Assembly: GCF_000023885.1 (NCBI RefSeq)
Contig: NC_013165.1
Span: forward strand, 1,984,001-2,048,000
DNA length: 64,000 bases
Direction: 5' to 3'
DNA from: Slackia heliotrinireducens DSM 20476
Lineage (GTDB): Bacteria; Actinomycetota; Coriobacteriia; Coriobacteriales; Eggerthellaceae
Shown here: positions 1 to 64,000 of the stretch, piece by piece
Layout of the letters: each line of letters opens with the position of its first letter
How positions within the stretch are numbered: position 1 is the first letter of the stretch
The notes under the pieces: generated by a model
The model's database searches: none
What the model was told of the DNA's origin: nothing
The model's input: only the letters and a program-made list of their open reading frames with translations
Program-made: the position numbers and the translations under genes

Positions 1-203
1 TGTAATATTCAAAGGCCCTGCGTAACAAACCGGTGTCAGCTTGCCGTGCACCAGGCCTCCCTCGGACACCTTTAAACCGAAGCACATGCATCGATAAGGA
101 CCGATAGCGCTTTAGTGTGTAAAAGTGGTGATTCGAAAAAACACATCCAACGCTTTATGAAAAACGGTATCATGGCTCTATAGTTTTTAAAGGAGGCCAA
201 CAC
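1..203. other. Leading intergenic stretch
   Basis: No convincing gene is seen. A reading frame on the minus strand here continues through the XRE-cupin gene and is its antisense shadow. The last 15 bases hold a good ribosome binding site (AAAGGAGG at about 189-196) for the gene starting at 204. Confidence 0.6.
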
Positions 204-806
204 ATGGAGATCACCAACATCAAGCAAGCCGCAGATCGCATCCGTGCGCTCCGCGAGGATCTTGGTCTGTCCATGCAGGAAATGGCAACTGCCACGGGCC
301 GCACCCTTGCCGAATACGCGGCGCAGGAATCGGGAGAAACGGATCTTTCCTTCACGTTCCTGCACAAATGCGCAAAGGAACTGGGCGTTGACGTCGTCGA
401 GTTGCTGACGGGCGAAACGCCGCACCTGACCGGATGCTCCCTCGTTCGCAAGAGCGAAGGCCTTTCCATCCAGCGCAAGGGTAGCTTCGAATACCTGCAT
501 AAGGCACCGAACCTCAGGCACCGCCTGGCTGAACCGTTCCTGGTTACCCAACCCTACGAGGAGGAAGAGCAGGGCAAGCCCATCCACCTCTCCTATCATG
601 AGGGCCAGGAGCTCGACTACATCATCTCCGGCCGCATGCGCTTCGCATACGAAGACGGCGGCGATGTCGCCATCGAAGAACTCGGTCCCGGCGACCTTCT
701 CATGTACGACTCCGGCAAAGGCCACGGCATGATTGCCATCGAAGGCGAGCCAGTCGTATTCCTCGCTATCGTAATGAAGCCCGAAGGGAACGCAGGCATT
801 ATCTAG
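204..806 (+). CDS. XRE-family transcriptional regulator with cupin domain
   Basis: A 200-residue two-domain regulator. Residues about 8-65 form an XRE/Cro-type helix-turn-helix (IRALREDLGLSMQEMA at the start). Residues about 110-195 form a small cupin barrel (HEGQELDYIISG, then a GDLLMYDSGKGHGM segment), which in this family senses a small ligand. The ATG at 204 follows AAAGGAGG. It lies in front of an acyl-CoA synthetase and a 2-oxoacid:ferredoxin oxidoreductase in the same direction, so it probably controls that operon in response to an organic acid or amino acid derivative. Family assignment is firm; ligand and targets are inferred. Confidence 0.9.
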   Translation: MEITNIKQAADRIRALREDLGLSMQEMATATGRTLAEYAAQESGETDLSFTFLHKCAKELGVDVVELLTGETPHLTGCSLVRKSEGLSIQRKGSFEYLHKAPNLRHRLAEPFLVTQPYEEEEQGKPIHLSYHEGQELDYIISGRMRFAYEDGGDVAIEELGPGDLLMYDSGKGHGMIAIEGEPVVFLAIVMKPEGNAGII

Positions 807-836
807 GCGCCGCGCTTGTTATTTTGCGTCGGCGCC
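806..836 (+). terminator. Strong hairpin after the regulator gene
   Basis: GGCGCCG-CGC, a 10-nt loop, then GCG-T-CGGCGCC gives a ten-base-pair stem with one bulged T, starting inside the stop codon of the upstream gene. No T-run follows, so it may be a processing or attenuation hairpin rather than a full terminator. Confidence 0.45.
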
Positions 837-935
837 GAAACACAGCACCCCTGACCACGCTTTTAGAGGCGTGGCAGTTGGTGTGTTGTGCCCATGCCCG
901 CTAACAACCCTCTCATTACGAAAGAAAACAAAACC

Positions 936-2705
936 ATGCTGAATCTGAATGAACGTTACCTTACTGAACGCTACGACAAACTCGATCGCGTAAGGAAAAT
1001 CACCGCGCAGTGGCCCGAGAACTTCAACTTCGGCTACGACATCGTCGACGAAATCGCCGGCCACGAGCCCGGCCGTCGCGCCATGGTCTGGTGCAACCCC
1101 GAAGGCGAAGAGCACACCTTCACCTTCGGCGACATGAAGAAGTGGTCCGACAAGACGGCGAATTTCTTCACCGACCACGGCCTGAAGCGCGGCGATTACG
1201 TGATGGTCATCCTGCGCCGCCACTACCAGTTCTGGTTCACGGCTCTGGCCCTTGCGAAAATCGGATGCGTCATGGTCCCGGCAACGTTCATGCTGAAGGA
1301 ACACGACCTTAAATACCGTTTGGACGGCGCCTCCATCAAAGCCATCGTGGCAACCGATGTGGGAGACATCGCCGACATCATCGACAATACCGTGCCTGAA
1401 TGTCCCAGCGTTGAGAAGCTCTTCCTGGTGGCAGGCGGCGGCGGTGGCAAAACGCCTTTGGACGAGATGGGCGACCCCATCTGCGACACGCCCATCGGCA
1501 GGCACCTCAGCGGCCCCGACAAGGTTTGCACCCTGCCCGCCCAGCGCGAGGGGTGGATCGACTTCAACACCGGCGTCCGCGAAGCCGACGACGAGTTCGC
1601 CCGCCGCGACACGCTGGCCGCCGACCCCATGCTGATGTACTTCTCCAGCGGCACGTCCGGCAACCCCAAGATGGTGCTGCACGATTCGTCCTACGCCATC
1701 GCACACATCGTCACCGCCAAGCATTGGCACAACGTGCGTCCCCACGGCGTCCACTTCACCATCGCAGACACCGGCTGGGGCAAGGCCGTCTGGGGCAAGT
1801 TCTACGGCCAGTGGATCATGGAGTCCTGCGTGTTCACCTACGACTTCGACCGCTTCCACGCCGAAGAGATCCTGGGGCTCATCGCCCGCTACCGCATCAC
1901 CACGCTGTGCTGCCCGCCCACGATGTACCGCCTGATGATGGAAGCCGACTTCGACAAGTACGACCTGTCGTCGCTGGAATACTCCACCACCGCAGGCGAG
2001 GCCCTCAACCCCGACCTGTTCGCATTCTGGAAAGAGAAGACGGGTCTTACCATCTTCGAGGGATTCGGCCAGACCGAAACCCCGCTCACCGTGGCAAACC
2101 TGACCAACTCGGTGCCGAAGCCCGGCTCCATGGGTCGTCCGAGCCCGCTGTACACGGTGGAGATCAAGCGCGAAGACGGCTCCCGCTGCAAGACCGGCGA
2201 GACCGGTGAGATCTGCATCAAGATGGACCCGCGCCCTGCAGGCATCATGATGGAGTACTACCGCAATCCCGAAAAGACCGCCGAGGCCATTCATGACGGC
2301 TGGTACCACACCGGCGACACCGCCTGGTGCGACGAGCACGGCCTGTTTTGGTACGTCGGTCGCAACGACGACGTCATCAAATCCAGCGGCTACCGCATCG
2401 GCCCCTTCGAGATCGAGAGCGTCATGCTCGAACATGATGCCGTTCGCGAATGCGCCGTCACCGGCGTGCCCGATCCGCTCCGCGGCTTCGCCGTCAAGGC
2501 GACCGTGGTGCTGGCCGACGGCTTCAAGGGCAGCGACGCCCTTACCGCCGAGCTGCAGCGTTGGGTCAAGCGCAACACCGCTCCTTACAAATACCCGCGC
2601 ATCATCGAGTACGTGGACGAGCTGCCGCGCACGGTCAACGGCAAGATCCGCCGCGTGGCCATCCGCCAGAACGATGCCGAGAAGAACATCGACGGATTGG
2701 TGTAA
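936..2705 (+). CDS. AMP-forming acyl-CoA synthetase (medium-chain/aryl type)
   Basis: Adenylate-forming enzyme of 589 residues that would activate a carboxylic acid with ATP and CoA. The A3 phosphate-binding motif YFSSGTSGNPK lies near residue 232, the A5-like GFGQTE segment is mid-protein, the hinge GRNDDVIKSSGYRI is near 474, and the catalytic lysine motif TVNGK is near 568. The length and the ERY-YD N-terminus resemble medium-chain acyl-CoA/acetyl-CoA synthetase-like proteins. A GTG at 888 would add 16 residues, but the ATG at 936 gives the more family-like N-terminus. It overlaps the next gene by one base. With korDABC downstream it may interconvert the free acid and the acyl-CoA made or used by the oxidoreductase. 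The substrate cannot be read from sequence. Confidence 0.88.
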   Translation: MLNLNERYLTERYDKLDRVRKITAQWPENFNFGYDIVDEIAGHEPGRRAMVWCNPEGEEHTFTFGDMKKWSDKTANFFTDHGLKRGDYVMVILRRHYQFWFTALALAKIGCVMVPATFMLKEHDLKYRLDGASIKAIVATDVGDIADIIDNTVPECPSVEKLFLVAGGGGGKTPLDEMGDPICDTPIGRHLSGPDKVCTLPAQREGWIDFNTGVREADDEFARRDTLAADPMLMYFSSGTSGNPKMVLHDSSYAIAHIVTAKHWHNVRPHGVHFTIADTGWGKAVWGKFYGQWIMESCVFTYDFDRFHAEEILGLIARYRITTLCCPPTMYRLMMEADFDKYDLSSLEYSTTAGEALNPDLFAFWKEKTGLTIFEGFGQTETPLTVANLTNSVPKPGSMGRPSPLYTVEIKREDGSRCKTGETGEICIKMDPRPAGIMMEYYRNPEKTAEAIHDGWYHTGDTAWCDEHGLFWYVGRNDDVIKSSGYRIGPFEIESVMLEHDAVRECAVTGVPDPLRGFAVKATVVLADGFKGSDALTAELQRWVKRNTAPYKYPRIIEYVDELPRTVNGKIRRVAIRQNDAEKNIDGLV

Positions 2706-3400
2706 TGGCGAATATTCCGGAAACATTGCTGCAGGCTGTCAAGCCGATTACCGTCATCGTCGGTCACTACGGCGTAGGCAAGACCAACTTCTCGCTGAAC
2801 CTTGCTCTGGACCTGGTCCAGAGCGGGCGTTCGGTGACGTTGGTCGACCTGGACGTGGTGAACCCCTACTTCCGCGCGACGGAAAGCCGAACGCTTCTGG
2901 AGGAACACGGCGTCAATCTCATCGCCCCCGTGTTCGCCGAGGCCGGCTCGAGCCTTGACGTCCCGAGCCTGACCGGCAAGATAATCCCGGCCATCAACCG
3001 AGCCGGCGAGGACCACATCGTGCTGTTGGACGTGGGCGGCGACGACGCAGGCGCCACGGCCCTCGGCCGCTTCTCCCGAAACATCGCCGAGCGTGACCAC
3101 GCCGTCTTCTATGTGCTTAACAAGTTCAGGAACCTGGTCCAGAATCCGGCAGACGCCGTGGAGAACCTGCGCGAAGTGGAGGCCGCGGCCCGCCTGAAAG
3201 CCACGGCGTTGGTCAACAACTCGCATCTCAAGGCGTCGACGACCGCCGAGACCATCGCGGAGGGCATCGCATATGCCCAAGAAGTAGCAAACCAGGCGAT
3301 GCTTCCCCTGGTTTGCACGACCGCTTCTCCGAATGTCGACATATCTGCGGTAGAAAACAGGTATTCTGTCAAGATGTATGTTCGCACTCCATGGGAGTAA
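2705..3400 (+). CDS. ParA/MinD-like P-loop ATPase
   Basis: A 231-residue SIMIBI-class ATPase. The deviant Walker A motif GHYGVGKTNFS lies near residue 21, followed by VTLVDLDVVNPYFR, typical of MinD/ParA/CooC-like proteins, and LLDVGGDDAG as the Walker B region. Its ATG overlaps the TAA of the acyl-CoA synthetase (TAATG), implying translational coupling. In this position it could help metallocentre assembly or insertion for the ferredoxin-dependent enzyme downstream, by analogy with CooC, but nothing in the sequence proves this. There is no membrane segment or DNA-binding domain. Confidence 0.85.
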   Translation: MANIPETLLQAVKPITVIVGHYGVGKTNFSLNLALDLVQSGRSVTLVDLDVVNPYFRATESRTLLEEHGVNLIAPVFAEAGSSLDVPSLTGKIIPAINRAGEDHIVLLDVGGDDAGATALGRFSRNIAERDHAVFYVLNKFRNLVQNPADAVENLREVEAAARLKATALVNNSHLKASTTAETIAEGIAYAQEVANQAMLPLVCTTASPNVDISAVENRYSVKMYVRTPWE

Positions 3401-3401
3401 A

Positions 3402-3450
3402 GCGATCGGGCAAGGCATCCCACCGGCGTCGCAAGGCGTCGTCCGATCGC
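3402..3450 (+). other. Hairpin in the spacer before korD
   Basis: GCGATCGG (3402-3409) and CCGATCGC (3443-3450) form a perfect eight-base stem with a 33-base loop inside the 93-bp gap between the ATPase and korD. It could be an mRNA processing or stability element that sets the ratio of the two halves of the operon. Confidence 0.35.
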
Positions 3451-3493
3451 CTGCTTTCAGGAATGCCGAAGATTACCGTCAAAGGGGAACCAT

Positions 3494-3700
3494 ATGGCAA
3501 GAATAGAAGTTGATGAGTTCTTCTGCAAGGGCTGCGGGCTCTGCACCACCGTGTGCCCCATGCACATCGTAGAACTCGATGCCACTCGCATCACCGACAA
3601 GGGGTACCACCCGGCGCACTGCACCGACCAGGAGCGCTGCACCGGTTGCGCCACATGCGCAACCATGTGCCCCGACGTTGCAATTAAGGTTTGGAGGTGA
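3494..3700 (+). CDS. korD: 2-oxoacid:ferredoxin oxidoreductase, delta (ferredoxin) subunit
   Basis: A 68-residue protein with two [4Fe-4S] binding motifs: CKGCGLCTTVCP near residues 11-22 and CTGCATCATMCP near 49-60. It is the small ferredoxin subunit that carries electrons out of the oxidoreductase complex. The ribosome binding site AAAGGGG precedes the ATG. It is immediately followed by the alpha, beta and gamma subunit genes in the D-A-B-C order common for four-subunit KOR/VOR complexes. Whether the substrate is 2-oxoglutarate, a branched-chain or an aromatic 2-oxoacid is not decided by this subunit. Confidence 0.92.
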   Translation: MARIEVDEFFCKGCGLCTTVCPMHIVELDATRITDKGYHPAHCTDQERCTGCATCATMCPDVAIKVWR

Positions 3701-3704
3701 TCTG

Positions 3705-4769
<1,065 letters not shown>

Positions 4770-4771
4770 CG

Positions 4772-5676
<905 letters not shown>

Positions 5677-5677
<1 letters not shown>

Positions 5678-6210
5678 TGGAAGAGATGCGCGTCGTTTTG
5701 GCCGGCTTCGGCGGCCAGGGCCTGCTGTTTGCAGGCAAGGTCATGGCCCATGCGGCCCTGATCGACAACCACGAGGTCTCGTGGCTGCCATCCTACGGCC
5801 CCGAAATGCGTGGCGGCACCGCCAACTGCTCCGTCATCATCTCCGACGACCCCATCGGGTCTCCCCTGGTGACCGATCCCACCGTGCTGATCGCCATGAA
5901 CCAGCCCAGCGTGGATAAGTTCATCGACGAGGTCGTCCCCGGCGGCATCGTGCTTATCGACGAGTCGCTGGTGAACCATGTTCCCGAGCGTGACGACGTC
6001 AAGATCTTCACGCTGAACGCCACCAAGATGGCCGAAGAGGCGGGGCTGAAAGGCCTGGCCAACATCGTGCTGGTGGGCAAACTGTTCGCCGAAACCAGCT
6101 TCTGCTCTGCGGAAACCCTGGAGGAAGCCATCCGCCACGTGGTTCCCGCCCGCAAAGCGGCATACGTTCAGAAGAACATCGACGCCGTCAAGCTGGGCGC
6201 CCAGGCGTAA
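5677..6210 (+). CDS. korC: 2-oxoacid:ferredoxin oxidoreductase, gamma subunit
   Basis: A 177-residue gamma subunit. The N-terminus VVLAGFGGQGLLFAGKVMAHA and the following SYGPEMRGGTANCSVIISD are hallmark KorC/PorG segments. It completes a heterotetramer with KorD, KorA and KorB. Its ATG overlaps the korB stop codon, and a clear intrinsic terminator follows 25 bases after its stop, marking the operon end. Confidence 0.94.
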
Positions 6211-6234
6211 TAGGAACCACCCGAAGCGTAATCG

Positions 6235-6263
6235 AAAGGCAGGTCGCACGACCTGCCTTTTTT
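6235..6263 (+). terminator. Rho-independent terminator of the kor operon
   Basis: GGCAGGTCG (6238-6246), a three-base loop, then GACCTGCC and six T residues. It follows korC by 25 bases and is a textbook intrinsic terminator. Confidence 0.92.
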
Positions 6264-6351
6264 CGTCCTGCCGCTACCCCGCCCATTGCCCAATGGCCAG
6301 GCAACGCCTCCTTTACCATGGTTGCAGCACACAACCGACGAAAGGACGACC

Positions 6352-6726
6352 ATGGGAATCCTCGGAAGCTTTTTGGCAGCAAAATCGGGCAGCAACGCAG
6401 GCGACCACTTCGACGTGTTCTACAGGCGGACCTTCGGCGAGCCCATGTCCGCCGAAGCCAAACAGGCCATCAGCTCGGCCGTAACCGTCATCCAATCCCA
6501 TATCGGAACAGGCAGGCGTGGCGAGCAATACGGCGCAGAGATGCTTTCTGACTGCATCGACTCGTATGTCCGCGCAGTTGGCAGCAACGAGGACAAGCGA
6601 AGCTCCGGCATTATGTACCTCATGGGAATCTGCACGAATTCCAACAACCAGGTTTTGCGCGGCTACGACTGGGCGGCGCAAGTCATCATGCTGAAGGCGG
6701 CCCAATACTGCCCCAGCCTTTTCTGA
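6352..6726 (+). CDS. Hypothetical protein, 124 residues
   Basis: Not recognised. The ATG at 6352 is preceded by GAAAGGACGACC, so the 22-residue in-frame extension upstream is probably not translated. The product (MGILGSFLAAKSG at the N-terminus) is a small soluble protein with predicted helices, FDVFYRRTFGEPM and a glycine-rich TGRRGEQYGAEML stretch, and no membrane segment. It stands alone between two terminators, so it is monocistronic. Confidence 0.7.
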   Translation: MGILGSFLAAKSGSNAGDHFDVFYRRTFGEPMSAEAKQAISSAVTVIQSHIGTGRRGEQYGAEMLSDCIDSYVRAVGSNEDKRSSGIMYLMGICTNSNNQVLRGYDWAAQVIMLKAAQYCPSLF

Positions 6727-6734
6727 TGTTGAAG

Positions 6735-6774
6735 CGCGGATTCGCTTGCTCCGTCTGACGAATCCGCGAGTTTT
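6735..6774 (+). terminator. Terminator after the 124-residue gene
   Basis: CGCGGATTCG (6735-6744) pairs with CGAATCCGCG (6759-6768) across a 14-base loop and is followed by GAGTTTT. Confidence 0.75.
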
Positions 6775-6910
6775 CGCAACGTTGTAGAAGCGACTTCTCC
6801 AGTGTGCGCGTGGCAGTGACTCTGATTCGTAAAATGATTATTTATCATGGCGAAAAGATATATAACGTCATGTGGAAACGTTTAACAATGCCGGCTAGCA
6901 CTTGCAAATG

Positions 6911-6932
6911 AAAAGGGCTTTCGTTGCCCTTT
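6911..6932 (-). terminator. Terminator of the minus-strand small-gene unit
   Basis: Read on the minus strand: AAAGGGC, a seven-base loop, GCCCTTTT. It lies just downstream of the small membrane protein gene that ends at 6943. Confidence 0.75.
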
Positions 6933-6942
6933 AGGCAATTGC

Positions 6943-7179
6943 TTACCGAACAATAGCAAGGATCACGTTGGCGATAGTGGCCCCAAGCATTACTGTGGTC
7001 ATGGCCGTTATCCATTTGGTGCATTTCAGCATAGACTCGTTTATCCGCCCAGATTCACGCCTTGCAAGTTCGTCAAGGTAATAACTAACGCCCACCGATG
7101 TTGTTCTCGCATGATTGTCGTGTCGAGCAATCAGTTCCTCGTCGCTAAGTTCCTTCAACTCGCTATAAGAAGAACTCAT
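6943..7179 (-). CDS. Small hypothetical protein with C-terminal membrane segment
   Basis: A 78-residue protein not assigned to a named family. The N-terminal two-thirds is hydrophilic (ELKELSDEELIARHDNHAR), and residues about 54-77 form one hydrophobic helix (ITAMTTVMLGATIANVILAIV). It is the last gene of an AT-rich minus-strand group behind the type I restriction system, which suggests it arrived with that accessory DNA. Function unknown. Confidence 0.6.
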   Translation of the reverse strand: MSSSYSELKELSDEELIARHDNHARTTSVGVSYYLDELARRESGRINESMLKCTKWITAMTTVMLGATIANVILAIVR

Positions 7180-7243
7180 GATACCTGCGCTTTCACGATA
7201 TGAACCTCGCTCGTCATTATCGAATCGTTTTATCCTTCGGGCC

Positions 7244-8062
7244 TTAAATGTTGAGCTCTCTTGCGCAAACTCGTGTCAGCTGGTCGCTCCTTTTAGTAAG
7301 CAACAGCTTTAGTTCCTCTTCGGTGATACTCCCATACCGCGCAGGAGTGAAACGCGGATTTATCGTCATCGGGGTATAGCCCAAATCGTTCTTGAGCTGA
7401 TTTGGGGGAACCGTATATTTGTTGCGATTCGGCGATTTCTCAAGATCGTTCAAATTGTCCGGATTAAACCACGAGAGCTCAACGAGCGTTTCCGAAAAGC
7501 TGAGCTCATTGAAGCAATTTGCATAAACAACCATCACGGCAATAATCACGCCGGAAAAGGGCTCTTCATGCCCGCCATTTTGAAGCCTTTGAATATTCTT
7601 TTTGTGCGTGATAGATAGATCATTCAGAATGGCTTCTATCTCCGCGGTCTCAAATACAATAGAAAAACTTGTTTCATCCCCGCCTTTAAGCCCTGCAATC
7701 AACTCAGAATCATGACTGGCAGCCACAGCCTTGTTCGAATCGGTTCCGTTCTGAAGCCTCGCCTCGCCAAAACAATAGATGGAAAGCGCGGGGTCCTGAC
7801 CGTAGTTTGTAATAGAACAATTAAAGCTAAGCTGTCTTCTTCCGCGCTCGTTAAACACCTCCGACAAATGCCCCGAATCGTATTCGACGACAAGCTGAGG
7901 CAACGAACTCTTCCTCACCGCAAGAAGAGTGGCTTCGACTTGCTTTTTCGTCTGGAGAACGTAAATTGTCGTCACGATCAGGAGCAGAAAAGCGACCAGA
8001 AAGGAAAGAATCCCTGAGAAATCTCTGTTGACGATAGATAGAAACTCAAAAATATCCTGCAT
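7244..8062 (-). CDS. Hypothetical membrane-anchored protein
   Basis: A 272-residue protein with one strong N-terminal transmembrane helix (residues about 14-36, GILSFLVAFLLLIVTTIYVL), then a long soluble region with no motif I recognise. It starts at an ATG behind GGGGGATT. Base composition is clearly more AT-rich than the flanking kor and hsdM genes. It sits between small unknown genes and the hsdRMS operon, so an accessory or defence role is possible. I cannot name a function. Confidence 0.65.
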   Translation of the reverse strand: MQDIFEFLSIVNRDFSGILSFLVAFLLLIVTTIYVLQTKKQVEATLLAVRKSSLPQLVVEYDSGHLSEVFNERGRRQLSFNCSITNYGQDPALSIYCFGEARLQNGTDSNKAVAASHDSELIAGLKGGDETSFSIVFETAEIEAILNDLSITHKKNIQRLQNGGHEEPFSGVIIAVMVVYANCFNELSFSETLVELSWFNPDNLNDLEKSPNRNKYTVPPNQLKNDLGYTPMTINPRFTPARYGSITEEELKLLLTKRSDQLTRVCARELNI

Positions 8063-8252
8063 AATCCCCCGTTAACAGACATCCAAAGATTCAAAAGATT
8101 GTCATTTATATCGCTATTATAATCATTTGTTTCATTTTTATAATGCCCTCACAGGAGCATAGCTAGCGTCTTGTTCTCAGATATAGCAGATATACATACG
8201 GAGCCGTTCGATTTGCATCAATCATGTAATAGATAGGCAAGACCGAGTTTAT

Positions 8253-8849
8253 TTATTTCTTTCCAATTGAATATTTGGCGGCGTAGTACTGCTCAAGTTG
8301 CGGCATATGCTTATGGCTATCCCAATCGACAATCTGCGTAAAACCATGATGCGGCTCGAGTGTAACTTCTGATATATAGGCATCAACCACAAAGAGGGCG
8401 CCGACTAGCTCTAATGCGGTTTTCAGATTGGCCGACTCATAATACTCAGCCCTCTTATGCTTGATATTGTTATAGCTCGCCCACCAATCGAAAACGCAGT
8501 TTGGACCATCTTTTAGTGAAGCCCATGGAGTCAGCACAATCTCTGAACGCAAGAATTTGACACTTGCGGTGGCGAATTGATCCTGCGCATACTCAATGAG
8601 CATGTACTTGAAGTGACACATGTTCGGCTGATTGTTGGTGGCCGCGTCATTCTCTGGGCACATGGCAAGGGCCAGGCTTTTCAGCGCAACATCCAACTCA
8701 CTACCAGCTGAAAGAATCAGTTGCACCAGCCTGGGTCCATATGCAGAGTAGTTGTTTTCACTTAGTTCTAGCGTTTCCGCAATGGCAATCAAATCCTTTT
8801 CGAGGAGTAGGAAGTAATCCCAATGTAGTTGAGCTGCGCTTTTCATCAT
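8253..8849 (-). CDS. Hypothetical protein downstream of hsdS
   Basis: A 198-residue soluble protein not recognised by family. It starts at the ATG at 8849 (a second ATG follows directly) behind GGGAG, 12 bases after the hsdS stop, so it is probably co-transcribed with the restriction system. The N-terminus (AAQLHWDYFLLLEKDLIAIAETLELSENN) and the KDGPNCVFDWWASYNNIKHKR region suggest an alpha-helical protein of the HEPN-like or AbiV-like kind, but this is only an impression. Low GC content argues for horizontal acquisition. Confidence 0.65.
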   Translation of the reverse strand: MMKSAAQLHWDYFLLLEKDLIAIAETLELSENNYSAYGPRLVQLILSAGSELDVALKSLALAMCPENDAATNNQPNMCHFKYMLIEYAQDQFATASVKFLRSEIVLTPWASLKDGPNCVFDWWASYNNIKHKRAEYYESANLKTALELVGALFVVDAYISEVTLEPHHGFTQIVDWDSHKHMPQLEQYYAAKYSIGKK

Positions 8850-8861
8850 GTAGCTCCCAAA

Positions 8862-10112
8862 CTAAAAAACCGCAATCTCCGACATATCAATCTCGCCTGA
8901 CATGAGTTTTGGCAACAGCGTATCACGAAGGTCGGTCAGTTTCCTGTTTTGGGCATTGTTGGATTCGATGGCGTGGACAATCGGAACGATCAAATCCTCA
9001 TACTCGATTCTTCTTTCCCCGATAAGCATTGGCACTGGCAGGGACTTCAGTGTTGTTAGACTTAGATTTGCCTGAACAGCCTGCTGCACGCGGCGGGAGT
9101 AATAGTCATTTTGCCAACCGCTTATGAAATATGATAGAAGCACTTCAGGAGCTATTTTTTCTACGTCTGGACGAATTATTCCAACAGCTTGATTAGTGTT
9201 TGCTGGCAGTATTTCGGGAACCGCCATAGCAAAGCGACCGAGCGTCCCCGCAATCGTAAATAACAAATCGCGATTCTCGATAATCGAGCGTTTCAGCGCA
9301 ATGTTTGTTTCATCGTCGATATGGGCAAACTTGCTGTAATCAAATGAATGGTCATCCAGGATGCTTTCCCCTTTTATGTAGTTAATACCATGTTCAGTGA
9401 ATCTATATCCAAGTGTTGTCGGCGTTGTGCCTTTCGTAATTGTTTTCGTCAAATCTTTAAGCGGCACTAGCCGTATTGAGGACGGTATTCTTCCGATTTC
9501 GCTTTCAACGTATGGCTCACCCGTAAAGGGCGCAAAGTCAACAAACCAGTGAGAGAAAAGAGCCCTGATACTCTCAGCCAAATAATCATTTGTGCAACTG
9601 TTGCTATGAATGGCATGAATGAGGGGGTCTGCGATTTGCGTAATGCGCTGTCTTGTCAAAACATCAGGCCAGTAGATTTCCATGTCTAAAAGTTGATCGG
9701 TATTGATTTTGCCCGCACCTATCCCGGTTACATCAAGCATCTTAGAAAACACCGGCCTTTGCGCAACTAGCCAGTGATATATGTATCGAGCGTCATCGGG
9801 TTTCTTGGCCTGTAGGCACTTTATGTCTTGATTAAAGGCAACTGGGCTCTCCACCCAGATAACTGGAATGCGTGAGAATAAGCCACTTCCGCGTGTAAGA
9901 AAGAGCATCGTGCCCTTCTCAGCTAGCCTGCTTCCCGAGGCAAGCCCTTTATCGGTTATATACAGCACACCGCTGTTAATGCTGTCGGCGTCCATGGACT
10001 TCGCGCTAACCCATGGGATATCGCCACCCCAGTACTCATGATTCTTCTTCGATGGCGTGCCACCGGAGAACAAATCGACAACGTCCCCAAGACTCACGAC
10101 ATTAGAACCCAT
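8862..10112 (-). CDS. hsdS: Type I restriction-modification specificity subunit HsdS
   Basis: A 416-residue specificity subunit that determines which bipartite DNA site the methylase/nuclease recognises. Two target-recognition domains are visible: the first opens VSLGDVVDLFSGGTPSK with YWGGDIPWVSAKSM, the second opens RLVPLKDLTKTITKGTTP with GINYIKGESI. Each is followed by a helical conserved region, ending with LRDTLLPKLMSGEIDMSE. The start is placed at the ATG at 10112, which overlaps the hsdM end by 11 bases; a longer in-frame N-terminus has no support. It is markedly more AT-rich than hsdM and hsdR, as expected for a specificity gene exchanged by recombination. Confidence 0.93.
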   Translation of the reverse strand: MGSNVVSLGDVVDLFSGGTPSKKNHEYWGGDIPWVSAKSMDADSINSGVLYITDKGLASGSRLAEKGTMLFLTRGSGLFSRIPVIWVESPVAFNQDIKCLQAKKPDDARYIYHWLVAQRPVFSKMLDVTGIGAGKINTDQLLDMEIYWPDVLTRQRITQIADPLIHAIHSNSCTNDYLAESIRALFSHWFVDFAPFTGEPYVESEIGRIPSSIRLVPLKDLTKTITKGTTPTTLGYRFTEHGINYIKGESILDDHSFDYSKFAHIDDETNIALKRSIIENRDLLFTIAGTLGRFAMAVPEILPANTNQAVGIIRPDVEKIAPEVLLSYFISGWQNDYYSRRVQQAVQANLSLTTLKSLPVPMLIGERRIEYEDLIVPIVHAIESNNAQNRKLTDLRDTLLPKLMSGEIDMSEIAVF

Positions 10113-11613
10113 AGCCGATAGCCTCCAAGTTCTTGCGAATCTGCTGCTGCAGCCGGTTAGACTCATCAAAACACTTGGCAAGCTCACCGGTCAGGCGCTC
10201 CATCTTCTCCTCGAAGGGCTCGCCGTCGTCTTCTTCGTCCTTTATGCCAACGTAGCGGCCGGGTGTGAGGATGTAGTCCTGCTTGGCGATGTCCTCGATG
10301 TCGACGGCGGCGCAGAAGCCCTTCTCGTCCTCAAGCTCACCTTTGCGGAAGGCATCGAAAGTTTCGGCGACCTTTGCTATGTCCTCGTCTGTGAACTCGC
10401 GCAGACGGCGACTCACCATCGTGCCCATCTCGCGGGCGTCCACGAAGAGTGTCCTGCGCTGTCGGTTCGATTCCTTGCTGATGATCCACAGGCTCACGGG
10501 GATGCCCGTACTGTAGAAGAGGCGGTCCGGCATGGCCACGATGCCTTCAACCAGGCCTGCATCCACGATCTTCTGCCTGATAGCACCCTCGTTGTTCGTT
10601 TGCGAAGAAAGCGAGCCGTTCGCGAGCACCATGCCCATGCGCCCGTCGTCGGCCAGGTGGTGGATCATATGCTGCATCCAGGCGAAGTTGGCGTTGCCTG
10701 CAGGAGGCGTGCCGAAGTCCCAGCGCGGGTCCTCCTTCAGCTGCTCGCCGCCCCAGTCGCTCATGTTGAACGGCGGGTTCGCCAGCACGAAGTCGAAGCG
10801 CTCGTTCTTGTGGATGTCGTTGAAGAAAGTGTCGGCGTTGAAGGTGCCCAGGTCCGCGTCGATGCCCCGGATGGCGAGGTTCATCATCGCCATCTTCCAT
10901 GTGGTCGGGTTGGATTCCTGGCCGTACACGGACAGGTCGTCGATCCTGCCCTGGTGGTTCTTCACGAACTGGGCCGACTGCACGAACATGCCGCCGGACC
11001 CGCAGCACGGGTCGTATACGCGGCCGCGGTACGGCTCGATGATCTCGACCAGCGTGCGCACGACGCAGGCGGGCGTGTAGAACTCTCCCGCGTTCTTGCC
11101 CTCGGCCTCGGCGAACTTGGAGAGGCAGTACTCGTAGGTGCGGCCCAGGATGTCGCGGGTGTCGCCCTTCTCGGCCATCTGCACGTTGGTGAACAGGTCC
11201 ACGACCTCGCCGAGCCTGCGCTTGTCAAGCTCCTGTCGCGCGAAGTTCTTGGGCAGGATGTTCTTGAGCTTGTCGTTCTCCGCCTCGATGAGGCGCATGG
11301 CGTTGTCGATTGCCTTGCCGATCTCGGGCGTGTGGGCGGCGCCGGCGATCACGCCCCACCTGGCCTCTGGGGGCACGAAGAAGATGTTCTTGTAGGTGTA
11401 CTCGTCGCGGTCCTCCTCGAAGCCCTCGCCCTCGTCGACCAGCTCCTGGTAGCGCTGCTCGAACTTGTCTGAGATGTACTTGAGGAAGATCAGCCCCAGC
11501 ACGACGTTCTTGTACTCGGACGCGTCCATGTTGCCGCGCAGCTTGTCGGCGGCAGACCATATCTGCTGCTCGAAGCCGATCTCCGCGGTGTTGTCTGCCT
11601 TCTTGCGTGCCAC
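10102..11613 (-). CDS. hsdM: Type I restriction-modification methylase subunit HsdM
   Basis: A 503-residue N6-adenine DNA methyltransferase. The N-terminal HsdM_N helical domain is followed by the SAM-binding motif YDPCCGSGGMFV near residue 199 and the catalytic ANPPFNMSDW motif (NPPF) near 276. The start is a GTG at 11613 behind AAGGAGAAGAA. It starts 15 bases after hsdR and overlaps hsdS. With HsdS it forms the methylating M2S core, and with HsdR the full restriction complex. Both catalytic motifs are intact. Confidence 0.96.
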   Translation of the reverse strand: MARKKADNTAEIGFEQQIWSAADKLRGNMDASEYKNVVLGLIFLKYISDKFEQRYQELVDEGEGFEEDRDEYTYKNIFFVPPEARWGVIAGAAHTPEIGKAIDNAMRLIEAENDKLKNILPKNFARQELDKRRLGEVVDLFTNVQMAEKGDTRDILGRTYEYCLSKFAEAEGKNAGEFYTPACVVRTLVEIIEPYRGRVYDPCCGSGGMFVQSAQFVKNHQGRIDDLSVYGQESNPTTWKMAMMNLAIRGIDADLGTFNADTFFNDIHKNERFDFVLANPPFNMSDWGGEQLKEDPRWDFGTPPAGNANFAWMQHMIHHLADDGRMGMVLANGSLSSQTNNEGAIRQKIVDAGLVEGIVAMPDRLFYSTGIPVSLWIISKESNRQRRTLFVDAREMGTMVSRRLREFTDEDIAKVAETFDAFRKGELEDEKGFCAAVDIEDIAKQDYILTPGRYVGIKDEEDDGEPFEEKMERLTGELAKCFDESNRLQQQIRKNLEAIGYGF

Positions 11614-11628
11614 TTCTTCTCCTTATGC

Positions 11629-14600
11629 TTAGATCTTGGTGTCTGCCCAGAGCTCGCACTGAGCCATGACGGTGGTCATGGCCTCATCGGCGCCCTCGGG
11701 CGGATACTTGTACTTCCTCAGAAGCCGCTTGATGGCGCGGCGCATGCCGGCGCGCGCCGACTCCTTGCGCTGCCAGTCGATGGTGGCGTTCGTGCGCATC
11801 GCCTCGGTCAGCTCCCGCGTGATGGCGACGAGCTGGTCGTTGTCGTAGAAGTCCTTCACGGCCCGCGGCTTGGTTATCGCGTCGTAGAAGGCCATCTCCT
11901 CGTCGGATAGCCCCAGCTTCTCGGCGTCGGTGCGGTCCTTCATCATCTCCTTGGCCATGTTCACGAGCTCTTCGATGACCTGCGCGTTGGTGAGCATGCC
12001 GTTCAGGTAGGCGTTGAGCGTGCCCTGCAGCATGTCGCTGAACTTCTCCGCCTTCACCACGCTCGTGCGCTGATAGGCGCGCACGCGCTCCTTGATGAGG
12101 CGTTTGAGGCTCTCGACGGCGATGTTCTTCTGCTTCATGTTGGCGAGCTCCTGCAAGAACGCCTCGTCGAAGAGTGATATCTCCACGCTGTCCTTCTCGA
12201 ACAGGTCGATGACGCCGTCGGCCTGCACTGTCTGCTCGAGAATGGCGGTCACGCGCTTGTTGAACTCGGCGTAGGTCATGCCGCCTCCGCCGGAGCCCTG
12301 CCGGCCCGTCAGCCGCAGCACCTGCACGCGCAGGACGGAGAGGTAGGCCGCCTCGTGCTGGTCCTCCTCGGATACCAGGCTCTTGCATAGGCTGAGCGCC
12401 TGGTTCATCAGCTGGCACTGCTTGATGAAGTCCTCGCGGTCCTCCTCGCGCGAGGGCTCCAGCAGCCAGTCGGTGCCCTCTGCGATGGCGGACGCGAGCT
12501 GCGCCTTACTGTCGGTGAAGATGGCCTTGCGGTAGTCGAAGCCGTACATGAGGTCGCGGCACACGTCCAGCTTCTCCAGGAACTTCGGGTAGGCGGTGGC
12601 CGCTACGTCCATGTCGCCGTAGTTGGACTGGTCGCGGTTGGTGTAGTCCTTCATCGCCTGCTTGAGGGCGCGGGCTATGCCGATGTAGTCCACGACCAGG
12701 CCGCCCTCCTTGCCCTTGCACACTCGGTTAACGCGGGCGATGGCCTGCATGAGGTTGTGGCCCCTCATAGGCTTGAACACGTACATGGTGGCGAGGCTCG
12801 GCACGTCGAAGCCGGTGAGCCACATGTCCACGACGATGGCGATCTTGAGCGGGTCGCAGTCGTCCTTGAACCGGCGCTCCATCTCCTTCTTGTGCGTCTT
12901 GCCGCCGCAGACGTCGAACCACTCCTCGGGGTCCTGGTTGCCCATCGTCATCACGACGCCGAGCTTGTCTTTCCACTCGGGACGCAGCTCCATCATGCGG
13001 TAGTAGATCTTCATGGCCACGGGCCTGCTGTACGCGACTATGAGGGCCTTTCCCGCCAGGATGTCGGCGCGGTTGTTCTCGTAGTGGTCTATGATGTCGC
13101 GGCAGAGCGCGTCGATGGTCTCGGGCGCGCCGAATATTGCGTCGAGTCCTCCCGTGTCGCGTTTGGCCTTCTCCACGCTGACCGCGTTGGCCTCGGATGC
13201 GAACTCGGCGTAGGCGGCGTCGAGTTGCGCGAGCTTGGCCTCGTCCAGCTTCAGCGCCACCACGCGGCTCTCGTAGTAGACGGGGCGGGTCGCGTTGTCC
13301 TCAACCGCCTGGGTCATGTCGTACACGTCGATGTAGTCGCCGAAGATCTCGCGGGTGTTCTTGTCCTCGGTCGATATCGGGGTGCCGGTGAAGCCGATGT
13401 AGCTCGCGTTCGGTAGCGCCTTGCGCACGACGCGGGCGGCGCCGACTCGCACGTTGCCCTCTGCGTCCATGCGCTCGGTGAGCCCGTACTGCCCTCGGTG
13501 CGCCTCGTCAACCATCACCACCACGTTGCTGCGGTCGCACAAAGGCTCCTCGCCGTCCATGAACTTCTGCATCGTCGTGAAGACGATGCCGTTCGCCTCG
13601 CGCCCGACGAGCAGCCGCTTCAGGCTGGTGCTGTCGTTCGCTCCGTCCCGGCTCGTCGCCTGCACGGCCGTCTGGCGAAGGAACGGCGCGCAGCGGCAGA
13701 ACTGCCCGTAGAGCTGATCGTCCAGGTCGTTTCGGTCGGTGATGACCACGATGGTGGGGCTCTCCAGCCGCTCCTGCAGCAGGTGGGCGAAGAAGACCAT
13801 CGAGAGCGATTTGCCCGAGCCCTGCGTGTGCCAGAACACGCCGATCTTGCCGTCGCCCGCCACCGCCTCCACGGCCCGGTCGGCCGCCTTCGTCACGCCG
13901 AAATACTGGTGGTAGCCCGCGAGGATCTTGACGACCCTGGACGAGTCGTCGTTGAAGCATACGAAGTTCCTGACGATGTCGAGCAGCCGCGCCTTCGGCA
14001 TCATGCCGTCGAGCATCGTCCTCCATGTGGCCCCCTTCGTGCCGGAGTAGTCGCCGTCCACGCTCTTCCAGGAGACGTAGCGGTCCTCGTCGGCGGTGAT
14101 GGTTCCCACGCGCGTCTCGCTCATGTCGCTCATCACGCAGAACACGTTCGGCACGAACATGCTGGGAATCTGTTTCATGTACTGCCGCAGCTGCAGGTAG
14201 GCATCCGACGCGTCGGTCTCCTCGCGGGACGGGCTCTTGAGCTCGAAGACGACGAGCGGCATGCCGTTCACGAACACGACGACGTCGGGGCGCTTCTGCG
14301 AGTACTCCACGAAGGTCCACTGGTTGACCACGTGGAAGGAGTTGTTCTCGGGGTCATCGAAGTCCAGCAGGTAGACGATGTCGTCCCGCTCCTCCTTTCC
14401 GTCGTAGAAGTGCACCTCAACGCCCGACTGCAGGTAGTCGTTGAACACCTCGTTCTTCTGGTAGAGCCCGCCGGCCTCGATGTTCGAGATCTTGAGGACC
14501 GCCTGCTCGATGGCGGCTGTGGGAAGGCCCGGGTTGATGCGCCTTAGACTGTCCGGCAGGACGGCCGGCAGGAAAACGTCGCGGTAGTCGGGGGTGGTGC

Positions 14601-14745
14601 GCGGCACGTCGGGGCCGTGCAGGAACTCGTAGCCGTGCTCGTCCCGAAGGTGCTCGATGATGACCTGCTCGAAGAAGTCCTCGTTCATCGGCATCGTGGC
14701 GGCAGAGTAGCGGAAGGAGGCTTTGTCGTCAAACATTCCTGGCAC
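11629..14745 (-). CDS. hsdR: Type I restriction endonuclease subunit HsdR
   Basis: A 1038-residue translocase-nuclease. The N-terminal PD-(D/E)xK nuclease core is seen near residues 150-175 (RPDVVVFVNGMPLVVFELKSP, with the catalytic E-x-K). The SF2 helicase motor follows, with Walker A TQGSGKS near 308, the DEAH box VDEAHRGQYG near 411, the TGTPI motif, and a C-terminal helical domain. The GTG at 14745 directly follows the stop of the small RHH gene; ATG at 14736 is an alternative. All key motifs are present, so the enzyme looks active. Confidence 0.95.
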   Translation of the reverse strand: MPGMFDDKASFRYSAATMPMNEDFFEQVIIEHLRDEHGYEFLHGPDVPRTTPDYRDVFLPAVLPDSLRRINPGLPTAAIEQAVLKISNIEAGGLYQKNEVFNDYLQSGVEVHFYDGKEERDDIVYLLDFDDPENNSFHVVNQWTFVEYSQKRPDVVVFVNGMPLVVFELKSPSREETDASDAYLQLRQYMKQIPSMFVPNVFCVMSDMSETRVGTITADEDRYVSWKSVDGDYSGTKGATWRTMLDGMMPKARLLDIVRNFVCFNDDSSRVVKILAGYHQYFGVTKAADRAVEAVAGDGKIGVFWHTQGSGKSLSMVFFAHLLQERLESPTIVVITDRNDLDDQLYGQFCRCAPFLRQTAVQATSRDGANDSTSLKRLLVGREANGIVFTTMQKFMDGEEPLCDRSNVVVMVDEAHRGQYGLTERMDAEGNVRVGAARVVRKALPNASYIGFTGTPISTEDKNTREIFGDYIDVYDMTQAVEDNATRPVYYESRVVALKLDEAKLAQLDAAYAEFASEANAVSVEKAKRDTGGLDAIFGAPETIDALCRDIIDHYENNRADILAGKALIVAYSRPVAMKIYYRMMELRPEWKDKLGVVMTMGNQDPEEWFDVCGGKTHKKEMERRFKDDCDPLKIAIVVDMWLTGFDVPSLATMYVFKPMRGHNLMQAIARVNRVCKGKEGGLVVDYIGIARALKQAMKDYTNRDQSNYGDMDVAATAYPKFLEKLDVCRDLMYGFDYRKAIFTDSKAQLASAIAEGTDWLLEPSREEDREDFIKQCQLMNQALSLCKSLVSEEDQHEAAYLSVLRVQVLRLTGRQGSGGGGMTYAEFNKRVTAILEQTVQADGVIDLFEKDSVEISLFDEAFLQELANMKQKNIAVESLKRLIKERVRAYQRTSVVKAEKFSDMLQGTLNAYLNGMLTNAQVIEELVNMAKEMMKDRTDAEKLGLSDEEMAFYDAITKPRAVKDFYDNDQLVAITRELTEAMRTNATIDWQRKESARAGMRRAIKRLLRKYKYPPEGADEAMTTVMAQCELWADTKI

Positions 14746-14958
14746 CTACTTCCGAATGCTGCGGGCGCTGAGCTTCTCGATCATGCTCTGCTTGACGAAG
14801 GACGTGAAGGTGAGCCCCGAAAGCGAAGCCGCCTCCTTCGCCGAGTCGCGCAGGCTCCTCGGGATGCGGATCGTCACGGGAACGAGCTCCGAATCCACGA
14901 GGTAGGCCTGAATCTCGGATGAGTTCGCTCCGGATTCGACAAGCTCAGAGTATTTCAT
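14746..14958 (-). CDS. Small ribbon-helix-helix-like protein upstream of hsdR
   Basis: A 70-residue protein whose second half (VPVTIRIPRSLRDSAKEAA, then SGLTFTSFVKQSMIEKL) fits the strand-helix-helix pattern of RHH DNA-binding proteins. The ATG at 14958 follows TTAGGACGGACC; a 13-residue longer form is less likely. Its stop abuts the hsdR start, so it leads the restriction operon and could be an autoregulator or controller of it. A TAACA-N3-TGTTA dyad lies 10 bases upstream of the start codon. An antitoxin role is less likely because no partner toxin gene is seen. Confidence 0.75.
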   Translation of the reverse strand: MKYSELVESGANSSEIQAYLVDSELVPVTIRIPRSLRDSAKEAASLSGLTFTSFVKQSMIEKLSARSIRK

Positions 14959-14967
14959 GGTCCGTCC

Positions 14968-14980
14968 TAACAACATGTTA
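14968..14980 (-). promoter_or_regulatory. Dyad upstream of the RHH gene (candidate operator)
   Basis: TAACA-ACA-TGTTA is a perfect five-base inverted repeat immediately in front of the RHH gene that heads the hsd operon, also containing the palindrome AACATGTT. RHH repressors often bind such short dyads at their own promoters. Role inferred. Confidence 0.4.
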
Positions 14981-15088
14981 ACGAGAGCAATACACAACAG
15001 GACCCATTCTAACAGAGTGCAGGGGACGAGCTGTTCGATAAACGGAACAGCTCATGATACGGGTGTTGCTGGTCAACCCCAATCAGCT

Positions 15089-15200
15089 CAGATCAGGCCC
15101 ATGCGTCCCGCGCGCAGTTCCGCACGACGTGAAATGTCCAGTGGACATTTCACCAAAGCAGGACTGTTTGAGCACGGGGCGCATGGGGCTGATCTGGGCG
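15089..15200. repeat. Nested palindromic element (REP-like) between hsd and GH3
   Basis: Outer arms at 15089-15110 and about 15174-15195 are inverted copies matching at 20 of 22 positions (CAGATCAGGCCCATGCG type). At the centre, 15129-15153 is a perfect 25-base palindrome built on GAAATGTCCA-G-TGGACATTTC with flanking GT/AC. The whole fills most of the 358-bp gap between the RHH gene and the GH3 gene. No transposase is present. It looks like a dispersed palindromic repeat or miniature mobile element. Confidence 0.7.
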
Positions 15201-15355
15201 CGAGACAAGAGGCAGAGCGTAAACCATGAAGCATGCATCCGACGAAACTGCTTTCGAGCCCCAGGCCGGCGACATCTCGACCTAGAACCTCGTGTTGCGA
15301 TGGAATAAAATCTTGCACGTCACCCAATCAGCTCATCGCTACGCAGGAGGCCGCC

Positions 15356-17779
15356 ATGCCGCTGAACGATTACGAGATCGAGCACAACCAGACCGTACGC
15401 ACACTGGCCCCGGAATGCACGTTGCTGCTTCGTTCCGACGGGTCGTTCCCCTTGGAGGCGCCCTGCCGCATCGCCTTGTTCGGCAACGGCGCGCGAAACA
15501 CCTTGCGCGGCGGCACGGGATCGGGCGACGTCTATTCGCGCGAGATCACAGGGATCGAGCAAGGCCTGGCAGAAGCCGGATTCACCGTCACGACCAAGAA
15601 ATGGCTCGACGACTACGACGCATTGTACGCAGCGGCGAAAGACGAGTGGCGCACCAACCTCAAGAAGGGCAAGCGGGGATTTGCCGCCATCATGAGCGCC
15701 ATGGGAAGCGCCATGCCCGAACCCGACTACGACCTGCCCATCGATTATGATGGCTATGCGGCGGTTTACGTCGTTTCGCGCATTTCGGGCGAAGGGATGG
15801 ACCGAACCGAGGCCCGCGGCGACATGCGCCTGTCAGAAACCGAGATCCGTGACATCCAAGCGCTGGACAAGAAGTTCGAGAAGTTCCTGCTCGTCCTGAA
15901 CGTAAGCGGCGTCATCGACCTGTCCGAAATTCCCGACGTGCGCAACATCCTGCTGTTGTCCCAGATAGGAGCGCAATCGGGACTGGTTTTCGCCGACCTT
16001 TTGCTGGGCCGCTCCTACCCCAGCGGAAAGCTGTCCACCACCTGGTCGGCACTTGAGGACTACTGCCCCATCGGCGAGTTCGGCAACCAGGACGACACCC
16101 GTTATCTCGAAGGCGTCTACGTGGGTTACCGCTACTTCGACTCGGTTGGCGTGAAAGCCCTCTTCCCCTTCGGATTCGGACTTTCCTACACCGCCTTCGA
16201 CATCCAGACGACCGACGTAACCGCAGATGGCACCACCGTGCAAGCACGCGCGCACATCACCAACATGGGCGGATTCCGCGGCAAGGAGGTTGTGCAGCTC
16301 TACGTATCGGTGCCGTCGGGCAAGCTGGACCAGCCTTACCAGGCGCTCGCCGCATTCGCGAAAACCCCCGAGCTGGCGCCGGGAGAATCCTGCGACGTGA
16401 CGATGCGCTTCGCCATGGAGGACCTGGCGTCCTACGACGTTGATGACCAGGCCTACATCCTGGAACCGGGCAGCTACATCCTGCGCGTAGGTTCGTCGAG
16501 TGTCGACACACAGGCGGAAGCCGAGGTCGTGCTTGACCGACAGGTCACGGTGCGCCGGGCGAAGGCGGTCCTGGGCAGCTGCGGATTCAAGGACTGGGCG
16601 CCGTGCGTGCCGACCGACGCCTGCGAAGACCCCGCACCCCGAACGCTGCGCATCGATGCGGAGGCCTTCACCACCGTGGAAACCTCCCCGGCTCCGGCAG
16701 GCGACATCCCGACGATCGTCAAGCAAATGACCGACGAGGAGCTGTGCCTGGTCAACATCGGCAACATCTCCGGAGGCTTTTTAAGCGTCGTGGGCAACGC
16801 CAGCAACAAGGTGGCGGGCGCGGCAGGCGACTTCACAAGCGCGTTCGTCGATCGCGGGTTCCCGCTCACGGTCACCGCCGACGGTCCGGCGGGTCTGCGC
16901 ATCAGCCGCGAATACGTCGTCGACAAGAAAGGCGTGGTGCAGCCCATCGGCAACGACAAGCTAACGATCATCGGCGACGCCCTACCGAAATCCATCGTAG
17001 CCTTGTCCGACCGGTTCGCCCGCAGACCCAAGCGCGGCGAGACCGTCCACGAGCAGTACTGCACCATGATTCCCATCGCCACCGCTGTGGCCCAGAGCTT
17101 CAACGTACAGGTTGCCGAAGCGCTCGGCGACATCGTCGGCAGCGAGATGGAACGCTTCGGGGTGGATCTGTGGCTGGCCCCGGCGCTGAACATCCACCGC
17201 AACATCCGCTGCGGCCGCAACTTCGAATACTACTCGGAAGACCCGCTGCTGTCGGGCAAAATGGCCGCTGCGGTAACACGCGGCGTTCAGGCGCATTCGG
17301 GATGCGGCGTCACCATCAAGCATTACGCCGCCAACAACCAGGAGACCAACCGCTACAAGAACAATTCGCTGGTGTCGGAACGCGCCATGCGCGACATCTA
17401 TCTGAAGGGGTTCGGCATCTGCGTGCGCGAGGCTGCGCCGAAAGCGGCAATGACATCGTACAACCTGGTCAACGGCGTACGCACCGCAGAGCACAAGGGG
17501 TTGATCGAACGCATCCTGCGCGACGAGTTCGGCTTTAACGGCGTGGTCATGACCGACTGGATCGTACACCCCATGTTCAAGGGCGGCAAATACGCCGAGC
17601 CCCAATCGTGGAAGATAGCCAAGGCGGGCGGCAACGTGGTCATGCCCGGCAGCAAAGAGGACTACAAGGTCCTGGTCGAAGGCCTGAAAACGGGATTGGT
17701 GAGCCGTGAGCAGCTGGAAGCCAACGCCGCCGTCATGTACCGTCTGGCAAAGGAGCTCAACGAGACGCGCGACGCCTAA
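15356..17779 (+). CDS. Glycoside hydrolase family 3 beta-glucosidase, domain-permuted
   Basis: An 807-residue GH3 enzyme that would release terminal beta-linked sugars from glycosides. Domain order is swapped relative to classical GH3: the alpha/beta sandwich (GH3_C) comes first (LFGNGARNTLRGGTGSGDV near residue 40), then a fibronectin-III-like domain around 290-360, then the catalytic barrel (DGPAGLRIS near 505, GRNFEYYSEDP, IKHYAANNQE). The nucleophile is Asp734 in VVMTDW. Such permuted enzymes are known in Ruminococcus and Butyrivibrio. There is no signal peptide, so it acts inside the cell. The ATG at 15356 follows AGGAGGCCGCC. The TetR gene converges and overlaps its end by four bases. 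Confidence 0.93.
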   Translation: MPLNDYEIEHNQTVRTLAPECTLLLRSDGSFPLEAPCRIALFGNGARNTLRGGTGSGDVYSREITGIEQGLAEAGFTVTTKKWLDDYDALYAAAKDEWRTNLKKGKRGFAAIMSAMGSAMPEPDYDLPIDYDGYAAVYVVSRISGEGMDRTEARGDMRLSETEIRDIQALDKKFEKFLLVLNVSGVIDLSEIPDVRNILLLSQIGAQSGLVFADLLLGRSYPSGKLSTTWSALEDYCPIGEFGNQDDTRYLEGVYVGYRYFDSVGVKALFPFGFGLSYTAFDIQTTDVTADGTTVQARAHITNMGGFRGKEVVQLYVSVPSGKLDQPYQALAAFAKTPELAPGESCDVTMRFAMEDLASYDVDDQAYILEPGSYILRVGSSSVDTQAEAEVVLDRQVTVRRAKAVLGSCGFKDWAPCVPTDACEDPAPRTLRIDAEAFTTVETSPAPAGDIPTIVKQMTDEELCLVNIGNISGGFLSVVGNASNKVAGAAGDFTSAFVDRGFPLTVTADGPAGLRISREYVVDKKGVVQPIGNDKLTIIGDALPKSIVALSDRFARRPKRGETVHEQYCTMIPIATAVAQSFNVQVAEALGDIVGSEMERFGVDLWLAPALNIHRNIRCGRNFEYYSEDPLLSGKMAAAVTRGVQAHSGCGVTIKHYAANNQETNRYKNNSLVSERAMRDIYLKGFGICVREAAPKAAMTSYNLVNGVRTAEHKGLIERILRDEFGFNGVVMTDWIVHPMFKGGKYAEPQSWKIAKAGGNVVMPGSKEDYKVLVEGLKTGLVSREQLEANAAVMYRLAKELNETRDA

Positions 17780-18432
17780 GGGCGCAGCTTGGCGGCCAGT
17801 TCCGCACCGGCCTTCAAGAGCGTATCGTTGTCAATGGAATAGCGCTTCACCACATCGTCGAACTCTTCGGACGAGACGCCCATGATTCCGGCAAGCGTCT
17901 CCAAAGCGCGCCTGTTCAGAAACGCGATGTTCGGGACCCGACCGTCTTTGATACACTTGTAATGGACCTCGTAGACGCCGCCGTTGTCGAAGGTCATCGC
18001 GTCTTGCACGGAGTCGCACACGTCCGGGGCCTCGATGTCCTGCATCTGGAGATACCAGTCGTAGAAGTCGGGCGTGACGGCGTATTGCAAATCCCGGCTG
18101 GCGGAGACGTCGAGCAGGAACTGACGCAGGCCCGGCGTCGAGTAATACAGGCCATGGGACGTCTGTCCCGTAAGGAAGTACACGACCACGGGACGCTGGT
18201 CCTCCCCCGCAAGCATGCGGCCGTGCTGCAGGCAAAGCTCGGCAATGCAAGACATGAACTCGTTTGCGATCATGTTCTTCTCGGGAAGGTAATGCTGCAC
18301 GGTGGTGCGGGGTATGCCCGTGAGTTTTGCGAGCTCGGTATAGGTGCAAGCCACGTAGCCCGACTCGAGCATGATCTCGAATGCGGCTTTCCGAATGGCA
18401 GCTACGGTCTCTTCATTCCTTTTACGGGCCAA
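17776..18432 (-). CDS. TetR-family transcriptional regulator
   Basis: A 218-residue regulator. The N-terminal helix-turn-helix (residues about 10-55: AAFEIMLESGYVACTYTELAKLTGIPRTTVQHYLPEKN) is typical TetR/AcrR; the C-terminal ligand-binding region is divergent. The start codon is a TTG at 18432 preceded by AAGGAG. It converges on the GH3 gene with a four-base overlap of stop codons. It may regulate the beta-glucosidase, but there is no shared promoter region to support this. Confidence 0.87.
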   Translation of the reverse strand: MARKRNEETVAAIRKAAFEIMLESGYVACTYTELAKLTGIPRTTVQHYLPEKNMIANEFMSCIAELCLQHGRMLAGEDQRPVVVYFLTGQTSHGLYYSTPGLRQFLLDVSASRDLQYAVTPDFYDWYLQMQDIEAPDVCDSVQDAMTFDNGGVYEVHYKCIKDGRVPNIAFLNRRALETLAGIMGVSSEEFDDVVKRYSIDNDTLLKAGAELAAKLRP

Positions 18433-18720
18433 AGCCTGCGACTCCTTCCATCTCGTAAGAACGTTTCAAAGCTTAACATCTTATGAACCTTCGGGCTTGC
18501 GATTCGCCCCAAGTACAACAACTCCGCATTATCACAAAATAGGATAAAGGCATCTATTGCAGCATGATTGGAACCTTCTAAATAGACGGATATAACCCCT
18601 GTTCAAGCGTATTCGATCGCACGTAATCCCGCAGTGTTCTCTTTACCGAACGCGCCCGTTGGGACCGACTGTATAGTGAAGAAAGCGACCCCTAGGCACA
18701 ACACAAGTTTTCCAACCATA
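18433..18720. other. Intergenic stretch between tetR start and feoB terminator
   Basis: About 290 bases, locally AT-rich, holding the tetR promoter region on the minus strand. No reading frame here is convincing. I see no RNA gene. Confidence 0.5.
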
Positions 18721-18750
18721 AAGAAAGAGGCCCCGCGTGCAGGGCCCCTT
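18721..18750 (-). terminator. Terminator of the feoAB operon
   Basis: On the minus strand a GGCCC/GGGCC hairpin within a GC-rich stretch is followed by TCTTTCTTT. It lies 25 bases beyond the feoB stop. Confidence 0.75.
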
Positions 18751-18774
18751 CAGAATCATGCGCCGGATGCATTC

Positions 18775-20736
18775 CTACAGGAACAGCACCGCCACGTGGT
18801 AAACGACGAAGCTGATGCACAGGGCCAGGCAGAAGTAGAACAGCGCGATGATCGCCGTCCACTTCAGCGAGTGGGTCTCCGCACGGGTCGAACCCAACAC
18901 CATGACGCAGGGCACGTTGAAGGTGCAGGCGAACATGAAGGCCAGAGCCTCGGCCGGCGACACCTGCCCCACCAGCATGTCAAGAGAGAAACCTGCGGCG
19001 GAGGCGCCGGACGCTGCGGACAGCATGTTGGGATCGGCGGATGCGAACAGGGCCGCCAGCACGCCCAGCATGGCCTCCTTGGCCAGAAGCGAGCTCAGAA
19101 ACGCGATGAACAGACGCCAGCCCATGCCGAAGAACCTGGTGATAGGCTCAAGCGTGGAACCCGCGATGTAGAGGAAGCTGTCCTCGATGCTGCCGGTGCC
19201 CGAATAGGTGAGCAGCCAGAACACCGTGGTGATCACGAAGATGACCTTGAAGGCGCGCCAGGCCAGGCTCTTGTAGCGGCGCAGCGCCAGGATGAAGATG
19301 TGCTTGAACTTGGGACGGTGGTACGGAGGAAGCTCCATGACCAGACCGGCCCTCTCCTCCTCGGGAACCAGCCTGCGCCCGAACACCTTCGCCACCAGAA
19401 GCATGACCAGAACCACGCCCAAAGCCATGCCCAAAACCACCAGGATCATGCCGCCGAACCCGAAGAACGTGAAGGCCAGCACGGGGATGATGGACATGGT
19501 GGAGCCGCACGGCACCGCCCAGCACATGGCGATGCCCAACATGCGCTGGCCCCAGGAATCAACCACGCGCATACCGTGGACCGATGCGATGTTGCACCCG
19601 AAGCCGGACAGGAAGGGCATCATCACCTTGCCCGGAAGGCCCAGGCGCGCCATGGTGCCGTCGAACAGGTAGCTGATGCGGGCGACGATGCCTATCTCGT
19701 CAAGAATGCCGAACACGAAGGTTACGCCGAACACGAAACCCGCCATCGAGAACACGAAGAACAGGGCCGTCATCAGGGCGCTTGAGAGGTAGTTCGTGAC
19801 GAACGCAGGCAGGCCGATGGCGGTCAGGGCTGAAGCGAGCGGACCGGACAGCATGACGGGAATCTGGCCCAGCATCATGAGCGGCGAACCAATGAGCATG
19901 GCACCCAGCAATGCGACCAGACACGTCAGCACGCCGGCGGGCTTTCCCCACCGCGGATGCATGAGGGCGGCATCCAGCCATTTCATGAAGGCAGGCGCCG
20001 CATCCCCTTCTTCCACCTGCACGTTCTCGAGCATCTGGTCAACCCATTTGAAGCGGGCGAAGGCGCAGGTCGTAGCGCCGTCTTCGGACTGCGTGGCCTG
20101 CTGGGCCGCCAGCCACACGTCGTCGAAACGCTCCTGCTTCGCAGACCTCGTGCCCGCAAGGCCCTCGTAGGCCGCCGTCCATTCAGGCGAGTAGTGGGCG
20201 TACAGGTTCCGCAGCGCCTGCGAGTCCACGCAGGTCTTGTTGGCGGCAGCCTTGTCAACAGCCTTCATGAACGCGTCGTAATAGCTCGAGTCGTTTGCCA
20301 CGAAAGGCACCACAGGGATGCCCAGACGCTGTTCGAGCAGTCCCGCATTAATGCGTTTGCCCTGGTCTTTCGCCACATCCATCATGTTCAGCACCAGCAC
20401 GGCCGGCACCTTGGTGCCCACGAAGTCGGCCAGCATGTACAGGCTTCGCGAAAGTTGGGAAGCATCCACCATCACGCATACCACATCGGCTTCGCCGCTT
20501 TCGATGTACGCCTGCGTGATCTGCTCCTCGTCGCTCATGGCCGAAAGGCTGTAGGCGCCCGGCAGGTCGCATACCGTGTAGGTCGTGCCTGAGCGGGTGC
20601 AGGTTCCGAGTTTCTTCTCGACGGTCTTGCCAGGCCAGTTGCCAACCTTCTGATGGCTGCCTGTCAGCCCGTTGAACAGGGTCGACTTTCCTGAGTTCGG
20701 CTGCCCGAGCAGGGCAAGGCTCAACGTCGCTTCCAT
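18775..20736 (-). CDS. feoB: Ferrous iron transporter FeoB
   Basis: A 653-residue inner-membrane Fe(II) transporter with an N-terminal GTPase. The G1 motif GQPNSGKST is at residues about 11-19, G3 DLPG near 57-60 and G4 NMMD near 120. Two gate domains and about eight to ten transmembrane helices follow from residue about 275 (GCNIASVHGMRVVD, and the CAVPCGSTMSIIPVLAF-like second gate). Its ATG is three bases beyond the feoA stop, with AGGAGG in the feoA end. It brings in the iron needed by the many Fe-S proteins encoded nearby. Confidence 0.96.
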   Translation of the reverse strand: MEATLSLALLGQPNSGKSTLFNGLTGSHQKVGNWPGKTVEKKLGTCTRSGTTYTVCDLPGAYSLSAMSDEEQITQAYIESGEADVVCVMVDASQLSRSLYMLADFVGTKVPAVLVLNMMDVAKDQGKRINAGLLEQRLGIPVVPFVANDSSYYDAFMKAVDKAAANKTCVDSQALRNLYAHYSPEWTAAYEGLAGTRSAKQERFDDVWLAAQQATQSEDGATTCAFARFKWVDQMLENVQVEEGDAAPAFMKWLDAALMHPRWGKPAGVLTCLVALLGAMLIGSPLMMLGQIPVMLSGPLASALTAIGLPAFVTNYLSSALMTALFFVFSMAGFVFGVTFVFGILDEIGIVARISYLFDGTMARLGLPGKVMMPFLSGFGCNIASVHGMRVVDSWGQRMLGIAMCWAVPCGSTMSIIPVLAFTFFGFGGMILVVLGMALGVVLVMLLVAKVFGRRLVPEEERAGLVMELPPYHRPKFKHIFILALRRYKSLAWRAFKVIFVITTVFWLLTYSGTGSIEDSFLYIAGSTLEPITRFFGMGWRLFIAFLSSLLAKEAMLGVLAALFASADPNMLSAASGASAAGFSLDMLVGQVSPAEALAFMFACTFNVPCVMVLGSTRAETHSLKWTAIIALFYFCLALCISFVVYHVAVLFL

Positions 20737-20739
20737 AAT

Positions 20740-20967
20740 CTAGGCCACCTCCTCAACTTCGATGTGCTGCGCCTCTTCGCGGTTGATGGCCAGAAGCGTA
20801 TCGCGTTCGAACACCAGCACAGGACGATGCTTGTCGTTCCTGCGCACCACCACGGTGCTGCCCGGCATGATGCCCACGCTTGACAGGCGTGTCAGCAACC
20901 GGACGTTGCCCGACACTCCCTTCACGCGCACGGTGGTGCCGGGCGCAACTTCGTTCAACCTTGTCAT
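20740..20967 (-). CDS. feoA: FeoA SH3-like protein
   Basis: A 75-residue SH3-fold protein (MTRLNEVAPGTTVRVKGVSG, then VGIMPGSTVVVRRND and INREEAQHIEV) that assists FeoB. The ATG at 20967 is preferred because GGAAAGGAGAAATGCCAG precedes it; the seven-residue longer frame from 20988 would translate through that ribosome binding site. It forms a two-gene operon with feoB. No Fur or DtxR box was recognised by eye. Confidence 0.93.
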   Translation of the reverse strand: MTRLNEVAPGTTVRVKGVSGNVRLLTRLSSVGIMPGSTVVVRRNDKHRPVLVFERDTLLAINREEAQHIEVEEVA

Positions 20968-21021
20968 CTGGCATTTCTCCTTTCCCACAGCAGCATTGCA
21001 ACCTGCCGTAAACCACTCGGA

Positions 21022-21990
21022 TCACCCACGCGATTCCAAACGCGACCTGCGCCGGTACTCGAGGGGGTTGACGTCGAATTCCTTCTTGAACGCAGCCGAG
21101 AATTTGCTCGGGTTGACATATCCGCAGCTCAAGGCAACATCTCCCACAGGCTCGTCGGTGTTGGCCAACAGCTTGGCGGCACGTCCCATGGCAAGGCCCC
21201 GCGCGAACGCCGTCGGAGTAGTGCCGTAGATGCGTCCGAAATACCCGCGCAGGCTGGCCTCGCTGATGCCGTGCGCATTTGCGATACGCGACACGGGCAA
21301 GGGAGCGGTCGGGTCTTCGAGAATGGCGTCGTGCAGCATTTGGGCCAATTCCCTCTGGCTCTTCTGAAGGTACGACGAGGACACGCGGCTTCTTGCCGGG
21401 TCGATGTCCGAAAAACCTGCGAGAAGCAGGCACACGGCAGCACGCATGGCGTTTCTATCAGGCACTTCCGCATCCAGAATATCCTCTATGGCCCGCATGG
21501 CATGGCGGCATGCCTCGGGCGGCTCGACCGTAAGCGCGTACGCAGGACGACAAAGCCGCTTCTCAAGGTCGCCGAAACGTATGCCGAATTGCCCGAACAC
21601 GCCCGGCTCTTCCATCACCTTATCCAGCTCCACCACAAGCTCGTATCCGCGATAGGAACCCGTCGGATAGGAACACGTCCTTGCCACGGAGGACGATATG
21701 CAGAGCAGACCCTCGTCCACAACCGTCGACCCGCGTTGGGGCGACGAGGCCTCGCATCGGCCCTGGGTACACCAGTTGACCGTCATGAACGTACGTCGGC
21801 CCAATTCGAATTGCGGGAGCCGATGGCATTTCAAGTCGATGTCGAGAAGCAACACGCCAGGCACGACGGAGTAATACGCCACATGCGCATATCGATCCCC
21901 ATCGGCGCAACAAAAGACCCAAAGGTCGTCTTCTTTGGTTTCGATAGCCCATCCCTCAGGAATGGCGAATTCACCCACGTAGTCAATCAT
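21022..21990 (-). CDS. AraC-family transcriptional regulator
   Basis: A 322-residue regulator with a C-terminal AraC DNA-binding domain (residues about 215-315; VSRIANAHGISEASLRGYFGRIYGTTPTAF and VGDVALSCGYVNPSKFSAAFKKEF are its two helix-turn-helix units). The N-terminal 200 residues are a variable sensing domain. It lies between feoAB (downstream, same strand) and the hdr-flx operon (divergent). It may therefore control iron uptake, Hdr-Flx expression, or both; neither is proven. Confidence 0.88.
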   Translation of the reverse strand: MIDYVGEFAIPEGWAIETKEDDLWVFCCADGDRYAHVAYYSVVPGVLLLDIDLKCHRLPQFELGRRTFMTVNWCTQGRCEASSPQRGSTVVDEGLLCISSSVARTCSYPTGSYRGYELVVELDKVMEEPGVFGQFGIRFGDLEKRLCRPAYALTVEPPEACRHAMRAIEDILDAEVPDRNAMRAAVCLLLAGFSDIDPARSRVSSSYLQKSQRELAQMLHDAILEDPTAPLPVSRIANAHGISEASLRGYFGRIYGTTPTAFARGLAMGRAAKLLANTDEPVGDVALSCGYVNPSKFSAAFKKEFDVNPLEYRRRSRLESRG

Positions 21991-22455
21991 ACAACCCTAC
22001 AATCTGCATCGTTGGTTCTTACGGTACAAAGAGTTAGCCAAGGCTGCCACTCTTTGGCAATAATAATGCTCCAATGCGCAAGATTGTTATAGGAAGGTTA
22101 CTTCTTACGAATCGGGACGGATCGAAAAAGACCGTAGACCCACGAGACGCTGCTGCCGCAAACCAGGCCGAACCCGCAGAATGCGCCTGAACTCGCATTT
22201 TCCGGAAGCTAGCATATGTAATCTTTTATAAAGGACAATTAACAACCAGGAAAAATGACTCCGTCCGTACGCCCGTGTGCGCCGTACGGCGGATTGTGCC
22301 ACCGCCAGCCATCCGCCTCATCCATACAATGAACTAAGCATGCGTGCGACAAGCATGGTTCATACGGAGCCCTTGGCAATCTGACGCTTTCGCTCCGTAT
22401 CAGACGGAATCAATGCAGGTCATTCGCGCGCATCGGAAATGAAAGGGGGCGGCCC
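21991..22455. other. Divergent regulatory gap between araC and hdrC
   Basis: A 465-base non-coding stretch, AT-rich in the middle. It holds a seven-base-pair hairpin CCGTACG/CGTACGG (22265-22289) and a direct repeat AAGCATG at 22336-22342 and 22351-22357. A weak TTGGCA...TATCAG pair with an over-long 19-base spacer lies at 22373-22403. Direct repeats of this spacing are compatible with AraC binding, but no firm promoter can be named. Confidence 0.4.
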
Positions 22456-23070
22456 ATGCATTCCATGGACCTATCAAGCGTTTCCGCCGATGACATTCGG
22501 GCATGCCAAGCCATTGCCGACGAGGCCGGTATCGATCTGAAGGATTGCTACCAATGCGGCAAATGCACAGCGGGTTGCCCGCTGGCCGAAAGCATGGATC
22601 TCATGCCTCGCGAAGTCATTCGGTACCTGCAACTTGGCGCCATCGACACGGTGCTCGAATCGAGAACGCCGTGGATCTGCGCCCAATGCTCCGTGTGTTC
22701 CAGCCGCTGCCCGCAAGGCGTGGACATTTGCTCCACCATGCGTGCGGTTCGCCTTGCCGCCAAGCACGCCGGCAAACGCCCTGTTCCAGAGGCGGACATC
22801 TTCGATGACGAGTTCATCGCCAACGTGCGTTCGCACGGAGTGTCCAACGAACAATACCTGGCCGCGGCGTACAACCTGAAGTCCGGCCACCTGATGCAGG
22901 ACATGGGCAACGCCACGCGCATGCTCAAGCGCAGGATGGTTGGCCCGGCTATGCACAACATAAAAGGCAAAGCCGACGTGGCCGCGCTCATCGACCGTGC
23001 GCTGGCCGCCGACGAGGCTCGCCGAAAGGCTTCCGACGCCAGCCAGAACGGGGAGGCGCAACCATCATGA
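22456..23070 (+). CDS. hdrC: Heterodisulfide reductase-like subunit C
   Basis: A 204-residue ferredoxin-like subunit with two [4Fe-4S] motifs, CYQCGKCTAGCP near residues 32-43 and CAQCSVCSSRCP near 76-87. It relays electrons between HdrA and the catalytic HdrB. The ATG follows GAAAGGGGGCGG and the stop overlaps the hdrB start (ATGA). It is first of a seven-gene operon. Confidence 0.92.
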   Translation: MHSMDLSSVSADDIRACQAIADEAGIDLKDCYQCGKCTAGCPLAESMDLMPREVIRYLQLGAIDTVLESRTPWICAQCSVCSSRCPQGVDICSTMRAVRLAAKHAGKRPVPEADIFDDEFIANVRSHGVSNEQYLAAAYNLKSGHLMQDMGNATRMLKRRMVGPAMHNIKGKADVAALIDRALAADEARRKASDASQNGEAQPS

Positions 23071-24116
23071 TGAAGTATTCCTATTTCCCCGGCTGCTCAG
23101 CCAATTCGACCGGCAAGTCGTTCACCGTATCGACCGATTACGTGACCCGCGCCATCGGTTTTGAAATGTTGGAGATTCCCGACTGGAACTGCTGCGGCAC
23201 CTCAGCCGCCTCGCTTACGAGCCCCGAGCTTGCCGTGGCCCTGCCCGCCCGCAGCTTGGCCATATCCGAGCGCGAATACCCAGGCCTTGACGTGGTGGCG
23301 CCCTGTGCCGGATGCTTCCGCTCCCTCAAGACGTCGGTGGTCTACGCCCGCGAAAGCCAGGAGAACCTGGAAGAGGTGCAAGCCCTGATCGACATGCCCT
23401 ACGAGGCGAAAGCCGACGTGGTGAGCCTGCTCGAAGCCTTCTCCAACGACGAGGTGAAGGCGGCCATCGCCGAGAAGGTGCAGCGCCGCCTGCGCACGCT
23501 GAAGGTGGCCTGCTACTACGGATGTGCCATGGTGCGTCCCGCCGAGGTCTGCGGTTTCGACGATGTGGAAGACCCCCGGAGCATGGAGGAGATCATGTCT
23601 CTCATCGGCGCCGAGCCGGTGGAATGGGCCTTCAAGACCGAATGCTGCGGCGCCGCCCAGCAGATGACGGTTCCCAAGGAAGCCCGTCCGATGATCGAAC
23701 GCATCTTCCAAAACGCCCAGGCCAACGGTGCCGACTGTATCGTCACGTCCTGCCCGCTGTGCATGCTCAACTTGGACATGCGCGAGGCCGAGATCAACAA
23801 AAGCCGCATCGCCCGCGGCCTCGAGCCATTCGACATCCCCTGCTACTACTTCACCGAGCTGATCGGACTGGCCTTCGGCGCCACGCAGAAGGAACTCGGC
23901 ATCGACACCCACTTCCACCCTGCCGAGAGGCTGCTGCTGCAGCGCGAGCTGGACGCCCTCGAGCTCGAGGAGCAGGAACTTGCAGCCGCTCGTGAAGAGG
24001 CGCGCAAGAAGGCCGAGATAGCTGCCAAGATCGCCGCCAAGAAGGCCGCGAAGGAGAAGGCTGCCAAGGCGGCTGCCGCACCTGCGACACCTGAAGGAAA
24101 GGAGGCCGCAGAATGA
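23067..24116 (+). CDS. hdrB: Heterodisulfide reductase-like subunit B, with basic C-terminal tail
   Basis: A 349-residue subunit with the two CCG cysteine-rich domains that hold the non-cubane Fe-S clusters of HdrB: YFPGC...NCCGTS...CAGC in the first half and CYYGC...ECCGAA...CPLC in the second. It should reduce a disulfide or reduce/oxidise a thiol partner that is unknown in non-methanogens. From residue about 295 the protein continues into a roughly 50-residue Glu/Lys/Ala-rich tail (KKAEIAAKIAAKKAAKEKAA), predicted helical, absent from typical HdrB. Starts and stops overlap both neighbours. Confidence 0.93.
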   Translation: MMKYSYFPGCSANSTGKSFTVSTDYVTRAIGFEMLEIPDWNCCGTSAASLTSPELAVALPARSLAISEREYPGLDVVAPCAGCFRSLKTSVVYARESQENLEEVQALIDMPYEAKADVVSLLEAFSNDEVKAAIAEKVQRRLRTLKVACYYGCAMVRPAEVCGFDDVEDPRSMEEIMSLIGAEPVEWAFKTECCGAAQQMTVPKEARPMIERIFQNAQANGADCIVTSCPLCMLNLDMREAEINKSRIARGLEPFDIPCYYFTELIGLAFGATQKELGIDTHFHPAERLLLQRELDALELEEQELAAAREEARKKAEIAAKIAAKKAAKEKAAKAAAAPATPEGKEAAE

Positions 24117-26095
24117 GTCGAATCGGAGTGTTCATCTGCCACTGCGGCACCAACATCGCAGCGACGGTGGACGTGGAAGCCGTAGCCGCCGCCGCCCGCA
24201 AGCTGCCCGAAGTGGTGCATGTCGAAACCAATAAGTACACGTGCTCCGACCCGGGCCAGGAAGGCCTGCGCCAGGCCATCGTCGACCATGGGATCGACCG
24301 CGTGGTCGTCGCCGCCTGTTCGCCCCGCATGCATGAGGCGACCTGGCGAAAGCTTCTGGCCGACACGCCCGTGAACCCCTACATGCTGGAAGTAGCGAAC
24401 ATCCGTGAGCAGTGCTCCTGGGTGCACAAGGACCGCAGCGTGGCCACGGAAAAGGCCATCGACCTGGTGAAGATGGCCGTGGCCAAGGTGGCCCGCCTGC
24501 AGCCCCTGCATTCCACGGAAATCCCCGTGCACAAGCGCGCCTTGGTCATCGGCGGCGGCATCGCCGGCATGCAGACGGCCTTGGACATCGCCGACGCCGG
24601 ATTCCCTGTGACCATTGTCGAACGGGAAACGTCGTTGGGCGGCAAGATGGTCATGCTGGACAAGACCTTCCCCACCATGGACTGCTCGGCCTGCATCTGC
24701 ACACCGAAGATGTCGGAAGTGGGCAACCACCCCAACATCACGGTGAAGACCCTGGCCGAGGTGGAGAACGTCTCCGGCTACATCGGCAACTTCGAAGTGA
24801 CCATCCGCGAGAAAGCCAAGTACATCGATTACAACCTGTGCACCGGTTGCGGCGCCTGCGAGACCAAATGCCCCGTGCGCGTGGACAGCGATTTCGAGCA
24901 AGGCATGAAGAAACGCACGGCCATCTACAAGATGTTCCCCCAGGCCGTGCCCGCCAAGCCGGTCATCGACGCCGCGCATTGCCGCAAGCTCACCGAAGGC
25001 AAGTGCGGCGTGTGCGCTCGGGTGTGCCCCACCGGCGCCATCCGCTATGACGACGAGGACAAGGTGACCACCGAAACCTACGGCGCGATCATCTTCGCCA
25101 CCGGATACCAGCTCATCGACTGGAAGCCTCTGTATCCCGAATACGGCGGAGGCAAATACCCCGACGTCATCACAGGCCTGCAGTTCGAACGCCTGGTCAA
25201 CGCCTCCGGCCCCACCGAAGGCCACATCCTGCGCCCCTCCGACGGCACCGAGCCCAAGACGGTGGTCATCGTCAAGTGCGTCGGTAGCCGCGACCCTACC
25301 AAGGGTAAAGCCTACTGTTCCCGTGCCTGCTGCATGTATTCGGCCAAGCACGCCCACCAGTATCTTGAAAAGGTGTCCGACGGCCGCTGCTACGTCTTCT
25401 ACATGGATGTACGCACGCCGGGCAAAGGCTACGACGAGTTCTATGTGAACACGGTGCATGAAGGTGCCCAGTATCTGCGCGGCCGCGTATCGAAGATCTT
25501 TAAGGAAGGCGACAAGCTCATCTGCAAGGGCGAGGACACCCTCACAAGCCGGCAGGTCAGCGTCGCTGCGGATATGGTAGTGCTCGAAACCGCGATGGTG
25601 CCCGCCGACGGCATCGACGAGCTTGCTGCGAAATGCACCGTGGGCCGCGACGCCGACAGCTGGCTGGTGGAAGCCCATGCCAAGCTGCGTCCCGTCGAGA
25701 CGAACACAGCCGGCATCTATCTGGCAGGCACCTGCCAGGGCCCTAAAGACATCCCCGACACGGTCTGCCAGGCAGGCGCTGCCGCATCGAAGGTCATCGG
25801 TCTGCTCAACAAAGACATGCTGCAGTCCAACCCGCAGATCTCACGCGTGAACGAGAGCCTGTGCCAAGGCGATGGTGCCTGCGTGAACACCTGCCCCTAC
25901 GGCGCCATCTCCATCGTGCAGAAGCAGTTCCGCGAGAACTCGAAGAAGGTCACGCGCCCGGTGGCACAGGTGAACCCCGGCCTCTGCCAGGGCTGCGGCG
26001 CCTGCACCGTCACCTGTCGCGCCGGAGCTATGGATCTGCTCGGCTACACCAACGAGTCCATCATGAGGGAGGTTGATGCGCTGTGTCAGTGGTAG
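24113..26095 (+). CDS. hdrA: Heterodisulfide reductase-like subunit A (FAD-dependent)
   Basis: A 660-residue flavoprotein, the bifurcating core of the complex. The FAD-binding Rossmann motif VIGGGIAGMQTALDIADAG starts near residue 145. The DCSACICTPKM cluster site is near 193. There are ferredoxin motifs CTGCGACETKCP near 243, GKCGVCARVCP near 300, CQGDGACVNTCP near 583 and CQGCGACTVTCR near 625. An N-terminal CHCGTN segment is also present. Length is typical for bacterial HdrA. It overlaps the hdrB end by four bases and the flxD start by 13. Confidence 0.95.
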   Translation: MSRIGVFICHCGTNIAATVDVEAVAAAARKLPEVVHVETNKYTCSDPGQEGLRQAIVDHGIDRVVVAACSPRMHEATWRKLLADTPVNPYMLEVANIREQCSWVHKDRSVATEKAIDLVKMAVAKVARLQPLHSTEIPVHKRALVIGGGIAGMQTALDIADAGFPVTIVERETSLGGKMVMLDKTFPTMDCSACICTPKMSEVGNHPNITVKTLAEVENVSGYIGNFEVTIREKAKYIDYNLCTGCGACETKCPVRVDSDFEQGMKKRTAIYKMFPQAVPAKPVIDAAHCRKLTEGKCGVCARVCPTGAIRYDDEDKVTTETYGAIIFATGYQLIDWKPLYPEYGGGKYPDVITGLQFERLVNASGPTEGHILRPSDGTEPKTVVIVKCVGSRDPTKGKAYCSRACCMYSAKHAHQYLEKVSDGRCYVFYMDVRTPGKGYDEFYVNTVHEGAQYLRGRVSKIFKEGDKLICKGEDTLTSRQVSVAADMVVLETAMVPADGIDELAAKCTVGRDADSWLVEAHAKLRPVETNTAGIYLAGTCQGPKDIPDTVCQAGAAASKVIGLLNKDMLQSNPQISRVNESLCQGDGACVNTCPYGAISIVQKQFRENSKKVTRPVAQVNPGLCQGCGACTVTCRAGAMDLLGYTNESIMREVDALCQW

Positions 26096-26610
26096 AGAAC
26101 AGCAATGCTGCCCGGATTCCCGAGGATTGGGAGCCGAAGATCGTGGCGTTTTGCTGCCATTGGTGCACCTACACCGGTGCCGACCTGGCGGGATTGAACC
26201 GCATGAACTACCCAGCCAATGTGCGCGTGCTGCGCATCCCCTGCTCGGGCCGCATGAATCCGCAATACGCCATCGAAGCCATCAACAAGGGGTGCGACGG
26301 TGTGCTGGTGTGCGGCTGCCATCCCGGCGACTGCCACTATGCGACCGGCAACTACTTCGCCCGTCGACGCATGATGGTGTTCAAGCGCCTGTTGGAATAC
26401 GAGGGGCTTGAACCCGAACGCTTCCAGGTGCGCTGGATTTCCGGCGCCGAAGCCGGCAAGTTCCGCGACACCGTCATGGAAACGGTCGAACAGGTGCGCG
26501 CCTTGGGCCCGCTGAACCTGACCCGCGAGATTCCCGCCTTGGAATTCCCGCCCATGCCCGATGACGACGACGGAGCCTTCGATGCGGTGCCTGAGGAGGT
26601 GACGCAGTAA
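26083..26610 (+). CDS. flxD: MvhD/FlxD-type delta subunit
   Basis: A 175-residue [2Fe-2S] protein of the MvhD family that links an electron-input module to HdrA. It has CCHWCTYTGADLAG near residues 23-36, the RIPCSGRM motif, and a GCHPGDCHY motif. The start is a GTG at 26083 inside the end of hdrA. In hydrogenotrophic methanogens MvhD bridges hydrogenase and Hdr; here no hydrogenase is encoded and the partner is the downstream Flx module. Confidence 0.9.
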   Translation: MSVVENSNAARIPEDWEPKIVAFCCHWCTYTGADLAGLNRMNYPANVRVLRIPCSGRMNPQYAIEAINKGCDGVLVCGCHPGDCHYATGNYFARRRMMVFKRLLEYEGLEPERFQVRWISGAEAGKFRDTVMETVEQVRALGPLNLTREIPALEFPPMPDDDDGAFDAVPEEVTQ

Positions 26611-27464
26611 TGACTATCCAGGACGACATCCGAATCCGTGCGGCAGAGCTGCTTGCATCGGGCGACATCGCCGTGTTCGTGGGCTGGGAGGCCGGACGCC
26701 TGGAGAACCAGACCACGCCTTTCGTCATGTCCGACCCCGCCCAGGCAGATCGCCTGGTCTACAACGATTATTGCGTGAACACCCTGGCCAAATACGCCCG
26801 TGACCTGGTAGGTCGTGGCAAGGTTGGCATGGTGGTCCGCGGATGCGACAGCCGCGGCATTGTGCGCCTGATCAACGACATGGTCATTTCACGCGATGAC
26901 GTCTACCTGCTGGGCGTGGGATGCGCCGGCGTGCTGGACCGCAAGACCGGTGAGATGCTCAAGAAATGCACCGAATGCCGCCACAACAACCCGGTGCTCT
27001 GCGACGAGATGATCGGCGAGCCCGTGGGGAAACCCGTACCTGAGAACCGTTTCTCCGAGGTCGCCTCGATCGAAGCCATGACGCAGCCCGAGCGCTCGAA
27101 TTACTTCGAGAACATGTACGCCAGCTGCATCCGCTGCTATGCCTGCCGCGACGTGTGCCCCTGCTGCACCTGCCGCGAGTGCTTCGTCGACCAGCGCCGC
27201 GAAGGCTGGGTGGGCAAGCAGAACAACGTAGCCGAGAACCGCTTCTACAGTCTGACCCGCGTGATGCACATCGGCGACCGTTGCATCGAATGCGGCGAAT
27301 GCGAACGGGCCTGCCCCATGGGGCTTCCCCTCATGAAGCTCAACCGCAAGGTGATTCAGGACATGAACGCGCTGTTCGGCGAGTTCGAATCGTCCATGGG
27401 ACTCAACGATCCGCCCGAGGTGCTCACCACCTATGACGTCAACGACCGAGAAGAATTCATGTAA
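26610..27464 (+). CDS. flxC: Fe-S subunit of the Flx module (FlxC-like)
   Basis: A 284-residue protein. The first 165 residues resemble the FrhB-like part of F420-hydrogenase beta subunits (VVRGCDSRGIVRLIND, then KKCTECRHNNPVLCDEMIG). The second part carries two cysteine-rich cluster sites: CIRCYACRDVCPCCTCRECF near 171-190 and CIECGECERACP near 228-239. Its ATG overlaps the stop of flxD (TAATG). It probably relays electrons from FlxA/FlxB to FlxD. The letter assignment follows the Desulfovibrio flxABCD-hdrABC order as I recall it. Confidence 0.78.
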   Translation: MTIQDDIRIRAAELLASGDIAVFVGWEAGRLENQTTPFVMSDPAQADRLVYNDYCVNTLAKYARDLVGRGKVGMVVRGCDSRGIVRLINDMVISRDDVYLLGVGCAGVLDRKTGEMLKKCTECRHNNPVLCDEMIGEPVGKPVPENRFSEVASIEAMTQPERSNYFENMYASCIRCYACRDVCPCCTCRECFVDQRREGWVGKQNNVAENRFYSLTRVMHIGDRCIECGECERACPMGLPLMKLNRKVIQDMNALFGEFESSMGLNDPPEVLTTYDVNDREEFM

Positions 27465-27475
27465 GGAGGCTGCAG

Positions 27476-28501
27476 ATGATTCTCTCCAAACAGAACCTGG
27501 CGCCTCTGCTGCAGAGCATGGCTGGGCGCCGCGAGGTGTTCGTTCCTGCCGAAGTCAATGGCGTGACGAAGTTCGCCCAGTACGATGAGAACGTCGATCC
27601 GAGGTTCGACCTGATAAACACCACCATGCCGCCGAAAGACCTGCTATTCCCGCAGACGCAACGCATGTACGGCTTTCGTGTGAACGACGAGGGCAACTAC
27701 GAGATCCTCGAATACGACGAGTCTCGCGAACGTGCCGTGGTGGGCATCCGACCCTGCGACATGCGCTCGATCGTTTGCCTTGACCAGGTGTTTCTGACCA
27801 AAGGCTTCGTGGATGAGTTCTACGCCAACGCCCGAGAAAAACTGCTGACCGTCTGCATCGGCTGCACCCAGGCCTCAGAGACCTGCTTCTGCGAGTCCAT
27901 GGGCACCGACCCTCAAGCCGCCCCCAACGCCGATATCATGCTGCAGGACTGCGGCGAGACGTACAACGTGGTGGCTCAGACCGAGAAGGGCGAAGCCGAG
28001 GTGGCCCTTTGGGGCGACCTTATCGAAGACGGCCGAGCCGAGCCGACGGCCTGCGACGTGACGCTGCGCGTCAGCATGGACGGCGTCGTGGACGCCCTGG
28101 AGAACATGTATAACCATCCCATCTGGGATGACCTGAGCGTCAAGTGCCTGAACTGCGGCACCTGCACCTACGTGTGCCCCACCTGCCACTGCTTCGACAT
28201 CAGCCAGGACCTCAAGATGAAGGAAGGGGTGCGTTTCCGCTGCTGGGACAGTTGCATGTTCTCGGAGTACACCGCCATGGCCGGCGGACACAACCCGCGC
28301 CCGACCAAGAAAGAGCGCGTGCGCAACCGCTTCATGCATAAGCTGAACTTCTTCGAGCGTCGCTACGGCATGTCGCTTTGCGTCGGATGCGGACGCTGCG
28401 TGGAGAAGTGCCCGGTGGCGCTGGATATCACGCGGCTCATCGACGACGTCGGAAGCCTGGCGGCCGCCGAATTTGCGGAGATTGGAGGAGCGAATGCCTA
28501 G
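27476..28501 (+). CDS. flxB: Fe-S subunit of the Flx module (FlxB-like, sulfite reductase A-related)
   Basis: A 341-residue protein with C-terminal [4Fe-4S] motifs CLNCGTCTYVCPTCHC near residues 223-238 and CVGCGRCVEKCP near 302-313, plus an additional CIGCTQASETCFC motif mid-protein. It belongs with anaerobic sulfite reductase subunit A/4Fe-4S dicluster proteins. The ATG follows AAGGAGGCTGCAG. Its stop overlaps the flxA start. In the Flx complex it would sit between the NAD(P)H-binding FlxA and the Hdr part. Confidence 0.82.
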   Translation: MILSKQNLAPLLQSMAGRREVFVPAEVNGVTKFAQYDENVDPRFDLINTTMPPKDLLFPQTQRMYGFRVNDEGNYEILEYDESRERAVVGIRPCDMRSIVCLDQVFLTKGFVDEFYANAREKLLTVCIGCTQASETCFCESMGTDPQAAPNADIMLQDCGETYNVVAQTEKGEAEVALWGDLIEDGRAEPTACDVTLRVSMDGVVDALENMYNHPIWDDLSVKCLNCGTCTYVCPTCHCFDISQDLKMKEGVRFRCWDSCMFSEYTAMAGGHNPRPTKKERVRNRFMHKLNFFERRYGMSLCVGCGRCVEKCPVALDITRLIDDVGSLAAAEFAEIGGANA

Positions 28502-29354
28502 CATCGAGATTTCTCACGGTTGCGCCAAAGGCGACCGCCCGCTGGTCCCTCAAGTATGCCGCGTGCTCAAGATCACCCAGGAAACCCCCGACGTGAAGTC
28601 GTTCCGTCTGGTGACGCTCGACGGAAGAAAACCCTTCGACTGCCGCCCCGGGCAGCTAGGCATGTTCGGCCTTTTGCCCTACGGCGAGTGCATGTTCGTG
28701 GTGTCGGCCCAATCCGACGAGTGGGTTCAGTTCACCGTAAAGAAGGTGGGCCTGGTCACCGAGCAGCTGCACGCCTTGGCCGAAGGCGACGAAGTCACCC
28801 TGCGCGGACCGTATGGCAACTGGTGGCCGGTTGAGGCCTGCAAGGGCAAGGACATGCTCTTCGTCAGCGGCGGCATCGGCCTTCCCCCGGTGCGTTCGTT
28901 CCTCCTGTACTGCCTGGAGCACCGCGAGGACTACGGCCGCATCGATTTGGTCTATTCCGGCTCTACCTATGATGACCTGGTATTCAAAGACCAGCTCTTC
29001 GACGTCTGGCCCAACGAGCCCGACATGCACGTGCACGTGTCCCTATACCACAGCGACGAGCGTTGGGAAGGCCCCGTGGACTACACCGCTCCCTTCTTGG
29101 AGACGCTGGAACTGGGTCCCGAAGACGGCAACCGCGTGGCCGTCTTCTGCGGTGGGCCTTCTCTTTCTCGCACCGTCCGCGAGAGTCTGCTGAAAGCAGG
29201 CTACGACGAAGGCGGCATCATCACCACATTGGAGATGCGCATGAAGTGCGGCGTCGGCAAATGCGGCCGTTGCAACCTGGGCGGACATTTCATCTGCCTG
29301 GACGGACCCATCTTCACGGTGGAAGAGATCAACAATATGCACAGCGACGTGTAG
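28494..29354 (+). CDS. flxA: NAD(P)H-binding flavoprotein subunit (FlxA-like, sulfite reductase B-related)
   Basis: A 286-residue FAD/NAD(P)-dependent reductase. The N-terminal ferredoxin-reductase-type FAD domain is followed by the NAD domain (FVSGGIGLPPVRSFL near residue 122). A C-terminal [2Fe-2S] site CGVGKCGRCNLGG...C is near 252-268, as in PyrK/AsrB. The ATG at 28494 follows TTGGAGGAGCGA and overlaps the flxB stop; a seven-residue longer form is unlikely. As the NAD(H) site of the Hdr-Flx complex it would connect the pyridine nucleotide pool to HdrA. Confidence 0.9.
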   Translation: MPSIEISHGCAKGDRPLVPQVCRVLKITQETPDVKSFRLVTLDGRKPFDCRPGQLGMFGLLPYGECMFVVSAQSDEWVQFTVKKVGLVTEQLHALAEGDEVTLRGPYGNWWPVEACKGKDMLFVSGGIGLPPVRSFLLYCLEHREDYGRIDLVYSGSTYDDLVFKDQLFDVWPNEPDMHVHVSLYHSDERWEGPVDYTAPFLETLELGPEDGNRVAVFCGGPSLSRTVRESLLKAGYDEGGIITTLEMRMKCGVGKCGRCNLGGHFICLDGPIFTVEEINNMHSDV

Positions 29355-29390
29355 CGCCCTGCCGCCCATACGAAACAGAAGAACGGGACA

Positions 29391-29424
29391 ATCGACCGTC
29401 ATTTCGCCGAGAATGGCGGTCGAT
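29391..29424 (+). terminator. Hairpin at the end of the hdr-flx operon
   Basis: ATCGACCGTCATT and AATGGCGGTCGAT form a 13-pair stem (one G-T pair) around an eight-base loop, 36 bases after flxA. No clear T-run follows, so it may mark a 3-prime end by processing or weak termination. Confidence 0.5.
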
Positions 29425-29442
29425 GTCATTCGCACGACACGT

Positions 29443-29480
29443 TATAGTAAATTCATATGATATCTTGTACCCATCATATG
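29443..29480 (+). promoter_or_regulatory. Candidate promoter and operator of the lactate permease gene
   Basis: TATAGT (29443-29448) could be a -10 box. Immediately after it, CATATGAT (29454-29461) and ATCATATG (29473-29480) form a perfect eight-base inverted repeat with an 11-base spacer, placed where a repressor would block the start of transcription. No regulator gene is adjacent. Confidence 0.45.
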
Positions 29481-29524
29481 TAGGCAAAAGAATCCATAAC
29501 CCCGGTTAAAGAGGCAGGCGGCAT

Positions 29525-31204
29525 ATGTTTCAGGCACTCGTCGACCCCATCGCCGGCAACCTCGCGCTTTCGGCGCTCGTTGCATGCGTTCCTTTGATTA
29601 CGTTCTTCATCATGCTTATAGGGGTGAAGGCCCAAGCCCATCTGGCTGCGGTGACGGCATTGGCTGTGGCGGTCATCGTCGCCATCGTCGGATGGAAGAT
29701 GCCTGTCGGATACGCCCTTATCTCGGCAACGCAAGGCGCTGCGTTCGGCGCCTTCCCTATCGTGTTTATCATCGTCTTGGCCGTATGGTTCTACGAAGTG
29801 ACCGTGAAGGCGGGCCGCAGCGAAGACCTGCGTAAGTTTTTCGACATGGTAGGCGGCGGCGACATCCGCATCCAGGCTATGCTCGTCGCCTTCAGCTTCG
29901 GCGGACTGCTCGAGGCCCTCGCCGGCTTCGGTGCACCCATCGCCATCACCGCCACGATGATCCTGGCCTTGGGCGTCAAGCCCAAACGCGCAGCGTTGGC
30001 AGTCATGCTTGCCAACACCGCCCCCGTCGCTTACGGCGCGGTGGGCACGCCTATCACCACCGCAGGCAACATGGTCGCAAGCGGCGATGCCGCAGCGGCG
30101 TCGGCAACCGCGCAGCACATCGCGGCAATCGTAGGCCACCAAGCCCCCTTGTTCGCTTTCTTCGTCCCGCTGCTGCTCGTCATCATCCTCGACGGGAAGC
30201 GCGGCGCGCGCGACTGCTGGGCGCCCGCCTTCGTGGTGGGCGGGAGCTTCGCCATCACCCAATGGTGGTGCTCAAACTTCTTCGCCTACGAGCTGACCGA
30301 CGTTATCGCCGCACTCGTCTCCATGGCCGCTCTGGTCCTGTTCATGAAGGTCTGGAAGCCCCGCGGCGTCAACGACGTCCGCGCCGACTTCGGTCTGCCT
30401 CCCACAGACGGCTCCTCCGCCTCCGAGCTCACGGCATCCCGCATCTTCATGGCGCTTGTCCCTTACATCGTCGTCGTGGCGGTTTTCGGCATCTGCAAGC
30501 TCGGCATACCGCAGCAGTTGGCCATGACCGACATCAAGATTCCCTGGCCCTTCATTTCCGACGGAAGCATCCTGTCCGCAGCCGGCAAGGACCCGGGCAC
30601 CACATACACGCTGAACCTCCTATCCTGCCCCGGCACCATGATTCTTGTCGCTGGCGTGATCTCCGCGGCCATCTACACGATGTTCACCGAGGACGGCCGC
30701 TACCAGATGTCCATGGGAGCCGCCGCCAACTCGCTTATGAATTGCTGCTACCGCATGCGCTACTCCGCATTCACCATCGTGTTCGTCCTGTCGTTGGCTT
30801 ACGTGATGAACTTCAGCGGCCAGACCATCAGCATCGGACAGTTCCTGGCCGGCTCCGGCCCCGCCTTCGCATTCATCTCCCCCACGCTTGGCTGGGTGGG
30901 CACCGCCGTGACCGGCAGCGACACCAGCGCGAACGCCCTGTTCTCCGGCCTGCAGTATTCCGCAGCCCAAGCGAACCCTGCGCTTGTGGGCGTGACCCCC
31001 GACCTGTTCCTGGCGGCCAACACCATGGGCGGCGTTGTGGGCAAGATGATCAGCCCTCAGTCCCTGGCCATCGCGGCCGTTGCAACGGGCGAAAAGGAAG
31101 CCGACATCATGAAGGCGGTCCTCCCCTGGAGCATCGGATTCCTGGTTGCGCTGTGCATCCTGGTCTTCCTGCAGACGAACATCCTCAACTTCATGCTCCC
31201 CTAA
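29525..31204 (+). CDS. lctP: L-lactate permease, LctP family
   Basis: A 559-residue membrane protein with about 12-14 helices, of the LctP/LldP family that imports lactate (or glycolate) with protons. Family segments seen include FSFGGLLEALAGFGAPIAITATMILALG near residues 120-147, VGTPITTAG, and AFISPTLGWVGTAVTGSDTSANALF near residue 440. The ATG follows AAAGAGGCAGGCGGCAT. It lies right after the Hdr-Flx operon, suggesting lactate-linked electron flow, although no lactate dehydrogenase gene is in the window. A strong terminator follows. Confidence 0.95.
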   Translation: MFQALVDPIAGNLALSALVACVPLITFFIMLIGVKAQAHLAAVTALAVAVIVAIVGWKMPVGYALISATQGAAFGAFPIVFIIVLAVWFYEVTVKAGRSEDLRKFFDMVGGGDIRIQAMLVAFSFGGLLEALAGFGAPIAITATMILALGVKPKRAALAVMLANTAPVAYGAVGTPITTAGNMVASGDAAAASATAQHIAAIVGHQAPLFAFFVPLLLVIILDGKRGARDCWAPAFVVGGSFAITQWWCSNFFAYELTDVIAALVSMAALVLFMKVWKPRGVNDVRADFGLPPTDGSSASELTASRIFMALVPYIVVVAVFGICKLGIPQQLAMTDIKIPWPFISDGSILSAAGKDPGTTYTLNLLSCPGTMILVAGVISAAIYTMFTEDGRYQMSMGAAANSLMNCCYRMRYSAFTIVFVLSLAYVMNFSGQTISIGQFLAGSGPAFAFISPTLGWVGTAVTGSDTSANALFSGLQYSAAQANPALVGVTPDLFLAANTMGGVVGKMISPQSLAIAAVATGEKEADIMKAVLPWSIGFLVALCILVFLQTNILNFMLP

Positions 31205-31228
31205 CGGGCCAGCCGCATCCGACCGATC

Positions 31229-31257
31229 GCCCCGCCTCACACCGGCGGGGCTTTTTT
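31229..31257 (+). terminator. Terminator after lctP
   Basis: GCCCCGCC (31229-31236) pairs with GGCGGGGC (31244-31251), loop of seven bases, followed by six T residues. Confidence 0.93.
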
Positions 31258-31398
31258 ATGGGACGGGATACGCCCCATGCCCCGGCCTATGAATCGTTCG
31301 TCCTTTCGCATGCCTCCGGCGGGCACCTCAACCCTGCCGACGTGTAGAATCAGAACCGAGAAGCGGAATCGACGTTCGTCCGGAGGATTGGAGACGCC

Positions 31399-31770
31399 AT
31401 GGGATCGTTCAACGACAAGGTGTATGAAGTGGTGCGCGAGATTCCCTATGGGCGCGTAACGACCTACGGCGCCGTTGCGCGGGCCATCGGCCAGCCGCGA
31501 AAAGCCCTGTTCGTAGGCTTCGCCATGCACTCCAGCGCCGACCCGGACGACCCGCCGTGCCACCGCGTGGTCTACAAGGACGGACGCGTCTTCGAAAACG
31601 AGGACGGCAGCCCCAGCCTGCAGAAGCTCCTGCTGGAAGCCGAAGGCGTGCCGTTCCTCGACGACACCCATGTCGATCTGGACGCCTGCCTGTGGCACCG
31701 CGTGCCTACCGACGAAATCGGGAGGCCCACGGACATCGACTGGGAACGCGAAATGGCCGAAGACCAATAG
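31399..31770 (+). CDS. MGMT-family DNA-binding protein (Atl/Ogt-like), single domain
   Basis: A 123-residue protein equal to the DNA-binding/active-site domain of O6-alkylguanine-DNA alkyltransferase: YEVVREIPYGRVTTYGAVARAIGQPR, then PCHRVVYKDG near residue 51. The active-site Cys is present (PCHRV), unlike typical alkyltransferase-like proteins with PWHRV, but the N-terminal domain of Ogt/Ada is missing. It may be a minimal alkyltransferase or a damage sensor. The ATG follows GGAGGATTGGAG. It leads into the GNAT gene 44 bases downstream. Confidence 0.85.
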   Translation: MGSFNDKVYEVVREIPYGRVTTYGAVARAIGQPRKALFVGFAMHSSADPDDPPCHRVVYKDGRVFENEDGSPSLQKLLLEAEGVPFLDDTHVDLDACLWHRVPTDEIGRPTDIDWEREMAEDQ

Positions 31771-31814
31771 CCCGAAAACAGGCTTCGACCCGACGAACCG
31801 AACAGGAGTGCCCC

Positions 31815-32360
31815 ATGAGCAAGGACGTTTCTTTCCGCAAAGCCACCATGGACGATCTGGACCGCATCTCGGAGATCTACGAGATGATCCACGATTTGGA
31901 AGAGCAGGGCAAGATCACCGTCGGTTGGATCCGCGGCGTGTATCCCACCCGCGACACGGCCCAAGCCGCCATCCGCGCAGACGAGATGTTCGTCGAGGAG
32001 TTCGACGGGCGCATCGTGGCCTCGGGGAAGATCAACCAGAGCCAGGAGAACTCCTATGCCGGCGGCGATTGGCGATACGACGTGCCGAACGACCAAGTCA
32101 TGGTGCTGCACACGCTTACCGTGGCGCCTGACGAGGGCAAACACGGGTTCGGCACCAGGTTCGCAGCGTTCTACGAGCAATATGCGCTAGACCATGGCTG
32201 CCCCTACCTGCGCATCGACACCAATGCCCGCAACGCCCGGGCGCGAGCCCTGTATGCGAAGCTGGGCTATACGGAAGTCGGTATCGTACCCACCGTGTTC
32301 AACAATATCCCCGACGTGCAGCTGGTACTGTTGGAGAAGAAGGCGGTCGCCGAACGCTGA
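31815..32360 (+). CDS. GNAT-family N-acetyltransferase
   Basis: A 181-residue acetyltransferase. The acetyl-CoA-binding region is VMVLHTLTVAPDEGKHGFGTRFAAFYEQYA near residues 94-123, followed by LRIDTNARNARARALYAKLGYTEVG, the classic GNAT motif B. The start at 31815 follows AGGAGTGCCCC; the long upstream frame is a shadow of the MGMT-family gene. The acceptor substrate is unknown. Confidence 0.9.
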   Translation: MSKDVSFRKATMDDLDRISEIYEMIHDLEEQGKITVGWIRGVYPTRDTAQAAIRADEMFVEEFDGRIVASGKINQSQENSYAGGDWRYDVPNDQVMVLHTLTVAPDEGKHGFGTRFAAFYEQYALDHGCPYLRIDTNARNARARALYAKLGYTEVGIVPTVFNNIPDVQLVLLEKKAVAER

Positions 32361-32508
32361 TGCGTCTGACCCCACAACCGGTTCCCGCAGCACGCGAAGA
32401 TACGCAAGCATTCTTCGGCACCGCACGGAAATCGAATCAAGCACCGACTTGTTCCATATGGAGTACAATGCGATGCATGCAACTTATCCAGGCCGGAAGG
32501 ACAGCCTT

Positions 32509-33087
32509 ATGAAACTGTTGGAAGACCGCATCGTCCGCGACGGCGTCGTGAAAACCGAATACGTCATCAAGGTAGGCAGCTTCTTGAACCACCAGATCGA
32601 CACCGCACTGGTCGACGAGCTGGGTGCCGAATGGGCCCGCAGGTTCGCAGGCAAGCCCGTCGACAAGATCGTGACCATCGAGTCCAGCGGCATCGCCCTT
32701 GCGGCCATCGCCGCCCGCCACTTCGGGAACTGCCCTGTGATTGTCGCGAAGAAGTCCCGGTCCATGAACCTGGACGGCGACCTTTACGCGACGCAGGTGG
32801 AAAGCTTCACCCGCGGCGGCGTTTTCGACATCGTCATGGAGCGCCGGCTGCTTAAACCCGGCGACCACATCCTGATCATCGATGACTTCTTGGCCACGGG
32901 TTCTGCCCTGACGGGTCTTTTGGACATCGCCGAACAGGCGGGCGCCACCGTCGAAGGCATCGGCATCGCCGTGGAGAAGGGCTTCCAACCCGGCGGCGAA
33001 TCCATCCGAGCCCACGGCTACCAGCTGGAATCCCTCGCCATCATCGAGAAGATGGACCCGGACACCGGCGCCATCGAATTCCGCTAA
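32509..33087 (+). CDS. xpt: Xanthine phosphoribosyltransferase
   Basis: A 192-residue purine salvage enzyme converting xanthine and PRPP to XMP. The N-terminus MKLLEDRIVRDGVV and the segment SFLNHQIDTAL are typical of Xpt. The PRPP loop LIIDDFLATGSAL is near residues 123-135. The start at 32509 is selected because GGAAGGACAGCCTT precedes it and the length matches the family. No purine riboswitch was recognised upstream. A bidirectional terminator follows. Confidence 0.94.
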   Translation: MKLLEDRIVRDGVVKTEYVIKVGSFLNHQIDTALVDELGAEWARRFAGKPVDKIVTIESSGIALAAIAARHFGNCPVIVAKKSRSMNLDGDLYATQVESFTRGGVFDIVMERRLLKPGDHILIIDDFLATGSALTGLLDIAEQAGATVEGIGIAVEKGFQPGGESIRAHGYQLESLAIIEKMDPDTGAIEFR

Positions 33088-33093
33088 CGTTAG

Positions 33094-33117
33094 AAGGGCG
33101 GCCCTTAAGCCGCCCTT
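33094..33117. terminator. Bidirectional terminator between xpt and murT
   Basis: AAGGGCGGC (33094-33102), loop CCTTAA, GCCGCCCTT. It lies seven bases after xpt and eight bases after the convergent murT gene, with short T runs in both directions. Confidence 0.85.
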
Positions 33118-33124
33118 TCCGTTT

Positions 33125-34492
33125 CTATTCTTCCCAGTAATCCATGGGTTGGTAGCTCTTGACCAGCTCCACGCGGAGCGCCTCGATGGTCGAGCAGTTG
33201 GCGATGACCGTCACCGGCTCGTCCATGGCTGCGATATCGGCCACAAGCCCGGCGTAGTCGGTCTGGATTCGCATCCTGGACTCGTCGACGCCCGCTTCGA
33301 CCAGACGCGCCTTCATGTCCTCGAAGCACGGGCCGCCCACGATGACCTTCGTCTCCGGCGTGATGAGCTTCTCCCAATGCACGCCCTTGATCCAGTCGGT
33401 GTAGATGCCGTCCATGATTTCGTTGCCCAGCAGGCACACCAGGTTCTTCGGCGGATTGTCCTCGGACACCAGCATGTTGATGAGCTGGTTGCAGCCCGCG
33501 GTGTTCTTCATGAGCAACAGACGCGCCTCGGTGCCTTCCACGTTGAAGATCTCGAAGCGGTGCGCGGCGTGCTTGAAGTGCGCCAGCGCATCGGCCGCCT
33601 GCTGTTCGGTCAGACCCAGCGTGGTAAGGCCCGCAAAGGCGGCCACCGCGTTGTAGACGTCGTAGCCGGCGCGCACGTTCACCGGCAGGGTAAGCTCATG
33701 GTCGTGGACCCGCAGCGTGAGCGTGCAGCTCTTCTCCTGCTTGTCGGTTATGCCCACCACGGCGATGTCGGCCTTATGGTGCGTATATCCGCAGCTCGGA
33801 CACGTGAACGTTCCCAGATGAGCGAAAGTGCGGTGCTCGAAGGACAGAGGCTCGCCGCACTTGATGCAGTCCACCTGCTCGTCAAAGTCGGCCACGCCGT
33901 CGTCGTAGGCGTCGCACTCCATGCCGTACCACACCACCTTGTTGGGCACGAAATCGGCGATCGATGCCGTCACCTGGCAGTCAGCGTCGAGCACCAGCAC
34001 GGTGTCGGGCGACTTCTTGATGGCCTCGATGATGTAGTCGCGGGCCGTAGTCCAGGTGGGATAACGGTCCACCTGGTCGCGGTACAGATTGGTCACGACC
34101 AGGACCTGCGGAAACGTTGCAGGCATGAGGATCTTCGAGGCCCCCTCGTCGCTTTCGATGACGGCCCAGTCGCTCTTGCGCTTGCCGCCGATAGTGCTGT
34201 CCAGGCACAGCGTGGTGGCAATGCCCTGCTCCAGGTTGGTGCTGGAGGGGTCGTAGGCCGCCCCGCCGAACGTGTTGATGATGGCCTGCTGCACCATGTG
34301 GGTGGTGGTGGTCTTGCCGTTGGTGCCGCTGATCATGATGGTCTTGTGGCCATCGCTCAGCTTATGGATGATGTTGCCGTCAATCTTCATGGCAATCATG
34401 CCGGGAAGCGCACGGCCGTTTCGGCCCAAAGCACGCATGGCGTTGTACGCGGCGTGGCACACGGCGATCGCAGCAGACGTTCTAATAGACAT
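33125..34492 (-). CDS. murT: Lipid II isoglutaminyl synthase, Mur ligase-like subunit MurT
   Basis: A 455-residue Mur-ligase-family protein with the ATP loop SGTNGKTTTTH near residue 55 and the MurT-specific Cys4 zinc ribbon (CIKCGEP...CPSCGY near 205-230), plus a C-terminal DUF1727 region. MurT with GatD amidates the D-glutamate of lipid II in Gram-positive bacteria. GatD is usually adjacent, but neither neighbour here is a glutamine amidotransferase. The start ATG at 34492 gives a hydrophobic-rich N-terminus usual for MurT. Confidence 0.9.
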   Translation of the reverse strand: MSIRTSAAIAVCHAAYNAMRALGRNGRALPGMIAMKIDGNIIHKLSDGHKTIMISGTNGKTTTTHMVQQAIINTFGGAAYDPSSTNLEQGIATTLCLDSTIGGKRKSDWAVIESDEGASKILMPATFPQVLVVTNLYRDQVDRYPTWTTARDYIIEAIKKSPDTVLVLDADCQVTASIADFVPNKVVWYGMECDAYDDGVADFDEQVDCIKCGEPLSFEHRTFAHLGTFTCPSCGYTHHKADIAVVGITDKQEKSCTLTLRVHDHELTLPVNVRAGYDVYNAVAAFAGLTTLGLTEQQAADALAHFKHAAHRFEIFNVEGTEARLLLMKNTAGCNQLINMLVSEDNPPKNLVCLLGNEIMDGIYTDWIKGVHWEKLITPETKVIVGGPCFEDMKARLVEAGVDESRMRIQTDYAGLVADIAAMDEPVTVIANCSTIEALRVELVKSYQPMDYWEE

Positions 34493-34615
34493 CTCGGTAC
34501 CTCGGAATCGTTTCGGAATTCATTAACGCACGAGGATAGCAGAAGCAGCCCATGGGCACCTGCGCAGGAGCAAGAGTTCACAAGGATGTAATCTTTCGCC
34601 GCAGGACGACGAGGC

Positions 34616-34688
34616 GCGGGACGACGGGGACGGAGCCTTTTGTCCCGCGCAGCGCACGGGACAAAAGGCTCCGTCCCCGTCGTCCCGC
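34616..34688. repeat. Perfect 32-bp inverted repeat (REP-like)
   Basis: Bases 34616-34647 and 34657-34688 are exact reverse complements with a nine-base loop (core GGGACGGAGCCTTTTGTCCC). It lies between murT and a regulator relic, outside any gene. Too long and too perfect for an ordinary terminator and without a T-run; it resembles dispersed palindromic repeats of REP/BIME type. No transposase is nearby. Confidence 0.8.
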
Positions 34689-34701
34689 CCGATACCCCCG
34701 A

Positions 34702-35068
34702 TTATTCCACGGCGTCGCAGGGCCAGTCTTCGTTTTCAAGAAAACTGGCGAACGTCGATGTGGCTGCACTCACGTTCTCGCGAGCCCAAGCAAGGCGATA
34801 GCTCAAATGAACATCCAGATCGTTGAAGGGAATCGCTTTGAACCGGGAATCATTCCTGCAGAAGGAAATCGGAATGCAACCGAAACCCAAACCCGATTCC
34901 ACCAGGGTGAGCGCAGCGCCGTAGTCCTCTCCCCGTCCCCCATGCTTCACCTTGAAGCCGACCTGCTTCATGGCTTCGTAGTACCTATGGAGAAAGCGCG
35001 GCGAAATCTCCTTGTCGGGAACAATGAGCGTCTCCTCAGCGACCTCGGAAAACCGGCTCCTGGGAGAA
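34702..35068 (-). pseudogene. Relic of a LysR-type regulator (effector-domain end only)
   Basis: The minus-strand frame ending at 34702 encodes the C-terminal half of a LysR substrate-binding domain: EETLIVPDKEISPRFLHRYY, later LVESGLGFGCIPISF, then LSYRLAWAREN. Going upstream the frame reaches a TAA at about 35083-35085 with no helix-turn-helix part beyond it. About 200 N-terminal residues are missing, so this is a decayed or truncated gene. A short intact frame from an internal ATG (34702-34971) exists but is not a complete protein. Confidence 0.65.
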
Positions 35069-35250
35069 ATCGCGACCTGGGGTTATGCCGCTGGAGAATC
35101 CATCTGGGCAGAGCCCGCAATGCACAACTTCGAATCTCGTGCAAAACATGGCCAAAACGCCAACTGACACCGACCGAAGGGCCCTATCGGGACTGTCGAC
35201 GCCATCGCGCAAGAGCCGATTACCAGGCGCGCCTCCCGAAGAGCCGCGCC

Positions 35251-35291
35251 AAAAACGAAGCGCGCGGGCCATGGCGTCGGTCCGCGCGCTT
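35251..35291 (-). terminator. Terminator of the AGCS transporter gene
   Basis: AAGCGCGCGG (35258-35267) and CCGCGCGCTT (35282-35291) are perfectly complementary. On the minus strand the stem is followed by CGTTTTT. It starts 26 bases after the transporter stop. Confidence 0.9.
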
Positions 35292-35316
35292 TTCAGCCAT
35301 ATCGTTGTGCTGAAGC

Positions 35317-36807
35317 TTATGCCTCGGGGGCTCCGCTCTTCCATGTTGCAGGGTCGTTGACGTAGGGCTCCATGGCGTCCTCGTCGTCGCCCGCCTCCTT
35401 CAAACGGCGCAGGTAGTCAGCAGTCTCGCGAGCCACCACACCGGACAGGGCGATCAAGGCGATCATATTGGGCAGCGCCATCAGGCCGTTGAAGATGTCA
35501 GCGATGGTCCACACGGCGGAAACCGTCATGTAGGGGCCGATGAGCACAGCTAGGATGTACAGCCAGCGGTAGACCTTGACGGCCTTCATGTTGCCACCGC
35601 TCAGGTACTCGAGGCAGCGCTCGGAGTAGTAGTCCCAGCCCAGGATGGTGGTGAAGCCGAACAGGGCCATGCACAGCATGATGAGGAAGCTCACCAGCAC
35701 CTCGGGCAGGAAAGGCAGGCCAATCTGGAAGGCCTGCACGGTAAGCGCCGCGCCCTCGGCCGTCGGGTCGATGTAGGCGCCGGACATGACCAGGGCAAGA
35801 CCGGTCATGGAGCACACGATGATGGTGTCCAGGAAGGTGCCGGTCATAGACACCAGACCCTGACGCACAGGTTCCTTGGTCTGGGCGGCCGCAGCGGCAA
35901 TGGGGGCGGAACCCAAGCCGGCCTCGTTGGAGAAGATGCCGCGGGCGATGCCCTTCTGCATGGCGATGATGATGGCACCCATGGCACCGCCGGCAGCAGC
36001 GCGGAACCCGAAGGCGTCGGCGAAGATCTCGGCGAACGCGGCCGGAACCGCCGTGATGTTGCAGACGATGAGCAGCAGCGAAAGCGCCAGGTAGATGACA
36101 ACCATGGCGGGAATGACGCGCTCGGCGACAGAGGCGATGCGCTTCAGTCCGCCGATGACGACCAGCGCGACGAAGAACGCCAAGGCCAGACCGCCGAGGA
36201 CCGTCGCCCAGGAGTAATCAAGGCCGAACAGCGAGAAGGCGATGGCCTGCTTGTCGGGGTCGAAGAACGACAGGATGGCACCGGAAATGCTGTTCACCTG
36301 CGTGAACGTGCCGATGCCGAACAGGCCGACGCACACGCCGAAGAACGCGAAAAGCTTGGCCAGCCACTTCCAATTGGCACCCATGCCGCGCTCGATGTAG
36401 TAGAACGGGCCGCCCAGCACATGGCCGGTCTCGGCGTCATGGGTGCGGTACTTGACGGCCAGCAAACCCTCGGAGAACTTGGTGGCCATGCCAAACAGCG
36501 CGGCAATCCACATCCAGAACAGGGCGCCGGGACCGCCGGCCACGACCGCCGTGGCCACGCCGACGATGTTGCCGGTGCCGATGGTGGCCGAAAGCGCCGT
36601 GCACAGGGCTCCGAAGCTGGTGACCTCGCCCTTGCCGTCCTTTTCGTTCTTCACCATGTAGCGAAGCGCACGGCCCAGCTTGTGGAACTGCAGGCCGCGG
36701 ACGCGAATGGTCAGCCAGATGCCGCCGAACAGAATAAGGCAGATCAGCGGGATGCCCCACACCGCGTCGTCGATGGCGACCAGGGTTGCGTTCAATGAAT
36801 CTAACAC
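35317..36807 (-). CDS. Sodium:alanine/glycine symporter, AGCS family
   Basis: A 496-residue amino-acid:cation symporter with about 10-11 helices. AGCS signature regions are visible: ALSATIGTGNIVGVATAV near residue 70, FWMWIAALFGMATKFSEGLLAVKYR near 97-120, and GIFSNEAGLGSAPIAAAAA near 290. The glycine riboswitch in its leader indicates that glycine is sensed and probably transported. A terminator lies just downstream. Confidence 0.95.
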   Translation of the reverse strand: MLDSLNATLVAIDDAVWGIPLICLILFGGIWLTIRVRGLQFHKLGRALRYMVKNEKDGKGEVTSFGALCTALSATIGTGNIVGVATAVVAGGPGALFWMWIAALFGMATKFSEGLLAVKYRTHDAETGHVLGGPFYYIERGMGANWKWLAKLFAFFGVCVGLFGIGTFTQVNSISGAILSFFDPDKQAIAFSLFGLDYSWATVLGGLALAFFVALVVIGGLKRIASVAERVIPAMVVIYLALSLLLIVCNITAVPAAFAEIFADAFGFRAAAGGAMGAIIIAMQKGIARGIFSNEAGLGSAPIAAAAAQTKEPVRQGLVSMTGTFLDTIIVCSMTGLALVMSGAYIDPTAEGAALTVQAFQIGLPFLPEVLVSFLIMLCMALFGFTTILGWDYYSERCLEYLSGGNMKAVKVYRWLYILAVLIGPYMTVSAVWTIADIFNGLMALPNMIALIALSGVVARETADYLRRLKEAGDDEDAMEPYVNDPATWKSGAPEA

Positions 36808-36902
36808 TCGTTTACCTTTCTCCTTCCGTATACACCATGCACGTACACGGAGCCTCTATATGTTCTGGAGAAAGAAACGGCGCGGCAGAAAGACGCGCGT
36901 TT

Positions 36903-36977
36903 GCTCTGTCCGTTTGCCTGAGAGATTCGGCTGTTTAAGCCTTGCACCTTCGGCACTCACTTAAGAGTTCTCCAGAG
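36903..36977 (-). ncRNA. Glycine riboswitch, single aptamer
   Basis: Read on the minus strand: CTCTGGAGA at the 5-prime side, GTGAGTGCCGAAGGTGCAAGG core, then AATCTCTCAGGCAAA and GGACAGAGC closing the helix. These are the conserved blocks of the gcvT-type glycine aptamer. A second aptamer is not visible, so this is a singlet. It lies about 95 bases upstream of the AGCS symporter, fitting glycine control of an amino-acid transporter. Confidence 0.9.
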
Positions 36978-37164
36978 TTTCCTCCGCTTCCGGTTTCAGG
37001 CCGAACGCCCGATTCCGAAAGCCTCATAGGAATCGCAAATCGGCATTATGCACTTCTATAGCCGTTTGCGCAACACGCTTTTTGATATTTATTGAATAGT
37101 CTCTATGTTTTAGGAAATATACACAAAGCGAGACAGAAAATCTCCGCGCCGCCTAACGCACGCG

Positions 37165-37197
37165 AAAAGCCTCGACCAAGCTGACGAAAGTCGAGGC
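37165..37197 (-). terminator. Terminator of the molybdoenzyme operon
   Basis: GCCTCGAC (37169-37176) and GTCGAGGC (37190-37197) form the stem; on the minus strand TTTT follows. It lies 26 bases beyond the membrane protein gene ending at 37224. Confidence 0.85.
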
Positions 37198-37223
37198 GTA
37201 TCGTCTTCGGTCGTTTTTCTGTG

Positions 37224-37895
37224 CTAACGGGCGCGCTTGTCCAGCAGGTACCGCATTACTCGCAGGATGGTGTATGCGGCGAACACGACGCTATACACAA
37301 CCACGCTGGCCAACGCCTGATGTCCGCCCCGCATTGCAGCCGGCGCGAGCATGAACATCAGGTGCAGGTAGATCAACCCGTAGAACAGATAGGCGAACCG
37401 CTGCACGTTCTTCCACACGCGACCGCTCATACGGCGCTTGACCGTTCTGAAGGACGTGACGCCCAGCACCGTCAGCAGAACGAACAGCACGCAAGCCACT
37501 ACGAACGACACCATCGTGCTCGTCGGCAGTGCGCCTCCGAAAGCCGAACGGGCATACGGGAGCAGGTACTGGAACATGTGTCCGAGGGCGAGAATGCACG
37601 CGATGATCGAAAGCTCGGCGCGGATCGGACGCAGCCACAAGTCAGGCTTCGAGCCTCGCGGCAGCACGCCTATGAACATGACCACGACGAACAGAGCCAA
37701 CGCCACCATGCACCGCTGAACCACCAGGACCAACGGACGAAGCGTCGCCACAGGCAGCATTCCGTTCACACCCGCCAAAAGCGCCGCAACGGCAGCGACG
37801 GAAAGCGCATAGAACGCGGCCGGACACTTCATGATGGCGTTGCGCAGCACGAACACGCAGGCCACAGTCACGGCGAGAACGATGGCGAAGCTCAT
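37224..37895 (-). CDS. Ferric reductase-like transmembrane protein (possible quinol-oxidising anchor)
   Basis: A 223-residue integral membrane protein with about six helices, of the ferric-reductase-like/YedZ (MsrQ) type. It has paired histidines in transmembrane segments (LGHMFQYLLP and LIYLHLMFML) that could bind heme b. The ATG at 37895 follows AGAAAGGAACAG. It is the last gene of the operon with the molybdoenzyme, its Fe-S subunit and a TorD chaperone, a place usually occupied by DmsC or NrfD. It may pass electrons from menaquinol to the reductase. Role inferred. Confidence 0.75.
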   Translation of the reverse strand: MSFAIVLAVTVACVFVLRNAIMKCPAAFYALSVAAVAALLAGVNGMLPVATLRPLVLVVQRCMVALALFVVVMFIGVLPRGSKPDLWLRPIRAELSIIACILALGHMFQYLLPYARSAFGGALPTSTMVSFVVACVLFVLLTVLGVTSFRTVKRRMSGRVWKNVQRFAYLFYGLIYLHLMFMLAPAAMRGGHQALASVVVYSVVFAAYTILRVMRYLLDKRAR

Positions 37896-38022
37896 GTCTG
37901 TTCCTTTCTGGAAGCGATCGGCGAAACCGTCGCACCTGCTGAAGGCGCGCGTCCGCAAGCGGCTGCGCAGGAGAGGCCGGGGCGGCTGCCGCAAAATGTG
38001 ACACGCAAGGTTCGGGTGTTTG

Positions 38023-38661
38023 TCACATGCGGGACAGGAGCGCGCCCAACTTGGCGACGGCCCGGTAAGCAGGGGTCCGAGCAGCCTCCAAGCTGCGCCC
38101 GAAGAAGGCCTCCGACCATTTGGCCAGGTGCCTGACCTGGAAGTCCGACCAGGTCTCGGCTGCCTTTAGGGCGCGGGCCGCGTCGCAGGCTTCGACCGCG
38201 GAGGCCTGTTCCGCTAGCAAAAACGATGCGAACTCGCATTCGGCAGCCATATGGTCGGCGGAGTTGTTGTCCGTACCGCCCATCTTCAGGCCGTAGGATC
38301 TGTAGAACCTCTCGGCGCTCAATGCGTTCGGGGATATGAACGTGAGCTTGCTGGTGTCGAAGTCGTCGCGGTCGCGGAAAATCGCCTCGTAGATGGGAAC
38401 TTTCGGACCGCTGGGACTCGTATAGAGAGCCGTGTAGTCGGCACGCAGACCATCTAGGGAAACACCCGCGTCTGCAAAGCCCGCCATATCCGCAACGGCG
38501 TCCTCGCCCATGCCCAGCTCGGAGACGATGGCCTGCGCGTCGGCGGCAACGGACCCGTCGGCTACGCCGGCCCACAGCTCCTTCGTGGGAAGGTGCAGGA
38601 ACAGCGAGATCAGCCGGTAGGCATCGGATTTCACCTGAAGCTCTACGATGGGTTCGGACAT
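38023..38661 (-). CDS. TorD/DmsD-family molybdoenzyme chaperone
   Basis: A 212-residue all-helical cytoplasmic chaperone of the TorD family (YRLISLFLHLPTKELWAGVADG at the N-terminus, LRADYTALYTSPSGPKVPIYEAIF in the middle, the family core near residues 80-105). Such proteins hold the Tat-exported catalytic subunit until the cofactor is inserted. The ATG at 38661 follows CAAGGAGGCGCCCA. It lies between the Fe-S subunit and membrane subunit genes. Confidence 0.9.
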   Translation of the reverse strand: MSEPIVELQVKSDAYRLISLFLHLPTKELWAGVADGSVAADAQAIVSELGMGEDAVADMAGFADAGVSLDGLRADYTALYTSPSGPKVPIYEAIFRDRDDFDTSKLTFISPNALSAERFYRSYGLKMGGTDNNSADHMAAECEFASFLLAEQASAVEACDAARALKAAETWSDFQVRHLAKWSEAFFGRSLEAARTPAYRAVAKLGALLSRM

Positions 38662-38808
38662 TGGGCGCCTCCTTGGGCTTGATGGCGGGCCGGCATGCGG
38701 CCCGCCAAGACGGCTGGAAGAAAGGCGCCTGCGCATGTTGCAAACGCCTGCGAAGGCAACGGCCGCCCGCCGAAGAAGGAGGGGGATGCGGGCGGCCTTG
38801 CCAAGGGA

Positions 38809-39429
38809 TTACTTGAAGTAGAAGAACTGGGGCTCGGTGCCGGCCTCTTCGAACAAGAGCTCGATCTCGCGGCCCGCGATGGCCTTGGAGATCTCGCTTT
38901 CGGGGTCGTCGATGTCGCCCCAGTAGCGGGCGCGGCCCGGGCACAGCACCATGCAGGCGGGCGCCTCGCCGCGGTCGATGCGGCCCTTGCAGAAGTCGCA
39001 CTTGCCCACCTTGCCGGCCGCATGCTGGGGAGCTGCCACGTCGCCGATGGCGTGCTCGGTGTAGAACTCCAGGTCGTCGGCCAAATGCCGGCGCACGTCA
39101 TAGGGGCATGCGTTTATGCAGGAGTCGCAGCCGATGCACAGCTCGGTGTCCACCCACACGATGCCGTCCTCGCGCTGCTGCGTGGCGCCCGTGGGGCACA
39201 CGGTCAAGCACGACGGATTCGCACAGTGCTGGCAGTTCACGGGATGGTATTCAAGGCTCAGCTCTCCGCCGTATTCGCCGACGCTGCAGTCGAAAGGCTG
39301 GCCTTCGGACATGCGGATCGTGTTCCACCATACGTCCTTGGGCAGATTGTTGTTCACCTTGCAGGCCATGGCGCAGGCATGGCATCCGATGCAGCGGGTC
39401 TTGTCCACTGCCATTGCGTAACGGGTCAT
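38809..39429 (-). CDS. DMSO reductase-family Fe-S subunit (DmsB-like)
   Basis: A 206-residue electron-transfer subunit with four cysteine groups for four Fe-S clusters: CIGCHACAMACK near residue 13, CQHCANPSCLTVCP near 59, CIGCDSCINACP near 94, and CDFCKGRIDRGEAPACMVLCP near 143. It connects the membrane component to the molybdopterin subunit encoded just upstream (gap three bases). Architecture matches DmsB/PsrB/NrfC-type subunits. Confidence 0.94.
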   Translation of the reverse strand: MTRYAMAVDKTRCIGCHACAMACKVNNNLPKDVWWNTIRMSEGQPFDCSVGEYGGELSLEYHPVNCQHCANPSCLTVCPTGATQQREDGIVWVDTELCIGCDSCINACPYDVRRHLADDLEFYTEHAIGDVAAPQHAAGKVGKCDFCKGRIDRGEAPACMVLCPGRARYWGDIDDPESEISKAIAGREIELLFEEAGTEPQFFYFK

Positions 39430-39432
39430 GGT

Positions 39433-41913
39433 TTACGCCTCCACTTTCTCGAAGTCGCCGGCGGCGTCGAAGAACGCCTGGGTAACGCAGATTTCGCTTA
39501 CCTTATGGTTGAGCAGGCTCTGGAAGCTGCCTTCCTTGAACGAGCGGGAGTCCCAGCCGCGCGAGCACAGCAGGATGCCGGGACGCACGCCCTCGCTGAT
39601 GTGGGCCAGAACCGTCATGGAGCCGCGGTCGTTGAACACGCGGATGTAGTCGCCCTCGGCCACGCCGCGCTCGGCCGCCGTGTCGGGATGCATCTTCGCC
39701 GTGGGCTCGGGGTCGATCTCCTTGGAGGCGGCGACGTTCGCCCACTGGGTGTGCGTGCGCAGCTTCTGGTGGTCGGACAGGATCTGGAACGGGAACTTGC
39801 CCGCGTTCTCGTTGTCGTCGAAGCCGGGCAGCTCGTTGGGCGACTCCCAGTACGGCAAGGTTTCATTGGACAGGTCGGGGGTCTGGCCGAAGTTCATGTT
39901 GGGAGCGGGGTTCTCCTCATAGAACTGGATGCGGCCGGTTGCCGTCGGGAACGCGAAGCCCGCGCCATGCACGAAGGGCTCCTCGGCGCTGCCCGGAAGG
40001 CCGCGCACCGCACCCGTTTCCTGCAGGGCGGCGGCGCTGATGCCCATCGAAGCCGCGAGGTCGTTCACCACGTGGTCGTCGAAGAACTCGGCGGGCGTGA
40101 AGTCGAAGTACTCGCCCAGGCCCATGCGGTCCGCGATGCCCTTGATGCAGTCGAAGTCCGACTTGCTCTCGTACAGCGGGTCGATGGCTTTCGCCTGGTA
40201 CTCGATGTAGACGTTCTGCGGGTACGTTGCGCCGAAGTCCTCCTGCTCGAACCAGTGGGCCACGGGAAGCACCAGGTCGGCGTTGCGGGCGGTGTCGTTC
40301 ATGATGGTCTCGGAGGCCACCAGGAACTCCACCTTGTCAAGCCAGCTCTTGGTGTAGCTGGCCTCGGTCATGTTGCCGATGATGTTCGCGCGGAACGACC
40401 ACAGGGCCTTCAGCGTGAAGGGGTTGCCCAGGAACTCGCCGGCCTCGAAAATCTCGTTCATGCGCGGCGCGGGCAGAACGTACTTGGTGCCGATGGCGTC
40501 GGGCGACACGGCCAGCTGGGCGTTGGGGTTCGCGTAGAACATGTGCAGGCACTCGCTGGAGCCGTAGTAGGAACCCGGGGTGCCGGCGCAGCCGGTCAGC
40601 GCTGCGATGCACAGGATGTCGTACATGTTGTAGAAGCCGTTCACGTAGTGGTCCAGGCCCAGAATCATGTAGATGGTGGACGGCGTGTTCACGGCCAGGT
40701 CCTCGGCCAGCTGCTCGATGGTCTCCAGCGGCACTTCGCACATCTGGACGGCCTGGTCGACCGGGTACTGGGCCAAGCGCTCAAGCAGCAGCATGTAGGC
40801 GCAGGTCACAGCGATGCCGTTGGCGTCGAAGGTGCCCTCGATGGCGGGGTCGGCGATGTTCTCGGGAACGTCGAAGGTGCCGTTTCCGTCGGTGACCACG
40901 ATGGCGTCGGTCTCGCTGCCGGCCTCGGCCTGGCCAAGGTCGCTCAGGCGCAGGTACTTGCCGTCTTCCTTCACCAGGAAGGGGGCCACGGTGTGGGCCT
41001 TCAGGAAGTCGATGTCGTGCCAGCCCTTTTCGATGATGGTATTCATGATGGCGATGGCCAAAAGACCGTCGGTGCCGGGCTTGATGGGCACCCACTGATC
41101 GCACTTGGCGGCCGACGCAGAATACACGGGGTCGATGCAGATGAGCTTGGCGCCAGCCTCTTTGGCGTCCATGAAGAAGTGCATGCCCTGCATCTGCGAC
41201 ACGGCGGGGTTAGAGCCCCAGATGACGATGGTCTTGGCGTTCACCAGATCGGTCATCTCGTTGCCGTTGAAGTTCATGCCCACGCCCACGGTTTTCTGGC
41301 TGGCGTAGAAGATGGCGTTGTCCAGCGTCTGGTTCACCTGCGACGCACCGATCATGTTCATGAACGGCTGGATGGTGTTCACGAAGCTGTCGTTGCCAGA
41401 GCCGTACCAGTAGGCCACCGACTCGGGGCCGAACTCATCGGCGTAGCCCGTGAACTTCTCGGCAATCAGGTCGAACGCCTCGTCCCAGGTGATCTGCTCC
41501 CACTCGCCGGCGCCGCGCTCGGTGCCCTCGACGCGCTTCATGGGGTACTTCACACGCTCGGGGTCGTACACGCGGTACACGTGCGAAAGGCCCTTCGAGC
41601 AGATGCGGTTCCACTGGGTGTCCGGCAGGTCGCGCGCGGAAGTCTTGACCACCTTGCCATCGCGCACGTGCACGTTCAGGAAGCATCCGCCGTAGCAGTT
41701 GCCGCGGCACACGCCCGGGAACAGCTGCTCTCCGGCCTCTTCCGGCGTCATGACGTGCTCCTGCTCCGATGCGGCGGTCTCTTCGGCGGTTTCGCCCTGA
41801 GATTGAGGCGCGCATGCCGTTAGGTACGTTGCACCCGCAGCCGCACCTGCGGCCAGCGAGCCCTTCAGAAAGGTGCGGCGGCTCAGACCGTCGCGCTTGA
41901 GCAGTTCGCTCAT
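39433..41913 (-). CDS. Tat-exported molybdopterin oxidoreductase, DMSO reductase family
   Basis: An 826-residue catalytic subunit. The Tat signal SRRTFLKG is at residues 9-16, followed by a hydrophobic alanine-rich stretch and a possible lipid or cleavage site (TYLTACAP). The [4Fe-4S] motif C-x3-C-x3-C...C begins at RGNCYGGC near residue 65 and ends ICSKG. Mo-bis-MGD domains follow, with WGSNPAVSQMQG and a C-terminal molydopterin dinucleotide-binding domain. The start at 41913 follows AAGGGGG. It reduces an unknown substrate (S- or N-oxide, catechol or similar) outside the membrane. Eggerthellaceae carry many paralogues, so the substrate cannot be inferred. Confidence 0.93.
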   Translation of the reverse strand: MSELLKRDGLSRRTFLKGSLAAGAAAGATYLTACAPQSQGETAEETAASEQEHVMTPEEAGEQLFPGVCRGNCYGGCFLNVHVRDGKVVKTSARDLPDTQWNRICSKGLSHVYRVYDPERVKYPMKRVEGTERGAGEWEQITWDEAFDLIAEKFTGYADEFGPESVAYWYGSGNDSFVNTIQPFMNMIGASQVNQTLDNAIFYASQKTVGVGMNFNGNEMTDLVNAKTIVIWGSNPAVSQMQGMHFFMDAKEAGAKLICIDPVYSASAAKCDQWVPIKPGTDGLLAIAIMNTIIEKGWHDIDFLKAHTVAPFLVKEDGKYLRLSDLGQAEAGSETDAIVVTDGNGTFDVPENIADPAIEGTFDANGIAVTCAYMLLLERLAQYPVDQAVQMCEVPLETIEQLAEDLAVNTPSTIYMILGLDHYVNGFYNMYDILCIAALTGCAGTPGSYYGSSECLHMFYANPNAQLAVSPDAIGTKYVLPAPRMNEIFEAGEFLGNPFTLKALWSFRANIIGNMTEASYTKSWLDKVEFLVASETIMNDTARNADLVLPVAHWFEQEDFGATYPQNVYIEYQAKAIDPLYESKSDFDCIKGIADRMGLGEYFDFTPAEFFDDHVVNDLAASMGISAAALQETGAVRGLPGSAEEPFVHGAGFAFPTATGRIQFYEENPAPNMNFGQTPDLSNETLPYWESPNELPGFDDNENAGKFPFQILSDHQKLRTHTQWANVAASKEIDPEPTAKMHPDTAAERGVAEGDYIRVFNDRGSMTVLAHISEGVRPGILLCSRGWDSRSFKEGSFQSLLNHKVSEICVTQAFFDAAGDFEKVEA

Positions 41914-42010
41914 ATATCCCCCTTCGAATCGCGAGCGCCGGGCCCTTCTGCCCCGCGCTTCCTTCTGCTGCGTATTCTGCCTGGTCAGAAGCTTTTTCAA
42001 CATCATCGAA

Positions 42011-42101
42011 GGTAGTATCTGGTGTTCTCTTTTGTCGTACTACTCAGGTAGTATGTTGTTCCCCTTTAGGTATATACTTATACGAAAGTAGCATTACTAC
42101 C
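42011..42101. promoter_or_regulatory. Repeated GGTAGTA sites in the molybdoenzyme/luxR divergent promoter region
   Basis: GGTAGTAT occurs at 42011-42018 and 42047-42054. A perfect dyad TACTAC-TCAG-GTAGTA spans 42038-42053, and TACTACC (the reverse complement) lies at 42095-42101. A TTGTTC (42056-42061), 17-base spacer, TATACG (42079-42084) pair could be the luxR promoter. The sites are candidates for binding by the LuxR protein encoded next to them. Confidence 0.55.
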
Positions 42102-42112
42102 AAGGAGCATGC

Positions 42113-42889
42113 ATGGAACAGACTGCCGCATGGAAGGAAATAGCGCAGTTCCTTCTGGACAACGTCGACGACATCGGAGAAGAGCTTGAGGCGTCGTTCG
42201 TGCAGGAGTACCCCCGAGCCCGTGCGAACGTGCTGGACTACGAGGCCATTCACGGGTGGACTGTCGATGCGATCCACGAGATCGCCGATTGCCTGGATTC
42301 GGGCGACTATTCTGCATACACGTACCTGAACCACACGGGCGATGTGCTCGACGACCCCTACGAGACCGAACTCACGCTGTTCGCCTCGTTCCTCTCTAGC
42401 ACCCTGTCCATCACCCGGCACATTGCCCCGATGCTGATGCGGTCGACATATACAAAGCCAGCGCATGGCCGCGAGCTCATCAACGCGCTCGAGAGCTTCA
42501 CACAGCAGGTTATTGCCCTGAACTGCGATTTGTTCAAACAGGAAACGGGGGCTCCGCGCGCGCTTTCCCGCGGTTGGCGGCTTCTGGACGGGCAGCGCGA
42601 TCGCCGCATAGCCAGCGACTCCCCCGCCAAGCGCCGCATGACGCAGGAACGCTACAGCCGCATTGTGAAAAGCACCATCGAACCCGCCAAGCCCAAGGGA
42701 GATGCGCTGACCCCGCGCGAGCAAGAAGTGCTGGTGCACATTACAGACGGACGCTCGAATGCCGAGATCGCCCGCATCATGGGAATCAGCGAGGCCACCG
42801 TGAAGAAGCACGTGTCGCACATCTTCGACAAGTACAACGTGTTCAGCCGCACCGAACTGATTGCCCGCGTGCGCGAGCGTCGGCAATGA
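42113..42889 (+). CDS. LuxR-type transcriptional regulator
   Basis: A 258-residue regulator. The C-terminal LuxR helix-turn-helix is clear (LTPREQEVLVHITDGRSNAEIARIMG and ATVKKHVSHIFDKYNVFSRTEL, residues about 196-253). The N-terminal 190 residues are helical, without membrane segments and without a recognised receiver domain. The ATG follows AAGGAGCATGC. It is divergent from the molybdoenzyme operon and very probably its activator, as usual for these clusters in Coriobacteriia. Confidence 0.9.
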   Translation: MEQTAAWKEIAQFLLDNVDDIGEELEASFVQEYPRARANVLDYEAIHGWTVDAIHEIADCLDSGDYSAYTYLNHTGDVLDDPYETELTLFASFLSSTLSITRHIAPMLMRSTYTKPAHGRELINALESFTQQVIALNCDLFKQETGAPRALSRGWRLLDGQRDRRIASDSPAKRRMTQERYSRIVKSTIEPAKPKGDALTPREQEVLVHITDGRSNAEIARIMGISEATVKKHVSHIFDKYNVFSRTELIARVRERRQ

Positions 42890-42968
42890 ATCAGGGGGAT
42901 CGAAGAGGGTTTGAAGAGGCGGACAGCCGAATTTTGCGCCATTCCCCTGTTCAGTCAAATGCCACAGG

Positions 42969-44507
42969 CTAGGCTTCTTGCGCCTTGGCCATGCGGGGGC
43001 CGGTGAGAGGCTTGTAGCCCAATTCCTCCTGCATCAGCATGATGAACGGAACCGCGAAGAAAAACGGGAACAGCGTTCCATTCCCTATGACCGAAAGGGC
43101 GAACAGGCCGGCGTCCACATCCGGATAGAAATGTGCGACAGCGGGCGTGATGATCAGCGCCTGCAAGACCGAGCAGATAGCGAAGCTTGCGACGAACGCC
43201 GTCAACATGCGCCGTCTGCGCAGACAGAACCGTGTCTTCGGCACCTTCGTCCACAGGATATAGAGGATGTACGGGTACAGGAAGTTCGCTATGAAACCCG
43301 ATATGGATGACAACCGCAGGCCGTCGGATACGACGTCGCAAATGAGGTTCCCGAAGGCGGTGGCCAAACATCCCGGCACACCGAAGAAGATGCCGTACAC
43401 GGGATAGAGCATGTACACGGGCCGAATGTCTGAGAACCCCGGTATGACCAGCAATACCTTGAACGGCAGCGCAATGACCAAGTAGACCACGAGCAACGCG
43501 GCGAACAGCAAGACGCTTCTGCCGAACGGGGTCTTCGTGCTGTCCAGCAGACGTGCATACGGGTGCGAAACTCTGATCATGACGTCGTCTTCAGCATCCT
43601 TCTTCCAGTGGCCTTTCTCGTCGTCTTTGCTGGGCGAGATTTCGATCAGGTTGCCCGCCACGACGAACAGGCAGCCGATGACGACCGGCAGCGTGATCTC
43701 GACATGGTGCACGATGACAGAGGGAAGGAACATCGCCCACACGGTGGTGAAGACGATCTCGGTAGAGTAGATGATGGTCGCATGCGTCGCAGACGTACGC
43801 TTCTGGGCGTAGATGTTCAGCACGGTCGCGAACGCCACGATGAAGTATCCGTAGATGAAATACGTGGCGATGAGCCTGCCGCTCCACGGCAGCGCCAGGA
43901 AGGTCGCAGGCTGCACGATTGCCCAGGGGATGAACGAAAGGACGGCGCTTACGCCCGTCAGGCCGGCGGCCAGCGTCACGGGATCGTACACCTGGGCGTA
44001 CTCGTTCAACTTGACGATGAACAGGGCTCGGAACATGGCGCCCAACGCCATGAGCGCCAGGCCCGGAATCTCGTTTTGACCGACGTTCGGCGAAACCGCG
44101 ACCAAGATGCCGAAAAGGATCATTCCCGCCGAAATCCAGCTGCGCGCGCTGATGGAGTGCTTCATCACCAGGACCATGACCGGCAGGATGACCGCGGTCA
44201 TCGAGGCCGTGAAGGCGCCGACGGAAACGTTGAAATACTCAAGGCCGATGAGGTAGAGCACGTTGTAAATCGCGTTCAAAACGCCGAGCAGAAGCAGCCG
44301 GCGCGCATACACATCGCGATGCCATTTGAGGACCAGGATGATGCGCCTGAAGAAGTACCCCCACAGAAGCACTGCACCGATGAGCGACGTGACGCAGGAT
44401 GTGGCGAAGGGGCTGATGCCGTGCGGGATGGCGGCATGGACGATCACCTCGAACGACCAGACGAACGTGACGGCGAGAAGGCAGATGTTTCCCTGCAGTG
44501 GGCTCAT
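42969..44507 (-). CDS. EamA-type transporter fused to an ECF S-component-like domain
   Basis: A 512-residue membrane protein with two modules. Residues 1-about 290 are a ten-helix drug/metabolite transporter of the EamA type (LAVTFVWSFEVIVHAAIPHG; later the second repeat with YFIVAFATVLNIYAQKRTSATHA). After a charged cytoplasmic linker (about 295-325, SKDDEKGHWKKDAEDD), residues about 340-500 form about five further helices (YPVYGIFFGVPGCLATAFGNLICDVVSDG) resembling substrate-binding components of ECF transporters. The fusion is unusual. Substrate unknown. It is divergent from the methyltransferase gene. Confidence 0.8.
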   Translation of the reverse strand: MSPLQGNICLLAVTFVWSFEVIVHAAIPHGISPFATSCVTSLIGAVLLWGYFFRRIILVLKWHRDVYARRLLLLGVLNAIYNVLYLIGLEYFNVSVGAFTASMTAVILPVMVLVMKHSISARSWISAGMILFGILVAVSPNVGQNEIPGLALMALGAMFRALFIVKLNEYAQVYDPVTLAAGLTGVSAVLSFIPWAIVQPATFLALPWSGRLIATYFIYGYFIVAFATVLNIYAQKRTSATHATIIYSTEIVFTTVWAMFLPSVIVHHVEITLPVVIGCLFVVAGNLIEISPSKDDEKGHWKKDAEDDVMIRVSHPYARLLDSTKTPFGRSVLLFAALLVVYLVIALPFKVLLVIPGFSDIRPVYMLYPVYGIFFGVPGCLATAFGNLICDVVSDGLRLSSISGFIANFLYPYILYILWTKVPKTRFCLRRRRMLTAFVASFAICSVLQALIITPAVAHFYPDVDAGLFALSVIGNGTLFPFFFAVPFIMLMQEELGYKPLTGPRMAKAQEA

Positions 44508-44588
44508 GGAGGATAGACCGTCTTTCGCTTCGGGGATACCGTTTCTGTACCGCAGCGACCGCAGGCGCCACGTGTGACGCGATGGATT

Positions 44589-44743
44589 CTAACGTATCCA
44601 TTGGCATTTCATAACTAACGTATAACCAATTCTTTCAATCTGCCAGAAATTCCGACATCGGACATCACCCCTGCGATGGTTCCGACACCAAGCGCCATTG
44701 GCCCAACCCAATGTTAGCGTTTTCTAACTTCTACCTATATAAT
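44589..44743. promoter_or_regulatory. Divergent promoter region with CTAACGTAT direct repeats
   Basis: CTAACGTAT occurs at 44589-44597 and 44615-44623 (26 bases apart). A GTTAG-CGTTTT-CTAAC dyad lies at 44713-44728. TATAAT at 44738-44743 is a likely -10 box for the methyltransferase gene. The region serves two divergent genes. Confidence 0.45.
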
Positions 44744-44775
44744 AGGGTCGTCACACGTCAATCGATAGGAGGCCT

Positions 44776-45558
44776 ATGGACATCACATTCGGCGACATCC
44801 AAGAGACAGCGCTGGTCACACTGGCCATACGCGCAAGCGAAACCGCGCGCCCCAACCCGCGCATCCGAGACGAGAAGGCGGCCGAGATCATCCGCACCCT
44901 GGGCGTGGACGTGAGCAAATACGACCCCTTCCTCTCCCATGAAGGCGTGGTGGCGCGCACCATCATGTTCGCAGATGCGCTGCGCGCGCTTATCGAGAAG
45001 TTTCCCGACGCGGTCTGCATAAACCTGGGGTGCGGCTTCGACGACAAGTTCAGCCAGGTGGACAACGGGCGCATCGAGTGGTTCGACGTGGACTTGCCCG
45101 ACCAGATCGCCGTGCGACGCAAGGTGTATGAAGACCGTCCGCGTTGCACCATGATGGACGGCGACGCGCTTGACGGCGGCTGGACCGCACAGCTTCCCAA
45201 GGGCCGGGACTACATAATCGTGCTAGAAGGCGTTGTCGAATATTTCACGAAGGAGCAGACGGCCACATGCCTGCACATGCTGTGCGACAGCTTCGAGCAC
45301 GGCTGGCTTGTGTGCGAGATGAATTCGCCGGTTATGGCCAAGCATTCCGACAAGCACGACGCCATCAAGAACACGAACGCCACGTTCAAATGGGGCACGA
45401 AGTCTGGTGCGGAATTCGTCGAGCTGGAGCCGAGGATGCAGCTTGTGTCCGAACGCAGCTACAACGAGGAGATGCGCAAGCACACGCTGCGCGGCAAGCT
45501 GTTCGCCGCCACCGTCGGCAAGAACCTGAACAACCGAATTGCCGTGTTCGCCTGGTAG
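44776..45558 (+). CDS. SAM-dependent methyltransferase, LCM/TcmP-like family
   Basis: A 260-residue class I methyltransferase of the leucine carboxyl methyltransferase type, which also includes polyketide O-methyltransferases. The SAM motif INLGCGFDDKF is near residues 78-88, EWFDVDLPDQIAVRRKVY near 99-116, and the VLEGVVEYFTKEQ motif near 151-163. The ATG follows TAGGAGGCC. It lies 151 bases upstream of the VYGPP lipoprotein and radical SAM genes, which have their own promoter. Functional linkage to them is possible but unproven. Acceptor is probably a carboxyl or hydroxyl group. Confidence 0.88.
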   Translation: MDITFGDIQETALVTLAIRASETARPNPRIRDEKAAEIIRTLGVDVSKYDPFLSHEGVVARTIMFADALRALIEKFPDAVCINLGCGFDDKFSQVDNGRIEWFDVDLPDQIAVRRKVYEDRPRCTMMDGDALDGGWTAQLPKGRDYIIVLEGVVEYFTKEQTATCLHMLCDSFEHGWLVCEMNSPVMAKHSDKHDAIKNTNATFKWGTKSGAEFVELEPRMQLVSERSYNEEMRKHTLRGKLFAATVGKNLNNRIAVFAW

Positions 45559-45638
45559 CGACGCTTCGCATTTCCGAAAACATCCTTTCGTATAACCACG
45601 AATGCCCAACGTCAGCGAGCTTGCCTGCTGACGCAAAT

Positions 45639-45667
45639 TTGCGGCGTCTATGGCTCGACGGTATAAT
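45639..45667 (+). promoter_or_regulatory. Promoter of the VYGPP lipoprotein-radical SAM operon
   Basis: TTGCGG (45639-45644), a 17-base spacer, and a consensus TATAAT (45662-45667). Transcription would begin near 45674, 36 bases before the lipoprotein ATG at 45710. Confidence 0.65.
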
Positions 45668-45709
45668 GAGGTCGGTGCAATCGGTGCACAAAGGGAGGCA
45701 AGCAGCGTC

Positions 45710-46468
45710 ATGAAGAAGCGCACAATCGGACTCGTCACGGCATCTTCCCTGGTGGCAGGGGCGGCTGTGGCAGGCGCGCTCTTCATTCCCAGCTGCAACC
45801 AGCCTGTAGCCGTATACGGCCCTCCCGACCCCGAACCCGTCTACGATCCGGCGAACAACGAGAACGAGGATGTTTACGGCCCGCCCGAATACTTCGACGA
45901 CAACGACTCCGCAGACATTGTGGACGAAGCCGAACACGAATCCCCCGACGCATCCGAGGACGAAGCCGAAACCGCCGATAAGGCGAACGCCGACCAGGCC
46001 AGCGCCTCTTCCGGGGTCGTAACCACCGGCCAGACGTCGTATACGTCATCTTCCGCCCAATCCGCGTACGCTGACGAAGCCGACATCCAGTCCGTCGATT
46101 ACGAACCCGCGAAAGACCCCGAGCAGACGATTCCCTCCTCGGCAGAAGCCGCAAATGCAGCCGGCCCCGGCTTCTTCGTAGTCGACGAAAACGAGAACGT
46201 GTGCGTGTACGGGCCTCCGGAATGGTTCGAGCCCGGATACGACCCGACCAACAACCAGAACGTCGACGTGTACGGTCCGCCCGAATATTACGATGATTCC
46301 GACAAGCCGGAATTCATCGCCAGCAGCAACGAGAACGTGTGCGTGTACGGGCCGCCGGAGTGGTTCGAACAGCACGGCGGCAACCCCGATAAGCCCGATC
46401 AGGGCGGCACGTCGGAAAACGAGTCTGAAACCAGCGAACCCTCCGAGGGCGCGGACGAGCAACGATAA
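45710..46468 (+). CDS. Lipoprotein with five YGPP repeats, partner of a radical SAM enzyme
   Basis: A 252-residue acidic, low-complexity exported protein. Residues 1-28 form a signal peptide with lipobox-like FIPSC (Cys29). The mature part carries YGPP at residues 36, 56, 167, 188 and 213. Two homologous blocks of about 34 residues, 34-66 and 165-197, each hold two motifs separated by a YDP-NN linker; a fifth motif stands alone near the C-terminus. Forms are VYGPPEWF (twice preceded by VC) and VYGPPEYF/EYY. The repeats are joined by Glu/Asp/Ser/Ala-rich disordered sequence. The ATG follows AAGGGAGG. A radical SAM/SPASM gene follows at once, so the repeats are probable modification sites. I recall a radical SAM-associated lipoprotein family in databases; function is unknown. 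Confidence 0.85.
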   Translation: MKKRTIGLVTASSLVAGAAVAGALFIPSCNQPVAVYGPPDPEPVYDPANNENEDVYGPPEYFDDNDSADIVDEAEHESPDASEDEAETADKANADQASASSGVVTTGQTSYTSSSAQSAYADEADIQSVDYEPAKDPEQTIPSSAEAANAAGPGFFVVDENENVCVYGPPEWFEPGYDPTNNQNVDVYGPPEYYDDSDKPEFIASSNENVCVYGPPEWFEQHGGNPDKPDQGGTSENESETSEPSEGADEQR

Positions 46469-46496
46469 CGAACCGATACGGATCGGCCGAAACCAC

Positions 46497-47567
46497 ATGC
46501 ATGCCTTGAAAGAACAGCACCTCAACCAGCTGGCCGATTACACCCGGCAGCTTTACCGCGCTCCCGAGCTGCGCAAGCTGTTTCTGGAACTCACACTGCA
46601 ATGCAACGAGCATTGCTGGCACTGCGGCAGCAGCTGCACCGCTGCCCGCGGCGACGAGCTGTCGACCCAGGAATTCTGCAGCGTCATAGACCAGGTGAAG
46701 ATAGACTTCGCCGACAAGCTCCCCTACCTGTGCATCACGGGCGGCGAGCCTTTGCTGCGCCACGATTTCTTCGACATCATGGGGCATGCGCACAGGCTGG
46801 GATTCGACTGGGGCATGACCAGCAACGGCACGCTCATCACGCCCGAAGTGGCCCACAAACTGGCGGCATGCGGCATGCGCACCGTTTCGATATCGATAGA
46901 CGGAACGCCTGAAAGCCACGACCGGTTCCGCGCGAGCTCCAGCGGGTTCGACCGCGCGATGGCAGGCGTGCAGAGCCTCATCGACGAAGGCGCCTTTTCC
47001 AGCGTACAGGTGACCACTGTGGTGAACCACGTGACCGTGAACGAGCTGGACGCGATGTTCGACATGCTTGGCGACGTGGACATCGATTCGTGGCGCGTCA
47101 TCAACGTGGAACCCATCGGTCGCGCGCTGCAACGCCCCGACCTGATGTGCACGCCTGACGACTTGCGCCGCATGTTCGGGTTCATCCGCGAGAAGCGCGC
47201 CCAGGGCTGGCCCGTGGAGTACGGCTGCAGCCACTATCTGGGACTGGACTTCGAGGTGGAGGTGCGCCCCTGGTACTGGCTGTGCAACGCGGGCGTGTAC
47301 ACGGCGAGCGTCACGTCCAACGGCGACATCGCCGCATGCCTGGACATCCCCCGCCGACCCGACACCGTGCAGGGCAACATTCGCAAGCGTCGGCTACGCG
47401 ATGTGTGGGAAAACGAGTTCACCTTGTTCAGGCGCGATATCGGCGACTCCTGCGAGGAGTGTTGCTCCTGCGAGCACATGCGCTTCTGCCGCGGCGGCGC
47501 CTGCCATAGCTGGGATTTTGACGCCAACCGCCAGCAAATCTGTCTGAAAGGCGTGCTCTTCGACTGA
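46497..47567 (+). CDS. Radical SAM/SPASM protein
   Basis: A 356-residue radical SAM enzyme. The cluster motif CNEHCWHC (C-x3-C-x2-C) is at residues 36-43, GGEP at 82-85, and a SPASM-like cysteine-rich C-terminus (WLCNAG, AACLDIPRR, CEECCSCEHMRFCRGGACHS, then ICLKG) would bind one or two auxiliary [4Fe-4S] clusters. SPASM enzymes typically modify peptide side chains by forming thioether, C-C or epimerised residues. The start ATG at 46497 lies 28 bases after the lipoprotein stop without a strong ribosome binding site, suggesting coupling. The VYGPP lipoprotein is its likely substrate. No precursor peptide of ordinary RiPP size is seen nearby. Confidence 0.9.
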   Translation: MHALKEQHLNQLADYTRQLYRAPELRKLFLELTLQCNEHCWHCGSSCTAARGDELSTQEFCSVIDQVKIDFADKLPYLCITGGEPLLRHDFFDIMGHAHRLGFDWGMTSNGTLITPEVAHKLAACGMRTVSISIDGTPESHDRFRASSSGFDRAMAGVQSLIDEGAFSSVQVTTVVNHVTVNELDAMFDMLGDVDIDSWRVINVEPIGRALQRPDLMCTPDDLRRMFGFIREKRAQGWPVEYGCSHYLGLDFEVEVRPWYWLCNAGVYTASVTSNGDIAACLDIPRRPDTVQGNIRKRRLRDVWENEFTLFRRDIGDSCEECCSCEHMRFCRGGACHSWDFDANRQQICLKGVLFD

Positions 47568-47585
47568 CGCAGGTTCGGGTGGTTG

Positions 47586-48023
47586 TCACTCGTTTCGTTC
47601 GGCGAATTCCCTCATGTTCTTGGCGATGACCGCCAGGCCTTGGTACACGTTTTCACGCACCTCTTCGGAAAGACCCTGGCCGGCGGCCTCGAGGGTTGCA
47701 GCGGCTTTGCGCTGGACCTGCTCGGCCACGGCCCGGCCTTCGTCCGTCAGGATGATCGGGGCGCGGTAGCGTTTCTCACCATAAGGTTCCACCAGGCCTT
47801 TTTCCTGAAACACGGCGACGGCCCGCGAGATGTCGGCCTTGTCGCGCTGGGTTATCTCGGCTAGGCGGGCGGCCGTAAGCTCCTTGCCGGCAGCCGCCAG
47901 AACCTCCAGGTACAGCGCATAGGTGCCCTTCATGCCGTATTGCTGCATCTCCTCGGCGGCAATCCTGTTCCAATACCGGTTGATGGTGAAAAGCGACAAG
48001 GTATATTGTTCGAATCGTTCCAT
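47586..48023 (-). CDS. MarR-family transcriptional regulator
   Basis: A 145-residue winged-helix regulator (YLEVLAAAGKELTAARLAEITQRDKADISRAVAVFQEKGLVE, residues about 38-80; then the wing YRAPIILTDEGRAVAEQV). It is the second gene of a two-gene unit behind degV, 48 bases after its stop. Two TGTTGATGC-type palindromes overlapping the degV promoter are likely its binding sites, giving autoregulation. Confidence 0.92.
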   Translation of the reverse strand: MERFEQYTLSLFTINRYWNRIAAEEMQQYGMKGTYALYLEVLAAAGKELTAARLAEITQRDKADISRAVAVFQEKGLVEPYGEKRYRAPIILTDEGRAVAEQVQRKAAATLEAAGQGLSEEVRENVYQGLAVIAKNMREFAERNE

Positions 48024-48071
48024 TCAAGCACCTAGTTCCCTCGGACCGGTAATACCCAGTCGCCGACAACC

Positions 48072-48929
48072 CTAGACAGTCTGCACCATGAAGAACGCGG
48101 CCACAACGCCGCCCGGGCCCACATGGGTTCCCACAACGCTGCAGATCTGCGCGCAGTCCAGCTCATCCCGGTAATCTTCCCATAGAGCACGGCTGTCCTC
48201 TATGTAGTTCTGCAATTGCTCGTCTGACGTCCCAGTATAGCCGAGTAGAATCGGCAAGGCATAGTCGATTCCGCTTTCTTCCGTCTGTTTGATGAGAAAG
48301 TTGTTGGCCTTCTTGGAACCGCGGGCCTTGCCCAGAAACAGGATCTCACCTTCCTTCACCCTGACCACCGGCTTAACGTTCAGGACGCCGTCCGCGAACG
48401 CCGTGGTTTTGGAGATGCGACCGCCGCGCTTCAGGTACTCCAGCGTGTCAAGCACCGCCATCAGACAGATGCGCTCGCGCTTCTCCTCGATTTCGGCCGC
48501 GAGCTCATCGAGCCCCATGCCTGCTTCGGCGCACGCAAGGGCGTGCTCGACCAGAATGCCGGCCCCGATGGATACGCTGCCGCTGTCGATTACACGAATT
48601 TCCGGGTAGGCATCCGCCGCGATGCAGGCGCTTTGGTAGGTACCGGAAAACTGCGACGCCACAGTGATGACGATGCCTTGCTGGCCCCTTTTTCGGATTT
48701 CGGAATAGACCTGCTCGAAAGCCATCGGGGTCGCCTGGCTGGTCTTCGGCATGATGACTCCCGATTCCAGCTTCTCGTAAAACTCGTCGCGGCTCAAGTT
48801 GATGCCGTCTAGGTACTCCTGGTCGCCGAAGGACACGGTCAGAGGCACCGTTTCCAACCGATCCTGGAAACGGGCGGGCATATCGGTGGTCGAATCGATG
48901 ATCACCTGTATGTTCGAAGAGCTTGCCAT
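48072..48929 (-). CDS. DegV-family fatty-acid-binding protein
   Basis: A 285-residue DegV protein (VIIDSTTDMPARF at the N-terminus; SQATPMAFEQVYSEIRKRGQQGIVITVAS with the SQP-like motif near 59-88; C-terminal HVGPGGVVAAFF). Relatives bind a long-chain fatty acid and, as FakB, present it to the fatty acid kinase FakA. No fakA is in the window. Transcribed together with marR from a promoter at about 48996-49024. Confidence 0.93.
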   Translation of the reverse strand: MASSSNIQVIIDSTTDMPARFQDRLETVPLTVSFGDQEYLDGINLSRDEFYEKLESGVIMPKTSQATPMAFEQVYSEIRKRGQQGIVITVASQFSGTYQSACIAADAYPEIRVIDSGSVSIGAGILVEHALACAEAGMGLDELAAEIEEKRERICLMAVLDTLEYLKRGGRISKTTAFADGVLNVKPVVRVKEGEILFLGKARGSKKANNFLIKQTEESGIDYALPILLGYTGTSDEQLQNYIEDSRALWEDYRDELDCAQICSVVGTHVGPGGVVAAFFMVQTV

Positions 48930-48975
48930 GCAAGCCCCCTTTCAAGTCTGCAAAACCGAATGTTCACGCATAGAT

Positions 48976-49026
48976 GTTGATGCATCAACGTCGGGATTGT
49001 AGAGACCATTTGTTGATGCGTCAACA
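48976..49026 (-). promoter_or_regulatory. degV-marR promoter with two MarR-like operators
   Basis: On the minus strand TTGACG (49024-49019), 17 bases, TACAAT (49001-48996). Palindrome 1, GTTGATGCATCAAC (48976-48989), covers the predicted start site; palindrome 2, TGTTGA-TGCG-TCAACA (49011-49026), covers the -35 box. Centres are 36 bases apart. This layout is a classic repressor target, and a marR gene is in the operon. Confidence 0.75.
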
Positions 49027-49167
49027 TTTGTGGAGAAACGAACGTGCGAATCCACAGACGTACAAGCTCCGGCACGAAGCCGCCCCCATACACGAAGGGA
49101 GGGCGCCCTGCACCCTCCCTTGGAATCAACCGTATCGCCTTGCGCCATCGGCCTTTGACCAGACAGT

Positions 49168-50197
49168 CTATTTCAAATACGGCCGCCCCTTTATGAAGAT
49201 GTAGACCACCGAAACCAGGCTGAAACCGAGCCCTATGATGCCGATGATCGGCACGCCGCCAAAGCCGGGCGAGACCTCCGACGCCCCCAGGATGCAGCAC
49301 CCCAGGATGAAGGCCGAACTCACCAACGCCAGCGATACGATCGAGGCAACGGCACGCAGGTCCTTGGCGAAACGCTCGTTGCTGGAAAGCTCCATGTTCA
49401 AGCGCACCTGTGTCGAAGCTTTCCAAATCCACCCCGATGAACTGGTCCGACATGGTTTCGCACAGTTCGAGCAAAGCCGCATGGTCAACCGCCCCGCGGG
49501 GCTTGGCGATTTTGAGGACCTGGCGCTTCAACCCGTAAGCATCACCTTTCACCAGGGCCAAAATAAGCTGTTCAAGCGTATCGCGTTGCCCCGAGGTCAT
49601 CGTGCCCATCATGCCGAAATCGATCCATTCGATACCGCCGTCATCGGGCAGGACGAGGACGTTGCCCGCATGCGGGTCGGCATGATAGAAACCATCCTCC
49701 ATGAACTGCTCCATATAGTTATGGGCCACCAGATAGGCCAAGTCGTCGCGCTGATTGTCGGACAGCCCGAGGCCGTCGATTTTCTCCACGCAAGGGCTGC
49801 CCGCGAAATCCTCGGTCAGCACCGCCGAGGTGGAGTAGTCGCGGTAGCAACGAGGCGATGTCACGCGCTCGCGAGACTCGTTGTTGGTAAAGAACCTCTC
49901 CAGATTGTTTGCCTCGTTTTCGAAATCCAGCTCTTCGGTGGAGGTGCGCACCATCTCGTCAACCAACTCCTTGACGGACAGGCCCTCCCCTTCGGGCACC
50001 ACGCAATCGTAGACGTCGACGATTCGCTCCATGATGGCCAAGTCGTTCGTCACCGTATCGACGATACCGGGACGCTGAACCTTCACGGCAACGACGGTGC
50101 CGTCGGGAAGCGTCGCCTTGTGCACCTGCGCGATGGAAGCAGACCCGACCGGATTCTCGTCGAAATCCGCGAACGTTTGCGGGCCCTCTTCATCATC
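49168..50197 (-). pseudogene. Broken UbiB/ABC1-family kinase-like gene
   Basis: Minus-strand sequence encodes UbiB/AarF segments: the ATP-loop region FADFDENPVGSASIAQVHKA near 50130-50190, ELDFENEANN, HADPHAGNVLVLPDDGGIEWIDFG near 49620-49690, and two C-terminal helices ending KGRPYLK. Two lesions are visible. The N-terminal part with the KxGQ motif is missing, an in-frame TGA standing at 50198-50200. A frameshift lies near 49405-49420, after DLESFDT, where the true C-terminus (QVRLNMELSSNERF) continues in another frame. An open frame of 407 residues across the shift ends in nonsense sequence. Confidence 0.82.
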
Positions 50198-50504
50198 TCA
50201 GGAAACGTCGCCACGAGAACTCCCCTCGTCTCTGTCGGCTTGCAGCTGCAGTGCCGATTGTTAAATCATGCACGACCATAATGACAGACCTACGGCAGAA
50301 TGAAAATTCAGTATTCAAGTCTTCTAATGTATAGTTCTAGAAGCGCCGCCCGACCGCTCCCCCAAAAGGCCGCGGCTGCCGGCAGATCGCCCCTTTTTTG
50401 TGCGAACGGGCTTTGCACAAAGTTGACATTCGCCTAACAGCCGCCGAACCGTCGGTTCGTATCATCGTCTCCGTTAATGAACCATATGACGAAAGGTACG
50501 CATC
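50198..50504. other. Gap between the ubiB relic and pit
   Basis: About 307 bases with no gene. The right half carries the pit promoter elements described separately; the left half may contain degraded sequence from the missing ubiB start, but I cannot read UbiB residues in it. Confidence 0.5.
50423..50465 (+). promoter_or_regulatory. Pho-box-like repeats and promoter of pit
   Basis: TTGACA (50423), CTAACA (50434) and CGAACC (50445) recur with an 11-base period, ending nine bases before TATCAT (50460-50465), a possible -10 box. PhoB and PhoP bind tandem 11-base-spaced repeats of this kind in place of a -35 box. The downstream gene is a phosphate transporter. Inferred from pattern only; the third repeat is weak. 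Confidence 0.45.
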
Positions 50505-51554
50505 ATGACGGTATCTTTAGCGACGGTGGCAGCAGCGTTTGCAGCGAATCCCATTCTGCTGCTCATCATTGTGCTCTGTCTGGGAGCGACAATGGTCAAC
50601 GGAGCCACCGACGCACCCAACGCCATCGCCACCGTGGTCGGCACGAAGGCCATGGCACCGACACCCGCCATCATCATGGCTGCCATCTGCAATTTCATCG
50701 GCATGGTGGGCATTACCGCCGTCAGCACCGCCGTTGCCAGCACCATCTTCGGCATGGTGGACTTCGGCGGCGACACCCATGCGGCGCTTGTGGCCCTTGC
50801 GGCCGCCATGGTCGCCATCATCGTCTGGGGCGTTGCGGCATGGGCGTTCGGCATTCCCACCAGCCAGAGCCATTCGCTCATCGCCGGCATCACCGGCGCT
50901 GCCATCGCCTTGCAGGGCGGTTTGGGCGGCGTGAATCCCGACCAATGGATCAAGGTCGTATACGGCCTGGTCGTGAGCACCGGTCTGGGATTCGGCACAG
51001 GTTGGCTCTTCACGAGACTCATTAAAATGACTTGCTCGCAGATGCACCGCAGGCGTGCGACCAAAGCCTTCGACTGGATGCAGATCGCAGCTGGAGCAGG
51101 CGTGGCCATCCTCCACGGCGCCCAAGACGGCCAGAAGTTCCTGTCGCTGTGCATGCTCGCCGTCATGCTGGGCATATACGGCACCACCGAGATGAGCGCA
51201 TTCCCCCTGTGGATGGTCGTGCTCGTCAGCCTCACCATGAGTTTGGGCACCGCCGTCGGTGGACGCAAGATCATCAAATCCGTCGGCATGAACATGGTGA
51301 GGATGGAAACCTACCAGGGATTCGCCGCCTGCCTGGCCGCCTGCTTCTGCATCGCCTTGGCCACGTTCACGGGCATCCCCGTGTCCACAACCCACACCAA
51401 GACCACGGCGATCATGGGCGTCGGTGCCGAGAAGAGCATGCGCAACGTCAAATGGGACCTGGCCGGAACCATGGTGCTCACCTGGGTGCTGACCTTCCCC
51501 GGATGCGGCCTTATCGCCTACGTGTTCACCTACATCTTCCTGCTCGTCCTGTAA
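50505..51554 (+). CDS. pit: Inorganic phosphate transporter, PiT family
   Basis: A 349-residue membrane protein of the PiT family (low-affinity phosphate:cation symport). Both inverted signature repeats are present: GATMVNGATDAPNAIATVVGT near residues 27-47, with GIPTSQSHSLIAGITGA near 125, and the second half HGAQDGQKFL near 205 with GIPVSTTHTKTTAIMGVGAE near 285. About ten helices. The ATG follows GAAAGGTACGCATC. A PhoB/PhoR-like pair lies 440 bases downstream. Confidence 0.94.
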   Translation: MTVSLATVAAAFAANPILLLIIVLCLGATMVNGATDAPNAIATVVGTKAMAPTPAIIMAAICNFIGMVGITAVSTAVASTIFGMVDFGGDTHAALVALAAAMVAIIVWGVAAWAFGIPTSQSHSLIAGITGAAIALQGGLGGVNPDQWIKVVYGLVVSTGLGFGTGWLFTRLIKMTCSQMHRRRATKAFDWMQIAAGAGVAILHGAQDGQKFLSLCMLAVMLGIYGTTEMSAFPLWMVVLVSLTMSLGTAVGGRKIIKSVGMNMVRMETYQGFAACLAACFCIALATFTGIPVSTTHTKTTAIMGVGAEKSMRNVKWDLAGTMVLTWVLTFPGCGLIAYVFTYIFLLVL

Positions 51555-51582
51555 AACAGCCCCCCTTCGAACGGACGCCTTC

Positions 51583-51813
51583 ATGCATTACGATCCGGAC
51601 AACCACTACGACCCCTATGCGCCGCAGACGTCGATCGCACAAAAGGTGATCAGGTATATCGTCCGCCTTATCAAGCAACACAGGCATACGGGCCCGAACG
51701 ATTCTTCGACAACGCCTAAGAACGAGCGGCCTGACCACGACGAACGCCACAGCGAACAGCCACCACGCACCGCAGATGCGAACGACGGCACCCCGCCGTA
51801 TGGGCCGGCTTAA
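51583..51813 (+). CDS. Possible small hydrophilic protein
   Basis: A 76-residue frame (MHYDPDNHYDPYAPQTSIAQKV at the start) rich in His, Asp and Pro, with an amphipathic stretch IRYIVRLIKQHR. No recognised family and no strong ribosome binding site. It lies between pit and the response regulator, in the same direction. It may be real or chance. Confidence 0.35.
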   Translation: MHYDPDNHYDPYAPQTSIAQKVIRYIVRLIKQHRHTGPNDSSTTPKNERPDHDERHSEQPPRTADANDGTPPYGPA

Positions 51814-51984
51814 GACCATTGCAGCCGACGACTGCCGCGCTGCGGACTACATGGAAGCCGCAAAACAAGCGTAACAGGAACAACTCAACGACAAAGGAGC
51901 GCCATCGTGGGACGAGCCGACGCCGCTGAATCGACTTTTCAAGAATTTGACAATGGCATAGGACGGGAATCGGAACCGCTAGCC

Positions 51985-51990
51985 TATAAT
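51985..51990 (+). promoter_or_regulatory. Consensus -10 box six bases before the response regulator ATG
   Basis: TATAAT at 51985-51990 lies so close to the ATG at 51997 that transcription would start at or next to the start codon, giving a leaderless message. No ribosome binding site precedes this ATG. TTGACA at 51947-51952 is too far (32 bases) to be its -35 element. Confidence 0.5.
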
Positions 51991-51996
51991 GAACGT

Positions 51997-52695
51997 ATGA
52001 TTTACTACGTCGAAGATGACCAGAACATACGTGAGCTGGCATTGTACGCCCTGTCTTCCCAGGGTTTAGAAGCCTGTGGCTTCGCTGCTGCCGGCGATTT
52101 CAAGAAAGCATGTTCAAAATTACGTCCTGACCTGGTGTTGCTTGACATCATGCTGCCTGGTGAAGACGGCCTTTCCATTCTCTCCTGGATTCGCAACAAC
52201 GCGGATATGGCAGAAGTGCCGGTCATGATGCTCACCGCGAAGGGAACCGAATTCGACAAGGTTTTGGGGCTTGATTCCGGGGCCGACGACTACCTTGCCA
52301 AGCCCTTCGGCATGATGGAGCTGGTCAGCAGATGCAAGGCGCTGCTCAGGCGCCCTGCCATGGCCCATCCTGCAGACGGCCGGGATGGAGCCGTGACCAT
52401 CGGTCCGATCTCCCTGTCCGTCAGGGACCACGAGGCCTTCGCCGGCACCGCCGAACTCGACCTGACGCTCAAGGAGTTCGACCTGCTCCGCAAACTCATG
52501 GAAAACCCTGGCCGGGCATTCACCCGCTCGCAACTGCTCAAAGACGTATGGGACGTGTCGTTTGTGGGAGAAACCCGAACCGTGGACACGCACATCCAGA
52601 CGCTGCGTCGCAAACTCAACGACGCCTACCCAGGCGCGGGCAACGCCATAGAAACGATCCGCGGGGTTGGATACAGGTTCTCGAAAGAAGGATAG
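51997..52695 (+). CDS. OmpR/PhoB-type response regulator
   Basis: A 232-residue two-domain regulator. The receiver domain starts MIYYVEDDQNIRELAL; Asp50 in LLDIMLPGEDG is the phospho-acceptor, Thr and Lys of MLTAK and YLAKPF complete the site. The C-terminal winged helix (residues about 130-230) has LTLKEFDLLRKLMENPGRAFTRSQLL and RTVDTHIQTLRRKL. ATG at 51997 is preferred to an upstream in-frame GTG at 51907, which would add 30 non-homologous residues. It is two bases upstream of its kinase gene and next to pit, suggesting phosphate response. Confidence 0.92.
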   Translation: MIYYVEDDQNIRELALYALSSQGLEACGFAAAGDFKKACSKLRPDLVLLDIMLPGEDGLSILSWIRNNADMAEVPVMMLTAKGTEFDKVLGLDSGADDYLAKPFGMMELVSRCKALLRRPAMAHPADGRDGAVTIGPISLSVRDHEAFAGTAELDLTLKEFDLLRKLMENPGRAFTRSQLLKDVWDVSFVGETRTVDTHIQTLRRKLNDAYPGAGNAIETIRGVGYRFSKEG

Positions 52696-52697
52696 CC

Positions 52698-54074
52698 ATG
52701 GCGCAGACCAAGAACAGGAAGAAGCTCTCAAGCCGCTTGTTCGCTGCGTTCTTCCTGCTGTCCTTGGTCGTATTCCTGGCCGCCACAACGACCGTCGTGG
52801 CCATGAGCTGGATGGTGTACGAAGGCAACGCCGAAGAGCGGTTGGTGCACCAGACGGAAACGACGGCAGCTGATTTGCGCGGCATGGATACCGAGGAGAT
52901 GAAGGCGGAGCTGGCCCGCACGGCCCTTGCTGACACCCGCATAACGCTAGTCGCCCCTGACGGGACCATCCTGTACGACACCGACGCCGACCCGTCGACC
53001 ATGGCCAACCACGCCGACCGAGAAGAAATCTTTTCGGCCCGGCACGGCGACGAGATCGTAGTGCACCGCAGGTCGGCAACAACGGGTACAGACACCGTCT
53101 ACGCGGCTGTCGCCGTCAATGACGAAGACGTGGTTCTAAGGCTCGCGGAGACCCGAACATCCCTCCCCTATTACTTGAGAAGCCTGTTCGTCCCACTCGC
53201 GTTGGCGGCGCTTCTAGCTGCGGCCCTGTCCGCAGCGCTGGCCCGGACCATCACCCGCATGGTTGTCACGCCTCTTCTGTCCGTCGATCTGGATGAGCCT
53301 CTAGAAAGCGAAGCTTACGAGGAGGTGGAGCCGCTCCTGTCCCGCATTGCGACGCAACGTAGCGAGCTTATCGGCCAAAATGAGCAGCTTGAAAAGTCCA
53401 TGAACATGCGCAAGGAATTCACCGGGAACGTCAGCCACGAGATGAAATCGCCGCTGCAGGTTATCGGCGGCTATGCGGAGCTCATCGAAAGCGGCGTGGC
53501 CGGTCCCGAGGACACGAAGCGGTTCGCCAGCCTAATCAGGTCAGAATCCCATGCGATGCGCGAGCTCATCGATGACGTGCTTCTGCTGTCCAAATTGGAC
53601 GAGAACGCCTTCGGCGAACCACTTCCCATCGACCTTTCGGAAGTGTGCCTGCGCGCCGTAGCCCGACTGGAGAACACCACACAGGCCCACGGCACCGAAA
53701 TCCGCACCGACTGCCCTTCGGGGATGTTGATCTTCGGGTCGCAGGCCCTGGCCGACCAGGTGGTGTGCAACCTGCTGGAAAACGCCATCCGATACGGCGG
53801 AGGCTTGGTTGAGGTGAAGGTGGCCAGGTGCGGCGAAAACATCGAGCTGTCGGTGGCGGACAACGGCCCGGGCATCCCCGACGACCAGAAGGAGCGAGTG
53901 TTCGAACGGTTCTACCGCATGGACCCGTCGCGCTCCAGGGAGACCGGCGGCACGGGACTCGGCCTTGCCATTGTAAAACACGCCACCCAGACCATGGGAG
54001 GAACCTCTTACACAGAGGATTCGGAGCTCGGCGGCGCCCGACTGTGCGTCAGGGTGCCGGCGGCTTCGGCATAA
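52698..54074 (+). CDS. Sensor histidine kinase, PhoR-like
   Basis: A 458-residue membrane kinase. Transmembrane helices at about 15-38 and 158-180 enclose an extracytoplasmic sensor (residues 40-155, with LVAPDGTILYDTDADP). A short linker leads to the H-box NVSHEMKSPLQVIGGYAEL (His247), N-box NLLENAIRYGGG, and G boxes DNGPGIPDD and GGTGLGLAIVKHA. It pairs with the preceding response regulator. Architecture and context favour a PhoR-type phosphate sensor, but cell-envelope sensing is also possible. Confidence 0.92.
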   Translation: MAQTKNRKKLSSRLFAAFFLLSLVVFLAATTTVVAMSWMVYEGNAEERLVHQTETTAADLRGMDTEEMKAELARTALADTRITLVAPDGTILYDTDADPSTMANHADREEIFSARHGDEIVVHRRSATTGTDTVYAAVAVNDEDVVLRLAETRTSLPYYLRSLFVPLALAALLAAALSAALARTITRMVVTPLLSVDLDEPLESEAYEEVEPLLSRIATQRSELIGQNEQLEKSMNMRKEFTGNVSHEMKSPLQVIGGYAELIESGVAGPEDTKRFASLIRSESHAMRELIDDVLLLSKLDENAFGEPLPIDLSEVCLRAVARLENTTQAHGTEIRTDCPSGMLIFGSQALADQVVCNLLENAIRYGGGLVEVKVARCGENIELSVADNGPGIPDDQKERVFERFYRMDPSRSRETGGTGLGLAIVKHATQTMGGTSYTEDSELGGARLCVRVPAASA

Positions 54075-54115
54075 GGCCGGCACACCCGCGGCAAACGGAT
54101 TCAGACCCGAATGAA

Positions 54116-54154
54116 GAAGGGCCGCCCCCGAACGTGCGTCGGGGGCGGCCCTTC
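54116..54154. terminator. Bidirectional terminator after the histidine kinase
   Basis: GAAGGGCCGCCCCCG and CGGGGGCGGCCCTTC form a 15-pair stem around a nine-base loop. It lies between the kinase (plus) and the convergent small membrane protein gene (minus) and can serve both. Confidence 0.85.
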
Positions 54155-54180
54155 TCTGAGCCGACATATGACGTGTGCGG

Positions 54181-54498
54181 TTACGCCTGATTACGGTGCT
54201 CCGCCGTCCTAAGGACCACGGCTTCACCGACAACGCATGCCAGCGCGAAACCCCAAGAGGCCAAAGAGCTTGCCAAGGTGATTTCAGCTTTCTCCGTCGG
54301 AGCATCGCTGGAAGCGCTCTGGGCAGCGTTCGCGTCCGCTTCGGTTTCAACAGCGGTCTCGGCTGCAGTCTGGGTTGCGTTGTCTGCAGCAAATGCATGT
54401 GCTGACGGCATCATCAGCGAGAACATGACGATGGCTGCAATCACGGCCATCACAACGCGGCCGAACACTTCGGCCGCACGCACAGAATTCGAATTCAT
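54181..54498 (-). CDS. Small exported membrane protein, unknown
   Basis: A 105-residue protein with a signal peptide or N-terminal helix (VVMAVIAAIVMFSLMMPSAHA, residues about 14-34), a Thr/Glu/Ala/Ser-rich linker (residues 38-72), and a C-terminal helix (LASSLASWGFALACVVGEAVVL, residues about 76-98). The ATG at 54498 follows CAGGAGGTTCGT. No family recognised. It sits alone on its own transcription unit. Confidence 0.72.
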   Translation of the reverse strand: MNSNSVRAAEVFGRVVMAVIAAIVMFSLMMPSAHAFAADNATQTAAETAVETEADANAAQSASSDAPTEKAEITLASSLASWGFALACVVGEAVVLRTAEHRNQA

Positions 54499-54720
54499 AC
54501 GAACCTCCTGTTGCCTGGATATGTTTCCCGTAGCGGATCGGGCGAATACCAGGCTCGGTCCGTTGCGCATGCTGCATATTTTAATCCTAAATATACTGAA
54601 CGCGATTGTAAAATTGCTACAATTATTAAGTTTTTTAATATAACGGTGCCATTTCTGGCAAATTCGCGCCGCCGGCATCCACGAAATGCCGTTCCGCCGT
54701 GCCGCAAAGCCCCGCAGACG

Positions 54721-54747
54721 CAAGAAAGCCGCCCGGACGGACGGCTT
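54721..54747 (-). terminator. Terminator of the TRIC channel gene
   Basis: AAGCCGCCC and GGACGGCTT (54726-54747) form a nine-pair stem with one G-T pair and a four-base loop; on the minus strand TTTCTTG follows the stem. Confidence 0.7.
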
Positions 54748-54752
54748 GAGGA

Positions 54753-55409
54753 TTACAGTAGCTCCGTTTTGGCAGATTCGCCATGGGACTGCCAGTTGAA
54801 ATGCTCGCTGAGCACTGTCAGCAGGAAACCCGAGCCTACGCAGAGCACCGAGGATACGTTGTTCGGAACGCCGAGAGACATGGGGACCACATAGAAGACG
54901 GCGCCAACCAAGCTCGAAATGCCGTAGAACTTGCCCGGCAGGAAGATGCGAGGGATCTCGCCCGTGCAGATGTCGCGGCAGGCACCGCCGCCCACCGCCG
55001 TCACGCTGCCCAGGATGATGGATATGACGGCACCCGAGCCCGCGTACCAGCATTTGCTGGCGCCGGCCAGAACGTACCAGGCCATGCAGAACGCATCAAG
55101 GTAGAACAGCTTGTCGTAGAAATAGGACAGGTGTTTGCGCCCTTTTGAAAGCGCCATGCTGATGATGATGCCCATAAGCACCACCATGGGATGCTGGGTG
55201 AAGAACATGCCCTGGTCCTGCAGCAGCACGTCGCGAACCACGCCGCCGCCGAAGCCGGTGACCATGCCCAGCGACGCCGCTCCGAACGTGTCCATCTTGC
55301 GGTCGATGGCATAGATCGTTCCCGCCACCACACCAATGAACACACCCAGATAGTCGATGATGGTCGTTACCGGAACTTCGCTCAGGAGTTCCAAAATCGT
55401 TGCAAACAT
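54753..55409 (-). CDS. TRIC-type cation channel family protein (UPF0126)
   Basis: A 218-residue membrane protein made of two copies of the UPF0126/TRIC module: GVFIGVVAGTIYAIDRKMDTFGAASLGMVTGFGGGVVRDVLL near residues 20-62 and GAVISIILGSVTAVGGGACRDICTGEIP near 125-152. The GGGxxRD motif is present in both. About seven helices; probably a potassium or other cation channel. The ATG at 55409 is preferred; an in-frame start at 55529 would add 40 unrelated residues. Confidence 0.9.
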   Translation of the reverse strand: MFATILELLSEVPVTTIIDYLGVFIGVVAGTIYAIDRKMDTFGAASLGMVTGFGGGVVRDVLLQDQGMFFTQHPMVVLMGIIISMALSKGRKHLSYFYDKLFYLDAFCMAWYVLAGASKCWYAGSGAVISIILGSVTAVGGGACRDICTGEIPRIFLPGKFYGISSLVGAVFYVVPMSLGVPNNVSSVLCVGSGFLLTVLSEHFNWQSHGESAKTELL

Positions 55410-55693
55410 CAGGTCCCTGCCCTTAATCGTATCGCGATTCACATACATTTCGCCGTTGGCGAGTTCCACAGGATAGGTTTCGACGCCCCGTTGGAAAAGG
55501 TGCGTCACCGAAAGGCACGAGGTCAACACAATGCGGTCCGATTAAGGGACGGAATTGTCGCTCCTCGTCCCATTTCACCTGGTCTTCCATCTCATTTTCA
55601 TCACATTTCGATGGCGGACGGACTCGTGCGTAGTAATTATGTGAACACTTCCCTCGACGTGTTGGCACAACCAGAATCGAGGTCGATACTGAC

Positions 55694-57223
55694 ATGCGTT
55701 TTGCGACGGCGCGATTCAAGACAGGAGATGAGTTCTGCGCTGCCCCCAGCCGCAGAAACGCGACTGCCCGACAACGCCCACGACGCGAATTGAAGAACAC
55801 CTCCAGAAACATCGACATGATGAACGGGCCCATTGCGGGAAAGCTCGTGCGGTTCGCCATGCCCATCGCCGTTGCCAGCATCCTGCAGCAGCTCTTCAAC
55901 TCCACAGACTCCGCGGTGGCGGGACGCTTCGTCGGCGCCGACGCATTGGCGGCCATCGGGGGCTCCATGCCCGTGGTGATGCTGCTCATCAGTCTGTTCA
56001 CCGGTTTGGCCATCGGAACGAACGTGGTCGTGGCCATGCATATCGGCAACGGCAGGCGCGACCTGATTTCAGACGCCGTGCATACGTCTATCTTTGTGGC
56101 CCTGGTCAGCGGCGCGCTGCTGCTGACGCTCGGCATCGCGCTCGTCGGGCCCATCCTCACGCTCATCGGCATGCCGGCGGACGCCTTCGACCTGGCCGTG
56201 GTCTACCTCGTCATCTACTTCCTGGGCATGCCGTTCGCGATGCTGTACAACTTCGGGTCGGCCGTGCTGCGCAGCAAGGGCGACACCATGCGCCCCCTGT
56301 ACGCCCTCATCGTGGGCGCCATGCTCAACACTGTGCTCAACATCGCGTTCGTGACCGTCCTGCCCTTAGGCGTTGCGGGCATCGGCATCGCCACGGACAT
56401 AGCCAACGCGGCAAGCGCGGGCATCGTGCTTTGGTTCCTCATGCATGAAGAAGGCCCCTACCGTCTGAACTGGCGAAAGATCCGCCCGAAGAAATCCGAG
56501 CTTATGATCATCCTGAAAATCGGTGCCCCGGCGGGCCTGCAGGGCATGGTGTTCGCATTCTCCAACGTCATCATCCAGTCGGCCATCAACAGTTTCGGCG
56601 CCGCATCCACCGCTGGCGTGGCCGCCGCTTTGAACTTCGAGTTCTACACGTATTTCTTCATCAACGCCTTCACCCAGGCGGCCGTCACCTTCGTCGGCCA
56701 GAACTACGCCGCCCGTCAGCTCGACCGCTGCGACAGGACCTTCGTCCTGTGCATGGCCTTCGCTATGGGAAGCGTGGTGGTGCTCAACACGGTGTGGCTC
56801 ACGCTGGGGTCGACGGCCCTGGGCATCTTCACCACCAGCGAGCAGGCAATCCGCTACGGGCTTGCGCGGCTTTGGACCGGCACGGCGTTTCAGATCATCG
56901 CCACGGCATACGAACTGGCCGCAAGCACCATGCGCGGCATGGGCTGGTCCATGACGCCCACGATCATCACCGTGATAGGGTCCTGCGTCCTGCGCATCAT
57001 CTGGGTGTTCACCGTGTTCCAATTCAGTCCCACGTTCACCACGCTCATCGCGGTCTACCCCGTGAGCTGGACCGTCACCAGCGTAGCCATGCTCGCGGCG
57101 TTCTATTTCGTGCGCAAACGGGCCTACGGAGCCGTGGATGCGAGCTACCTGAAACGCAGCAGCGAGCATGTGGGCATACGTCGAAAAGTCGTGCAGGTCC
57201 TGCATGCGCCCGGCCTTTCTTAA
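55694..57223 (+). CDS. MATE-family efflux transporter
   Basis: A multidrug/toxin extrusion protein of about 12 helices. The family N-terminus NGPIAGKLVRFAMPIAVASILQQLFNSTDSAVAGRF begins near residue 43 of the 509-residue frame, and the repeat of this motif (ILKIGAPAGLQGMVFAFSNVIIQSAINSFG) starts near 272. The correct start is uncertain: the ATG at 55694 adds about 40 basic residues not expected in the family, and ATGs at 55817 and 55820 or a TTG near 55790 are alternatives. The substrate is unknown. Confidence 0.88.
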   Translation: MRFATARFKTGDEFCAAPSRRNATARQRPRRELKNTSRNIDMMNGPIAGKLVRFAMPIAVASILQQLFNSTDSAVAGRFVGADALAAIGGSMPVVMLLISLFTGLAIGTNVVVAMHIGNGRRDLISDAVHTSIFVALVSGALLLTLGIALVGPILTLIGMPADAFDLAVVYLVIYFLGMPFAMLYNFGSAVLRSKGDTMRPLYALIVGAMLNTVLNIAFVTVLPLGVAGIGIATDIANAASAGIVLWFLMHEEGPYRLNWRKIRPKKSELMIILKIGAPAGLQGMVFAFSNVIIQSAINSFGAASTAGVAAALNFEFYTYFFINAFTQAAVTFVGQNYAARQLDRCDRTFVLCMAFAMGSVVVLNTVWLTLGSTALGIFTTSEQAIRYGLARLWTGTAFQIIATAYELAASTMRGMGWSMTPTIITVIGSCVLRIIWVFTVFQFSPTFTTLIAVYPVSWTVTSVAMLAAFYFVRKRAYGAVDASYLKRSSEHVGIRRKVVQVLHAPGLS

Positions 57224-57318
57224 GGCCGAATTCACGTGAGGCGCCTATTCTGAAACCATGTCGTCGAAGGGAATCGGGAAGCCTTTCGCGGTCGTCGGCG
57301 AACGCTCCTGTTTCGGGC

Positions 57319-58188
57319 CTATCGGACAAGCGATTCTTTCAACGCGTCCACGAACAGCTGGGCCGCCGGCGCGAACACCTGGTATTTCTTCCAAATCACA
57401 CGGCCTGTGACCTGCTGCGCAGGCTCCAACGGTCGAAAACACAGCGAACTTTCTGGACCGGTGTTCACCAATCCGCCGAATGCCAACGCAATGCCGATGC
57501 CGTCCTCCACCATAAGCGAGGCGTTATAGATTAGGTTGTACGTGCCCGCAATGCGTAGCGAACGCAGCGCCTCGCTCCCCTCGGCTGCCGGCATGAACGC
57601 GCGTGACACGAGCACGGGCCGGCCGGCCAGGTCGTCATAGGTTACCGAATCTTTGGCTGCAAGGGCATCGTCTTTGCGCATCAGGATGCCGAAGGCGTCC
57701 GCATCGGGAACCGCCACCGACTGGTACAAGGCCTGGTCGAAGTCGCTGAACACGAGTGCGACGTCCAGAAGGCCGTTCGCTATCTGATCCATCAGGTCCT
57801 GCGTGTCGCCGCTCACGGTATGGAAGCGAATGTCGGGGTGGTCGGCCTGCACGCGGGCCACCACCTGCGAGATAACATGGAACGCCTGCGACTCCCCCGC
57901 ACCGATGTAGACGTCGCCCGAAACCGAGCTGCCCGCCTCGGCCACCTCGCGTTCGGCCTGGCGGACGAGCCGCACGATCTCCTCCGCGCGCCTGCGCAGG
58001 ATCATGCCCTCTTCGGTCAGAGTGATGCGCCGGTTGCCGCGCTCGAACAGCGTGGCCCCCAGGCCTTCTTCCAAATCGCGCATCTGGCGCGAAAGGGACG
58101 GCTGGGCGATATGCAATGCGGCGGCGGCCCCTGAAATGGTGCCTTCCCGCACCACAGCCAGATACCGTTCCAAGTCCTCGACGTCCAT
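57319..58188 (-). CDS. LysR-type transcriptional regulator
   Basis: A 289-residue regulator. The helix-turn-helix is MDVEDLERYLAVVREGTISGAAAALHIAQPSLSRQMRDLEEGLGATLFER (residues 1-50); the effector domain begins near 90 (VYIGAGESQAFHVISQVV). The ATG follows AAGGAGAGCGT. It is divergent from the alpha/beta hydrolase, the usual layout for a LysR regulator and its target, with two dyads in the 119-bp gap. Confidence 0.94.
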   Translation of the reverse strand: MDVEDLERYLAVVREGTISGAAAALHIAQPSLSRQMRDLEEGLGATLFERGNRRITLTEEGMILRRRAEEIVRLVRQAEREVAEAGSSVSGDVYIGAGESQAFHVISQVVARVQADHPDIRFHTVSGDTQDLMDQIANGLLDVALVFSDFDQALYQSVAVPDADAFGILMRKDDALAAKDSVTYDDLAGRPVLVSRAFMPAAEGSEALRSLRIAGTYNLIYNASLMVEDGIGIALAFGGLVNTGPESSLCFRPLEPAQQVTGRVIWKKYQVFAPAAQLFVDALKESLVR

Positions 58189-58201
58189 ACGCTCTCCTTA
58201 C

Positions 58202-58235
58202 TATACAGAATATGTATACCAGTATATCCGATATA
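58202..58235. promoter_or_regulatory. Two dyads in the LysR/hydrolase divergent promoter
   Basis: TATACA-GAATA-TGTATA (58202-58218) and TATAT-CCG-ATATA (58223-58235) lie side by side between the divergent genes. The first fits the T-N11-A pattern of LysR boxes. Confidence 0.6.
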
Positions 58236-58307
58236 GGTATTTGTTTATAGATGCAATCCGTGCCAAGATGTCCTCAAGAAAGAAAACAGACTGGATTGGA
58301 TACATCT

Positions 58308-59264
58308 ATGGCATACGGATACATCGCAAACCTGCCCGAAGGCGTCGTACGTGAGCACGTGCGCTTCAACAACCGTTACGGCATCGCTATCGCCGGCGAC
58401 CTGTACCGACCGGCCGAAATCGCCGACGGAGACAAACTTCCCGCCATAATCGTAGGCGCACCCTACGGCGGCGTGAAGGAGCAAGGCCCTTGCGTCTACG
58501 CCGGCGAACTTGCCCGCCGCGGATTCGTGGCGCTCACCTTCGACCAAGTGTTCATGGGCGAATCCGGCGGCGAGCCCCGCAACGTGTCCAGTCCGGAGCT
58601 CTTCGCGGAAAGCTTCAGCGCCTGCGTCGACTACCTGGGCGTGAAGGTTCCCTACGTGAACCGTGAGAGGATCGGGGTCATCGGCATCTGCGGATCCGGC
58701 GGCTTCGCATTGTCCGCAGCCCAGGTCGACACCCGCATCAAAGCCGTGGCAACCACATCGATGTACGACATTTCCGACGTCCGCGGCATGTTCGGCGACA
58801 ACCTGGAGGCTCTGCAGGCCGAAAAGGACCGGCTGGCCGCCCAACGCTGGGTCGACTTCGAAGCCGGCCGTCCCGAATACCTGCCCAGCTTCCCTGAGAC
58901 GCCCTACAAAGACGTCGATGCCCTTCCCGAAACAGACCCGCTGACCAACGAATGGATGCGCTTCTATGCGGTGCCTCGCGGACACCATCCCAACGCACTT
59001 GGCGGGTTCACCACCACATCGAATGCAGCCATGGCCAACTTCCGCCTGCTCGACTTCATCGACGAGATATCCCCTCGCCCCATCCTGTTCATCATGGGCG
59101 ACCGAGCCCATTCGAAGTTCTTCAGCGAAAAGGCCTTCGCAGCCGCATCCGAACCGAAGGAGCTGTACGTGGTCGAAGATGCCGAACACATCGATCTGTA
59201 CGACCGCACGGACCGCATCCCCTTCGACAAGCTGGAATCGTTTTTCGCCAACGCCTTGAGATAA
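58308..59264 (+). CDS. Alpha/beta hydrolase (dienelactone hydrolase-like)
   Basis: A 318-residue hydrolase. The N-terminal part LPAIIVGAPYGGVKEQGPCVYAGELARRGFVALTFDQ (residues about 43-80) gives the oxyanion region. GICGSGGFALSAA near residue 120 is the nucleophile elbow, with Ser in G-S-G-G (a Cys also stands in GICGSGG). Asp of FIMGDRAHSK and His of VEDAEHIDLYD complete a triad. No signal peptide. It is divergent from a LysR regulator and leads the cyclophilin-like cluster. Substrate unknown. Confidence 0.88.
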   Translation: MAYGYIANLPEGVVREHVRFNNRYGIAIAGDLYRPAEIADGDKLPAIIVGAPYGGVKEQGPCVYAGELARRGFVALTFDQVFMGESGGEPRNVSSPELFAESFSACVDYLGVKVPYVNRERIGVIGICGSGGFALSAAQVDTRIKAVATTSMYDISDVRGMFGDNLEALQAEKDRLAAQRWVDFEAGRPEYLPSFPETPYKDVDALPETDPLTNEWMRFYAVPRGHHPNALGGFTTTSNAAMANFRLLDFIDEISPRPILFIMGDRAHSKFFSEKAFAAASEPKELYVVEDAEHIDLYDRTDRIPFDKLESFFANALR

Positions 59265-59269
59265 CGGCC

Positions 59270-59494
59270 ATGCACGCGCGATGTGACATCGTCCAAGGGC
59301 TGCGGGACGCCTGCTGCACCGAAGAGTGCATCGAGGCGTTCATGCGGGCTTACGACGAAGGCCGCCCGAAGGACGGCCTGAAGGCGATCGAGGGATTCCG
59401 CCGCAAAACACTTGAAGAGCTGCATGAGCAGCAACGGCGCATCGATTGTCTGGATTATCTGACCTACGAGATGAACAGGCTTGCCGCCCGATGA
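59270..59494 (+). CDS. Small conserved hypothetical protein, 74 residues
   Basis: Starts with an ATG five bases after the hydrolase stop, without a strong ribosome binding site, so probably coupled. It reads DIVQGLRDACCTEECIEAFMRAY, then GLKAIEGFRRKTLEELHEQQRRIDCLDYLTYEMNRL. Small proteins ending in this HxxQxxIDCLDYLxYxL pattern commonly accompany flavodoxin, aldo-keto reductase and MerR genes in gut anaerobes. Function unknown; predicted helical. Confidence 0.75.
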   Translation: MHARCDIVQGLRDACCTEECIEAFMRAYDEGRPKDGLKAIEGFRRKTLEELHEQQRRIDCLDYLTYEMNRLAAR

Positions 59495-59520
59495 CGGCAA
59501 TGCCCACGAAAGGAACGTAC

Positions 59521-59883
59521 ATGACCACCATCAAACTCGTTTTCGGGAATACCGAAGTGTTCGCCCAGCCCAACGATTCGCAAACCGCCAAAGCCTTCGC
59601 AGAGAAGCTGCCGGTCACCATCCCCGTGGGAGGCACGGGCATCGACTTCTGCGGTCGGATGCCCTTCGCCCTGCCTTACGATGAGGCCGACGTGCATTCC
59701 GGATGGGTCAATGGCGATGTGAACTACAACCCCCACGGCGGCTGGTTCGCCGTGCTGTACGGAGACGAGGAGCATTCCGGCCGCTATGGCGACCAGGTTG
59801 TAATGGGGCGTATCGAAGGTTCCGAGCTTGCGAAGGTCCAATCGCTGGACGGCGACTTCGACCTGCGCATCGAGCTGGCTTAA
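59521..59883 (+). CDS. Cyclophilin-like fold protein (cytoplasmic)
   Basis: A 120-residue protein of the cyclophilin-like family (IKLVFGNTEVFAQPNDSQTAKAFAEKLPVTI, later GWVNGDVNYNPHGGWFAVLYGDEEHSGRYGDQVVMGRIEG). These have the beta-barrel of cyclophilin but usually lack the prolyl isomerase active-site residues. The ATG follows ACGAAAGGAACGTAC. It is followed by an FMN reductase and by a lipoprotein containing the same fold. Confidence 0.85.
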   Translation: MTTIKLVFGNTEVFAQPNDSQTAKAFAEKLPVTIPVGGTGIDFCGRMPFALPYDEADVHSGWVNGDVNYNPHGGWFAVLYGDEEHSGRYGDQVVMGRIEGSELAKVQSLDGDFDLRIELA

Positions 59884-59907
59884 GGTTTGAATAAAGGGGG
59901 ATTCGGT

Positions 59908-60426
59908 ATGAAGATCATGGTGCTGAACGGCTCGGCCCGCAGAAACGGAAACACCGCCGCAATGGTATCCGCGTTCAAGCGCGGTGCCGAAACCGCAGGA
60001 CATGAGGTTATCGTGTTCGACGTGGCCAACATGACCATCGCAGGATGCCGCGGCTGCGAGTACTGCCACACAAAGGGCAACGGCTCCTGCATCCAGAAAG
60101 ACGATATGCAGGCGATCTACGACGAATGGAACGAAATGGACATGCTGGTGCTGGCAAGCCCCATCTATTACGGGTCGCACACCGGCCAGCTTTCCTGCGC
60201 CATCCACCGCACGTACGCCCTGGACATCCCCAAGCGATGCCGCAAATCGGCCATGATCCTGAGCTCCGGCGCCCCCGATGTATACGACGCGTCGCGGTCC
60301 ATCTACAACGGGTTCATCCACGGGTACTTCCGCACCCAGGACATGGGCGTGTTCACGGCGGTAGGGGCCGAGGCGAAATCCCCCGCGATGCAGGAAAAAC
60401 TGGAAGCGTTCGGAAGGTCGCTGTAA
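59908..60426 (+). CDS. Flavodoxin-fold NAD(P)H-dependent oxidoreductase
   Basis: A 172-residue FMN-binding reductase. The FMN phosphate loop is LNGSARRNGNTAAMV near residues 5-19; CRGCEYCHTKGNGSCIQKDDM near 45-65 is the Cys-rich segment of the iron-sulfur flavoprotein/NADPH-dependent FMN reductase group; SPIYYGSHTGQL lies near 84. The ATG at 59908 follows AAAGGGGGATTCGGT; the in-frame TTG upstream is not needed. Substrate unknown. Confidence 0.88.
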   Translation: MKIMVLNGSARRNGNTAAMVSAFKRGAETAGHEVIVFDVANMTIAGCRGCEYCHTKGNGSCIQKDDMQAIYDEWNEMDMLVLASPIYYGSHTGQLSCAIHRTYALDIPKRCRKSAMILSSGAPDVYDASRSIYNGFIHGYFRTQDMGVFTAVGAEAKSPAMQEKLEAFGRSL

Positions 60427-60428
60427 AT

Positions 60429-61016
60429 ATGAAACGAGCGAAATTCGCAGCGGCGTTCCTGGTGGCGGCGGCCATCGCCCTCCCCTCGTGCGAGGCAGCA
60501 CAGCCTCAGGATGCCGCAGACCCGTCCGGCACGGAATCCGCTGCAGCCGTCGGGGCGCCCTCCGACCAGGCGGAAAACGACGCCGAAACCACCGAGGCCG
60601 CCGCGCCCCAAGAGTCGGAGGCCGAAACCACCGAAACGCAACCCGCACAACCCCAGGAGGAGCCCATGCTGGCCATTACCGCAAACGGAACCACGTTTCT
60701 TGCCGCATTCGAAGACAACTCTTCGGCCCGCGCCCTTGCCGATCGGCTGCAGGACGGCCCTTTGACGCTGGAACTGCACGATTACGGCGATTTCGAGAAG
60801 GTTGGGCCGCTGGGCTTCGATCTGCCCGCCAACGACGAGCAGATCACCACCGCCCCGGGCGACGTGATCTTATACCAGGGCAACCAGATCACCATCTACT
60901 ACGACACCAACACCTGGAACTTCACCCGTCTTGCCCATATCGACGGCGTGTCACGCGACGACTTGCTCGACGTGTTCGGAGGCGACGATGTGACCGTGGA
61001 GCTGTCGCTTCAGTAG
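60429..61016 (+). CDS. Lipoprotein with C-terminal cyclophilin-like domain
   Basis: A 195-residue lipoprotein. Residues 1-17 are a signal peptide with lipobox LPSC. A disordered Glu/Ala/Pro/Thr-rich linker extends to about residue 78. The rest (LAITANGTTFLAAFEDNSSARALADRLQDGPLTLELHDYGDFEKVGPLG...QGNQITIYYD) is a cyclophilin-like domain related to the cytoplasmic protein two genes upstream. It begins two bases after the FMN reductase stop. Confidence 0.88.
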   Translation: MKRAKFAAAFLVAAAIALPSCEAAQPQDAADPSGTESAAAVGAPSDQAENDAETTEAAAPQESEAETTETQPAQPQEEPMLAITANGTTFLAAFEDNSSARALADRLQDGPLTLELHDYGDFEKVGPLGFDLPANDEQITTAPGDVILYQGNQITIYYDTNTWNFTRLAHIDGVSRDDLLDVFGGDDVTVELSLQ

Positions 61017-61041
61017 GGCATTCCCTGGCGCAGCGCGCGTA

Positions 61042-61287
61042 CTAACGCCCTTTGCGGGACGGGCGCTTCGGCATCAGCGCTGCGCCGACGAGAAGCAGGA
61101 TTGCACCCACTCCGAAGACCGCCAGGTCAATCGGCAAAGCAATGCTGTAAACCTCTAACATGCCGCGGGTCAGGCAGCCGAACGCGATGGCTGCGACGCC
61201 GGCAATCCAGATCCTGCGGGCAGCGGTCGCCGCTCGGCAGACCTGCCGAACCGACCCGGCAATATGTTGTGACTGCGATGCGTACAT
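61042..61287 (-). CDS. Small membrane protein, unknown
   Basis: An 81-residue protein with two predicted helices (WIAGVAAIAFGCLTRGML, residues about 25-43, and IDLAVFGVGAILLLVGAALM, residues about 51-70) and a basic C-terminus. The ATG at 61287 follows GGAGAACGAGAGACC. A longer in-frame version from 61389 is less likely. No family recognised; it is divergent from the aldo-keto reductase operon. Confidence 0.6.
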   Translation of the reverse strand: MYASQSQHIAGSVRQVCRAATAARRIWIAGVAAIAFGCLTRGMLEVYSIALPIDLAVFGVGAILLLVGAALMPKRPSRKGR

Positions 61288-61550
61288 GGTCTCTCGTTCT
61301 CCGTTCCTCAAGCGAACCAAAGGTTGTGAAATCATTGGCGATGCCTGATCCGACCCGGTGCCAGCACTGGCCGACCAGGCGATTGCCAAAAGATGCTCTT
61401 GCGAATCGAACGTTGTGTTCGATTGGGCACATCATGCCACCCGACCCTGAAAACAGGCTGAATGGCAAAGCATCGATTCCTGAATCGAAAACCGCAGTGT
61501 CCCTTCTGCACCCATATTCAAGAAAACTCGAAAATATTGTAGATTATCTC

Positions 61551-61581
61551 TTGACTTAAACTATGGTTTAAGTCGCAGAAT
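61551..61581 (+). promoter_or_regulatory. MerR-type promoter of the aldo-keto reductase operon
   Basis: TTGACT (-35, 61551-61556) and CAGAAT (-10, 61576-61581) are 19 bases apart, too far for normal use. The spacer holds a perfect dyad GACTTAAAC-TATG-GTTTAAGTC (61553-61574). An over-long spacer with a central dyad is the mark of promoters activated by MerR-family proteins through DNA distortion. A merR gene is third in this operon. Confidence 0.85.
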
Positions 61582-61633
61582 CATCTACAACGACGTCGCA
61601 GCGAACACAATCATACGTAAAAGGATATTGAAC

Positions 61634-62575
61634 ATGACAGACATCAAACTCCCCAAGATTGCACTCGGCGCATGGGCCTGGGGCAACGACGGCACCTTCG
61701 GCAGCGGCATCGACGCGGCCGAGCTGAAGCCCATCTTCGACGCCGGCATGGCGGCCGGTCTGAACCTGTGGGACACCGCATACGCCTACGGCATGGGCAC
61801 ATCCGAAAAGGTGCTCGGCGGCTTCCTGAAAGGCCTGCCGCGCGACAGCTACCTGGTCTCCGACAAGCTGACCCCGCAGTGCATGGACGCTTCCGCCGCC
61901 GACCCCGTGAAGGCGATGCTCGACATGCAACTTGATCTTATGGGTCTGGACCGCTTCGACATCTATTGGGTGCACAACACCGCGCAGGCGCCCAACTGGA
62001 TCCGTGCGCTGGCCGAATTCTTCGAGGGCCGCGACGACGCCCCCATGATCGGCGTGTCCAACCACAACCTGGCCGAAATCAAGGAGGCCGACGCCATCCT
62101 GCGCGAGCACGGCCTGAAGCTGGGCGCGGTGCAGAACCACCTGAGCCCGATCAACCGCAGTTCCATCGACTCGGGCATTCTGGACTGGTGCAGGGAAAAC
62201 GACGTCGTGTTCTTCTCTTATATGGTGCTTGAACAGGGCGCGCTGTCCGGTAAGTACGACACCAAGAACCCCATGCCCGAAGGCTCCGCACGCGCAGCCA
62301 CGTACAACCCCGTGTTGGACAAGCTGGAGGTTCTCAACGCCAAGCTGGCCGAGGTGGCCGAAGCGCACGGCGTCGGAATCGCACAGGTGCCGGTTGCCTG
62401 GGCCATCGCCAAGGGCACGCTTCCTATCGTGGGCGTGACCAAGGAACGCCACGTGGCCGACGCCGCGGCGGCAGCGGCCGTCGAACTGACCGACACCGAG
62501 GTGCGCGAGCTGGAAGAGCTGGCGGATTCGCTGGGCATCAACGCCATCCGCTTCTGGGAAAAGGTCATGGACTAA
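61634..62575 (+). CDS. Aldo/keto reductase
   Basis: A 313-residue NADPH-dependent aldo-keto reductase with the (beta/alpha)8 barrel. The catalytic Tyr lies in LWDTAYAYGMGTSE near residue 50, the Asp and Lys in SDKLTPQ near 79, and the YWVHN segment near 116; NADPH-binding residues lie in the C-terminal VGVTKERHVADAAAA. The ATG follows AAAAGGATATTGAAC. First of an operon with a quinone reductase-like gene and merR; probably a response to reactive carbonyls or quinones. Confidence 0.93.
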   Translation: MTDIKLPKIALGAWAWGNDGTFGSGIDAAELKPIFDAGMAAGLNLWDTAYAYGMGTSEKVLGGFLKGLPRDSYLVSDKLTPQCMDASAADPVKAMLDMQLDLMGLDRFDIYWVHNTAQAPNWIRALAEFFEGRDDAPMIGVSNHNLAEIKEADAILREHGLKLGAVQNHLSPINRSSIDSGILDWCRENDVVFFSYMVLEQGALSGKYDTKNPMPEGSARAATYNPVLDKLEVLNAKLAEVAEAHGVGIAQVPVAWAIAKGTLPIVGVTKERHVADAAAAAAVELTDTEVRELEELADSLGINAIRFWEKVMD

Positions 62576-62590
62576 GAAAGGCGGCACATC

Positions 62591-63142
62591 ATGAAGAACG
62601 TACTCATCGTTTCCGGCCATCCCAATTTGGAAGGCGACTCCGTTGCCAACAAGGCAATGGTGGAAGCATTCGCAGGGCTTGAGGGCTACACCGTCGATCG
62701 CCTCGACCTGCTTTACCCGGACTACAAGATCGACGTTGCCGCCGAACAGGCGAAGCTCGTTGACGCCGACGTCATCGTGCTGCAGTATCCGGTGTTCTGG
62801 TACGGCATGCCGGCGCTTCTGCAGAAGTGGATGGAGGACGTGTTCGCACACGGCTTCTCCCACGGCAGCCAGGGCAAGGCGCTCGTCGGCAAGAAGCTCG
62901 TGCTGTCCATGACCATCGGCGCACCCGAAGAGGCATATGGCGAAGGTGCTGCGGTGCATGTTGAGGACCTGCTGGTACCGGCGAAGGGAGCTTGCGCGCT
63001 TACAGGGATGGAATTCTCAGGCTGCGAGTACACCTTCGGCGTCTCCTACGCGAGCCGTGTGGACGATGCCGCCCGCAAGGCGATTGCGGATGCAGGCCGC
63101 AACCAGGCAGCACGCGTGGCCAAGCTGATCGAGGAACTCTAG
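62591..63142 (+). CDS. NAD(P)H-dependent quinone oxidoreductase, flavodoxin-like fold
   Basis: A 183-residue protein of the KefF/YwrO/MdaB group (VLIVSGHPNLEGDSVANKAMVEAF at the N-terminus, VLQYPVFWYGMPALLQKWMEDVF near residues 66-86). It carries out two-electron quinone reduction with FMN or FAD. It lies 15 bases after the aldo-keto reductase and four bases before merR. Confidence 0.92.
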   Translation: MKNVLIVSGHPNLEGDSVANKAMVEAFAGLEGYTVDRLDLLYPDYKIDVAAEQAKLVDADVIVLQYPVFWYGMPALLQKWMEDVFAHGFSHGSQGKALVGKKLVLSMTIGAPEEAYGEGAAVHVEDLLVPAKGACALTGMEFSGCEYTFGVSYASRVDDAARKAIADAGRNQAARVAKLIEEL

Positions 63143-63145
63143 ACG

Positions 63146-63604
63146 ATGGAGAAGATGTACACCATCGGCGATGCGGCGGCTGAGCTGGGGATGCCGGCGT
63201 CGACCATTCGCTTCTACGAGAAGAACGGGCTCATCCCCAACCAGCGCCGCTCAAGCGACGGCCGTCGTCTGTTCGACGAGGACGACCTGGAATGGATGCG
63301 CTTTGTGGAGCGTTTGAAGGTCTCGGGCATGCCCATCAAGGAGATTCGCGAGTACATTCGGCTGTACATCGAAGGCGATTCCACCATCGAGGAGCGCCGC
63401 CGCATCGTCTACGAGCGTCAGGCCGCCATCGACGCGCAGATCGAGGAGCTGAAGCTGGCGCGCGATTTCATCCACTACAAGTGCTGGTTCTACGACGTGG
63501 CACGTGAGTCGGGCACCTGTGACACGCCGCGCAACATGCCCTTCGACGAGCTGCCCGACGATATCAAACGCATCAAATCGAAGTGTCGGATCAACAGGTA
63601 CTAA
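63146..63604 (+). CDS. MerR-family transcriptional regulator
   Basis: A 152-residue regulator with the winged-helix MerR domain (MYTIGDAAAELGMPASTIRFYEKNGLIPNQRRSSDGRRLF, residues 3-42) and a dimerisation coiled coil (residues about 80-118). The C-terminus contains Cys in HYKCWFYDVARESGTCD, which may be redox- or electrophile-sensitive, as in AdhR/NmlR-like proteins. It likely acts at the 19-base-spacer promoter in front of the aldo-keto reductase. Confidence 0.92.
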   Translation: MEKMYTIGDAAAELGMPASTIRFYEKNGLIPNQRRSSDGRRLFDEDDLEWMRFVERLKVSGMPIKEIREYIRLYIEGDSTIEERRRIVYERQAAIDAQIEELKLARDFIHYKCWFYDVARESGTCDTPRNMPFDELPDDIKRIKSKCRINRY

Positions 63605-63610
63605 CGCTAC

Positions 63611-63635
63611 GCCGCCCGAAACAACGTCGGGCGGC
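63611..63635 (+). terminator. Hairpin between merR and the flavodoxin gene
   Basis: GCCGCCCGA and TCGGGCGGC form a perfect nine-pair stem with a seven-base loop, seven bases after merR. No T-run follows, so it may only reduce read-through to the flavodoxin gene. Confidence 0.5.
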
Positions 63636-63660
63636 GCACGATTGAACAGGAGAATCGAAC

Positions 63661-64000
63661 ATGAGCAAAACACTGGTTGCATACTTCAGCGCAAGCGGAA
63701 CCACCGGACGCGTGGCAAAGGACCTGGCAGACGCCGCAGGCGCCGACCTGTTCGAGATTGCGCCCGAGCAGCCCTACACACGCGCCGACCTGAACTGGCA
63801 GGACAAGTCGAGCCGCACGACCTTCGAGATGAACGACGAATCGTGCCGCCCGGCCATTGCGAAAACGGTTGCGAACATGGCCGATTACGACACGGTGTTC
63901 GTGGGCTTCCCCGTATGGTGGTACGTCGAGCCGCGCATCATCGACACGTTCCTGGAGGCGTACGATTTCGCCGGCAAGACGGTTGTGCCCTTCGCCACCA
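63661..64000 (+). CDS. Flavodoxin, incomplete at the window end
   Basis: The first 113 residues are inside the window; no stop codon is reached. [31 protein letters not shown] gives the FMN phosphate loop (SASGTT), and [21 protein letters not shown] is the second FMN-binding segment of the flavodoxin_4 group common in gut anaerobes. The ATG follows CAGGAGAATCGAAC. It probably belongs to the MerR-controlled redox cluster. Confidence 0.92.

Follow-up and report, generated by a model that had tools for sequence, protein, structure and literature searches.

A radical SAM gene placed directly behind the gene of a secreted repeat protein raises the question of whether the enzyme modifies its neighbor and, if so, at which residue and by what chemistry. 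Such a pair lies on the + strand of Slackia heliotrinireducens DSM 20476, in a window of 64,000 nucleotides (NC_013165.1, positions 1,984,001 to 2,048,000) whose coordinates are used throughout. As judged from the sequences, the lipoprotein is very likely the enzyme's substrate. The chemistry is a matter of inference, weighed below.

Structure of the locus

The lipoprotein gene (45710-46468, + strand) encodes the proposed substrate, a protein of 252 amino acids. Its 28-residue signal peptide (45710-45793, +) ends before Cys29, which we read as the lipobox cysteine; the mature protein has 224 amino acids and a calculated pI of 4.05 (54 D+E, 5 K+R). Five YGPP sites are encoded on the same strand: V-YGPP at Tyr36 (45815-45826), DV-YGPPEYF at Tyr56 (45875-45886), VCV-YGPPEWF at Tyr167 (46208-46219), DV-YGPPEYY at Tyr188 (46271-46282) and VCV-YGPPEWF again at Tyr213 (46346-46357). 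The mature part begins C29-NQPVAV-YGPP, which places an X-Y-G-x-P close to the lipobox. Cysteines occur at 29, 165 and 211 and tryptophans at 172 and 218, residues ~30-66 align with residues ~159-195, and a Pfam search with the protein gave nothing up to E = 1.

Twenty-eight bases separate the lipoprotein stop from the ATG of the radical SAM/SPASM gene (46497-47567, +; 356 amino acids), a gap that makes a shared transcript plausible. The radical SAM cysteines, C36-x3-C40-x2-C43, lie in the motif CNEHCWHCGS (46602-46631, +), and a SPASM auxiliary cluster region extends from Cys263 to Cys349 (47283-47543, +), with cysteines 263, 281, 322, 325, 331 and 349 invariant in the enzyme alignment (A2). 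Pfam matches were Radical_SAM (3.1e-20) and SPASM (1.4e-07, residues 263-325). Upstream lies an LCM-type methyltransferase gene (44776-45558, +; Pfam LCM, 4.6e-08), with 151 bases between its end and the start of the lipoprotein gene.

These features bear out the original prediction of an acidic, secreted lipoprotein with five YGPP motifs, two of them as VCVYGPPEWF, and an internal duplication, followed directly by a radical SAM enzyme with CX3CX2C and a SPASM-like end. The prediction's "one good promoter" (45639-45667) held in part: an exact TATAAT (45662-45667, +), read from the sequence as a putative -10 hexamer, has a 17-base spacer, but the -35 element, TTGCGG (45639-45644), is weak, matching at 3/6 positions, and this promoter was not among the matches of a consensus promoter scan.

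The pairing recurs across gut bacteria

We examined homologous loci around the best 80 relatives of the enzyme genome-wide, 79 of which were titled Coriobacteriia or Bacillota, searching upstream stretches of up to 700 bases in the sense frames. YGPP was encoded directly upstream of the enzyme in 78/80, in 257 copies, while each of the 11 other letter orders of YGPP scored 0 in the same 80 stretches. Both genomes of the two remaining loci (L077, L081) encode a VYGPP protein elsewhere. In the bacterial family of S. heliotrinireducens, a family-wide profile search found nine enzyme carriers, and the pairing was present in 9/9, our own genome included. A single-protein search of 396 genomes of the phylum (E <= 1e-40) matched our own genome alone, because the other carriers were absent from that draw.

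The same picture came from 245 Clostridia genomes drawn separately, one of which (G716) is known to be among the 80. Each of the enzymes in that draw (10/10) has a secreted X-Y-G-x-P protein encoded next to it, and 5/6 motif genomes were enzyme genomes (Fisher p = 2e-07); in the sixth (G1032) the motif lies in a spurious-looking ORF without signal peptide or repeats. Across 24 whole genomes, 39/41 VYGPPE-coding matches fell in the enzyme locus and 2/41 outside it, 6/24 genomes had no such match, and the reversed control gave 4 matches. The original prediction had been staked on these lipoproteins not occurring mostly without a radical SAM neighbor, and by all of these counts (78/80 with two more in trans, 10/10, 39/41) they occur with one.

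The YGPP lipoprotein and its radical SAM/SPASM enzyme very probably form a widespread enzyme-substrate unit of gut bacteria. Neither Pfam nor NCBIfam has a model dedicated to the larger YGPP family, and a literature search of limited coverage found no paper on the pair, so that priority is uncertain. A recurrent third gene was sought by scanning 107 of 139 flanking proteins, among which no family occurred more than four times; no RRE partner was found in the flanks, where clustering covered ORFs of 70 amino acids or more and a smaller partner might escape notice. Homologues of the methyltransferase occurred in 2/80 loci, at 28-29% identity and on the opposite strand in both (short flanks of 8 same-family loci excluded), and on these counts we reject it as a third component. 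The LCM assignment and the 151-base spacing stand, but the methylation step once suggested alongside them is not supported.

The constant site is Tyr-Gly(-x-Pro)

The motif count covered 314 motifs in 108 proteins, with one reverse-strand ORF (L035) dropped and some ORFs ending at a contig edge. The residue before Tyr was V in 250, L in 38, A in 8, I in 7, M in 4, T in 3, E in 2 and S in 2. Cys stood at -2 in 38/314 motifs, and Trp was found within the 12 residues starting at Tyr in 55/314. The constant site is Tyr-Gly(-x-Pro), not Cys or Trp, and on these counts we reject Cys/Trp crosslinks, which were among the modifications originally predicted; that the repeated motifs are modification sites is very probably right. 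Asn at -6 (220/314) and Pro at -9 (164/314) are frequent, although many of the YGPP sites in dockerin proteins lack the Asn.

Motif sites number from 1 to 7 per protein, and arrays of up to 6 genes stand beside one enzyme. Their carriers are otherwise unlike, comprising acidic lipoproteins, CarboxypepD_reg-like lipoproteins and dockerin proteins. Because the sites are repeated, arrayed and set in such unlike carriers, these proteins fit substrates better than they fit a partner.

A signal-like start was present in 86/107 ORFs, and a T-A-[ASGTV] motif in 54/86 of these against 3/23 in a small control set; the signal peptide of our lipoprotein contains the form T-A-S. This motif may reflect common descent rather than recognition.

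The enzyme is a relative of TIGR04133 and of PlpX-type spliceases

The best NCBIfam match of the enzyme was TIGR04133 (rSAM_w_lipo) at 261.2 bits, below the cut-off of 425, which was exceeded in 0/138 genomes of its bacterial family. TIGR04133 and its companion TIGR04134 (lipo_with_rSAM), both of NCBIfam type 'hypoth_equivalog', are the family of radical SAM-associated lipoproteins that the original prediction had mentioned, and it is real. Our lipoprotein had no TIGR04134 match up to E = 10 (cut-off 39.8 bits), which rules out membership. In TIGR04133/TIGR04134 pairs read in Parabacteroides, Phocaeicola and Treponema, an X-Y-G-x-P lies in the 12 residues that follow the lipobox Cys in 5/5 TIGR04134 proteins (EYGSP, EYGTP, CYGMP and two MYGPP, one of the MYGPP proteins in trans), and Asn at -6 is missing from all five sites. 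Enzymes of our type form one clade with TIGR04133-type enzymes (support 100/98); the tree holds three plasmid enzymes of the latter type, of which two were scored, at 607.9 and 451.4 bits, above 425.

PlpX, which is IPR026482 (PMC11002830), is equated here with TIGR04103 (nif11-class peptide radical SAM maturase 3). According to PMC10533398, PlpX acts as a PlpXY complex with the RRE protein PlpY, its natural sites are MYG and LYG, an engineered GYG is accepted, and the RiPP leader is not required. Table 1 of that source gives the PlpA2-derived tags the frame PIRP-X-YGLPI and depicts a choosy enzyme: of the tags listed for FtsZ, only two were accepted, both of them GYG, and the LYG tags were not. 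The variable residue before Tyr in the YGPP family is allowed by this X-Y-G rule; the Pro residues that the family retains at +2 and +3, and its frequent Asn at -6, are not demanded by the rule. In Nostoc, a Nif11 precursor beside a TIGR04103 enzyme ends ALYGLPPELF.

On the TIGR04103 model our enzyme scored 120.6 bits (cut-off 725), which rules out membership and lies below its scores for AhbD (144.6), TIGR04053 (132), NirJ2 (126.1) and MftC (125.2). In a midpoint-rooted tree of 37 rows, lipoprotein-linked enzymes grouped with PlpX-type rows and one Agathobacter enzyme (support 97/95), apart from outgroups drawn from available plasmid and genome matches (NirJ/AhbD-like, TIGR04053, TIGR04347, MftC and PqqE rows; the AhbD/NirJ-like rows fall below the TIGR04545 cut-off and were named by our own reading). 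An earlier tree without the AhbD/NirJ-like rows gave 97/89. A one-clade test that excluded the Agathobacter enzyme from the group was rejected (p-AU 0.008), since that enzyme is placed within it, next to the PlpX-type rows; no YG partner was seen near this enzyme, which is without E253 and R257. In this small tree the lipoprotein-linked enzymes have the PlpX-type (TIGR04103) clade as their sister. That sister clade also holds TIGR03913-type enzymes beside DUF1843 peptides, with YG in 2/3 peptides in Azospirillum and 1/3 in Aureibacter.

Five residues, G44, S45, W199, E253 and R257, are common to 16/16 lipoprotein-linked and 4/4 PlpX-type rows, and G249 to 16/16 and 3/4; each of the six is rare in 15 outgroup rows. 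G44 and S45 are the Gly-Ser after the third radical SAM cysteine, and E253 to R257 is encoded at 47253-47267 (+).

Candidate chemistries

The shared X-Y-G motif, the sister relation and the residues held in common with the PlpX-type clade lead us to propose splicease-like editing, which we consider moderately probable. A dedicated radical SAM/SPASM maturase would act in the cytosol, before export, on the lipoprotein encoded beside it, at each Xaa-Tyr-Gly-x-Pro. By tyramine excision it would cut most of the Tyr from the backbone at up to five sites, with a change of about -135.07 Da (-C8H9NO) at each; if this reading is right, the loss of 2 Da per motif originally expected gives way to one of about 135 Da. 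After export and lipidation, the edited lipoprotein would present up to five ketoamide groups at the cell surface. These might inhibit gut proteases covalently or act as decoys for them, a protease-facing role that is speculative. The signal peptide might possibly double as the enzyme's recognition leader. Counted against splicing are the TIGR04103 score below those of AhbD, TIGR04053, NirJ2 and MftC, the RRE partner that the flanks did not yield, the inconstant YG of the sister-clade peptides, the Agathobacter enzyme, the retained Pro and frequent Asn, and the choosiness of PlpXY.

The same enzyme might instead carry out another radical reaction at YGPP, such as a Tyr-centered C-C, C-O or C-N crosslink (Asn -6 being one potential partner), Gly/Pro oxidation or epimerization. 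SPASM enzymes of neighboring families perform varied chemistry (PMC8326336); Asn -6 and Pro -9 are frequent, and the splicease model does not stand out in the HMM scores. Asn -6 is nevertheless missing from many dockerin sites and from the five TIGR04134 sites, and the X-Y-G rule together with the PlpX-type signature favors splicing, which leaves this alternative rather unlikely. Thioether or aryl crosslinks at Cys, Tyr or Trp, combined with a methylation step by the LCM-type neighbor, draw on the two VCVYGPPEWF sites of our own lipoprotein and are very improbable in view of the scarcity of Cys and Trp around the motif and of methyltransferase homologues in the loci.

YGPP might instead be a docking or signal motif, with the lipoprotein a partner and the enzyme acting on another molecule; the number of sites per protein, the gene arrays and the unlike carriers speak against this, and we give it scarcely more weight than the crosslinks. 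Many surface proteins contain acidic Pro-rich repeats, and the motifs might be plain, unmodified repeats beside an enzyme by chance. The pairing counts, with 78/80 against 0 for each permutation and 10/10 in the separate draw, rule out chance adjacency, and such a reading is barely credible.

Extended to the whole group, splicing would make TIGR04133 enzymes and the larger YGPP-linked sister group one RRE-independent splicease family, perhaps with the signal peptide as leader. Backbone-spliced surface proteins would then recur in gut bacteria, with lipoproteins and dockerin-bearing (cellulosome-type) proteins carrying one to seven alpha-keto-beta-amino residues each, as a protease- or amine-reactive surface array. 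We offer this broader proposal tentatively, at slightly less than an even chance.

Implications and comparison with known systems

The proposal assigns a concrete reaction at a defined site to TIGR04133/TIGR04134, a curated pair of unknown function, and to the YGPP family. If true, backbone splicing is not confined to RiPP precursors but extends to lipoproteins and cellulosome-type proteins at the surface of gut and rumen bacteria, where it sets unusual reactive groups on the cell. This would matter for protease contacts between host and microbe and among microbes, for proteomics, where an unexpected -135 Da may cause peptides to be overlooked, and for tools that introduce ketoamides with no need of an RRE partner.

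The closest known system is TIGR04133/TIGR04134, likewise a two-gene unit of lipoprotein beside enzyme, with enzymes in one clade and X-Y-G-x-P near the lipobox. Our pair differs in its sub-threshold enzyme score and unmatched lipoprotein, an acidic repeat protein with five sites, whereas the TIGR04134 proteins read have one each. With PlpXY our pair shares the radical SAM/SPASM architecture, an X-Y-G target (five V-Y-G here), the sister clade, and CxxxCxHCGS, W199, E253 and R257, a likeness drawn from sequence comparison. Unlike PlpXY, it has no RRE partner found, an enzyme far below the TIGR04103 cut-off, and a partner that is an exported lipoprotein with a signal peptide, without Nif11/NHLP leader, and not a RiPP precursor. 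TIGR03913, the GDL motif peptide-associated maturase, resembles it with DUF1843 in clade position, in several small genes before one enzyme and in a YG near the N-terminus of some peptides; the DUF1843 peptides differ in having no signal peptide in view and no constant YG. Mycofactocin MftC, PqqE and AhbD/NirJ-like enzymes belong to the same superfamily and give partial HMM scores, but they have other substrates and partners and fall outside the clade of our enzyme. Unlike the substrates of sactipeptide and ranthipeptide thioether maturases, the YGPP proteins are without conserved Cys donors.

The lipoprotein and the enzyme are encoded side by side

The window is part of a genome made up of one contig of 3,165,038 bases. 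In window coordinates, the ORF for the lipoprotein (45710-46468, + strand) is followed after 28 bases by the ORF for the radical SAM/SPASM enzyme (46497-47567, + strand). Recomputing from the sequence bore out what the original prediction had described in the lipoprotein: its five YGPP motifs, where its Cys and Trp residues lie, and its internally duplicated block. The enzyme contains the Pfam domains Radical_SAM and SPASM, and its top NCBIfam model was TIGR04133 (rSAM_w_lipo; 261 bits, under the 425-bit cut-off). The lipoprotein matched no Pfam model (E up to 1) and no NCBIfam model (E up to 10). Two neighbouring radical SAM genes elsewhere in the same genome (L002 and L003, G000:C1:1339973-1343217) matched TIGR04133 weakly, at about 103-106 bits, and were placed among the NirJ/AhbD/TIGR04347-like rows of the enzyme tree.

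The pair recurs across genomes

The lipoprotein and the enzyme form a real unit. Of 138 genomes from the same bacterial family, 9 encode a TIGR04133-like enzyme (E <= 1e-45), this one included, and in all eight other carriers the gene immediately 5' of the enzyme, in the same orientation, is an ORF with 2 to 7 YGPP copies. Scanning genome-wide with the enzyme alignment A1 gave at least 595 matched stretches, and 495 of the 595 encode a relative; the best 80 loci were kept, 79 titled Coriobacteriia or Bacillota and one (L021) 'Actinomycetes bacterium'. Titles of 29 of these 80 named a herbivore host. Counting in sense frames up to 700 bases 5' of the enzyme, without any assumed gene model, we found 257 copies of YGPP, spread over 78 of the 80 loci; none of the 11 alternative orders of its letters occurred in the same frames, as was YGPP from the antisense strand of these stretches and, at 76 loci, from either strand of the 700 bases downstream. 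The two loci lacking upstream YGPP, L077 and L081, are near-identical to each other, and both genomes encode elsewhere a stretch ending ...FDPIDNINEVVYGPPQD-stop.

A draw of 245 Clostridia genomes, less biased than the best-80 set, agrees with this pairing. Ten genomes carried the enzyme (E <= 1e-60), counting the centre genome G716, which is also among the best 80 loci, and all ten had an adjacent secreted X-Y-G-x-P protein, which lay 5' of the enzyme in nine genomes and 3' of it in the tenth. A DNA pattern for DVYGPP followed by Glu or Pro, with a few other residues allowed by its last two letters, matched 6 of the 245 genomes (reversed control, 2 matches); five of the six were enzyme genomes (Fisher p = 2e-07). 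VYGPPE-coding matches were present in 18 of 24 enzyme-bearing genomes, and comparison with the extracted locus ranges put 39 of the 41 inside the enzyme locus (reversed control, 4 matches). The other two (G720:C51:42910 and G717:C18:26743) are possibly further partner genes acting in trans, or chance. Among 296 genomes of the same class, CVYGPPE-coding DNA was confined to this genome and G577, both enzyme carriers. In G577, an ORF located 3' of the enzyme gene (L006, 8-271) resembles a class I methyltransferase fragment; by eye it does not look like the window's LCM gene.

A common site in unlike carriers

We compared 314 YGPP sites in 108 distinct proteins, each with YGPP. The proteins were selected for containing YGPP, which by itself makes these four letters invariant in this set; the unselected evidence for them is the upstream count in the best 80 loci and the Clostridia draw. 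The residue before Tyr was V in 250 sites, L in 38, A in 8, I in 7, M in 4, T in 3, and E and S in 2 each. Asn stood at -6 in 220 sites, Cys at -2 in 38, and Trp within the 12 residues starting at Tyr in 55.

The carriers range from acidic lipoproteins, a few of whose signal peptides look Tat-like (12/86 with RR.F), to dockerin-bearing secreted proteins in Ruminococcus-like genomes, where all four tested passed the Pfam cut-off for type I dockerin. The Tyr-Gly site is what these unlike carriers have in common, as expected of a modification site. A T-A-[ASGTV] motif, present in 54/86 signal peptides vs 3/23 controls, may serve as a leader for the enzyme.

At seven Ruminococcus-type loci (L073, L076, L080, L085, L088, L089 and L096), the enzyme is preceded by arrays of genes whose YGPP products contain dockerin-like repeats and lack a lipobox; the largest, L088, has six YGPP genes in a row before one enzyme. 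These arrays raise a possible tie between the modification and cellulosome-type assembly.

The X-Y-G-x-P motif also unites the curated TIGR04133/TIGR04134 pair with the YGPP family. Three TIGR04133-type enzymes in plasmid records each had an adjacent lipoprotein over the TIGR04134 (lipo_with_rSAM) cut-off, upstream in Parabacteroides and Treponema and downstream in Phocaeicola. Their sites read EYGSPHANF, EYGTPSADY and CYGMPENYY, with Tyr 10, 12 and 1 residues past the lipobox Cys (assigned by eye). G1028, the only one of the 245 Clostridia genomes with an over-cut-off TIGR04134 match, had two such proteins with MYGPPP, the first beside the enzyme and the second in trans; a third Clostridia carrier (L144) had LYGVP in a lipoprotein scoring just 14 bits on TIGR04134. 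Within the literature covered, our search returned no paper on TIGR04133, on TIGR04134 or on the lipoprotein/radical SAM pair, and YGPP string matches came from unrelated settings.

Enzyme phylogeny

A 37-row tree, in which 11 YGPP rows were retained after thinning (outgroups AhbD/NirJ-like, TIGR04053, TIGR04347, MftC and PqqE), united the lipoprotein-linked enzymes in one clade of 16 rows (support 100/98). Its sister comprised four PlpX-type rows and an Agathobacter enzyme, the joint group having support 97/95. For the residue comparison we removed one long-branched row from this genome and treated the Agathobacter row separately. W199, E253, R257 and the Gly-Ser that follows the third cluster Cys were each found in 16/16 lipoprotein-linked and 4/4 PlpX-type rows, and G249 in 16/16 and 3/4; each occurred in <35% of 15 outgroup rows. 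The Agathobacter row has the Gly-Ser and Trp and lacks E253 and R257. This radical SAM protein (L100, 3025-4179, Agathobacter rectalis plasmid record), with an HCGS motif, has two neighbours that we read, neither of them a YG partner.

In a first tree, built without AhbD/NirJ-like rows, Coriobacteriia and Bacillota enzymes interleaved. Carriers are also patchy, with none among the 11 other same-genus genomes listed. Together these patterns suggest horizontal transfer among gut bacteria.

Chemistry and comparison with PlpX

That the lipoprotein is the substrate of the adjoining enzyme is near-certain. For the chemistry, the best reading, which we consider somewhat favoured, is tyramine excision at X-Y-G (computed mass 135.0684 per site); its main rival is some other Tyr-Gly-Pro chemistry by the enzyme. 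Against splicing, the enzyme scores lower on TIGR04103 than on the AhbD, TIGR04053, NirJ2 and MftC models, and YG is missing from some of the DUF1843 peptides that accompany TIGR03913-type enzymes. Three DUF1843 genes precede such enzymes in Azospirillum and Aureibacter plasmids (L104 and L103); since YG does occur close to the start of some of these peptides, DUF1843 is possibly another target of splicing.

The comparison behind tyramine excision is with PlpX. The Nostoc sp. C057 enzyme annotated as nif11-class peptide radical SAM maturase 3 (TIGR04103, 853 bits) adjoins a Nif11 precursor ending ALYGLPPELF. We read TIGR04103, which presumably corresponds to IPR026482, as the PlpX family from the common name and setting. 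PlpX is described as an IPR026482 member acting with the RRE protein PlpY, in a modification said to be 'widespread in nature' (PMC11002830). Its natural sites are given as MYG and LYG, no RiPP leader is required for splicing, and splice tags use the frame PIRP-X-YGLPI; in FtsZ, two GYG tag forms were accepted and LYG forms were not (PMC10533398). Spliceotide products are stated to be protease inhibitors (PMC11117315, citing Scott 2022). By analogy, and speculatively, a ketoamide array on the cell surface could inhibit proteases in a similar way.
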